Origin: Flavobacteriales bacterium
GTDB lineage: Bacteria; Bacteroidota; Bacteroidia; Flavobacteriales_D; Crocinitomicaceae
Assembly (NCBI GenBank): GCA_947476955.1
Contig: CANJSS010000015.1
Span: forward strand, 1-35,423
Direction: 5' to 3'
Length of the DNA stretch: 35,423 bases
The notes under the pieces are model-generated. The model worked only from the letters and a program-made list of their open reading frames with translations. It had not been told where the DNA came from and did no database searches. How positions within the stretch are numbered: the first letter of the stretch is position 1; each line of letters starts with the position of its first letter. The translations under genes were made by a program, and so were the position numbers. Positions 1 through 35,423 of the stretch are shown in pieces.

Positions 1-322
1 CAGTAGAACTAACACTTGTAGCAGCAGTCGTTGCGCCATTGCTCCAAGAATAAGTGCCGCCTCCTGTTGCTGTCAAGCCAATATTTGTTGTAGTACAAGT
101 AAGAACCGTAGTTGTTGGCGTTGTAATCGCAGCAACTGGTGCAGTGTTATTTTGTGTAATTGTTATGGATTCTGTATCTGTTAATCCTGTTGGACCTGTT
201 ACAGTCACTGTATACGTTCCCGGAGCGGTAACGCTAGTTGTGGCAGTGCTTGCACCATTACTCCAAGAATACGTGCCTCCTCCTGTTGCAGTCAAACTAA
301 TACTTGCAGTCGTACATGTTAG
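1..322 (-). repeat. 219-bp tandem coding repeat (73 aa Ig-like unit)
   Basis: The unit from 322 down to 104 is followed directly by a second from 103, cut by the window edge. The marker ctccaagaa occurs at 42 and 261, exactly 219 bp apart. Each unit begins LTCTT, contains GGGTYSWSNGA, and the complete one ends near PTTTV. The copies differ at many third positions, so they are diverged rather than freshly amplified. The number of further copies cannot be seen. Confidence 0.85.
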
Positions 323-2020
323 GATAGAGGTAATTGGTGAATTAATTCCTGCAGTAGGAGGTAAAATACAATTTTCAGTTAACAACGCTATGGCAATAGA
401 TTGTAAGGTACCACAACTTGGTTCGATATACGAATATCCGATTGTAACTGTTGTATTACCAGTACCCGTAAAGGAAACAACATCCCCAACTAAATTCCCT
501 GGTCCTGACACCAAACTTAACGTACCACCAGGTGGTGAAGGAATTAATGTTGCAGTAGTTCCATTACAGTATAAGCCATTTGAACCAGAGGTTATTGATC
601 CAGTTAATTGCAAATCCAAAGTAGTTGCGCCGCAAATATATACAACTGCCGTTGCAAATGTGTAAGTCGTTTCATTGGTAGCATTGCTCGTTCCATCGCC
701 CATACTCCCTCGTATTCGGTGACCGACATAACCAAAAAAGTCCTCGCATTTTTTAGCCAGCATCGATGTATGTCCGCCGGTTTCGACCGCTAAAATTCTA
801 TCCGTCGGTGCAATTCCATTTGGAATACCAGGGTTTGCATTGGTTGAAACACCTCTGCCAAGCATCTCTCCATTAGCATCACCCCAATTGTAATTTAGGG
901 AATCAATTGTTAAGACGTTTACAGCAGCATATCTTGAATCGTGTTCGTTTGGAGATAACCAATGAATGTTGTTCATTACAGGGCCAGACGCAGAACTGTA
1001 ACGCGGTTGAATCCAGCTGCGACGTTCAGAAGTGCTCCAGTCACCTAATTGCCGCTCAGTATTTCCTCCTAGAGCATACAAGTTACCATTCGAATTCAAT
1101 ACATAATAACTGGAAACACTATTTGCGTTATCTCTAGTTACACCAATCATTTTAATTGGATTGACAGAAGGATTTGTCATGAGTGTAGCACGAGAACACA
1201 CTGCCATAATGGTATTAGTGCCTAAATATGTTTCAGTTCCCCATGTATAAAGTTGACCAGTTGAAGTTAAAGCAAATAAGGTGTTTTTACTACCCCTTAC
1301 AGAAACAACATTGGAAATAAAAGGAAATCCAGATGCAGCAGTTCTAACCTGATACCATTGAGTTGCATTAGCTGCTGATAAAGTTCCACTTAAGTTATTG
1401 CCAGCATTTTCGCCGTTTTGCGTAAGTACATATACAGAGCCACTGCAAGTTGTTAATGCAATTGTCTGAAACGTTACGAATAACATTTTAATATCGGTTG
1501 GTTGGACACCAGCTGGCAATCCATTGGTATTTGTATTTACAGTTATTTTTTGAAAGGCAGATGAAGTAGTTAAGTTTTGGTGAATAACACTACCTTCCGT
1601 ACCCCATGCGAAAAGACCATCTGTAGTTAAAATAATAGCTTGTACACCAAGCCCTGAAGTTGGGGTATAATCTGATCCAAGGTGCGCTTTTAAAACTGTC
1701 CCTGTTAATCCAGGAAAATTGGTTGCATTTATTTCGGTTGGAGACAATAAATCACTTGTTCCATCCGCTGCTACATCCTCACCCCATACTTTATAAGTTC
1801 CTTGCGCAGTTCGAACAACGGTTGAGTGGAAAGATGAAATAAAATTATCGTACTCAATTGTATTACCATCCGAATTGGAACCCATACCAAAATTTAAATA
1901 ATTAGTGTTTGAACAAGTAGGTAAAAATCCACATTGTGCAAAAGAAGAATTAAAATTTGAAATAATTAGAACTACGAAACTTGTTACTTTTATCCAGTTT
2001 AATGCATTATATTTATTCAT
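1..2020 (-). CDS. Secreted RCC1-like / Ig-like repeat surface protein, 3' end outside window
   Basis: The minus frame is open from an ATG at 2018-2020 to the window edge, giving 673 codons with no stop. The N-terminus is a signal peptide (Lys, then a hydrophobic run ending SSFAQ, about 28 residues). Residues about 60-430 contain recurrent segments such as LFAWGTEG, LYTWGTE and NWGDANGEMLG, spaced like RCC1 beta-propeller blades. After about residue 480 come Ig-like beta-sandwich repeats with the core GGGTYSWSNGA and TYTVTVTG; two units are seen and more probably follow. The architecture resembles Bacteroidota cell-surface proteins exported by the type IX secretion system, but the C-terminal sorting domain would lie outside the window, so that route is inference. 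It starts 10 nt after the stop of the secreted protein at 2031-2750, so the two are probably cotranscribed. The function is probably adhesion or a surface structure; no ligand can be named. Confidence 0.85.
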   Translation of the reverse strand, partial: MNKYNALNWIKVTSFVVLIISNFNSSFAQCGFLPTCSNTNYLNFGMGSNSDGNTIEYDNFISSFHSTVVRTAQGTYKVWGEDVAADGTSDLLSPTEINATNFPGLTGTVLKAHLGSDYTPTSGLGVQAIILTTDGLFAWGTEGSVIHQNLTTSSAFQKITVNTNTNGLPAGVQPTDIKMLFVTFQTIALTTCSGSVYVLTQNGENAGNNLSGTLSAANATQWYQVRTAASGFPFISNVVSVRGSKNTLFALTSTGQLYTWGTETYLGTNTIMAVCSRATLMTNPSVNPIKMIGVTRDNANSVSSYYVLNSNGNLYALGGNTERQLGDWSTSERRSWIQPRYSSASGPVMNNIHWLSPNEHDSRYAAVNVLTIDSLNYNWGDANGEMLGRGVSTNANPGIPNGIAPTDRILAVETGGHTSMLAKKCEDFFGYVGHRIRGSMGDGTSNATNETTYTFATAVVYICGATTLDLQLTGSITSGSNGLYCNGTTATLIPSPPGGTLSLVSGPGNLVGDVVSFTGTGNTTVTIGYSYIEPSCGTLQSIAIALLTENCILPPTAGINSPITSILTCTTASISLTATGGGTYSWSNGASTATTSVTAPGTYTVTVTGPTGLTDTESITITQNNTAPVAAITTPTTTVLTCTTTNIGLTATGGGTYSWSNGATTAATSVSST

Positions 2021-2030
2021 TCTGATTGGA

Positions 2031-2750
2031 TTAAATTATTTTTGTTGGATAATAATAGGTTTGATTCTGACCATTTAAATCACCAAAATCAAACATTATG
2101 TAGGTGTCTTTAGGAACCATGCCTTTCAGTTGGTAGCTTACTAAATGAACCCCTGGAGAAAGAATATTATACTCTGTTCTTAAGGTTCCTTCTAATGTAG
2201 TATTAACTCCAGTAGTTGTAAACTTCAAGCCTTCCACATTAAGAGAATTACCGGAATACGTTTCAACTTTTAGTGGTAAAGAAAGGGAAGTGTTAGCCAT
2301 CTCTACATTGCCTTTCATCCCATTAGAAAATGAAATATTATCAAAATCAAAACTAAATCGATATGGTAAAACTTCAATTTTTTCAATTTTATAATGTTCC
2401 GAATGGTTACACTCGTCGTGGCTAGTATTTCCACTATGGTCACTTTTCATTTCAATCAAGTAAATCCCGGGAATTGTAAAATAAAAATCTGAAAGAGAAT
2501 TTACATCCAATTGTTGAACCAATTCATTTTTAGAATTGAAGATTAAAACAGCTAAATTTTCTCTACCCATATGTTTCAATGCATCCTTTGGAAATTTTTC
2601 GTTGTAGTAGATTGAATAATTAGCGCTGTTAAGTTGCTCAGATTCAAAAATCTGATGACTAAGTTTTATTTGCTGCGCAAAAGCGTTTGAAATTAAAAAC
2701 ACAAATAGTAGTGCTAAAATGCTTTTATTTAATTTTAGTGTTAGATCCAT
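2031..2750 (-). CDS. Secreted protein of unknown function with a His/Cys cluster
   Basis: This 239-aa protein begins with a clear Sec signal peptide (Lys-rich start, hydrophobic residues 10-24, cleavage near AFAQQ). I do not recognise a family. The mature part looks beta-rich. Residues 104-119 form a hydrophilic loop with H105, H111, C114, H116 and H119 beside D104, D112 and E118, which could bind a metal. The C-terminal half (about 130-239) alternates hydrophobic residues like a beta-sandwich and ends without a basic tail. It lies 10 nt upstream of the RCC1/Ig-repeat gene and is the first gene of that pair. It may be an accessory or partner of the large surface protein; this rests only on gene order. 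Confidence 0.75.
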   Translation of the reverse strand: MDLTLKLNKSILALLFVFLISNAFAQQIKLSHQIFESEQLNSANYSIYYNEKFPKDALKHMGRENLAVLIFNSKNELVQQLDVNSLSDFYFTIPGIYLIEMKSDHSGNTSHDECNHSEHYKIEKIEVLPYRFSFDFDNISFSNGMKGNVEMANTSLSLPLKVETYSGNSLNVEGLKFTTTGVNTTLEGTLRTEYNILSPGVHLVSYQLKGMVPKDTYIMFDFGDLNGQNQTYYYPTKII

Positions 2751-3175
2751 CTTTTAAAATTTATATTTTTTCAGTTTTCAAAATATTTTAAATTCTTTTG
2801 ATTTCTATAATAACATGATTTTTTTTCAAAATTAACTAAATTTATAATAATAATTGCCTTCAGCACAAATACTGAGGGTTATGGTTGATTCAAACCCTGA
2901 TTTTTACAAATTATAAACAGTTTTATATATGCTTTTTTTAGGGGGGTATGAAATAATTATGAAAATAAACTTGCGTTTAATTGTTGAATTCACGTTGTTT
3001 TAAAATTCAAAAATAATAGACCTAATTTTAAAATATTGTCTGAAGAAGTAATTTATCTAATTGGGATTAATATATGCAACGAGGGAAGGAAATGCTTTAG
3101 GCCCAACAACCTAAATTAATAATTGAATACTTTTCATTTTTTAAGAAATAAAAACATATTTTACAGAAATTTCTC
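2751..3175. other. 425-bp intergenic region, no gene seen
   Basis: This is the gap between the secreted-protein gene (minus, starts 2750) and the end of pth (minus, stops 3176). It is very AT-rich. A TAATTTTG match to the Bacteroidota -7 element lies on the minus strand at 2827-2834, about 77 nt before the 2750 start, but no TTTG lies at the right distance upstream. A weak 6-bp hairpin at 3096-3115 (TTTAGG/CCTAAA) could follow pth but has no U-run. Reading frames here are under 30 codons and look random. Confidence 0.5.
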
Positions 3176-3739
3176 TTACTTATTGTTCCAATTCGTCATG
3201 GTCAATCCAAGTCCAATTGTAGTAAAACCTTTAATAAATTCCGTAGCCACTTGAATGCGTTCCTCCAGAATCTTTTTTTCTTCTTCGGTCCATTCCCCCA
3301 AAACGTAATCTACTTGCTGACCTTGTTGAAATTCATTCCCAACCCCGAATCGCAGCCGAGCGTATTCCTGGGAATTCAACGTTGCTTGAATATCTTTCAA
3401 ACCGTTGTGTCCACCATCGCTTCCCTTACCTTTCATGCGAAGTTTTCCAAATGGAAGCGCTAAATCATCTGTAATCACCAAAATATTTTCTTTGGGGATT
3501 TTTTCAGTTTGCATCCAATAATTAACCGCTTTACCGGATAAATTCATAAAAGTTGTCGGTTTAACTAAAATAATTGAACGTCCTTTAAATTTAACCTCTG
3601 AAACTTCCGCATGCTTCATCAAAGCAAATGATCCTCCTCTTTCCTTTGCCCATGCTTCCAAAACCTTAAAACCGATGTTGTGACGTGTTTCAGCGTATTT
3701 AATTCCAGGATTTCCGAGGCCAATAATAAGGTATTTCAT
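3176..3739 (-). CDS. pth: Peptidyl-tRNA hydrolase
   Basis: Pth cleaves peptidyl-tRNA released from stalled ribosomes and recycles the tRNA in the cytoplasm. From the ATG at 3737-3739 the protein is 187 aa, the usual family length, and opens with the family start MKYLIIGLGNPG. Family residues are visible: N10, catalytic H20 in the RHNIGF motif, the FMNLSG segment, the ITDD segment with the catalytic Asp, and GGHNGLKDI. The frame extends ten codons further upstream to 3769, but that adds an atypical leader before the beta-strand and is less likely. The gene follows the GNAT-like gene at 3817 by 77 nt. Confidence 0.95.
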   Translation of the reverse strand: MKYLIIGLGNPGIKYAETRHNIGFKVLEAWAKERGGSFALMKHAEVSEVKFKGRSIILVKPTTFMNLSGKAVNYWMQTEKIPKENILVITDDLALPFGKLRMKGKGSDGGHNGLKDIQATLNSQEYARLRFGVGNEFQQGQQVDYVLGEWTEEEKKILEERIQVATEFIKGFTTIGLGLTMTNWNNK

Positions 3740-3816
3740 AATGTTCGAATAAGTTCGTAAATATAACATGGAATTTCATTGAAGAAGTAATGCAATTCTA
3801 CTATTTTTTTAAGGCA

Positions 3817-4854
3817 TCAAACCATATCCATTGCTGCTACAAAAATAGGAGCGGTACTCAAATTATTATGTGAAGCGGGATTTTTTAAAGCTACCACATC
3901 AACTGGATTCACTCCGATTAATTTATTTAAAATTCCCCAAGAAATTTTCGCCTTTATTTCCAAATAAATCGGGTCCTTTTGATCTACCCACCAGATTAAA
4001 AGATTGCACTTTTCTGCCTCTAAAATTGCGCTAAAAAGTGCATCAATTAATTTAGGATTGTTATGCAGACTGCAGACAATTTCTGGAACCAAGAACGTAT
4101 GCTCTTTTGGATGAATAAGCTTTTTGAAAAATGGTATTGCGGGAATTATCCGAGTAAGAACTCCACCAAAAAATCCGGGAAGTCTTTCTATTTTCCAATG
4201 CGCTTTTGTTGTTTTTGCGCAAGCAATAATTGCTCCCTTTTCATCTCTTAAAACATAATATGAGCCTTTCGAAGCATGCGTTTCAAAAAAATATCGGTGC
4301 TGTGAATAGTTAGAATGTACAAAGGCTTTTAACGCTTCCCAATTCGTGGTTTTTTCAAAACGATCCGTTGATTTTGGGGAAATTCTACTATACGTTTGAG
4401 TTGCCAGACTCCCAACTTTCTGAAATCCGAAATTTTCGCTCATCCATTTGCTTCGTTCGTTACGAGGATCTATATATGCGTATAATACCTGAACAGATTC
4501 TTCCGAAAAATTTCCTGAAAAAATTTCCTGAAAAAAATTATTTATTTCCTTTTTTAAGATCGAGGTCCCACCTTTCTGGCTTCGGTTTTTTTTCGAACCA
4601 ACTTGAAAAAAATCACTAAATGCAAAATACCGTACATACCAAAATTTACCTCTTCTGCAAAAAGTCACATTTCCAATCGAGCGATTGTTTCTTTCCAAGG
4701 AAAAGAACAGCGGATTATCTATCTCAAAAATTCGAGTAGATGTATCTAAGTGCTTGTATTTCGCGCCATTTGTTCCAAGCGTGGTGTTTTGCAGCAATTC
4801 AATCAATTGTTGCGTTGCTTCAAAACGGACTTTGAAAGGAGCGCTTAATCCCAT
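3817..4854 (-). CDS. Tandem GNAT-fold-like protein of unknown substrate
   Basis: From the ATG at 4852-4854 the protein is 345 aa. The first half has features of a GNAT acyltransferase: a strand pair at about residues 59-80, then YAYIDPRNERSKWMSENFGF at about 125-144, which matches the usual Asn plus GF end of the acetyl-CoA-binding half. The second half (about 170-345) repeats the pattern weakly (YYVLRDEKGAIIACA, then LIWWVDQKDP), so it may be a second, degenerate GNAT fold. No acetyl-CoA P-loop (Q/RxxGxG/A) is clear. The start shares one base with the stop of the alcohol dehydrogenase (TAATG), implying translational coupling. The frame is open to 4926, but that extension would lie wholly within the upstream gene. 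The acyl donor and acceptor are unknown. Confidence 0.7.
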   Translation of the reverse strand: MGLSAPFKVRFEATQQLIELLQNTTLGTNGAKYKHLDTSTRIFEIDNPLFFSLERNNRSIGNVTFCRRGKFWYVRYFAFSDFFQVGSKKNRSQKGGTSILKKEINNFFQEIFSGNFSEESVQVLYAYIDPRNERSKWMSENFGFQKVGSLATQTYSRISPKSTDRFEKTTNWEALKAFVHSNYSQHRYFFETHASKGSYYVLRDEKGAIIACAKTTKAHWKIERLPGFFGGVLTRIIPAIPFFKKLIHPKEHTFLVPEIVCSLHNNPKLIDALFSAILEAEKCNLLIWWVDQKDPIYLEIKAKISWGILNKLIGVNPVDVVALKNPASHNNLSTAPIFVAAMDMV

Positions 4855-6023
4855 TAAATTGAATTTATAACAATTTCTTCTACATCCTGCGGAGTGATAG
4901 CTTGTCGCTCGCCCATTGCAAGCCATCCTCTTTCGATAAATCGAGATTTAATGATTGCAGCAATATGATCCGTATCCGCTGAATAATCTGCTATTTTTGT
5001 TTGAATTCCTAAGGATTGGAAAAATGCTTCTGTGCGTTCAATTGCTGCTTGCGCAATTTCATTGGTTGTACCATTTAAATTCCAAACACGTTTTCCGTAT
5101 TGCACCAATTTTTCTTTTTTATTTTCGAATTGATTTTGATATAAACGTGGAGCTACGATTGCTAAGGTTCGTGCATGATCAATACCATAAATAGCTGTTA
5201 ATTCATGTCCAATCATGTGGGTTGTCCAATCGGTAATAACGCCACAACGTAAATTCCCATTTAACGCATGCGTCGCGCACCACATTAAATTAGAGGCTAG
5301 TTTATAATTGCTTGGTTGTTCCATTACTTCAGGACCAATTTCTATTAATGTTTGAAGTATTCCTTCTGCTTGTCTTTCCTGCAACATATTGTCAGATGGA
5401 AACGTTAGATATTGCTCTAGCGTGTGCATGAAAGCATCCACAATGCCATTAGCAATTTGTCTTTTGGGCAAAGTAGCAACTACTGTAGGATCACAAAAAG
5501 AAAACTTTGGAAAGAAAAGTGGCCCTCCCATTGTACGTTTCTCTTTTAACTCCTCGCGGCTTATTACAGCTCCAGAATTAGCCTCCGAACCCGTTGCGGG
5601 AATGGTAAGAATTGTTCCAAAAGGCAAAGCTTTTTTAAATTCACAGGAATCTTTGCGCAAGAGCACATCCCAAGAATCGCCTTTGTAAAAATAAGCGCCT
5701 GTCATAAACTTTACGCCATCGATCACCGATCCGCCTCCAACGGCCAAAATAAAATCCACTTCGTTTTGTTGCGCTAATTGCACTCCTTTCATTAGGGTTG
5801 TGAATTGGGGATTTGCCTCAATACCACCAAACTGAATTACTTCAAAATCGGTTAAATAGCTTAAAATTTTATGTAATAAACCAGTTGATTTTATACTGCC
5901 GCCGCCATAAGCCAATAGGATTCTTTTTTTATCAGAAATTGTGTGAATAAGTTCTGGCAGGCGCCCTAATTGGTCTTTCCCAAAAACAATACGAGTGGGA
6001 TTAATTACTTCGAAATTTTGCAT
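4854..6023 (-). CDS. Iron-containing (YqhD/BdhA-type) NAD(P)H-dependent alcohol dehydrogenase
   Basis: The protein is 389 aa from the ATG at 6021-6023. It is a group III metal-dependent alcohol dehydrogenase that probably reduces aldehydes to alcohols. The dinucleotide-binding GGGSVIDGVKF lies at about residues 96-106 and TIPATGSEANSG at about 140-151. Metal ligands line up with YqhD: D196 and H200 in DAFMHTLEQY, H269 in THMIGHEL and H283 in GIDHAR. The frame is open to 6101, but an upstream start would sit inside the terminator hairpin at 6086-6117, so 6023 is chosen. The next gene overlaps its stop by one base. The substrate is unknown; YqhD relatives act on short-chain and lipid-derived aldehydes, so a detoxification role is plausible but inferred. 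Confidence 0.9.
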   Translation of the reverse strand: MQNFEVINPTRIVFGKDQLGRLPELIHTISDKKRILLAYGGGSIKSTGLLHKILSYLTDFEVIQFGGIEANPQFTTLMKGVQLAQQNEVDFILAVGGGSVIDGVKFMTGAYFYKGDSWDVLLRKDSCEFKKALPFGTILTIPATGSEANSGAVISREELKEKRTMGGPLFFPKFSFCDPTVVATLPKRQIANGIVDAFMHTLEQYLTFPSDNMLQERQAEGILQTLIEIGPEVMEQPSNYKLASNLMWCATHALNGNLRCGVITDWTTHMIGHELTAIYGIDHARTLAIVAPRLYQNQFENKKEKLVQYGKRVWNLNGTTNEIAQAAIERTEAFFQSLGIQTKIADYSADTDHIAAIIKSRFIERGWLAMGERQAITPQDVEEIVINSI

Positions 6024-6085
6024 GTAACGAAAGTAGAGAAATCCGCGAACAAAGGAAAGAATATTATTCAATTTCGTATAAAACA

Positions 6086-6117
6086 AAAAACCCCAATTCA
6101 AATGAACTGGGGTTTTT
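6086..6117 (-). terminator. Intrinsic terminator of the exbB-exbD operon
   Basis: Stem AAAAACCCCA/TGGGGTTTTT continues through one A/C mismatch to TTC/GAA, with loop AAAT. Read on the minus strand, the hairpin ends in a run of six T. It lies 18 nt past the exbD stop at 6135. Both flanks are A/T runs, so it could work in either direction, but only the minus strand has a gene leading into it. Confidence 0.85.
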
Positions 6118-6134
6118 AAAAGGTATTGTTTACA

Positions 6135-6647
6135 TTAAATCAAACCATTATCTCTAACGGCATATGCGATTGTAAGTGCATTAATTTCCTGTAATTCTTT
6201 TCGAATATCGAAGATTAGACCAGACGGAGCACTTTTATCTGCCTTTACACATGTAATCACTGCCTCAAGAGGAGCGGTCATACGTGCAGGTTTTTGATCA
6301 AATTTATCTTTTTTCCATTGTCCAACTGCATTTGTATTGTATAATCCATCTGCCGTTGGTTGCACAACATTATCCAAAGAAAGGGCAAATCCCATTTTAA
6401 ACTCAGCAGCTCGTGCTGGGTTTCTTGGTTTCCCAAGGTACAAGAAATCAACTTCTGATCGTTGCTTGTATGGCGTTAGTTCTGTTGCTCTTGACCCTTC
6501 CGGAGAATCAACATTTACTGTTGGATCAACCTCTTTACTTGTAGTTGCAACCATGAAGAAAAACAAAAGCATGAAAACGATATCTGGTAGGGAAGAAGTA
6601 TTCACTCCCGGCATCTCTCTGCTACTATCTTTTTTAAACTTTGACAT
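6135..6647 (-). CDS. exbD: ExbD/TolR-family proton-channel subunit (second copy)
   Basis: This 170-aa protein has one membrane helix at about residues 21-37 after a short basic cytoplasmic tail. The helix starts SLPDIVFMLLFFFMV, and D22 is the family's essential proton-carrying Asp. The remaining 130 residues are a periplasmic domain with the usual ExbD end (AVITCVKADKSAPSGLIFDI, then a helix). It is the last gene of the operon, 6 nt after the larger exbD at 6654. ExbB/ExbD complexes use the proton gradient to energise TonB-dependent outer-membrane uptake; TolQR-like work is an alternative, because no tonB or tolA is in view. Confidence 0.9.
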   Translation of the reverse strand: MSKFKKDSSREMPGVNTSSLPDIVFMLLFFFMVATTSKEVDPTVNVDSPEGSRATELTPYKQRSEVDFLYLGKPRNPARAAEFKMGFALSLDNVVQPTADGLYNTNAVGQWKKDKFDQKPARMTAPLEAVITCVKADKSAPSGLIFDIRKELQEINALTIAYAVRDNGLI

Positions 6648-6653
6648 TTGCTG

Positions 6654-7409
6654 TTATTTTTTCGGTGTAACTTCAACTATTTTTGTTGGATAAAGAATCT
6701 CCAACAAATCTAATTTTGCTTTTTCGTCGAATGCTTTGTCTTTTTCCTGAGCCACTTTTCTTTTCAAAACACTGTAAGGAATTCCCCACAACTGCATGGA
6801 ACGATCGTTTCTCAATTCATACAAAGCTTCTTCAGCTTCCGTTTGAATTTTAGCAAAAATGCTATACTCTGTTGCTTGTTGAACTTCAATACGAACATGG
6901 GCTTGACCATTGATTTCGCGAAGTTCCTCACCACCGAGTAATCTCAAAGAAGCTTTCTTTTTTTCCCATTCTTTCAGTGAACTTTCAAAAAACTCAATCA
7001 TCTCCTTAGATGCTCCAATTTTTTCTGCATCCTCTATTTGCTGGTCGAATTTATCCAATTGTGCATCAATCATAGACATTGTTGCCGTTGAATACATTGG
7101 AAAGTTATTTGTTGGATCATTATCCTTCTCATTCGTTCTATAAAACTTCAAAATAAATTCTGAAATTTTATTCGGATCACTGAATATTTCGCCACGCACC
7201 ATCAATTGATTTTGATTGTTCGCTTTTATGGAAAGAATATTTCTTTCTTCCACTGGGACAGGATCCTTGACAATTACTTTCTTGGGAATACTTCTGATGA
7301 AAGCAGTATCCTTATCCATTGTTGTAGTCACCAAAAAGAATATCAAGAGAAGGAAGGCGATATCCGCCATCGAACCAGCATTTATTTCTTGTAATTCTCT
7401 CTTTGCCAT
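6654..7409 (-). CDS. exbD: ExbD/TolR-family subunit with enlarged periplasmic domain (first copy)
   Basis: The protein is 251 aa, against about 140 for a typical ExbD. A membrane helix at about residues 15-31 (SMADIAFLLLIFFLVTT) carries the essential D16. The periplasmic domain is split by a charged, helix-forming segment at about 112-157 (DAQLDKFDQQIEDAEK, then SSLKEWEKKKASL) likely to form a helical hairpin or coiled coil. The ExbD fold resumes around HVRIEVQQATEYSIFAKIQ (171-189). A Lys-rich C-terminal tail follows. It is 6 nt from the neighbours on both sides. Two unequal exbD copies suggest a heteromeric ExbD pair; this is inference. Confidence 0.9.
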   Translation of the reverse strand: MAKRELQEINAGSMADIAFLLLIFFLVTTTMDKDTAFIRSIPKKVIVKDPVPVEERNILSIKANNQNQLMVRGEIFSDPNKISEFILKFYRTNEKDNDPTNNFPMYSTATMSMIDAQLDKFDQQIEDAEKIGASKEMIEFFESSLKEWEKKKASLRLLGGEELREINGQAHVRIEVQQATEYSIFAKIQTEAEEALYELRNDRSMQLWGIPYSVLKRKVAQEKDKAFDEKAKLDLLEILYPTKIVEVTPKK

Positions 7410-7415
7410 AATTAA

Positions 7416-7886
7416 TTATTTTCTGTAACGACCCATAAAAGGGCCTAAAATGACAACTAGTAACCCAGCAAACATTCCAATAATAATAGTATAAATACCA
7501 GCACTTGTTGTGTTGATTACACCAGGAGAAACTTGATTTCTGATTGCAAGTGTTTCATTTGTATCTGTAGTTCCCATCAAACTAATAACTAAATAAATCC
7601 CAAGAAAAATAAGGATTCCCAAAATAGAAATCACAGTACGTTTTGGGTTAGAAATCAATTGTACGAAGAAAAATAGCAATACAAAAGCACACAATGCAAA
7701 GAAAATAATTATTGTAAACCAGATAGCAGATGAAAATATCACCGAACCATCTCTATAGGTTTCAACAGCTTCCGTTCCAGCTACTACATTTGGTGCGTTA
7801 AAAAGAAACAAACTTAATACAACACCAACTATAGCAATCGAAAACTTCAGAGCATTCAAACCAACAGTAAGTTTTTTAGCATCCAT
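7416..7886 (-). CDS. Four-helix membrane protein of the exbB-exbD operon
   Basis: This 156-aa protein has four likely membrane helices at about residues 12-32, 53-77, 86-106 and 130-151, with a short basic C-terminus (GRYRK). I recognise no catalytic motif. It sits between exbB (26 nt upstream) and the first exbD (6 nt downstream), so it is almost certainly cotranscribed and may be an extra subunit or assembly factor of the motor. It lacks the GFLGTVxGM signature of ExbB/TolQ and the helix Asp of ExbD, so it does not look like a divergent copy of either. Confidence 0.8.
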   Translation of the reverse strand: MDAKKLTVGLNALKFSIAIVGVVLSLFLFNAPNVVAGTEAVETYRDGSVIFSSAIWFTIIIFFALCAFVLLFFFVQLISNPKRTVISILGILIFLGIYLVISLMGTTDTNETLAIRNQVSPGVINTTSAGIYTIIIGMFAGLLVVILGPFMGRYRK

Positions 7887-7912
7887 GTTTTGTTATTTTA
7901 AAAATTCAAAAA

Positions 7913-8725
7913 TTATTTTGTTGTTGTCTTATATTTCAACATCATATCTATAAGAGAAATAGAAGAATCTTCCATTTCATTCACTAATCCATCGATTTTT
8001 GATAAGATGTAATTGTAAAACACTTGAAGTACCATTGCAGCAATCAAACCAAATACGGTTGTTAAAAGTGCGACTTTAATACCATCTGCAACAGTTGTTG
8101 GAGATACTTGACCGTCTTTTACGATTTTGTCAAATGCTTGAATCATACCGATTACAGTTCCCAAGAAACCAAGCATTGGAGATAGCGCAATAAATAAAGA
8201 AATCCAAGAAAGACCTTTTTCTAAAAGTCCCATTTGCACGCCACCATAAGAAACTACTGATTTTTCAACCATGTCAATTCCTTCTGGAGAACGGTCAATT
8301 CCTTGGTAAAAAATAGAAGCAATCGGTCCACGAGTGTTGCGGCAAATTTCTTTCGCTGCTTCGATACCGCCGCTTTTCAATGCCGCTTCCACATCGTTCA
8401 AAAACTTTTTGGTATTAATGGTTGCAAGATTTAGGTAAACCACTCTTTCAATTGAAAGTGCCATTCCAATAATCATACAAATCAATACTGGTGTCATCCA
8501 AAATGGATCTCCCTCAATGTATTTTTGTTTCAACGTTTGAACGAAATCCAACTCGGGAGCTTCCGCTTCTTCCGTCACTTCTGGACTTGTTACGCCTTCT
8601 TTTGCAGCTGCAGCAACATCTTTTGCTGGCTGGTTTTCAACTGTTGATGAATCAGCCAAAGATACATTTGCAAAACCAAATGTCATCACTGCTGCAATAG
8701 CTAAAGAACTAATTACTTTTTTCAT
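7913..8725 (-). CDS. exbB: ExbB/TolQ/MotA-family proton-channel subunit with signal-peptide-like N-terminus
   Basis: From the ATG at 8723-8725 the protein is 270 aa; an in-frame ATG two codons upstream (8731) is equally possible. Numbering from 8731, residues 3-26 look like a cleavable signal peptide (MKKVISSLAIAAVMTFGFA, then NVSLADS), followed by an Ala/Glu-rich linker to about residue 62. Core helices are at 79-99, 176-198 and 219-241. The signature SPMLGFLGTVIGMIQAF is at 184-200. The cytoplasmic domain lies between helices one and two, as in ExbB. With the downstream exbD genes it forms the energising motor for TonB-type outer-membrane transport. It is the first gene of the operon. Confidence 0.92.
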   Translation of the reverse strand: MKKVISSLAIAAVMTFGFANVSLADSSTVENQPAKDVAAAAKEGVTSPEVTEEAEAPELDFVQTLKQKYIEGDPFWMTPVLICMIIGMALSIERVVYLNLATINTKKFLNDVEAALKSGGIEAAKEICRNTRGPIASIFYQGIDRSPEGIDMVEKSVVSYGGVQMGLLEKGLSWISLFIALSPMLGFLGTVIGMIQAFDKIVKDGQVSPTTVADGIKVALLTTVFGLIAAMVLQVFYNYILSKIDGLVNEMEDSSISLIDMMLKYKTTTK

Positions 8726-8773
8726 GTTCACAAAGATTAATTTTAATCGTATTCTTAAGTTTAAATTTAAGCC

Positions 8774-8781
8774 AAAAATAA
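8774..8781 (-). promoter_or_regulatory. Possible -7 element of the exbB operon
   Basis: The minus strand reads TATTTTTG, matching TAnnTTTG, about 45 nt before the exbB start. No TTTG lies 19-21 nt upstream, so this is a half-site match only. Transcription could also read through from the tRNA-Ser gene just upstream. Confidence 0.3.
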
Positions 8782-8848
8782 TAAAATTTCAATTACTTAT
8801 AAATAAATAAAAAGACAAATTCTTAAAATATAATTTTCTTTTTATTTG

Positions 8849-8936
8849 CGGAGAGGGCGGGATTCGAACCCGCGATACACTTTTGGCGTATACACACTTT
8901 CCAGGCGTGCTCCTTCAACCACTCGGACACCTCTCC
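8849..8936 (-). tRNA. tRNA-Ser (anticodon GGA)
   Basis: The 88-nt minus-strand sequence folds as a class II tRNA. The acceptor is GGAGAGG/CCTCTCC with discriminator G. The anticodon loop CTGGAAA gives anticodon GGA for UCC/UCU codons. A long variable arm pairs ATAC with GTAT, and the T-arm is GCGGGTTCGAATCCCGC. The CCA end is not encoded. The G discriminator and long variable arm are the serine identity elements. Confidence 0.97.
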
Positions 8937-9015
8937 AATCTTATCGTATAGTTCCATCTTCACTAGGGTTTTCTAGTTAGGATTTCTATTTTTTAAATTT
9001 AAAAACACTTCTCAA

Positions 9016-9032
9016 ACGTTTTCGAGAAACGT
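9016..9032 (-). terminator. Possible weak terminator downstream of ansA
   Basis: The stem ACGTTT/AAACGT has a 5-nt loop, and an overlapping alternative pairs TTCTC with GAGAA. On the minus strand it is followed 8 nt later by TTTTTAAATTT. It lies 66 nt past the ansA stop. The stem is short and the U-run is displaced, so confidence is low. Confidence 0.3.
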
Positions 9033-9097
9033 ATATTTTGCTTTTTGTCTAACGGGGGGCTAAAGTACTAAAATTTCTATACGTAGCAATCTGTTAA

Positions 9098-10153
9098 TTA
9101 TTTATTAACACTGCGTTCCGATTGCGTCATTTCTCCACATAGGTTAATTTGTAGCAATTCAGAAATACTTTCAGTGGCTGTTTCTATTCCCAAAAGACAC
9201 ATTAGCTTGGTGATTGCGGCCTCTGTTGTAATATCATTTCCACTTATAACGCCTACTTCACTAAAAAAGGAACTTGTCTCGTATTTTCCTTGACTCACAG
9301 TCCCGGAGCTACATTGTGTTGTATTCAATACGATACCACCTTCCTTGATGTAAGCACGAATGAAATTTCTAAATTCAAAGTTTGCCGGTGCATTTCCAGA
9401 ACCGAAAGTTTCTAAAACGATTGCTTTGGTGTGTTTTCTGTCAAATAAACTAGCATAAATTTGGGCACTAAATCCAGGAAATATTTTTAATAATCCAACC
9501 TGATTATTTAGGGTCTTTGAAAACTTTAACTCTGGTAATTTCGTACGAAACAACTGAGCGTAATTGTATTCTATTGTAACACCTGCTTTTGCCAATTCTG
9601 CAAAATTTGGAGATGCAAAGGCTTCAAACTGATTAGCAGAAATCTTGGAAGATCTATTCCCTCTATACAATGAGTATTCGAAATAAACAGCTACTTCTTG
9701 CACTACCGCTTGCCCATCTTCTGCTGTGTCTGCTGCGATTTCAATTGCCGTTATTAAATTTTCCTTCCCATCCGTTCGAATCGTTCCTATTGGTAGTTGC
9801 GAACCAGTGAAGATTATTGGTTTGCGCAATCCCTGAAGCATAAAACTCAGTGCGGAAGCGGAAAACGCCATCGTGTCTGATCCGTGTAAAATCACAAATC
9901 CGTCATACTTTTCATAATTATCAAAGACCGTTTGCGCCATTTGAACCCAACCATTTGGGTTCATGTCGGAAGAGTCTATTGGCTCCTCAAAACTTATTGT
10001 TGTAATTGCAACATACAAACGATTGATTTCAGGAACATGTTGGTATAAATGTTTAAAATCAAAACTTTTCAATTGACCAGACATAGGATCTTTTATCATC
10101 CCAATTGTGCCACCTGTGTATATTATCAGTACGTTTGGTTTTCTTTTCATCAA
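9098..10153 (-). CDS. ansA: Type I (cytoplasmic) L-asparaginase
   Basis: AnsA hydrolyses L-asparagine to aspartate and ammonia. The protein is 351 aa (350 from the second Met) and has no signal peptide, fitting the cytoplasmic type I enzyme. The N-terminal YTGGTIGMI carries the nucleophile T16. The second catalytic Thr is T94 in LHGSDTMAF, next to D93. The C-terminal domain contains FGSGNAP and QCSSGTVS as in the family. The gene starts 50 nt after the tatD stop, on the same strand, and is probably the last gene of a tatD-ansA transcript. Confidence 0.95.
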   Translation of the reverse strand: MMKRKPNVLIIYTGGTIGMIKDPMSGQLKSFDFKHLYQHVPEINRLYVAITTISFEEPIDSSDMNPNGWVQMAQTVFDNYEKYDGFVILHGSDTMAFSASALSFMLQGLRKPIIFTGSQLPIGTIRTDGKENLITAIEIAADTAEDGQAVVQEVAVYFEYSLYRGNRSSKISANQFEAFASPNFAELAKAGVTIEYNYAQLFRTKLPELKFSKTLNNQVGLLKIFPGFSAQIYASLFDRKHTKAIVLETFGSGNAPANFEFRNFIRAYIKEGGIVLNTTQCSSGTVSQGKYETSSFFSEVGVISGNDITTEAAITKLMCLLGIETATESISELLQINLCGEMTQSERSVNK

Positions 10154-10202
10154 TAATAAGAAAGTTTTTTATCGGTTTAACGCCAACGAATCAATTGTTG
10201 AT

Positions 10203-11000
10203 TCAGACGTGCGTTTCATTTAGTAAACGATTCAATTGAAAAAGCTCCACAGCATTTTTGGAGGTTGTTTCTGCAATTTGTTTCAATGATGTTTGTTTCA
10301 CATCTGCTAACTTTTCTGCCACATGCAGCAAAAACGAACTTTCATTTCTTTTACCTCGATGCGGCATTGGAGGTAAATAAGGTGAATCCGTTTCCAAAAT
10401 TAACATTTCCAATGAAACGTCTTTCAATACATTAACCAGTTCCGAATTTTTATAGGTTAAAACACCTCCTATTCCAAGCAGAAACCCACCATAATTCTCA
10501 ATTTTCTTGGCTTGATCTAATGTTCCTGTAAAACAATGAAAAACACCTCTTAATGTCGCATCGTTTACTGCATCTAAAATGGAGAAAATTTCATCAAATG
10601 CTTCCCGAGCATGAATAACTATTGGTAAATTCAACTGTTTGGCCCATTCTACTTGTCTGCGGAATACAATCGACTGTTCGTTTAAAAATGTTTTATCCCA
10701 ATATAAATCCATTCCAATTTCTCCGACTGCACTATTTTGCCGGGTAAACAAACTTTTTTCAATAATTTTCAAGTTTTCTTCCCAATGCTCGTTAACCGAC
10801 CCAGGATGCAAGCCCATCATTGGAAAACAATTGGAAGGAAATTGTTTGCAAAGCGCATACATAGGTTCAATGGAGTCAATGTCAATGTTCGGGAGTAACA
10901 TCTTCTCCACGCCTAATTTGATTGCTCTTTCTACTGTTTCCGTTCTATCTTCATCGAATGAAGAGGAAAATAAATGGGTATGTGTGTCGATTAACTGCAT
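10203..11000 (-). CDS. tatD: TatD-family metal-dependent hydrolase / deoxyribonuclease
   Basis: This 265-aa protein is a TIM-barrel metallohydrolase of the TatD family, whose members have 3'-5' exonuclease or D-aminoacyl-tRNA deacylase activity. Metal ligands are visible: H7 and H9 in DTHTHLF, the Glu in AVGEIGMDLYWD, the His in LPIVIHAREA, the His in GVFHCFTG, and the Asp in LETDSPYLPP. It starts two bases before the stop of the beta-barrel gene at 11003, so the genes are probably cotranscribed. The physiological substrate cannot be read from the sequence. Confidence 0.95.
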   Translation of the reverse strand: MQLIDTHTHLFSSSFDEDRTETVERAIKLGVEKMLLPNIDIDSIEPMYALCKQFPSNCFPMMGLHPGSVNEHWEENLKIIEKSLFTRQNSAVGEIGMDLYWDKTFLNEQSIVFRRQVEWAKQLNLPIVIHAREAFDEIFSILDAVNDATLRGVFHCFTGTLDQAKKIENYGGFLLGIGGVLTYKNSELVNVLKDVSLEMLILETDSPYLPPMPHRGKRNESSFLLHVAEKLADVKQTSLKQIAETTSKNAVELFQLNRLLNETHV

Positions 11001-11002
11001 GC

Positions 11003-11749
11003 TTAAAACATGGAGATTGAAATTCCAAACTGCAGCAAATTTAATCTCGTACTGGTTTTGTTGGAAAATAAAGTGTTTAAATTATATGAGCCATAAATTG
11101 CCCAGTTTCTAATGCCAAAGCGCACGTGCGCGGAATAAACCCAATTATTTATATCGGCAAAAGAATGGTCCTTCGATACATACTTTCCATTTTTAACTTC
11201 TGAAATCAGTTTAGAATAGATGTTTGTCTGGTATCCAATTCTTCCACCAGCATGAAATTTAATATGCTTCCATGACTTTGTTCTGAATCGAAATTCCATG
11301 GGAATTGAAAATGAATTTCCAATTAAAAATCGAGTTTCAGGGGTAAAGGTTTGAATTTCAAAATGTGTAGTGTAAGTATTACTAGAATCTGAAACGAACA
11401 AATGCCCTGTTGTTTCGACTCTAAATAAAGAATGTGTTATTCCTGTTCCAAAAGAAATCGTATTTCCCCTGTTAATTGGAAATTCTCGCATTAAACTAGT
11501 ATTTAATCCTATTGAATTCCATTTATTTTTGAATGTTTTAAGATCGCCACTAAAAGTGGAATATGTTACATCAAAAATTAGCCGATCGTATTTTCTATCC
11601 TTTTCAAGTTTAGCTGGCCGCAGCCCGGTGTAAAACCACATTGCGCCCGGTCTGTATAGAGAAATATTCGCTGAATCCTCTCTATTTTGCTGCCCGATTG
11701 AATGAATCGAGAATAGAATTGTAACACTAAAAAAAACAATCTTAAACAT
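11003..11749 (-). CDS. Predicted outer-membrane beta-barrel protein
   Basis: This 248-aa protein starts with a signal peptide (MFKIVFFSVTILFSIHSIGQ) and then shows alternating polar/hydrophobic strands with many aromatic residues. It ends in LNLLQFGISISMF, with the C-terminal Phe typical of outer-membrane barrels. Several Tyr/Gly strand motifs such as IGYQTNIYSK and FGIRNWAIYGSYNL support a small barrel of roughly eight to twelve strands. Its start overlaps the galE stop by 8 nt and its stop is two bases from the tatD start, so it lies within a galE-OMP-tatD-ansA string. The function is unknown; PorT-like or OprF-like relatives are possible but not shown. Confidence 0.75.
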   Translation of the reverse strand: MFKIVFFSVTILFSIHSIGQQNREDSANISLYRPGAMWFYTGLRPAKLEKDRKYDRLIFDVTYSTFSGDLKTFKNKWNSIGLNTSLMREFPINRGNTISFGTGITHSLFRVETTGHLFVSDSSNTYTTHFEIQTFTPETRFLIGNSFSIPMEFRFRTKSWKHIKFHAGGRIGYQTNIYSKLISEVKNGKYVSKDHSFADINNWVYSAHVRFGIRNWAIYGSYNLNTLFSNKTSTRLNLLQFGISISMF

Positions 11750-12773
11750 ATTCCGCCAATTTTTTTTCCCATTCCCAGGCGTGAATTATGGCATCATCAA
11801 TGGAATAAATTGGCTGCCAATTGAGTAAGTTGGTGGATTTTTGCGCATTTGCATATATTTCCACAACATCTCCTTCCCTGCGATCACCAAATTGCCACGA
11901 CAAGCTAAGACCTGTTTTTTCTTCGAAAATCGTGATGACTTCTAAAATACTTGTGCCCTTTCCTGTCCCGATATTGAAAGCTTCCAGACAAGGCTCGTTA
12001 TTTTTAAACAAATAGTTAAGTGCTTTAACATGCGCATTCGCTAAATCGCAAACATGAATATAATCGCGGATACATGTTCCATCTGGCGTTGGATAGTCGT
12101 TTCCAAAAATAGTGAGATGGTTGTGTTTTCCAATAGCAGTTTGTGTGACGAAAGGAAGTAAATTATTAGGTTTCCCCAAGGGATATTCTCCAATCCAAGC
12201 AGAAGGATGCGCACCAACAGGATTAAAATACCGCAAATTGATTACTTTAAAATTGGGATTGCTATTTTGAACATCTTTCAAAATACTTTCGCCAATCAAT
12301 TTTGTGTTTCCGTAAGGAGAATTAGGTGCACTTTTGGGCGTGTCTTCCTTAACTTCTTTTAACCCTTTAGGTTCGCCATAAACAGTGCATGAAGAAGAAA
12401 AAACAAAATTATTTACTTCATATTTCAATGCCAATTCGCAGACTGTTGTCAATCCGCCGATATTATTGCTATAATATTTCAATGGATTTGCAACGGATTC
12501 TCCTACGGCCTTATACGCCGCAAAATGAATGATTCCTTTGAAATTATATTTCTGGAAAATTTCTTCCATTGCCATATAATTGCAAACATCTATTTCATGC
12601 ATAATAGGTAAATCACCCAGAATTTCCTGCAGCCCACGTAAAACAAATTTGTTCGAATTTCTAAAATCGTCCACTATTATTGGAGTATATCCTGCATGGA
12701 TTAATTCCACAACAGTATGTGAGCCAATATATCCAGCTCCCCCGGTAATTAAAATATGGTTGTCGTTTTGCAT
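11742..12773 (-). CDS. galE: UDP-glucose 4-epimerase
   Basis: GalE interconverts UDP-glucose and UDP-galactose, supplying galactose for cell-surface glycans. From the ATG at 12771-12773 the protein is 343 aa, close to the usual 338. The NAD-binding GGAGYIG is at residues 11-17. The catalytic region is SSSCTVYG (126-133) followed by Y154 and K158 in SPYGNTK. RDYIHVCDLA and the C-terminal GDRREGDV are also family hallmarks. An in-frame ATG six codons upstream (12791) would lie upstream of the -7 element at 12780-12787, so the later start is preferred. It is the first gene of a string with the beta-barrel gene, tatD and ansA. Confidence 0.93.
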   Translation of the reverse strand: MQNDNHILITGGAGYIGSHTVVELIHAGYTPIIVDDFRNSNKFVLRGLQEILGDLPIMHEIDVCNYMAMEEIFQKYNFKGIIHFAAYKAVGESVANPLKYYSNNIGGLTTVCELALKYEVNNFVFSSSCTVYGEPKGLKEVKEDTPKSAPNSPYGNTKLIGESILKDVQNSNPNFKVINLRYFNPVGAHPSAWIGEYPLGKPNNLLPFVTQTAIGKHNHLTIFGNDYPTPDGTCIRDYIHVCDLANAHVKALNYLFKNNEPCLEAFNIGTGKGTSILEVITIFEEKTGLSLSWQFGDRREGDVVEIYANAQKSTNLLNWQPIYSIDDAIIHAWEWEKKLAEYV

Positions 12774-12779
12774 CTGTTT

Positions 12780-12787
12780 CAAAGGTA
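12780..12787 (-). promoter_or_regulatory. Candidate galE promoter -7 element
   Basis: The minus strand reads TACCTTTG, an exact TAnnTTTG match, ending 6 nt before the galE ATG. If used, the transcript would be leaderless or nearly so. No good TTTG is found 20 nt upstream. Confidence 0.4.
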
Positions 12788-12800
12788 ACATAAAATGAAT

Positions 12801-12808
12801 TAATTTTG
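12801..12808 (+). promoter_or_regulatory. Candidate promoter of the 12813 gene
   Basis: TAATTTTG matches TAnnTTTG and ends 4 nt before the ATG at 12813. TTTC at 12777-12780 lies 20 nt upstream, one mismatch from the -33 element TTTG. Use of this promoter would give a leaderless mRNA. Confidence 0.35.
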
Positions 12809-12812
12809 CATT

Positions 12813-13007
12813 ATGGAAGCTGAAAACCCTATTAATTTGAAGCGATTTATACCAAAAAAAGCAAGTAGCTTTTATTTGATAAAAATCATATTATATGTAA
12901 GTTTTTTAGTTGCACTTGGCACGATCCTTCGTTACCAATTGGGTAAGAAAGAACCTAAATTGCCTGCAGCGAAAGAAATTAAGGGTGTGAAAATAGATCT
13001 TCGCTAA
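12813..13007 (+). CDS. Small single-pass membrane protein, unknown function
   Basis: This 64-aa protein has a basic N-terminal segment, one membrane helix at about residues 21-42 (YLIKIILYVSFLVALGTIL) and a Lys-rich tail. There is no other Met, so the start is fixed at 12813 if the gene is real. It is followed 30 nt later by the DUF2141 gene on the same strand. No family is recognised. Confidence 0.6.
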   Translation: MEAENPINLKRFIPKKASSFYLIKIILYVSFLVALGTILRYQLGKKEPKLPAAKEIKGVKIDLR

Positions 13008-13037
13008 ACAAAATCACTAAAATCGTGTTTCAATAGT

Positions 13038-13460
13038 ATGAAAAAAATTCTTCCATTAATCTTTTGTGCATTTATACTCCTTGGTGCTAAACGTGCCGAG
13101 AAATTGAACTTAACTGTTGCCGTTTCGGGTTTCTCATCTGACACTGGGAAGGCATATATTGGTTTGTTTCGAAAAGGCGATAAATTTCCTGAAATGTCGG
13201 GTCAATTCATTGGTAAAATAATTCCAATAGAAAATAAGAAGGCGGAAATATCTTTTAATAACCTTTCAGAAAACACCTATGCTATTGCTGTATTTCACGA
13301 TAAAAATAAAAATGGGAAACTGGACAAAAACATGCTTGGCATTCCCACGGAGAATTATGGTTTTTCCAATAATGCAAGAGAGACATTCAGCGCTCCATCG
13401 TTTGAAAGTGCCGCTGTAAAACTAGACCAATCGAAAAGTATTTCTATTTATATTAAGTAA
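13038..13460 (+). CDS. DUF2141 family secreted protein
   Basis: The protein is 140 aa with a signal peptide (MKKILPLIFCAFILLGAKRA). The DUF2141 pattern is clear: a beta-strand VAVSGFSSDTGKAYIGLF, then NTYAIAVFHDKNKNGKLDKN at about residues 80-99, then GIPTENYGFSNNAR. The Asp/Asn-rich FHDKNKNGKLD resembles a calcium-binding loop and is the family hallmark. The fold is a secreted beta-sandwich of unknown role. It lies 30 nt after the small membrane-protein gene and converges with ppk1, with 34 nt between the stops. Confidence 0.88.
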   Translation: MKKILPLIFCAFILLGAKRAEKLNLTVAVSGFSSDTGKAYIGLFRKGDKFPEMSGQFIGKIIPIENKKAEISFNNLSENTYAIAVFHDKNKNGKLDKNMLGIPTENYGFSNNARETFSAPSFESAAVKLDQSKSISIYIK

Positions 13461-13494
13461 AAAAGAAATAAATTAGATAGAAGACGCTACTAAA

Positions 13495-15534
13495 TTACGA
13501 CTTGTTTGCCTTGTTTTTATAGTAATTATACAATTCAACTTGCGCATGAAAAGGTTTCGCCTTTGGTCTGCGATAGGTGTTCTTCAAATCTTTACGAATT
13601 TCTCTAACTTTCACACTTCCTTTCCATTGGTAGTTAAAAACAGTATCTATCTCGTGTTGAATTTTAGGATCTACAATTGGGCAAGCAACTTCGATCCGTT
13701 TATCTAAATTGCGTTCCATCCAATCGGCACTGCTGATATAATAAATTGGATTTCCATTGTTTCTAAAGATAAAAAATCGTGCATGTTCCAAGTAACGGTC
13801 AACAAGACTGATAACTTTAATATTTTCACTCATTCCTATTACTCCGGGAACTAAGCTACAAATTCCACGAATAATCATTTGAATCTTGACGCCAGCTTGG
13901 CTTGCTTCATATAATTTATCAATTAATTTCGGATCTGTAAGATTATTGATTTTAATGCGAATGGACGCTAAAAGACCTTTTTTAGCAAACGCAATTTCCT
14001 GATCGATTAAGGCGTTAAATTTTCTTCTCGTGTTGAAAGGCGAAACGATTAACTCTTTAAAAATTCCACGGTCTAAGTTGTTTTCCAATAAGCGGAAAAC
14101 TTTTTTCACTTCCCTTGAAATTGCAACATTTGCCGTCAAAAGGGAAATATCGGAATAAATCAGCGCAGTTTTTTCGTTAAAGTTCCCTGTTCCCACATAG
14201 GTTATAAGTTGCTCCTGCCGGTTAGAGATTCGGGTGATTTGCATTAATTTGGAATGGACCTTCAAATCTTGAATTCCATATATTACTTTGGCGCCATTTT
14301 CGCGCAAGTTATTTGCCCAAAAGACATTGTTTTCTTCGTCAAATCGTGCTTGAAGTTCGAGTACTACTGTAACATTTTTTCCATTCAGTACAGCAGACAT
14401 TAATGCATTCATTATTTGCGAATGCGCTGCAACTCGGTACACATTTATCTTTATGGTAGTAACTTTTGGGTCGATTGCTGCTTCACGCAAAACATCTACG
14501 ACATAATCGAACCGTTGGTATGGGAAATGCAGGAAAATATCTTTGGCTAAAATAGTTTTTATCAAGCTCTTTTGTCCTTCCAAATCTGGGTTATTTACAG
14601 GTGGTTGAGCTGGAAACAAAAATTCTGGATGTTCAAAGGATGGAAAAGACATAAAATCCTTGAAATTGTGGTATTTTCCGCCAGGAATAGTATTAATTCC
14701 AAATTTTAAATTCAGCGATTTCAATAAATGATCGAGAAGGTCCTTCGGCATTTTTTCATCGTAAACAAACCGAACAGGCTTTCCTTTTTTTCGTTGTTTT
14801 AAACTTTTCTCGATTTTTTCAATTAGAGTAAATGCAAGGTCGTCATCCAAGTTCAGCTCTGCATCTCGTGTAAATTTAAAGGTGTACGCCTCAACTGTAT
14901 CAAAAGTAAAAATTGAAAAAATATTTTTCAGGTGCAGCCGAATTATGTCATCCAAAAGTAATACGTATTCCTTATCCTTTTCTTTGATGCGATAAAATCT
15001 CGGGAATTCAGATGGGATTTTTATAAGTGCAAATTTGACCGTTTTTTTATTTTCCGAAAGCATGCGCACCGCTAAATATATGCTCGAGTCCTTAAGTCTT
15101 GGAAATGGTGTAGTTTTTTCCAAAATAATCGGAACAATCGCATGCTTTAATTTTGTGTGGAAGTAATTACTCAATTCCAACAGCATTGTTTCAGAGCAAT
15201 TCGTATCGTCTACATGAAAAATGGAATGTTTTTCAAGTTCAGAAAGCAATTGCTGGTAGGTGGATTCAAACTTCAGTTGTTGCTTCATTACTGTTTTTCG
15301 AATCTCGTTGTACAATTCTGTTGGGGTGCCGGGAAAACCTGCAATTTGTTTTTTTTGCACACCAATTATTCGTCGAATGTTAGCTACTCGAACGCGGAAA
15401 AACTCGTCCAGATTATTGGAGTAAATTCCCAAAAAACGCATGCGCTCAACGATAGGCACCTTCGGATCCATTGCTTCCTGCAAAACGCGCTCATTAAAAG
15501 CCAACCAACTTAATTCACGATTTATTAATTCCAT
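13495..15534 (-). CDS. ppk1: Polyphosphate kinase 1
   Basis: PPK1 makes long-chain polyphosphate reversibly from ATP. The 679-aa protein has the expected order: an N-terminal helical domain opening with NRELSWLAFNERVLQE, a head domain, and two phospholipase-D-like C-terminal domains. The autophosphorylated His is H427 in LKVHSKLMQI and the second catalytic His is H584 in RYLEHARFF. The FPYQRFDYVVDVLREAA and IKINVYRVA segments are conserved. It ends with a Lys-rich tail. No ppx or other polyphosphate gene is adjacent. It appears to be a single-gene unit; the upstream 139 nt hold the terminator of the previous gene. Confidence 0.97.
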   Translation of the reverse strand: MELINRELSWLAFNERVLQEAMDPKVPIVERMRFLGIYSNNLDEFFRVRVANIRRIIGVQKKQIAGFPGTPTELYNEIRKTVMKQQLKFESTYQQLLSELEKHSIFHVDDTNCSETMLLELSNYFHTKLKHAIVPIILEKTTPFPRLKDSSIYLAVRMLSENKKTVKFALIKIPSEFPRFYRIKEKDKEYVLLLDDIIRLHLKNIFSIFTFDTVEAYTFKFTRDAELNLDDDLAFTLIEKIEKSLKQRKKGKPVRFVYDEKMPKDLLDHLLKSLNLKFGINTIPGGKYHNFKDFMSFPSFEHPEFLFPAQPPVNNPDLEGQKSLIKTILAKDIFLHFPYQRFDYVVDVLREAAIDPKVTTIKINVYRVAAHSQIMNALMSAVLNGKNVTVVLELQARFDEENNVFWANNLRENGAKVIYGIQDLKVHSKLMQITRISNRQEQLITYVGTGNFNEKTALIYSDISLLTANVAISREVKKVFRLLENNLDRGIFKELIVSPFNTRRKFNALIDQEIAFAKKGLLASIRIKINNLTDPKLIDKLYEASQAGVKIQMIIRGICSLVPGVIGMSENIKVISLVDRYLEHARFFIFRNNGNPIYYISSADWMERNLDKRIEVACPIVDPKIQHEIDTVFNYQWKGSVKVREIRKDLKNTYRRPKAKPFHAQVELYNYYKNKANKS

Positions 15535-15626
15535 TTAGCAAAAATGTTCATTTAGAGTAAAGAATAGAAGTAAACTATATTAAATTAATGTGAAGAAAAA
15601 TCCCCGCCTTGATGAACAGTTAAAAA

Positions 15627-15654
15627 AATGGCCGCATATAAAAATGCAGCCATT
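15627..15654 (-). terminator. Intrinsic terminator of the lipoprotein gene
   Basis: The stem AATGGC/GCCATT continues past one mismatch to GCAT/ATGC with loop ATAAAA. On the minus strand it runs straight into a T-run of about seven bases. It lies 19 nt past the stop at 15674 and so isolates ppk1 from upstream transcription. Confidence 0.85.
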
Positions 15655-15673
15655 CCATATCGTTTGGATTTTA

Positions 15674-16207
15674 TTATACTTTCATTCCTTTTACAATTCT
15701 ATCTTTTCGTTTTGTTTTCTGTAATTTTTTCAAAACAACTTTCAGAAAGGTACTTCCACTTGCGGAAGTTGCGTAATATGTTTCATTGCCGTAAGTCAAT
15801 TTCCCTCCTTTATCTTGTCCCCATTCAGCAACTAGGAAATATTTTCCAGATTGTTGATTTGGTCGCACTGTAAATAGAATTGTTTTTCCAACTCCTGTTT
15901 CAAAACGCAACATCAATTCGCCATTTGGACCATATCCTTCAAAAATACATTTTGTATTTGCAGGAATAATTACTCTATTTTGCTCACTATTCGAACTAGT
16001 TACCAGCGATCCATCATCGGATGTTCCTTGATTTCCAGTGGATTTACTTTTTTCCAATATAATTGTTGCAGATGTAAAGAACTGAACTTTTTTCAATTGT
16101 TTTTCTGAGTCCAAACTAAATTCATCTCTTATTTCGTTGGTGTACGGAACCTTCACTCCGCAGCTAACTAAAACGATTCCCAAAAGGATAATTAAACAAT
16201 ATTTCAT
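15674..16207 (-). CDS. Predicted lipoprotein of unknown function
   Basis: This 177-aa protein has a type II signal peptide: MKYCLIILLGIVLVSCG, with lipobox LVSC and acylated Cys16. The mature part starts with a charged segment, has a low-complexity Ser/Asn/Gly stretch at about residues 55-75, and then beta-strands (ELMLRFETGVGKTILFTV, then YFLVAEW). The C-terminus is strongly basic (LKKLQKTKRKDRIVKGMK). No family is recognised. It is a single-gene unit with its own terminator and a candidate promoter, divergent from the MBL-fold gene. Confidence 0.75.
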   Translation of the reverse strand: MKYCLIILLGIVLVSCGVKVPYTNEIRDEFSLDSEKQLKKVQFFTSATIILEKSKSTGNQGTSDDGSLVTSSNSEQNRVIIPANTKCIFEGYGPNGELMLRFETGVGKTILFTVRPNQQSGKYFLVAEWGQDKGGKLTYGNETYYATSASGSTFLKVVLKKLQKTKRKDRIVKGMKV

Positions 16208-16222
16208 ACTAACGATTTTTTA

Positions 16223-16230
16223 CAAATATA
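16223..16230 (-). promoter_or_regulatory. Candidate promoter -7 element of the lipoprotein gene
   Basis: The minus strand reads TATATTTG, an exact TAnnTTTG match, 15 nt before the ATG at 16207. No TTTG lies at the standard distance upstream. Confidence 0.4.
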
Positions 16231-16279
16231 CGCAAAGCTGACAAAAATTATGCCTAACAAATTCTCCAAAAATATACTT

Positions 16280-16287
16280 TACCTTTG
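16280..16287 (+). promoter_or_regulatory. Candidate promoter -7 element of the MBL-fold hydrolase
   Basis: TACCTTTG, followed by CA, is an exact match to the Bacteroidota -7 element, 17 nt before the ATG at 16305. A matching -33 TTTG is not obvious. Confidence 0.45.
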
Positions 16288-16304
16288 CATTTCAATTTTA
16301 AAGA

Positions 16305-16952
16305 ATGAAATTACACGTAGAATCTTTTACTTTTAATCAATTTCAGGAAAACACCTTCGTAGTGTACGATGATAATAAGCAGTGTGTAATCATTGATCCA
16401 GGATGTTATGACCGAAGCGAACAACAGGCGCTTCAAGGTTTTATCTCAGACAATAATTTAAAACCACTTGCTTTATTGAACACACATGCGCACATCGATC
16501 ATATTTTGGGGAATGCATTTGTGCAAAGAACGTATGATTTGGATCATTATTTACACATCGATGATTTGGTAACAATGCGAGCTGTAGAAAGTTATGCGCA
16601 CGTTTATGGATTTTCAGGATATGAAATATCGCCAGAACCTACGCATATTATGCAAGCAAATGATACGCTGAATTTTGGTGGAATTAGCTTTACTGTTCTT
16701 TGCACGCCTGGACACGCTCCGGGACACGTTGTTTTTTATAATGAGGAAAATCAATTTGTAATTAATGGCGACGTTTTATTTAATGGCAGTTTTGGACGAG
16801 TTGATTTACCTGGTGGTGACTTGGAAATCCTGAAAAAATCAATTCATGAAACAATGTTTCAGTTGCCGGAAGAAACTACCGTATATTGCGGACATGGAGC
16901 TTCTACAACAATTGGTAAAGAAAAACGTTCCAATTATATTTTAAATTTTTAG
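16305..16952 (+). CDS. MBL-fold (glyoxalase II-like) metallohydrolase
   Basis: This 215-aa protein has the full metallo-beta-lactamase metal-binding set: H61, H63, D65 and H66 in NTHAHIDH, H137 in CTPGHAPGH, D156 in INGDVLF and H197 in VYCGHG. The length and the NGDVLFNGSFGRVDLPGGD segment fit the short glyoxalase-II-like/YcbL group, which hydrolyses thioesters such as S-lactoylglutathione, although the true substrate is not readable here. There is no signal peptide, so it is cytoplasmic. It precedes the glycosyltransferase by 12 nt, so they probably share a transcript. Confidence 0.92.
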   Translation: MKLHVESFTFNQFQENTFVVYDDNKQCVIIDPGCYDRSEQQALQGFISDNNLKPLALLNTHAHIDHILGNAFVQRTYDLDHYLHIDDLVTMRAVESYAHVYGFSGYEISPEPTHIMQANDTLNFGGISFTVLCTPGHAPGHVVFYNEENQFVINGDVLFNGSFGRVDLPGGDLEILKKSIHETMFQLPEETTVYCGHGASTTIGKEKRSNYILNF

Positions 16953-16964
16953 CAAGAACTAAAC

Positions 16965-18092
16965 GTGAGAATCGGAATAAATACGCGTTTTTTATTGTCT
17001 TCAAAAATGGAGGGGTTCGGCTGGTATACATTCGAGATTGTAAAACGCATAGTTGAAAATCATCCGGAGCATGATTTTATTTTCTTTTTTGATAGACCGT
17101 ATGCTGAAAATTTCATTTTTAGCAAGAACGTTACGCCAGTTGTAATTTCTCCACCTGCACGACATCCCCTGTTATTTATTTACTGGTTTGAAATTGGAAT
17201 TAAAAGAGCATTGAAAAAACACAAGATTGATGTCTTTTTCTCTCCGGATGGATACGTATCGCTTCAAACAAATGTTCCTCAAATTGGTGTAATTCACGAT
17301 ATTAATTTCAAACATTACCCAAAAGATTTACCGCCATCTGCGCGTTTTTATCTCAACTACTTTTTTCCGCGTTTTGCAAAAAAGGCAGCTAAACTCATTA
17401 CTGTTTCTGCGTATTCAAAGGAAGATATTATTCGAAATTACCACATTGAGCCAAAAAAAATTGTTGTTGCTTGGAATGGCGCTTCGAGCGTTTTTAAACC
17501 TGTTTCAGAGGAAATAAAAATTGCAGTTCGTGAAAAACATGCTGGAGGAACTGACTTTTTTCTATTTGTTGGAGCAATACATCCTCGGAAAAATATATGC
17601 CGTTTAGTGGAAGCCTTTATAAAATTTAAACAGGATAGTAATTCTCCTGTCAAACTAATTATTGTGGGTGAATCGCTTTGGAAGAACAAGACTTTTTCAG
17701 CGCAAATACCAGAATCACTGCAACGGGAAATCTGCTATACTGGTCACCTTCCATTGGAAGAACTTGCATTAATTACCGCTTCTGCACTTGCTTTAACGTA
17801 TGTTCCTTATTTCGAAGGCTTTGGGATTCCATTGGTGGAAGCAATGAAATGTGGAACGCCTATTCTTTCTGGAAATCTTACCTCTTTACCAGAAGTTGCA
17901 GGAGATGCTGCATTGTATTGTGATCCTTTTAATACAAGTGATATTGCCAATAAAATGGAAGAGCTAGTTTCCTCTGAAAATTTACGAAAAGAATTATCCT
18001 CAAAAGGACTCGAGAGAAGTAAACTTTTCAGTTGGGATACCGCTGCAGCAATTGTTTGGGAGGAAATTGTATTACTTGCTAATCCTTCTTAA
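16965..18092 (+). CDS. GT4-family glycosyltransferase
   Basis: This 375-aa protein begins at a GTG (16965), giving MRIGINTRFLLSSKMEGFGW, a typical GT-B start with the Gly-rich loop. The C-terminal Rossmann half holds FLFVGAIHPRKNICRLVEAF (donor-binding strand plus KN/R motif), then TYVPYFEGFGIPLVEAMKCG with the E-x7-E-type signature, then SGNLTSLPEVAGDAALYCDP. It retains the sugar configuration and uses a nucleotide sugar; neither donor nor acceptor can be told. It follows the MBL hydrolase by 12 nt, and its stop overlaps the convergent DUF420 gene by 4 nt. It probably serves envelope polysaccharide assembly. Confidence 0.93.
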   Translation: MRIGINTRFLLSSKMEGFGWYTFEIVKRIVENHPEHDFIFFFDRPYAENFIFSKNVTPVVISPPARHPLLFIYWFEIGIKRALKKHKIDVFFSPDGYVSLQTNVPQIGVIHDINFKHYPKDLPPSARFYLNYFFPRFAKKAAKLITVSAYSKEDIIRNYHIEPKKIVVAWNGASSVFKPVSEEIKIAVREKHAGGTDFFLFVGAIHPRKNICRLVEAFIKFKQDSNSPVKLIIVGESLWKNKTFSAQIPESLQREICYTGHLPLEELALITASALALTYVPYFEGFGIPLVEAMKCGTPILSGNLTSLPEVAGDAALYCDPFNTSDIANKMEELVSSENLRKELSSKGLERSKLFSWDTAAAIVWEEIVLLANPS

Positions 18093-18661
18093 ACGTAATA
18101 TGGGCAAATCATAAAGTAAACCACAACTCCTGAAACGGCTACATAAAGCCAAATTGGAAAAGAAAAGCGCGTCCATTTTTTATGTTTTACAAAATCTCCT
18201 TGCCAAGCAAAAAGATACGTAAACAAAACAAGTGGAATTACAGCGATACTCAAAAGAATATGTGAAATCAGCAAGGTATAATAGAAATATGCCATTGCCC
18301 CAATCGTTGCTTTCTCTAGAATGTCCAAACTTCCGTTTCCATTGGAATCTCCATATATAGTTGAGTCGGAAGTCATGTGGTAAGCGACATATAATAAAAG
18401 GAACACAACAGATAATCCCAATGCAATTCGAATCAACGCGCGGTGTAATTCTTTGTTTTTATTTTTTATGGCTACTAGCGCACTAATTAAAAAAACAGCT
18501 GTAAGTGCGTTGATTCCAGCATAAATAGCCGGAAGAAAAGATAAATCAATACCGCCAATTTTCACTTTGAATAAGATAGCAACAGCAATTGGAATAACTA
18601 CTGACAAAGTGATTATCAGCTTTCGTGTGTTTTTTAATTTTGATTGATCAATTGTTTCCAT
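18089..18661 (-). CDS. DUF420 membrane protein of the oxidase cluster
   Basis: This 190-aa protein has five likely membrane helices at about residues 14-32, 41-64, 76-95, 121-152 and 166-187. The family, related to CtaM/YozB, is linked to cytochrome oxidase assembly. Conserved-type His residues occur in the helices: H73 in KELHRALI, H95 in YVAYH and H134 in LISHILL. Its start overlaps the Sco gene stop by 14 nt, so it is cotranscribed and last in the operon. The exact role is not established; heme or copper handling during oxidase maturation is the usual suggestion. Confidence 0.88.
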   Translation of the reverse strand: METIDQSKLKNTRKLIITLSVVIPIAVAILFKVKIGGIDLSFLPAIYAGINALTAVFLISALVAIKNKNKELHRALIRIALGLSVVFLLLYVAYHMTSDSTIYGDSNGNGSLDILEKATIGAMAYFYYTLLISHILLSIAVIPLVLFTYLFAWQGDFVKHKKWTRFSFPIWLYVAVSGVVVYFMICPYYV

Positions 18662-19307
18662 ACTCTACTTTTAATAATTTACGTATATCTTTTTCTAATT
18701 GAGTTACTTGTTTTTCATCTGTTCCAAGGTAAACACCGCGCACAAATCCTTCTTTATCCACCAACGTAAAAGCCCCAGAATGCGCGTAACCTCCTTCAGA
18801 TTCGTCATCTCTACCGGCAAAAATCTGAAAATTCTCTATTCCCAACTGGTGGGTTTCTGCTTCTTTTCCGGTGAAAAACTGCCAATTGGATGCCGTTGCT
18901 TTATAATGTTCTCTGTAGCGCTTAAGTTTTGAAGGAGTATCGTGCTGCGGATTTATGCTGATGGAAATAAATTGTAAATCGTCGTGTAAATCTTTGGTTG
19001 CAGCATTCAATTTTTTCATGTTTTTCGTCATGGTCGGACAAATGGTTGGACAGGTAGTAAAAAAGAAATCTGCCACCCAAACCTTACCTTTCATATCTGT
19101 AGATTTTACAAGAACTGAATCATCATTCAAAAAATAGAAAAATGGAATTGTAGGGTAAATGGTATCCGTAACTTCCTTGCCATCTATTAATTTATATTCA
19201 ATATCGTAGTTTCCGATGAATGGCAAAGCGTGTTTCTTTTCGTTTATAGCTGAGCATGCAACTAAAAAGAAAACTAAGAAAAGCGCTGAAAAAAAGTTCA
19301 TAACCAT
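18648..19307 (-). CDS. Sco family copper chaperone, lipoprotein
   Basis: This 219-aa thioredoxin-fold protein is anchored by a lipobox (FFLVAC, Cys18). The copper site is complete: C86 and C90 in TTCPTICPTM, and H176 in GGYAHSGAF. Sco proteins deliver or reduce copper for the CuA centre of cytochrome oxidase subunit II. Start options are Met1 or Met3. It is followed by the DUF420 gene (14-nt overlap) and preceded by a second, altered Sco-like gene 15 nt away. Family and site are clear; specificity for this oxidase is inferred from the operon. Confidence 0.93.
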   Translation of the reverse strand: MVMNFFSALFLVFFLVACSAINEKKHALPFIGNYDIEYKLIDGKEVTDTIYPTIPFFYFLNDDSVLVKSTDMKGKVWVADFFFTTCPTICPTMTKNMKKLNAATKDLHDDLQFISISINPQHDTPSKLKRYREHYKATASNWQFFTGKEAETHQLGIENFQIFAGRDDESEGGYAHSGAFTLVDKEGFVRGVYLGTDEKQVTQLEKDIRKLLKVEYGNN

Positions 19308-19322
19308 AAAACGGGAAATTAT

Positions 19323-20003
19323 TTAATTTTTAAGCTTGGCATTTTCTTTATCGTATTGTTTTTGAAGCAAAGCAATATGCTCCTTCATCCTTCGAATCAT
19401 TCCTTCGGAAGTTCCAGAAAGCACCATTCTTAGATGATTTTGTTTATCTACTAATAAAATTAACTCTTGATATGCCTGGCCTCCAAAAAACTCGTCCCCT
19501 TCTGCTAAAAGTGATTTATTGTTTCTTTCAATATCGTATACTTTTTTTGAGTCACCAGATGCAAGAATCCAGGTATCGGGATCGTACTCCAAAACATTGT
19601 CTTCCATAGACTGTCGCAAAACAGAAAGATCATTCACTGGATTTCCTTCTCCGTCAGTTACAAAAGAAATAATGCGCACGCGTTTCATTTTCTTTCGTTT
19701 GTTGTTGCGAATATGCTGATAAATCGCCTGATTCATGTGCCAGAAAGAAATTGAACAGGTATCGGGACATGTTTCTTGCAGGGTTGTGATTAAAACAATG
19801 TCGCCTTTGAAATCTTTGGAAGTGAATTTTTTTCCGCGTGCATCCGTAAATGAATAATCCGTCACTGCACCAAAATCATCCAATGTTTTGAACTTATGCT
19901 CACAACCACGGGTTGAAATGAACACCAATAAAAAAGCCGGACCAAATAAAAGTAAAAATGCGTACATTACTTTCAATCGTCCGGCAGTATTTTTAACAGC
20001 CAT
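19323..20003 (-). CDS. Sco-like thioredoxin-fold protein lacking the copper-site His
   Basis: This 226-aa protein has one N-terminal membrane anchor (about residues 13-30) and a Sco/TlpA-like domain facing the periplasm. C79 and C83 form CPDTC, the Sco CxxxC spacing. Aligning GGQAYQELILLVDK (174-187) with GGYAHSGAFTLVDK of the neighbouring Sco places Y178 at the copper-binding His. It may therefore be a thiol-disulfide reductase for the oxidase or Sco rather than a copper carrier. The C-terminus is a charged helix. It sits between the CoxIV gene (12 nt) and the true Sco gene (15 nt). Confidence 0.85.
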   Translation of the reverse strand: MAVKNTAGRLKVMYAFLLLFGPAFLLVFISTRGCEHKFKTLDDFGAVTDYSFTDARGKKFTSKDFKGDIVLITTLQETCPDTCSISFWHMNQAIYQHIRNNKRKKMKRVRIISFVTDGEGNPVNDLSVLRQSMEDNVLEYDPDTWILASGDSKKVYDIERNNKSLLAEGDEFFGGQAYQELILLVDKQNHLRMVLSGTSEGMIRRMKEHIALLQKQYDKENAKLKN

Positions 20004-20015
20004 AGTTGCTGAAGA

Positions 20016-20384
20016 TTAAACTCCGTATGTTTCTAATGCATTACCAACTGCCAAAGCTTCTGTTAAAGCAATGAAAATCAAGTACAACATAAAAAGGAAA
20101 TAAGGAACTAGAATGATATATCGCAGCGTTTTTTTCTCTTCACCCAAATGCATGAATACCAAAACAATGTAACCTGCCTTCAACAAAGTCATTGCGATAA
20201 AGGACCACTTCACAACTTGCCAAATGTCAGAGGATTGTTTGATATAAGCTCCTAAAAGAACTTCTATCGCTGTGATGACAGTTAACAATGCTGTAACTTT
20301 CCAGATTTTCTTGCGAATTAATTTACCATGCTCTTCGCTATGGTGTGTATCTAAAGAATATTCTATAACGTCGTCTCTTTCCAT
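20016..20384 (-). CDS. Cytochrome c oxidase subunit IV family protein
   Basis: This 122-aa protein has three predicted helices at about residues 28-48, 57-77 and 87-110. The GYIVLVFMHLGEEKKTLRYI segment matches the prokaryotic subunit IV family (COX4_pro), and its position directly after two CoxIII genes supports this. It is a small, non-catalytic membrane subunit that stabilises the oxidase. A His/Glu-rich N-terminal tail (THHSEEHGK) faces the cytoplasm. Spacing is 21 nt from CoxIII and 12 nt to the Sco-like gene. Confidence 0.9.
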   Translation of the reverse strand: MERDDVIEYSLDTHHSEEHGKLIRKKIWKVTALLTVITAIEVLLGAYIKQSSDIWQVVKWSFIAMTLLKAGYIVLVFMHLGEEKKTLRYIILVPYFLFMLYLIFIALTEALAVGNALETYGV

Positions 20385-20405
20385 GACTTGAAATTTTTAT
20401 ACTAA

Positions 20406-21434
20406 TTATACTAAATAGAAGAAGGTAAATACAAATACCCAAACTAAATCGACAAAGTGCCAGTAAAGTCCAGTTTTTTCAACCATTTCATAATGCCCTC
20501 TTTTATGGTATTTTCCAGAAATAGCTCCCAAAAGAATGATAATATTAATCATTACACCAGAGAAAACGTGAAAACCGTGGAATCCTGTTATGAAAAAGAA
20601 GAACTGCCCGTATTGTTGCGGTCCGTATTCATTTTCTTCCAAGTTTGCTCCATAAATTACGGTATGCGCCTCACCACTGTATATTGCATCATAATACAGT
20701 TTACGTGCAAGTTTGTGGTCGGTTATTTTATCCCCTGCTTTGTGTTTCAAACCATCTTTTTTGACGATTAATTCCATGTGCTCATCCGCTTCTTTTATGA
20801 TTTTCGCTTTTGAACCATCGTGCAAAGTAATCGTACCATTGTAAATTTTTCCTGCAACAACCGCATGTTGGAATTCGTGCATTAGGTCGTCCTTAATTAC
20901 GTCTCCTTTTTTATGGTGAAATCCGGCTTCGGTTACTGTAAAGTTTTTGATTTCACCAAAATGTCCTTTAACAATTGCCTGGGCTCCATCTGCCAATTCC
21001 ACTTTTCCGAATTCAGAACCATGGATGAAGTGACTCCATTCCCACGCTTGTGAACCTACAAAGAAAAAACCGCCGATAATTGTTGCAATCATCCACTTAA
21101 CAACTCCTTTTTTATCCATTCTATGTCCAGCTTCAACAGCCAAAACCATCGTTACGGAAGAAATAATTAAGATAAATGTCATCAAAGCGACATACAACAA
21201 TGGATAACCATGACCTAAGAAAGGCATGGAATTAAACGTTTCTTCACCAATAGGCCAAGAATCCTGCGCATCGTGACGCGTAAAACCGTAAGCGATTAAT
21301 AGTCCTCCAAATGTCAAAGCATCCGACACAAGGAAAAACCACATCATTAACTTTCCATAGCTTGTACTAAATGGGGAAACTTTCCCACCCCAAAGTGTAG
21401 AAGCATCCATTTGTTTAGAAGTGTCTCCTGCCAT
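20406..21434 (-). CDS. Cytochrome c oxidase subunit III with duplicated periplasmic insert (copy 2)
   Basis: This 342-aa protein is a five-helix subunit III with helices near residues 27-50, 78-101, 112-132, 276-303 and 323-341. Conserved parts are SDALTFGGLL in helix one, GSQAWEWSHFI after helix three, FFFFITGFHGFHVFSGV in helix four and YWHFVDLVWVFVF in helix five. Between helices three and four, on the predicted periplasmic side, residues 137-272 form a soluble insertion. Residues 145-185 and 202-242 align without gaps (shared LxDG, then GxxHKxGDxIxD), an offset of 57, so the insert is a tandem duplication. It is cotranscribed with the other CoxIII gene (21 nt) and the CoxIV gene. Confidence 0.9.
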   Translation of the reverse strand: MAGDTSKQMDASTLWGGKVSPFSTSYGKLMMWFFLVSDALTFGGLLIAYGFTRHDAQDSWPIGEETFNSMPFLGHGYPLLYVALMTFILIISSVTMVLAVEAGHRMDKKGVVKWMIATIIGGFFFVGSQAWEWSHFIHGSEFGKVELADGAQAIVKGHFGEIKNFTVTEAGFHHKKGDVIKDDLMHEFQHAVVAGKIYNGTITLHDGSKAKIIKEADEHMELIVKKDGLKHKAGDKITDHKLARKLYYDAIYSGEAHTVIYGANLEENEYGPQQYGQFFFFITGFHGFHVFSGVMINIIILLGAISGKYHKRGHYEMVEKTGLYWHFVDLVWVFVFTFFYLV

Positions 21435-21455
21435 TACTAAAATTTTTATGCAAGT

Positions 21456-22514
21456 TTAGTGAATAAAAAGTAAAAAAAGCAATAAATAAGCCCATAAAAG
21501 ACCTAAAAAATGCCAGAAAATTGCACCGACTCTAAGGCTTAGATTCTCTTCGGAGGTAAACTTGCCTGAAAATGAGGCTATTGTCAGTTTTGACATGTAA
21601 ATCAATGTTACTAAAATGTGCATCAAATGCAAGAAAGTAATTATGTATAAATAGGAAGTTCCGGTGTCGGATGATTCCATTGCTTTAATTTGAAGGTATC
21701 TCGACAATTTTCTACCATTCATTTGTAAGGTTCGATCTTTGTATTCCAACTCTTTTCCTTTGTATAGTAACTTGAAGTCTTTCCCGATTTGACCTTTCAC
21801 AAAGAAATCTCCTCTACCATCTCGAATATTGATGGAAAGATCTTTCAGGCGCATTTGGTCAACGTATTGAATTTCTTTTCCATCTGGAGTGCATAATTTA
21901 GTGTTTACCAATCCAAGCGGTTGGCTCTTGTAATACAAAACGAACTTTTTTCCATAGTCTTTAATTTCGAAAGATTCGTTGCGTTTCAAAGTCAAAAATT
22001 GATTAGCGAAGGCCTGCAATTCTTTCATTTGAGCGGCAGTTAAATTTTTACCATTTAACTTGTAATCGTTTCCATCGACTTCTATGAACGAGCCGTTATA
22101 TTTTATCTCGAAATAATCCCCGTATCGACCCTGAGTTACAATGATGTGGTTATTTACAGCGTGTGCTCCGAAACTAGTTAATTGCTTGTATCCTTGAAAT
22201 TGAAAATAAACGAAGGAAATCCCTGAAATTAAAGTCAGTGCAATAAAAAACCGCAACATTTTCTGGTTGTTTTTCTTGACGAAGTGTATGGCCATTTGCA
22301 AGAAAAAACTGCTCAAAATAATAACCACTGTACTTACCCAAAAACCATTTGGCATTGGATATTTTAGCCAGAATGAATCGCCCATCGAAACGATATATGC
22401 AGATGTAAATCCTGCAAATAACATTATTATGCTAAAAATTCCGACGTAAACAAGATTCTTCTTCGTCTTTTCCCTAATTTCCGGGCTTAATTCTTTTTCA
22501 TAATCTACTCTCAT
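21456..22514 (-). CDS. Cytochrome c oxidase subunit III-like protein with large insert (copy 1)
   Basis: This 352-aa protein has helices near residues 20-42, 58-80, 86-106, 288-309 and 326-350, as in five-helix subunit III. The last helix holds FWHFLGLLWAYLL, the conserved end of the family. Residues about 107-285 form a soluble insert between helices three and four, predicted periplasmic, which nearly doubles the length compared with bare five-helix subunits III. The insert has an internal repeat: residues 134-158 and 246-270 align without gaps with shared F, Y, G, E, NG and L, each preceded by a GR-GD(Y/F)F motif. It starts two bases before the ctaB stop at 22517, so the genes are tightly coupled. 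Confidence 0.88.
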   Translation of the reverse strand: MRVDYEKELSPEIREKTKKNLVYVGIFSIIMLFAGFTSAYIVSMGDSFWLKYPMPNGFWVSTVVIILSSFFLQMAIHFVKKNNQKMLRFFIALTLISGISFVYFQFQGYKQLTSFGAHAVNNHIIVTQGRYGDYFEIKYNGSFIEVDGNDYKLNGKNLTAAQMKELQAFANQFLTLKRNESFEIKDYGKKFVLYYKSQPLGLVNTKLCTPDGKEIQYVDQMRLKDLSINIRDGRGDFFVKGQIGKDFKLLYKGKELEYKDRTLQMNGRKLSRYLQIKAMESSDTGTSYLYIITFLHLMHILVTLIYMSKLTIASFSGKFTSEENLSLRVGAIFWHFLGLLWAYLLLFLLFIH

Positions 22515-22516
22515 AC

Positions 22517-23416
22517 TTAAAATAATTGTTTGATTGCTTCGGCATTTCTATCAAAAACATATAAAAACTGAATCACTGGTAAATAAACAAACGAGGCGAA
22601 CATAAGTTTACGTGCATCTTTTGTTTCGCAGGAAATATATAATTTATAGGCATATAAGAAAAATACAGTGCTAGCAATTGTTGCTATAATTAGCGTTGGG
22701 ATTCCCGTCCATCCAAGAATCCAAGGCAACAAACTAAATGGAATCATTGCAAACGAATAGACAAGAATTTGAAATGCAGATGCGCTAGATTGTCCTTTTG
22801 ACGAAGGCAATAACGAAAAACCTCCTGCTTTATAATCATCGTATAAAACCCACGCAATTGCCCAAAAATGAGGGAACTGCCACATAAATTGAACGAAAAA
22901 AAGTACCCCAGGAAGTAACCCAAAATCGTTCGTTGCAGCGATTGCTCCAAGCATTGGCGGAATAGCGCCAGGAAATGCGCCAACAAAAACTGCCCATGGC
23001 GAAATGCGTTTCATTGGGGTGTAGACAAATACATATAATATAAAAGCCGCCAATCCTAGAAGTGCAGAATAAATATTGATTAGAAATAATAAATAAGTTC
23101 CTGCAAGCAATGAAACCACAACAAGAGTATATGCTTCCTTTACCGACATTGTTCCCATTGGAATCGGTCGGCGCTCCGTACGTTTCATTAATTTATCTAA
23201 ATCGCGTTCCCAAATTTGATTGGAACCATTTGAAGCTGCAGTTACGAGAGTTCCGCCAAGGAGTAAATAAAAAATATGCAACCCATTATTTCCGCCAGCA
23301 AATAGATACCCAGATAATGCTGAAAGTACAACGAGTGAGGCTAATCGAAATTTTGTAAATGCGTTATAAATTTGTATTTTTTTTCCTAGTGACATTTGTT
23401 GAGTTGGGACCTCCAT
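22517..23416 (-). CDS. ctaB: Protoheme IX farnesyltransferase (heme O synthase)
   Basis: CtaB/CyoE is an integral-membrane UbiA-type prenyltransferase that adds a farnesyl group to heme B, making heme O for the oxidase. From the ATG at 23414-23416 it is 299 aa, the usual size. The first Asp-rich motif is NQIWERDLDKLMKRTERRP (66-84, with D72 and D74); the second region is YDDYKAGGFSLLP. About eight to nine helices are visible. The frame is open to a Met at 23464, but that would cover the -33 promoter element at 23462-23465, so 23416 is chosen (23395 is also possible). It is the first gene of the oxidase operon. Confidence 0.94.
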   Translation of the reverse strand: MEVPTQQMSLGKKIQIYNAFTKFRLASLVVLSALSGYLFAGGNNGLHIFYLLLGGTLVTAASNGSNQIWERDLDKLMKRTERRPIPMGTMSVKEAYTLVVVSLLAGTYLLFLINIYSALLGLAAFILYVFVYTPMKRISPWAVFVGAFPGAIPPMLGAIAATNDFGLLPGVLFFVQFMWQFPHFWAIAWVLYDDYKAGGFSLLPSSKGQSSASAFQILVYSFAMIPFSLLPWILGWTGIPTLIIATIASTVFFLYAYKLYISCETKDARKLMFASFVYLPVIQFLYVFDRNAEAIKQLF

Positions 23417-23433
23417 GAATAAAAATTGCACGA

Positions 23434-23465
23434 CAAAAGTAATGAAATTAACTACCTGCATCAAA
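23434..23465 (-). promoter_or_regulatory. Promoter of the oxidase operon
   Basis: On the minus strand TTTG (23465-23462) is followed by 20 nt and then TACTTTTG (23441-23434), an exact fit to the Bacteroidota -33/-7 promoter. The transcript would start near 23430, about 14 nt before the ctaB ATG at 23416, and it supports that start. Confidence 0.7.
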
Positions 23466-23643
23466 TATTAAAGGTCTTTTTATCCGCTCTATAGATTTTA
23501 TTTTTGCATCTTCCTATCAGATTTTAAGCCGATTTCCGTTCTCCATTTCGGGTTGAACTTTTTAAGTTTACCTCTTCAAGGAGCAACTTCCGTTTAAAAC
23601 AGAAAGTTAAAGAGCCTTAAATTCATAAAACGAACTAATTTTT

Positions 23644-23651
23644 TACATTTG
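23644..23651 (+). promoter_or_regulatory. Candidate promoter -7 element of the GT2 gene
   Basis: TACATTTG matches TAnnTTTG and ends 18 nt before the ATG at 23670. No TTTG is present about 20 nt upstream, so the support is partial. Confidence 0.4.
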
Positions 23652-23669
23652 TATCTTTAACCCTATTAT

Positions 23670-24389
23670 ATGTCCATCCAAAAATTATCGATTCTTATTC
23701 CAGCTTATAACGAAGAAAATACAATACAGGTAATTCTTGAGAAAATAGCTGCTGTAGAATTGGATAACAAAATAGCAAAAGAAATAATAATAGTGAACGA
23801 CTGTTCCACAGATAAAACGGTTGACAGCATTGAAAACTATATTTCAGCGCACCCAGAGTTGGATATTCGTTTCTTTTCGCAGGAAAGGAACATGGGAAAA
23901 GGTGCTGCAATAAACCGTGCAATTCAAGAATGTTCAGGTGATTTTTTACTGGTACAAGATGCCGACTTGGAATATGATCCACAAGAATATAATTTGTTGC
24001 TAAAGCCAGTTTTTATGGACGATGCAGATGTTGTATACGGTTCTCGTTTCATCGGTCACCACCCGCACAGAATTTTGTTCTATTGGCATTCCATTGGAAA
24101 TAAGTTTTTAACGCGACTTTCCAATATGATGACGAATCTCAATTTGACGGATATGGAAACCTGTTACAAATTGATTCGTACGTCTATTGCAAAAGATATC
24201 AATATACAAGAAAAAAGGTTTGGTATCGAACCAGAAATCACAGCAAAACTTGCGAAAATTCCAAAAATAAAAATTTATGAGGTTGGAATCTCCTACTACG
24301 GCAGAACGTATGAAGAAGGAAAAAAAATTGGATGGAAAGATGGTTTTAGAGCAATTTATTGTATCCTGAAATACAAATTTTCTAATTGA
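23670..24389 (+). CDS. GT2-family (dolichol-phosphate-mannose-synthase-like) glycosyltransferase
   Basis: This 239-aa GT-A enzyme starts LSILIPAYNEENTI and carries IIVNDCSTDKT, then MGKGAAINRAI, then the metal-binding LVQDADLEYDP (DAD at about residues 97-99), then VVYGSRF. The later METCYKL matches the dolichyl-phosphate/polyprenyl-phosphate sugar transferase group, so a polyprenyl-phosphate acceptor is likely. There are no membrane helices, unlike ArnC-type relatives. It stands alone between the oxidase operon (divergent) and queA (convergent). The sugar is unknown; a role in envelope glycan or glycoprotein synthesis is plausible. Confidence 0.93.
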   Translation: MSIQKLSILIPAYNEENTIQVILEKIAAVELDNKIAKEIIIVNDCSTDKTVDSIENYISAHPELDIRFFSQERNMGKGAAINRAIQECSGDFLLVQDADLEYDPQEYNLLLKPVFMDDADVVYGSRFIGHHPHRILFYWHSIGNKFLTRLSNMMTNLNLTDMETCYKLIRTSIAKDINIQEKRFGIEPEITAKLAKIPKIKIYEVGISYYGRTYEEGKKIGWKDGFRAIYCILKYKFSN

Positions 24390-24456
24390 TTCTATGCTTG
24401 AAACCATGTGCCATTGCGTTTATTCTAGCTCATTTTTGATCTGTTATAAAACAAAA

Positions 24457-24478
24457 AAAGAGACCCAAAAGTCTCTTT
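24457..24478 (-). terminator. Intrinsic terminator after queA
   Basis: The 8-bp perfect stem AAAGAGAC/GTCTCTTT has a 6-nt loop; on the minus strand it runs into a stretch of T (about seven bases counting the stem end). It lies 28 nt past the queA stop and 68 nt past the convergent GT2 stop, so it may act on both, with a better U-run for queA. Confidence 0.8.
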
Positions 24479-24505
24479 AATTGAAATATTATAAAGCTGC
24501 AACGA

Positions 24506-25564
24506 TTACAAAATCAACATCGCATCGCCGTAAGAATAAAATTTATATTTATTTTCAATTGCTTCTTTGTAAGCTGTCATCATTAAATCGTGCCCGCAAA
24601 ACGCTGAAATCATCATTAATAAAGTGGAAAGCGGTGTGTGGAAATTTGTAACCATTGAATCAGCAATACTAAAATCGTATGGCGGGAAAATAAATTTATT
24701 TGTCCAACCATCGTATGGTTTTAACAAACCATCTGTGGATACCGATGTTTCGATGGAACGCATAGAAGTTGTTCCAATTGCACAAACTTTCTTTTTATTC
24801 AGTTTAGCATTGTTTACAATTTTTACACACTTTTCATCGATTATAACTTGCTCGGAATCCATTTTATGTTTTGTCAAATCCTCTACTTCTACCGGGCGGA
24901 ATGTTCCCAATCCAATATGCAGGGTAACTTCTGCAAATTGAATTCCTTTCAATTCCAACCTTTTCAAAAGTTCTCTTGAGAAATGTAAGCCAGCTGTTGG
25001 CGCTGCAACCGCTCCTTCTTCCTTTGCGAAAATCGTTTGGTAGCGGTCTTCGTCAGAAGGTTCCACCGAACGTTTGATGTATTTTGGAAGCGGCGTTTCA
25101 CCCAGTTCGGTAATTTTCGCTTTGAATTCTTCGTATGGCCCATCAAAAAGAAATCGCAATGTTCTCCCTCTCGATGTTGTGTTATCGATTACTTCAGCAA
25201 CCAATGAATCGTCATCACCGAAATATAATTTGTTTCCAATTCGAATTTTACGTGCTGGATCTACCAAAACATCCCACAGCAAACTTTCACGATTCAATTC
25301 TCTTAATAAAAAAACTTCAATTTTAGCCCCAGTTTTCTCTTTATTACCATACATTCTTGCTGGAAAAACACGCGTATTGTTCATGATCATCACGTCTCCT
25401 TCAGAGAAGTAATTTATCAGATCTTTAAATAATTTGTGTTCAATTTTTCCGGTAGAACGGTGTATAACCATCAACTTGGCTTCATCGCGATTTTCACTAG
25501 GATATTCCGCGATTAATTCCTCTGGAAGATCAAAACTAAAATCGGAAAGTTTCATTTTACTCAT
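24506..25564 (-). CDS. queA: S-adenosylmethionine:tRNA ribosyltransferase-isomerase
   Basis: QueA transfers and isomerises the ribosyl part of SAM onto preQ1-modified tRNA, forming epoxyqueuosine at wobble position 34. The protein is 352 aa (349 from Met4), the family length. Conserved parts include [12 protein letters not shown] near the N-terminus, [40 protein letters not shown] and [15 protein letters not shown]. It has its own promoter at 25599-25630 in the 86-nt gap after truB, and a terminator follows. It is the last gene of the ftsX-DUF3098-uppP-truB-queA string. No other queuosine genes are in the window. Confidence 0.97.
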
Positions 25565-25580
25565 ACTGCAGTTTTTTAGT

Positions 25581-25595
25581 TCCTTTTAAAAAGGA
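25581..25595. repeat. Palindrome in the queA leader
   Basis: TCCTTTT-A-AAAAGGA is a perfect 7-bp inverted repeat around one base. It lies at the predicted queA transcript start, between the promoter (25599-25630) and the ATG (25564). It could be an operator or a short 5' stem; on the minus strand its second arm is AAAAGGA, which resembles a Shine-Dalgarno sequence but is 16 nt from the ATG. Confidence 0.4.
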
Positions 25596-25598
25596 GCA

Positions 25599-25630
25599 CA
25601 AAGGTACAAAATATTAGAGGGCTTGTCAAG
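25599..25630 (-). promoter_or_regulatory. queA promoter
   Basis: On the minus strand CTTG (25630-25627) is followed by 20 nt and TACCTTTG (25606-25599), fitting the Bacteroidota -33 TTG and -7 TAnnTTTG elements. The predicted start is near 25594. It lies entirely in the truB-queA gap, so queA can be expressed separately from the upstream operon. Confidence 0.7.
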
Positions 25631-25650
25631 TGCTAATTTCGGAATAATGA

Positions 25651-26334
25651 TTACTTCCCCTGAATAGTTGAAATCCAGTCGTCTACACTTTTTGCTTCTT
25701 CGATGGATTGCTCTCCAGATTTAGTTCTTCTTAACGCGATTAAAGTGCCGCCAGATCGGAGAAGTTTGCCAAAATCGTATGCGATAGATCGAATGTAGGT
25801 TCCTTTCGAACAGGTTATTTCAAAATCAATTTCTGGAAAGCGCTCTGCGGAGATTGTGAAGGCTGAAATTTGAATCGTATTTGCCTTCAAAACAACTTCT
25901 TTTCCTGCTCGGGCGAGATCATAAGCACGTTTTCCATCCACTTGCTTGGCGGAAAAAATAGGCGGTACTTGTTGCATTTCTCCACTAAACCGCGAACGCG
26001 TTTCTTCCATTAATTCTGCTGTGATATGTTCTGTTGGAAATTCTGCATCGAATGCGCTCTCCAAATCATAAGATGGCGTTGTTTTTCCCAATAAAATCGT
26101 TCCTGTGTAGGTTTTCATTCCACCCATCAACTGATCGATTTTCTTGGTGTGTTTTCCTGTGCATAAAACCAATAACCCAGTTGCAAGAGGGTCCAACGTT
26201 CCCGCGTGGCCAACTTTTATGTTTTTAACGTGTAAAACTTGTTTTAAATTCCATCTGATTTTATTGACCACATCGAAAGAAGTCCAGCCAAGAGGCTTGT
26301 CAACTAGGATTGTTTCTCCTTCAATAAAATCCAT
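25651..26334 (-). CDS. truB: tRNA pseudouridine(55) synthase
   Basis: TruB converts U55 in the T-loop of tRNAs to pseudouridine. The 227-aa protein is a short TruB without the C-terminal PUA domain. DKPLGWTSFDVV is at residues 12-23, the catalytic D48 lies in HAGTLDPLATGLL, and KTYTGTILLGKTTPSYD, QVPPIFSAKQVDGKRAYDLAR and CSKGTYIRSIAYDFG follow as in the family. Its start overlaps the uppP stop by 14 nt, so the two are translationally linked. Confidence 0.96.
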   Translation of the reverse strand: MDFIEGETILVDKPLGWTSFDVVNKIRWNLKQVLHVKNIKVGHAGTLDPLATGLLVLCTGKHTKKIDQLMGGMKTYTGTILLGKTTPSYDLESAFDAEFPTEHITAELMEETRSRFSGEMQQVPPIFSAKQVDGKRAYDLARAGKEVVLKANTIQISAFTISAERFPEIDFEITCSKGTYIRSIAYDFGKLLRSGGTLIALRRTKSGEQSIEEAKSVDDWISTIQGK

Positions 26335-27145
26335 CTCTCCAAACGAAAAAGGTAATTAAAAGTATTCCTAGCACAATTCTATACCATCCCCAAATTTTGA
26401 AACCGTATTTATCGATAATTCCAATGAATAATTTGATGGCCAATGCCGCAACTATAAATGCTAGAATATTTCCAAAAATAAAGAGCAACATGTTTTCATT
26501 CGACGCTGTTATCATTTCATAGCCTTTTTGTTCGATTCCCTTTACTTTCCAATCTTTTACAAAAACGGAATACATGGTAACAGCCAACATGGTTGGCACC
26601 GCAAGAAAGAAACTAAATTCTGCTGCCATTTTACGGGTTAAACCTTGCTGCATACCGCCAATTATGGATGCTGCAGATCGGCTAGTTCCAGGCATCATTG
26701 CAAGACATTGCCAAAAACCTATTGTAATAGCTTTACGAAGGGTAATATTTTCTTCCTTATCAATATTGGTTTTTTTAAATAATCTATCGACAAACAATAA
26801 AACCACTCCACCTATAATCAAAACTACTGCAATCGGAATGGGTTTTTCCAAAACGGATTCGATCTGCTCGTCAAATAATTTTCCCAAAATCAAAGCTGGA
26901 ATAACTGCCAACGCCAATTTGAAATAAAATTTAGGAGACTTGAAATCGAAGAATTTTTTCCAGTATAATGCAACAACGGACAATATGGCACCAAATTGAA
27001 TTGAAACTTGGAATAACTTGACAAATTCATCCGATTCCGTTTGAAAAATGGCACTTGTAAAGATCATGTGCGCAGTTGAAGATACCGGTAAAAACTCCGT
27101 CAAGCCTTCAACGATGGCTAGGATAAGTGCTTGAATAAATTCCAT
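26321..27145 (-). CDS. uppP: Undecaprenyl-diphosphate phosphatase
   Basis: UppP (BacA) dephosphorylates undecaprenyl diphosphate, recycling the lipid carrier for peptidoglycan and other glycans; it sits in the inner membrane. The protein is 274 aa with about eight helices. The first motif, EGLTEFLPVSSTAH, at residues 13-26 carries the catalytic Glu and His; the second, MPGTSRSAASIIGGM, carries the catalytic Arg. It is 11 nt after the DUF3098 gene and overlaps truB by 14 nt. The BacA name also denotes bacitracin resistance by overproduction. Confidence 0.96.
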   Translation of the reverse strand: MEFIQALILAIVEGLTEFLPVSSTAHMIFTSAIFQTESDEFVKLFQVSIQFGAILSVVALYWKKFFDFKSPKFYFKLALAVIPALILGKLFDEQIESVLEKPIPIAVVLIIGGVVLLFVDRLFKKTNIDKEENITLRKAITIGFWQCLAMMPGTSRSAASIIGGMQQGLTRKMAAEFSFFLAVPTMLAVTMYSVFVKDWKVKGIEQKGYEMITASNENMLLFIFGNILAFIVAALAIKLFIGIIDKYGFKIWGWYRIVLGILLITFFVWRDGFY

Positions 27146-27156
27146 TTGAAACGTAA

Positions 27157-27402
27157 TTAATCTTTACTGATTTTTTTCTTTTTTAGAATCGAATAAATTA
27201 TTACGATATATCCAGCAACAATTAGCATTGGCGCAAGGGTAATTCTGCGTGCACTAAAAAGTTCGGACGCATCAAAGGAATTTGGGTCTTCCGCAGCTCC
27301 ACCAATCATCAAAAGAAATCCTAACACATTAATTGCAAGGCCTATCAGTAATAGTTTATAGTTTCCCGGTTGAAAACCGAATTGTGACTTTTTATTCTCC
27401 AT
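27157..27402 (-). CDS. DUF3098 small membrane protein
   Basis: This 81-aa protein has two helices at about residues 16-36 and 56-75 with a GGAEDPNSFDASELFSARRI-type loop between (one residue differs here), and a Lys-rich C-terminus. The FGFQPGNYKLLLIGLAINVLG start and the following GG-D-P-F pattern match DUF3098, a family found in Bacteroidota next to ftsX. It lies 9 nt after ftsX and 11 nt before uppP. A role in envelope or divisome function is inferred from context only. Confidence 0.9.
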   Translation of the reverse strand: MENKKSQFGFQPGNYKLLLIGLAINVLGFLLMIGGAAEDPNSFDASELFSARRITLAPMLIVAGYIVIIYSILKKKKISKD

Positions 27403-27411
27403 GAGTCAAAT

Positions 27412-28302
27412 TTAATATAAATCATCCAACTTCATTCGCAAATATTTGTTAAGAGCAAACCAAGTTGAAACTAATGTAATTACAACTCCAATCACCAGCA
27501 ATGAAGCAGTAAGAAGTAGAAATGTTTCAAGCGTATAACTAATTTCAAATGACTCTATCAAATTATTCAATGCAAAAAACAAAGTCATCAACAAAGCCAA
27601 TCCAATCAATGCAGAAACTGCCCCTTGAAAAAGAGATTGAATTAAAAACGGTTTGCGAATATAGCTTGATTTTGCACCTACCAATTGCATTGTTTTAATG
27701 GTAAATCGTTTGGAATAAAGCGCCATTCGAATAGTATTGTTGATCATTGCAACGGCAATAATTATGAGCAACAAAGCAACAGCAAGAAACAAGAATACAA
27801 ATTGGCGAAAACCAAGATTTACAGATTCAACACTTGCTTTGTCATAATTTACCTCATCAATTTGATCCGTATAAGACGAAAGCAATTTCTTTTTAATGTT
27901 TTCCATTCCTTCTTTGCTAGCGTGATCCGCTTTCGGCTTAAATCCAATTGTTGGAGGAAGCGGATTTTCACCTTCAAAAATGGAAAGAATTTGATCCGCA
28001 TTTTGATCCGTCCCGCTAAATTCTTCAATTGCTCTTTCAGGTGAAACGAAATAAACATCGCTGAACTCATCCCATGTTTTTAGCTCTTGTTCAATCTGCT
28101 TAATATCTGCATCATTTAATTCCGGCTTAAAAAATAAATCACCCTGTAAGGATTCTTTCGCTTGTTTTTGAACATTTTCCAATCCAAAAATTCCGCCTAA
28201 AACTAGGCCAATCATAAATAGCACAAGCGAAATTCCAATTACAGTCGAAACATAACTGGAACGAACACCTTGTTTACTGAATTTTTCTGCGGTTGAACTC
28301 AT
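27412..28302 (-). CDS. ftsX: Cell-division protein FtsX
   Basis: FtsX is the membrane partner of the ATPase FtsE and controls septal peptidoglycan hydrolases. This 296-aa protein has the type VII transporter layout: a short cytoplasmic start, helix one at about residues 18-40, an extracellular domain of about 125 residues with FKPELNDADIKQIEQEL, then helices at about 168-193, 218-245 and 260-285. The FLFLAVALLLIIIAVAMINN and IRKPFLIQSLFQGAVSALIG segments are typical. It is the first gene of the operon. ftsE is not adjacent, as is common in this phylum. Confidence 0.93.
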   Translation of the reverse strand: MSSTAEKFSKQGVRSSYVSTVIGISLVLFMIGLVLGGIFGLENVQKQAKESLQGDLFFKPELNDADIKQIEQELKTWDEFSDVYFVSPERAIEEFSGTDQNADQILSIFEGENPLPPTIGFKPKADHASKEGMENIKKKLLSSYTDQIDEVNYDKASVESVNLGFRQFVFLFLAVALLLIIIAVAMINNTIRMALYSKRFTIKTMQLVGAKSSYIRKPFLIQSLFQGAVSALIGLALLMTLFFALNNLIESFEISYTLETFLLLTASLLVIGVVITLVSTWFALNKYLRMKLDDLY

Positions 28303-28625
28303 CGGTTACGAAGTTAAAAATAAATATTGGTCGGAGAAATAACCATTTATGAAAATTAAAAAATACCCATTGTTAATAACCCACTTTCCTTGCTAGAACA
28401 AGAAACGGAAAATGTAAACTTTCCACCAAATCTTAAAAAATGTTAAACTAATCTATAACATGTAATTTTTCGATAACATATCCGTTAAAGTAATAGTAAC
28501 AGAAACAAGTTGATGCTAAACAAATAATTTTTGTTTTGATATTTTGGCTCGTTTATTGAGAAGATTTAAAGCACTGGCTCGTAGTAAAAGTCGGTTTTCA
28601 TAAGTAGTAGTAGTAGTTTAGGTAT

Positions 28626-28656
28626 TGAAAGGGGAGATTTTTTATTTCCCCTTTCA
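28626..28656 (+). terminator. Terminator-like hairpin upstream of lepA
   Basis: A perfect 10-bp stem, TGAAAGGGGA/TCCCCTTTCA, has an 11-nt T-rich loop. On the plus strand it is followed by TGTTTTATG, which is only partly T-rich; on the minus strand no T-run follows. Because both flanking genes read away from it, no annotated gene ends here. Confidence 0.5.
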
Positions 28657-28746
28657 TGTTTTATGCCCTTTTGTTATTTCGTTTCGAATTAGAGGGTTTC
28701 GCACAGAAACTTCCATTTACAACCCACGAATTATGAATTTTTGACG

Positions 28747-28754
28747 TACTTTTG
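28747..28754 (+). promoter_or_regulatory. Candidate lepA promoter -7 element
   Basis: TACTTTTG matches TAnnTTTG 47 nt before the lepA ATG, and would give a leader of about 40 nt. No TTTG lies at the standard distance upstream. It lies downstream of the hairpin at 28626-28656, so that hairpin would not be part of this transcript. Confidence 0.4.
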
Positions 28755-28801
28755 TGACACTTTCCTTGTAATTAGGAATTTCTAATAAGTCACACACATT
28801 T

Positions 28802-30598
28802 ATGAAAAACATACGTAATTTCTGCATTATAGCGCACATTGATCATGGGAAAAGTACCCTGGCAGATAGACTTTTGCAAACTACCGGAACGATTTCCGAC
28901 CGCGAAATGCAAAATCAGGCCTTGGATGACATGGATTTAGAGCGTGAACGTGGAATTACAATTAAAAGTCATGCAATTCAAATGAATTATACATTTGAAG
29001 GCCAGGATTACATTTTAAATTTAATTGACACACCTGGACACGTAGATTTTTCTTACGAAGTTTCGCGTTCTATAGCAGCGTGCGAAGGTGCTTTATTGAT
29101 TGTTGATGCTTCGCAAGGAATTGAGGCGCAAACGATTTCCAATTTATACCTTGCATTAGAGCACGATTTGGAGATTATTCCAATTTTGAACAAAATGGAT
29201 CTTCCTGGTGCTATGCCAGAAGAAGTTTCTGATCAAATTATGGAATTAATTGGCTGTAATTTGGAAGATATAATCCAAGCATCTGGGAAAACCGGTTTGG
29301 GTGTAGATCAAATTTTAGAAGCCGTTATCAACCGAATTCCTTCTCCAAAAGGAGATGAAAATGCCCCACTTCAAGCAATGATTTTTGATTCAGTGTTTAA
29401 TCCATTCCGAGGAATTATAGCATACTACAGAATTAGAAACGGCGTTTTGCGAAAAGGAGAAAAAATTAAATTTTTCAATACAGGAAAAACCTATAATGCT
29501 GACGAAATAGGAATTTTAAAAATGTCGCTAAGTCCGAAAAATGAAGTTCGTGCTGGAGACGTGGGATATATTATTTCAGGAATCAAACAAGCAAACGAAG
29601 TAAAAGTTGGGGATACAATTACGACTTTTGCCAATCCATGCGATTCAGCAATTAGGGGGTTTGAAGATGTGAAGCCAATGGTTTTTGCTGGAATCTATCC
29701 AGTGGATACAGATGAATACGAAGAGCTGCGGTATTCGATGGAGAAATTACAATTAAACGATTCTTCCCTGGTATTTGAACCAGAATCATCCGCAGCTTTA
29801 GGTTTTGGTTTCCGTTGTGGGTTTTTAGGAATGCTTCACATGGAAATTATACAAGAACGCTTGGAGCGTGAATTCAATATGACTGTTATTACAACTGTTC
29901 CAAACGTTTCTTACAAAGCATATATGCGAAAAGATCCTGCAGTTGAATTAATCGTGAATAATCCTTCAGAATTGCCAGATCCTTCAGGTATGGAAAGAAT
30001 TGAAGAACCATATATTAAGGCGCAAGTAATTACCAAATCGGAATACGTTGGTCAAATTATGACGCTCTGCATTGAGAAACGCGGTGATATAAAAAATCAG
30101 GTATATCTGACACAAGATCGCGTGGAACTTTCTTTCGAAATGCCTTTAGCGGAAATTGTATTTGATTTTTATGACCGTTTAAAATCGGTTTCTAGAGGAT
30201 ACGCCTCTTTTGATTACCATCCAATTGGCTACAAGGATTCGGATTTGATTAAAATGGATCTTTTGTTAAATGGCGAACAAGTGGATGCATTGTCAGCTTT
30301 GGTTCACAGGAGTAACGCATACGATCTTGGGAAACGAATTTGTTTGAAATTAAAAGAATTGATTCCAAGGCAGCAATTTGAAATTCCAATTCAAGCGGCT
30401 ATTGGGGCGAAGGTCATTGCTCGTGAAACAATCAAAGCACTTCGAAAAGATGTTACTGCGAAATGTTATGGTGGCGATATTTCTCGAAAGCGAAAATTGT
30501 TAGAGAAGCAAAAGGAAGGTAAAAAACGCATGCGACAAGTCGGAAGAGTAGAAGTTCCGCAAGAAGCATTCATGGCAGTTTTGAAATTAAACGACTAA
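28802..30598 (+). CDS. lepA: Elongation factor 4 (LepA)
   Basis: LepA/EF4 is a ribosome-associated translational GTPase that assists translation under stress and 30S biogenesis. The 598-aa length is typical. GTPase motifs are present: [10 protein letters not shown] (11-20), the RGITIK switch, DTPGHVDF, and NKMDLP. Domain II, the EF-G-like domains and the LepA-specific C-terminal domain follow, ending with the characteristic [20 protein letters not shown] segment. The start is fixed by [16 protein letters not shown]. It is a single-gene unit ended by the terminator at 30651-30679. Confidence 0.98.
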
Positions 30599-30650
30599 AA
30601 AAGAGGATTAAATTAGCTGAATAAAATAGGCATAAAAAATTAATAAAACC

Positions 30651-30679
30651 AAAAACGGCTCCGTAACAGAGCCGTTTTT
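30651..30679. terminator. Bidirectional terminator between lepA and the acidic-tail gene
   Basis: A perfect 11-bp stem, AAAAACGGCTC/GAGCCGTTTTT, with loop CGTAACA. T-runs end the hairpin on both strands. It lies 52 nt past the lepA stop and 44 nt past the convergent stop at 30724. Confidence 0.9.
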
Positions 30680-30723
30680 GTTATGTGGAATTTATACTTT
30701 TTATGCTAAAACAAACCTATAAT

Positions 30724-31086
30724 TTATTCATCCTCGTCCTCTTCATCCTCTTCTGGCTTATCATAGTCTGGCTCATCTTCATCATCCGAATCCAATTCGT
30801 CATCTTTCACATCTACTTTTTCCAATTCTTCATCATCGAAATCATCTTCCTCTTCATCCAGTATTGCTGCAGATTTTGGAACAGATTTATTGATCTTTAT
30901 CAAATAAATTACCTCATCCGTTTCCCAAATCAGGGCTTCCATCATTTCGCCATTCGGAAATTTGCTTGTTGGAATTTTAATACTTGACAAATGGTTAATA
31001 TACCCATCTGGGAAATCTTTTAAGATTTGCTTCTTTTGATCGATAGTTAATTTATCGTAACTAATGATGGCTCTTTTCTTAGACAT
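30724..31086 (-). CDS. Small protein with highly acidic C-terminal tail
   Basis: This 120-aa protein has a globular first part (about residues 1-72, with KRAIISYDKLTIDQKKQILK and a strand MMEALIWETDEVIYLIKI) and then an almost entirely Asp/Glu tail (about 76-120). I recognise no family. Acidic tails of this kind are found on histone-like, nucleic-acid-mimicking or chaperone-like proteins, but no such role is shown here. It starts 30 nt after the 86-aa gene on the same strand, so the two are probably cotranscribed. It ends at the bidirectional terminator shared with lepA. Confidence 0.75.
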   Translation of the reverse strand: MSKKRAIISYDKLTIDQKKQILKDFPDGYINHLSSIKIPTSKFPNGEMMEALIWETDEVIYLIKINKSVPKSAAILDEEEDDFDDEELEKVDVKDDELDSDDEDEPDYDKPEEDEEDEDE

Positions 31087-31116
31087 AATTAATTTTTTAT
31101 TTCTAGTTTATAAATT

Positions 31117-31377
31117 CTATTGATTGGAATAATTGAAATTTGCTTCAACACAATGGCGACAATTGTAACTGGGCAAATTGTAATTTCTAAAATCGTATTT
31201 TTTAACATCTTCAAAACAAATTCTAAGTTTTTGAAGTCCCAAGGTACCTAAAGAAATTGCTCTTTCCAACTGATTTTTCAATAATTTAATTGCTTCTTCC
31301 ATTTTTAACACTTCTTCGCTTGGAAAAACAAAAGTTCCTTCAACTTCCTTCTCTACAAGTGTAAATTGAGCATCCAT
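31117..31377 (-). CDS. Small protein with C-terminal CxxC, unknown function
   Basis: This 86-aa protein has a strand-rich start, an amphipathic helix at about residues 24-46 (VLKMEEAIKLLKNQLERAI), then LRICFEDVKKYDF and an aromatic/Asn-rich end with NCRHCVEANFNY. The CRHC motif could bind metal or form a disulfide; with only two paired Cys plus C53 the evidence is thin. There is no signal peptide, so it is probably cytoplasmic. It is transcribed ahead of the acidic-tail gene (30 nt gap). A TAATTTTG -7-like element lies at 31404-31411, without a clear -33. Confidence 0.6.
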   Translation of the reverse strand: MDAQFTLVEKEVEGTFVFPSEEVLKMEEAIKLLKNQLERAISLGTLGLQKLRICFEDVKKYDFRNYNLPSYNCRHCVEANFNYSNQ

Positions 31378-31488
31378 TCTTTCTTATTATCTTGATATTT
31401 GCGCAAAATTAAAGTAAATGACAAACTAAACTAATTTTTCCCAAAGTAAGATTGATTTTTTTATCAAAAGAACATGTTTAATAAAAAA

Positions 31489-31523
31489 GAATGCCACCAC
31501 CAATTTGTATCGGGGTGGCATTC
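31489..31523 (-). terminator. Intrinsic terminator of the DUF3108 gene
   Basis: A perfect 10-bp stem, GAATGCCACC/GGTGGCATTC, with a 15-nt loop, followed on the minus strand by TTTTTTATT. It lies 17 nt past the stop at 31541. Confidence 0.88.
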
Positions 31524-31540
31524 AGGAAAATTTCGTTCGA

Positions 31541-32329
31541 CTATTTAAGTTTGCTTTTCATATCGTTTTTTAACCCACTCCATTCTACCAAGTGCATTTT
31601 CACTACCCCAACTGGAATTTTAGCCTTCACTAATATAGGTATTTTATTTTCATCATTTGTAACCCAGAAATTCACATCCTCTTCGCTTTTAAAATAACGT
31701 CCTGTTTGAACGACCGGAACGAATTTATGGCAATTAAATTTCCCTTTTCGAATATGAATTACTTCTTCGCCAACGTATTTGATTTTTAAATTATAAAGCT
31801 CATCATCCATAAAACATTTAAATTCAAAGGTTTTTCCCTTTTTCATGTTTTTAAAATCCAAAGTTCGCGCATAATAAAACGCGGAAATCATATCCTGCAC
31901 TCCCATTGGGATTTTAAATTCTTTTCCCTTTCCATTATCCACTTTCGACTTGTCGTGCTTGAACGCATAATCCTGGTTGATTTTATATCCTCCCTCATCG
32001 ACTCGGCGCACAAAAAACCAAGGAAAGATTCCTTTTGAATCCATAAACGTTTCGTATGAATCCTCAACGCGGTAAAACGCATTGAATCCTCCAAGTGTTC
32101 GTCCCGTTCCAACAGCTTGAATCAACTCGCGATTATTCCCTTTTTTCTTGGTAGATTTAATTTCTAAAATTGCTTCCCCAGCGTCAATAAAACCATAAGT
32201 GACTCTGTAACGTAATTTTTCACCTACTTGAAAGGATTTATTCGTAACAGTTGGGTAAGTTACTATCGCACTGCTTGACATTATTAGTAGAATGCCAAAT
32301 AAACTAGCTACATATATCCAATTTTTCAT
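31541..32329 (-). CDS. DUF3108 secreted protein
   Basis: This 262-aa protein starts with a signal peptide (MKNWIYVASLFGILLIMSSSA). The FQVGEKLRYRVTYGFIDAGEAILEI segment (one Leu-rich strand and the GEKL pattern) marks DUF3108, and the later FYYARTLDF and FKCFMDDELYNLKIKYVG continue the same beta-rich domain. The C-terminal KIPILVKAKIPVGVVKMHLVEW is also typical. Members are periplasmic or outer-membrane-associated beta proteins of unknown role. It forms a single-gene unit with its own terminator, divergent from the membrane protein at 32433. Confidence 0.88.
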   Translation of the reverse strand: MKNWIYVASLFGILLIMSSSAIVTYPTVTNKSFQVGEKLRYRVTYGFIDAGEAILEIKSTKKKGNNRELIQAVGTGRTLGGFNAFYRVEDSYETFMDSKGIFPWFFVRRVDEGGYKINQDYAFKHDKSKVDNGKGKEFKIPMGVQDMISAFYYARTLDFKNMKKGKTFEFKCFMDDELYNLKIKYVGEEVIHIRKGKFNCHKFVPVVQTGRYFKSEEDVNFWVTNDENKIPILVKAKIPVGVVKMHLVEWSGLKNDMKSKLK

Positions 32330-32432
32330 ACTAAAGAATTTTAATTAACACCTGTTTTTCGGACAAAAGCAAAGGCTATGCCAAAAGTTATTTTTAAACA
32401 CTAAATTTATCGAAATTAAAACTCGTTTAATT

Positions 32433-34286
32433 GTGCGGATTTCTTTGGTGGCATTTATTATTCTCTCCTCCTTTTTTTTATATTCATTAGCATATAACCC
32501 ACTTGTTACTTCCGATGATGCCTTAAATGTTTTGATGGCATATGATTACCAAATTCCACCTGATTTCTATTGCTGGGGGCAAGATAGAGGAGGAACAATT
32601 ATTCCATTAATCAGTCAATTTTTTATACACGTATTAAATCTCAGTCCGATTCTTTCTGTTTCGCTAAGTAATTATCTCCTTTTAACACTTGGTTTCATTG
32701 GCTTCTCTAAATTATTCAAACAGCCGTTTACCCTAATAATTTTTGCTGTACTTTGGTTTTTTCCGTACGAAAGATTCATAAATATTTTATCGTTTCCAAT
32801 TGGAATGAGCTATAGTTTGATTGGCTTTTCTATTTATTTTTTAGATCGCTTACTGCACAAAAAGGACCTAAACAACTTTTCAAAACACTTTCATCTATTG
32901 GTTGCGATTGGTCTATGGGGATTGGCAATTTGGACTTCTGATCTAGCATTTTTTACGGTTCTGCTTTTGGCATTTACTGTGTTATTTTATTCTATGAATC
33001 AAAAAATAGAACATTTTCCAAAAAAGCTTTTTTCCCTTTATACCTCTTTAGGAATCGCAGCGGTAACTTTTCTTATTTTGAAATTGAAAACCTATGCTAC
33101 AGGTATAACAGAAAATTTTCAACAGTTCAATACAGCGGAACAAATTGGACAAAGTATTCGAATAGTGCTACTGGATTGCATAAACGTATTATCCTTTCAT
33201 GAGGATAATTTCCTTATTTCTCTTGGAGCTTGGATAATTCTTTTGATTTTAATTCTCCTTTTGGGAATTCTTGTACTGTATTACAAATCTATTTTTTCGT
33301 TAAAAAATCCGTGGAAATTATTTTTAATAAGTGATTTTTTTGCTGTTCTAGTCATAATTTTTCTGGCACATTGGGTACTGTTAAATAATATGGGACGGTG
33401 GTATTTTGTTGCACCTTATATTTCAGGACTGCTTTTGGGGTTGTTTCTTTTGGATTCTTATGTTGAGAAAATGGGAAAATCCCTAAAAGCCATTTGTGTT
33501 TTCTGCGTTATAATCTTAGGAGTAACACCAATCTACACTTCTTTACGTGCAAACAATTGGCAATATACATCTATGCGTTCTAAGATTTTAGAACTAAATA
33601 AATTAGGGAAAATTGGAATCATTGGTGATTATTGGGACGCTTACCGGTGCTCTATTGCGAATCCTGAAAACATTAAAAGTACGCCACACGAAAGTGAAGA
33701 CATAAAAAATACAGCTAGAATTTTAGAGGTTTTTAGGCAGCCGAAAATCTATGTGAGCAGAGATATGTGGTTCGATACATTCCCGGATAGCATGCAACAA
33801 TTTGGTGTAATGCTCTATAAATATTCGGATGAATTTTTTCTAGGTGGCTCAAATCTATGCGCGTACAAACCAAAGAAACTTGCTAAAATTTACACCTTGG
33901 GTGATTTGAAATTTGATTCTACGGTTTTAGACAAAACTACTTCTTCGCTTAAGGTCAATCCAGATGACAAAAAACTTATAAATAGGCACCTTGTTTATGG
34001 GCCGGATATTTCATTGGTTCCAGGAACATATCGCGTTCGATTCTTCTGCTCCAGCGCTGGATTACCAAAAGCTAGCAAGCCATTAACGATAGATATTTCG
34101 TCAGGATTTGGGCAAAAATCCTTGTTTCTAAAGGATATAGAACATGCAGAATTAGTTCAGGGGAAACAATATGTTACATGTACTTTTACCATTGAAAACC
34201 TGGAGCAACATGTCGAATTTCGATTGCTCTATTCTGGTTTTAATCCAATAGAATTTAAACAACTGGAAGTTTTCCAATTAAAGTAA
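32433..34286 (+). CDS. Multi-helix membrane protein with GT-C-like N-terminus and soluble C-terminal domain
   Basis: This 617-aa protein starts at a GTG (32433); no in-frame ATG exists back to the stop at 32346-32348. About nine to ten helices occupy residues 1-370, and the loop after helix one carries TSDDALNVLMAYDY, reminiscent of the acidic loop in GT-C glycosyltransferases, with GRWYFVAPYISG later. Residues about 375-617 are soluble and beta-rich (GTYRVRFFCSS, then VEFRLLYSGFN), resembling a carbohydrate-binding or lipoprotein-like beta-sandwich. The topology suggests the C-terminal domain is periplasmic. It could transfer a sugar from a polyprenyl-phosphate donor, but no family is recognised with confidence. 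Confidence 0.75.
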   Translation: MRISLVAFIILSSFFLYSLAYNPLVTSDDALNVLMAYDYQIPPDFYCWGQDRGGTIIPLISQFFIHVLNLSPILSVSLSNYLLLTLGFIGFSKLFKQPFTLIIFAVLWFFPYERFINILSFPIGMSYSLIGFSIYFLDRLLHKKDLNNFSKHFHLLVAIGLWGLAIWTSDLAFFTVLLLAFTVLFYSMNQKIEHFPKKLFSLYTSLGIAAVTFLILKLKTYATGITENFQQFNTAEQIGQSIRIVLLDCINVLSFHEDNFLISLGAWIILLILILLLGILVLYYKSIFSLKNPWKLFLISDFFAVLVIIFLAHWVLLNNMGRWYFVAPYISGLLLGLFLLDSYVEKMGKSLKAICVFCVIILGVTPIYTSLRANNWQYTSMRSKILELNKLGKIGIIGDYWDAYRCSIANPENIKSTPHESEDIKNTARILEVFRQPKIYVSRDMWFDTFPDSMQQFGVMLYKYSDEFFLGGSNLCAYKPKKLAKIYTLGDLKFDSTVLDKTTSSLKVNPDDKKLINRHLVYGPDISLVPGTYRVRFFCSSAGLPKASKPLTIDISSGFGQKSLFLKDIEHAELVQGKQYVTCTFTIENLEQHVEFRLLYSGFNPIEFKQLEVFQLK

Positions 34287-34317
34287 ATTTCACAGAAATC
34301 AAAAAGTGAACGCCAAA

Positions 34318-35423
34318 TTATAAAACGATATTCACGATTTTACCTGGAACAACAATTACTTTCTTCGGCAGTTTTCCTTCCAACCATTTTTGTGCTTCAG
34401 TATTGGAAAGAACCGCTTCTTCTACTTCTTTTGCGGACAAATTTGTTGGCAATTCAATTTTAAGGCGCATTTTACCGTTAAAAGAAACCGGATAAGAATA
34501 AGCCGCTTCCACCAAATAAATTTCATTGAATTTTGGGAATGAGGCATAATTAATTTCACCCGCAGTATTTCCTAATTTCACCCATAATTCTTCACAAATA
34601 TGAGGAGCGTAGGGAGACAATAGGATAATAAGTTCTTGTAAAACTAAACGATTGTTGCATTTTTGTTCTGTCAACTCATTCACACAAATCATAAAATTAG
34701 AAACACCCGTATTAAAGGAAAAACGATCTAGATCGTCCGTCATTTTTTTGATTGTTCGGTGGAGTGTTTTCAAAGAGTCTTTACCAGCTGGTTCTCCAGA
34801 AAGATGTGCTTGACCATTTTCATCGATATTGAACAATCGCCATAATTTGCGCAAGAAGTTATGTACGCCATTGATTCCTTTTGTGTCCCATGGTTTACTT
34901 TGTTCCAAAGGTCCCAAGAACATTTCATACATGCGCAAGGTATCCGCACCAAATTTTTCTACCAATTCATCCGGCGTTTGCACGTTCAATTTTGATTTTG
35001 ACATTTTCTCTACTTCTGAACCACATAGATAACTGTCATCATTTTCTTTTAAAAATATAGATTCATTAAACTCACTATGATATGGATCCGTCTTAGCCAA
35101 ATCTATATTTAATATTTCTCCATCAACATAATTGATGTTCACATGAACTTGATTTACAAAATAAGTTACTTTACTAAAATCAATTTCGCTGTTTACCGAT
35201 TGAATACATTGGTTGATTTTCTCAGTGAATTCTCCTTTAATGCCATGAACAATTTCGTTTCTATATGATTTACTAACATAAATGAACCTTGCCGGAAGTT
35301 TTAAGTTTTCAATTCCAACACTTCCAATATGAAGTCTATATGCAAATCGGCTATTTCCCAAAATCATCCCTTGGTTGATCATTTTTGCGAATGGCTCCTC
35401 AAACGAAATGTATCCTTGGTCGA
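34318..35423 (-). CDS. leuS: Leucyl-tRNA synthetase, C-terminal part (5' end outside window)
   Basis: LeuRS charges tRNA-Leu with leucine in the cytoplasm. The frame is open to the window edge, giving 368 codons of the expected total of roughly 900-950. The visible N-terminal part begins DQGYISFEEPFAKMINQGMI, a LeuRS-specific segment, and the KMSKSKLN catalytic motif follows near SEVEKMSKS. Then come the anticodon-binding helical domain (GADTLRMYEMFLGPLEQSKPW, then LSPYAPHICEELW) and the C-terminal domain ending KVIVVPGKIVNIVL. An internal Met at 35382 is not the start. It converges with the gene at 32433-34286, with 31 nt between stops. Confidence 0.97.
   Translation of the reverse strand, partial: DQGYISFEEPFAKMINQGMILGNSRFAYRLHIGSVGIENLKLPARFIYVSKSYRNEIVHGIKGEFTEKINQCIQSVNSEIDFSKVTYFVNQVHVNINYVDGEILNIDLAKTDPYHSEFNESIFLKENDDSYLCGSEVEKMSKSKLNVQTPDELVEKFGADTLRMYEMFLGPLEQSKPWDTKGINGVHNFLRKLWRLFNIDENGQAHLSGEPAGKDSLKTLHRTIKKMTDDLDRFSFNTGVSNFMICVNELTEQKCNNRLVLQELIILLSPYAPHICEELWVKLGNTAGEINYASFPKFNEIYLVEAAYSYPVSFNGKMRLKIELPTNLSAKEVEEAVLSNTEAQKWLEGKLPKKVIVVPGKIVNIVL

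Follow-up and report, generated by a model that had tools for sequence, protein, structure and literature searches.

The window considered here, a stretch of 35,423 nucleotides, holds a compact oxidase gene cluster on its minus strand in which two adjacent genes encode proteins of the subunit III type (CoxIII copy 1 and copy 2), each with an insert in the loop between helices 3 and 4. The copy 1 reading frame is intact and encodes 352 aa (21456–22514, minus strand). It is separated by 2 bases from ctaB and by 21 from copy 2, after which come subunit IV (21 bases), the first SCO gene (12), the second SCO gene (15) and the DUF420 gene, which overlaps its neighbour by 14 bases. The features, with their evidence where applicable, are as follows.

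22517–23464, minus strand: UbiA prenyltransferase of the heme O synthase type (ctaB-like), 2 bases upstream of copy 1
21456–22514, minus strand: CoxIII copy 1 (P0001, 352 aa), five-helix subunit III-like protein (open reading frame, PF00510, fold match)
22173–22484, minus strand: copy 1 helices 1–3, residues 11–44, 56–80 and 84–114 (AlphaFold2 model)
21969–22136, minus strand: copy 1 insert unit 1, about residues 127–182 (unit profile, AlphaFold2, hhalign)
21801–21968, minus strand: copy 1 insert unit 2, about residues 183–238 (unit profile, AlphaFold2, hhalign)
21666–21800, minus strand: copy 1 insert unit 3, about residues 239–283, adjoining helix 4 (unit profile, AlphaFold2, profile–profile comparison)
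21465–21665, minus strand: copy 1 helices 4–5, residues 284–315 and 325–350, with the His pair and the WHF..LW motif (AlphaFold2, alignment)
20406–21434, minus strand: CoxIII copy 2 (P0002, 342 aa), which looks like a canonical subunit III and has another insert in its helix 3–4 loop (PF00510, AlphaFold2)
20847–21017, minus strand: copy 2 insert unit 1, about residues 140–196 (AlphaFold2, hhalign)
20670–20846, minus strand: copy 2 insert unit 2, about residues 197–255 (AlphaFold2, hhalign)
20016–20384, minus strand: oxidase subunit IV, COX4_pro (Pfam)
19323–20003 and 18648–19307, minus strand: two SCO1/SenC proteins of the copper-site assembly type (Pfam)
18089–18661, minus strand: DUF420 membrane protein, the last of the cluster considered (Pfam)

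Of the 135 loci examined, which include one unusable stretch of 100 bases (L055), 134 have copy 1 and 132 have copy 2. The two genes are neighbours on the same strand at all 132 loci that have both (130 inside the set distance, and 2 whose frames overlap a little more), which bears out the earlier note in describing adjacent subunit III paralogues, and ctaB adjoins copy 1 in 128 of the 132 rows with enough flank.

Subunit III character of copy 1

The PF00510 profile matches copy 2 clearly (53.6 bits) and copy 1 over residues 286–349 at 20.7 bits, which is below the curated cut-off of 23.8. Among the relatives of copy 1, the profile scores above the cut-off for L070 (33.1), L071 (28.2) and L077 (30.4) and below it for L053 (19.1). 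The AlphaFold2 model of copy 1 aligns with the bovine chain 1v54_C at Z 19.8 and rmsd 1.7 over 178 residues (model 11–352 on chain 72–261), the top 41 structure matches are solved subunit III chains (Z 15.7–19.8, 173–189 residues aligned) and the match lists of the whole-model structure searches are led by subunit III. As modelled, copy 1 is well supported as a subunit III fold and a counterpart of bovine helices 3–7. The bundle is the same as in five-helix subunit III (CtaE, CyoC and QoxC types; helices 3–7 of mitochondrial COX3), and the His pair of helix 4 and the WHF..LW motif of helix 5 are shared with the five-helix subunit III of A-type oxidases, but copy 1 has about 158 added residues in the helix 3–4 loop. 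Both His of the pair occur in 133 of the 134 copy 1 rows, with one gap at each position.

Unlike canonical subunit III, copy 1 has no carboxylate in helix 1, at what we take to be the position of bovine Glu90. The residue is Ile in 86 rows, Val in 17, Met in 12, Leu in 9 and Ser in 8, with 2 gaps, and it is acidic in none of the 132 rows that have a letter there; copy 2 has Asp in 132 of 132. The Asp of the last-helix WHF(V/L)D motif is less evenly distributed, with Gly in 70 copy 1 rows, among them that of the window, Asp in 60, Ser and Ala in one each and 2 gaps, against Asp in 130 copy 2 rows and 2 gaps. On these alignments copy 1 is best named a subunit III-like, divergent paralogue, because it lacks the helix-1 carboxylate found in every copy 2 row. 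The loss of this residue in copy 1, next to a copy 2 that retains it, points to a pairing of canonical and non-canonical subunit III in the Bacteroidota sampled.

Three tandem units in the copy 1 insert

Both the AlphaFold2 model and the comparison with solved subunit III confirm the earlier placement of the insert between helices three and four. The insert had been put at 180 residues, but the net insertion is about 158, the loop being 190 residues long against 29–32 in insert-less relatives. The report that residues 134–158 and 246–270 align without gaps was reproduced (BLOSUM62 score 37, 7 of 25 identical). The best ungapped 25-mer diagonal (135/247) reaches 41, whereas shuffles average 19.5 (sd 5.8) and 2 of 200 attain that score, and within the single P0001 sequence this ungapped comparison is by itself only suggestive of a repeat.

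A unit profile built solely from the loops of 20 relatives with one unit finds three places in P0001 (E 0.003, 0.0023 and 1.5e-7). The first two values are no better than the best obtained from 610 shuffled loops (19 domains below 0.01, lowest E 0.00092) and were therefore weighed only through the family. At E ≤ 0.1, all three positions are matched in 39 of 49 three-unit proteins, two in 8 and one in 2; none of 490 shuffled loops is matched at all three. Among the 49 are at least two duplicate pairs, L029/L065 and L026/L058, whose tree columns do not differ. At E ≤ 0.001 all three are found in only 6 of the 49, so units 1 and 2 have diverged. The comparisons by hhalign relate the copy 1 units to one another with probabilities of 95.9, 97.6 and 97.7% and relate units 1, 2 and 3 to the one-unit profile with 95.0, 96.7 and 98.9%; unit 3, beside helix 4, is the nearest to the lone unit of the relatives. 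Several of the short relatives align with an early stretch and the end of P0001, on either side of their single unit.

The AlphaFold2 model of copy 1 (64 aligned sequences, pLDDT 90.1, pTM 0.78) has three beta-beta-beta-alpha units, the first strands of which start at residues 135, 191 and 247, exactly 56 residues apart. Unit 1 consists of strands 135–139, 142–147 and 150–153 and helix 160–171, unit 2 of strands 191–195, 201–203 and 206–208 and helix 217–231, and unit 3 of strands 247–251, 257–259 and 262–265 and helix 272–280. The internal repeat that had been noticed is thus real, as the 39 of 49 proteins against 0 of 490 shuffles attest, but it has three units and not two: the two segments first recognised belong to units 1 and 3, their spacing of 112 residues equals two 56-residue periods, and the middle unit starting at 191 had been missed. 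A GR-GD(Y/F)F motif, said to precede both segments, was rejected as a feature of the repeat. Its two occurrences are out of register, with GRYGDYF (129–135) in unit 1 and GRGDFF (233–238) at the end of unit 2, and the unit 3 counterpart of GRYGDYF is GQIGKDF (241–247).

It is very probable that the anatomy of copy 1 is as described and that a beta3-alpha unit of about 50–56 residues was duplicated in tandem. On this evidence the helix 3–4 loop has grown by duplication of one such unit, with the unit most like that of the one-unit relatives beside helix 4 and two more copies between helix 3 and that unit. The copy 1 insert is a well-structured, lineage-restricted tandem repeat, and its anatomy is as firm as a prediction can make it. 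Known-family matches to the unit are weak (YvbH_ext in Pfam, E 0.1; Csm5 among PDB sequences, E 0.015). No further copies of the insert were found in the same genome at E ≤ 1 beyond the copy 1 insert, nor in plasmid records at E ≤ 0.01. A heme or copper site in the insert was considered and rejected, as a reading through P0001 found no CXXCH there and His and Cys are few (means of 1.8 and 0.4 in the 49 three-unit forms).

Distribution and constraint

Copy 1 loop lengths are stepped. The 134 loop rows, which comprise the relatives of the window and the best 80 of at least 553 confirmed matches and are not a random sample, have loops of 29–32 residues (52 rows), 55 (1), 78–96 (20), 133–135 (2), 168 (1), 173 (1, a PA14 insert), 188–202 (49) and 255–261 (7), with one row truncated. 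The three-unit forms keep to 188–193 residues in 48 of 49 cases, and within the window's own family the loop is 188–191 residues long in 32 of 33 rows, the remaining row being truncated. The longest loops (L035, L036, L037, L071 and L073–L075) apparently contain three units and about 70 further residues, possibly another diverged unit, and the loops of L044 and L045 (133–135 residues) have one unit-profile match and about 56 residues that the profile does not recognise.

Copy 1 is matched in 55 of the 60 genomes of relatives, in 244 of the 245 genomes (completeness ≥90) surveyed in the order of the window, where every frame among the matches listed was at least 241 aa, and in 89 of 118 genomes of a phylum sample. 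The best-match frames in the 25 genomes with a match that share the class but not the order of the window are 188–208 aa, which leaves no insert, and at least two further genomes of the same class and other orders in the phylum sample returned no copy 1 match. The one genome of the order survey in which copy 1 was not matched (G127, 96% completeness) belongs to the window's own family and could represent an assembly gap or a true loss.

On a tree built by a quick method from the helices alone (129 rows, leaving out L023, L024, L054, L069 and L119), seven loop-length classes require 12 changes, against a minimum of 6 and a shuffled mean of 61.8 with none of 200 shuffles as low, and a division into loops above 70 residues and shorter ones requires 3 changes, one of which is the PA14 protein, though several placements are on long branches. 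Two loci titled Chryseobacterium gleum (L056 and L058) carry a copy 1 of the window-family type, L058 being identical to L026 in the tree columns, and these assemblies are probably mislabelled. The copy 1 of Lishizhenia tianjinensis (L065) is identical to that of family member L029 in the same columns, which makes Crocinitomicaceae the probable family of the window. The ratio dN/dS is 0.016–0.163 for the insert in 13 of 14 close pairs, with one pair saturated, and 0.018–0.109 for the helices in the 14 pairs; the ratios are rough because several dS values exceed 1, and they indicate that the insert is under purifying selection and clearly kept.

Membrane side of the insert

The periplasmic position that had been assumed for the insert is supported by homology. 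The helices of the copy 1 model match bovine TM3–TM7, so the insert loop corresponds to the bovine helix V–VI loop, which we take to be on the outer side, and would face outward. A Cytophagaceae copy 1 (L077:5947–6954, plus strand) has a PA14 domain (PF07691, E 5.1e-20) in its helix 3–4 loop and so resembles copy 1 of the window in holding a whole domain at that place, but the domain is single and from an unrelated family. PA14 domains are typically extracytoplasmic, which agrees with an outer-side loop.

ACIII and a possible docking role

The genome of the window has an ACIII gene cluster that is directly followed by coxB and coxA. It encodes a multiheme ActA-type protein with an N-terminal cytochrome c domain, ActB, an NrfD-type ActC, ActD and an ActE-type cytochrome, and at the place of ActF it encodes a protein without a Pfam match. 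The best match of ActB is 6btm_B, subunit B of a solved ACIII that presumably comes from F. johnsoniae, and ActD was found in 55 of 60 relatives. A PF00116 search of the genome returned nothing; as coxB is present (L138:13031–14293 on contig C30, 420 aa, weak COX2 match at E 0.0055), the search missed a divergent protein. The CuA motif of this subunit II, CNKICGGSHYKM, has Lys where the published motif CXEXCX3HX2M has Glu, and its first His is apparently more distant than X34. Complete-looking frames of its relatives range from about 383 to 577 aa, and subunit II may carry insertions too.

According to published reports, ACIII and the oxidase of F. johnsoniae make contact via a five-helix subunit III (PMC8361435), and this oxidase pairs with ACIII such that electrons may pass directly from ActA (PMC8552683). 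For R. marinus, the I/III subunit is described as placed next to ActC and beneath ActA by fitting to a 20 Å map, in a supercomplex architecture that differs from that of F. johnsoniae (PMC5928083); because the two architectures differ, docking placed by analogy is unsure. The subunit III equivalent likewise makes the complex III contact in the III2-IV2 supercomplexes of M. smegmatis and C. glutamicum, with CtaE/CtaF named for M. smegmatis (PMC8361435). The partner in those supercomplexes is a cytochrome bcc complex, unlike ACIII, and the CtaE-type chains matched in this study, at 184–206 residues, are too short for an insert like that of copy 1. The F. johnsoniae aa3-ACIII supercomplex comes from the same phylum as the window genome, with its ACIII cluster, coxB and coxA, and the five-helix subunit III at its contact may be the counterpart of copy 1 or of copy 2. 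Flavobacteriaceae loci have two adjacent subunit III genes, as in the window, but differ from it in having no copy 1 insert (15 of 15 loci). As F. johnsoniae presumably belongs to Flavobacteriaceae, the insert would not be needed for ACIII pairing in general.

In the proposed arrangement both inserts would project into the periplasm and together raise a platform for docking on the outer side of the aa3 oxidase. ACIII would be held there so that the cytochrome c domain of ActA reaches the CuA of subunit II, and copy 1, lacking the helix-1 carboxylate, would act as a structural docking subunit and not as a canonical subunit III. By analogy with the solved supercomplexes, a periplasmic docking role of the copy 1 insert for ACIII is possible but is put forward tentatively. 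The explanation as a whole, in which a tandem-grown loop is combined with ACIII docking, has in our judgment somewhat less than an even chance of being correct. The net charge of the insert is unsteady (mean +1.8, range −9 to +10, in the 49 three-unit forms; −4.5 in 20 one-unit forms; −11.6 in the 7 longest), which counts against a conserved electrostatic dock, as does the occurrence of 52 of 134 copy 1 rows with no insert against a conserved dock in general.

The same variability of charge would fit an insert that is a structural or protective cap without a specific partner, enlarged in ratchet-like fashion by duplication after a first beta3-alpha unit had been tolerated in the exposed loop, and kept for the stability of the fold. 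Such a cap would also be in keeping with a loop length that varies among families yet is near-constant in the window's own family, with the unrelated PA14 domain tolerated at the same site and with the presence of an insert in the corresponding loop of copy 2. We consider it somewhat unlikely, given that dN/dS is about equally low in insert and helices, that units 1 and 3 have invariant positions across 23 aligned sequences and that the three-unit loops vary so little in length.

A landing site for assembly proteins, likeliest the two downstream SCO proteins during assembly of CuA, is a further alternative and an improbable one. The two SCO genes and ctaB share a tight cluster with gaps of −14 to 21 bases, and ctaB adjoins copy 1 at nearly all loci, but oxidase and assembly genes ordinarily cluster, and the scarcity of His and Cys in the insert gives no sign of metal transfer.

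Relation between the two inserts

The docking proposal draws on both inserts, which the earlier note had regarded as independent insertions at one site. The AlphaFold2 model of copy 2 (64 sequences, pLDDT 81.9) has two beta3-alpha units in the helix 3–4 loop with a spacing of 56–57 residues. By hhalign, these units match each other with 93.6% probability and match the one-unit relatives of copy 2 with 89.2 and 82.9%. The 12 comparisons of copy 1 with copy 2 units and one-unit profiles gave 0.1–14.4% in 11 cases and 38.8% in one, while helices 4–5 of the two copies, taken as a control, gave 98.0%; the scaffolds are therefore homologous and the inserts probably not. Independent insertion is thus mostly supported, with 11 of 12 comparisons at or below 14.4% and a weak hint of common ancestry in the twelfth. 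The two inserts are probably unrelated in origin, as judged from their sequences, a remote link between them being less likely.

Such a link would require that one of the two copies gave the other a beta3-alpha unit, or that the unit predated their duplication, and that it has since diverged greatly. The shared beta3-alpha order, the 56–57 spacing and the common loop would fit, as would the 38.8% match (E 3e-4), but this match covers 16 columns only and the 14.4% match falls on the same columns and is not independent of it. In both, the start of a copy 1 unit is paired with the middle of copy 2 unit 1, and the other ten comparisons reach only 0.1–4.9%. Strand lengths also differ between the units of the two copies, and 52 of the 134 copy 1 rows lack one, all of which makes a common origin rather doubtful.

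Separate origins are in keeping with the distribution of the loops. At all 15 loci labelled Flavobacteriaceae (L085, L099 and L116 among them) the copy 2 loop has 139–168 residues and copy 1 has no insert, so the two loops grow separately. Loci L031–L033, from three genomes of the window's family, combine the complete insert in copy 1 with a short loop of 44–64 residues in copy 2. Copy 2 loops of at least 80 residues and shorter ones are separated by 12 changes on the helices tree, and the co-occurrence of the two inserts gives 2 contrasts on supported branches, which is too few for a correlation; parallel selection, as the earlier note suggested, is a possibility at most.

That the copy 1 insert is a frame or assembly artefact, a doubt raised at the outset and to which the fragmentation of the assembly into 179 contigs might lend itself, has a negligible probability, as insert-bearing open frames of 34–97% identity over the full length occur in other assemblies, including that of Lishizhenia tianjinensis strain CGMCC 1.7005 (L065), copy 1 is held by 55 of 60 related genomes and loops of 188–191 residues recur in 32 of 33 rows of the window's family.

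Wider significance

Subunit III belongs to the best conserved components of respiratory oxidases, and what it does is still under debate. A literature search of titles and abstract openings returned nothing on subunit III inserts in Bacteroidota, which is not proof of absence. The copy 1 loop provides a natural series at one fixed place, with none, one, three and apparently more units, and is accompanied by a second, probably unrelated series in copy 2 and by a third lineage with a PA14 domain. The role of the outer face of subunit III in ACIII-oxidase supercomplexes is therefore testable by comparison and by deletion, and the series is an unusual one for asking how an oxidase docks its electron donor. 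A broader reading, which we hold to be unlikely, is that this oxidase would have two subunit III folds, copy 2 as the canonical subunit and copy 1 as a dedicated docking subunit, its arm lengthened or shortened from one bacterial family to another by whole units of about 56 residues so as to fit ACIII, with a separately evolved arm on copy 2. The copy 2 insert (20670–21017, minus strand) is rich in His, with a mean of 9.8 in 45 relatives where the copy 1 insert averages 1.8, and several of its His are near-invariant (H173, H186, H190 and H205).
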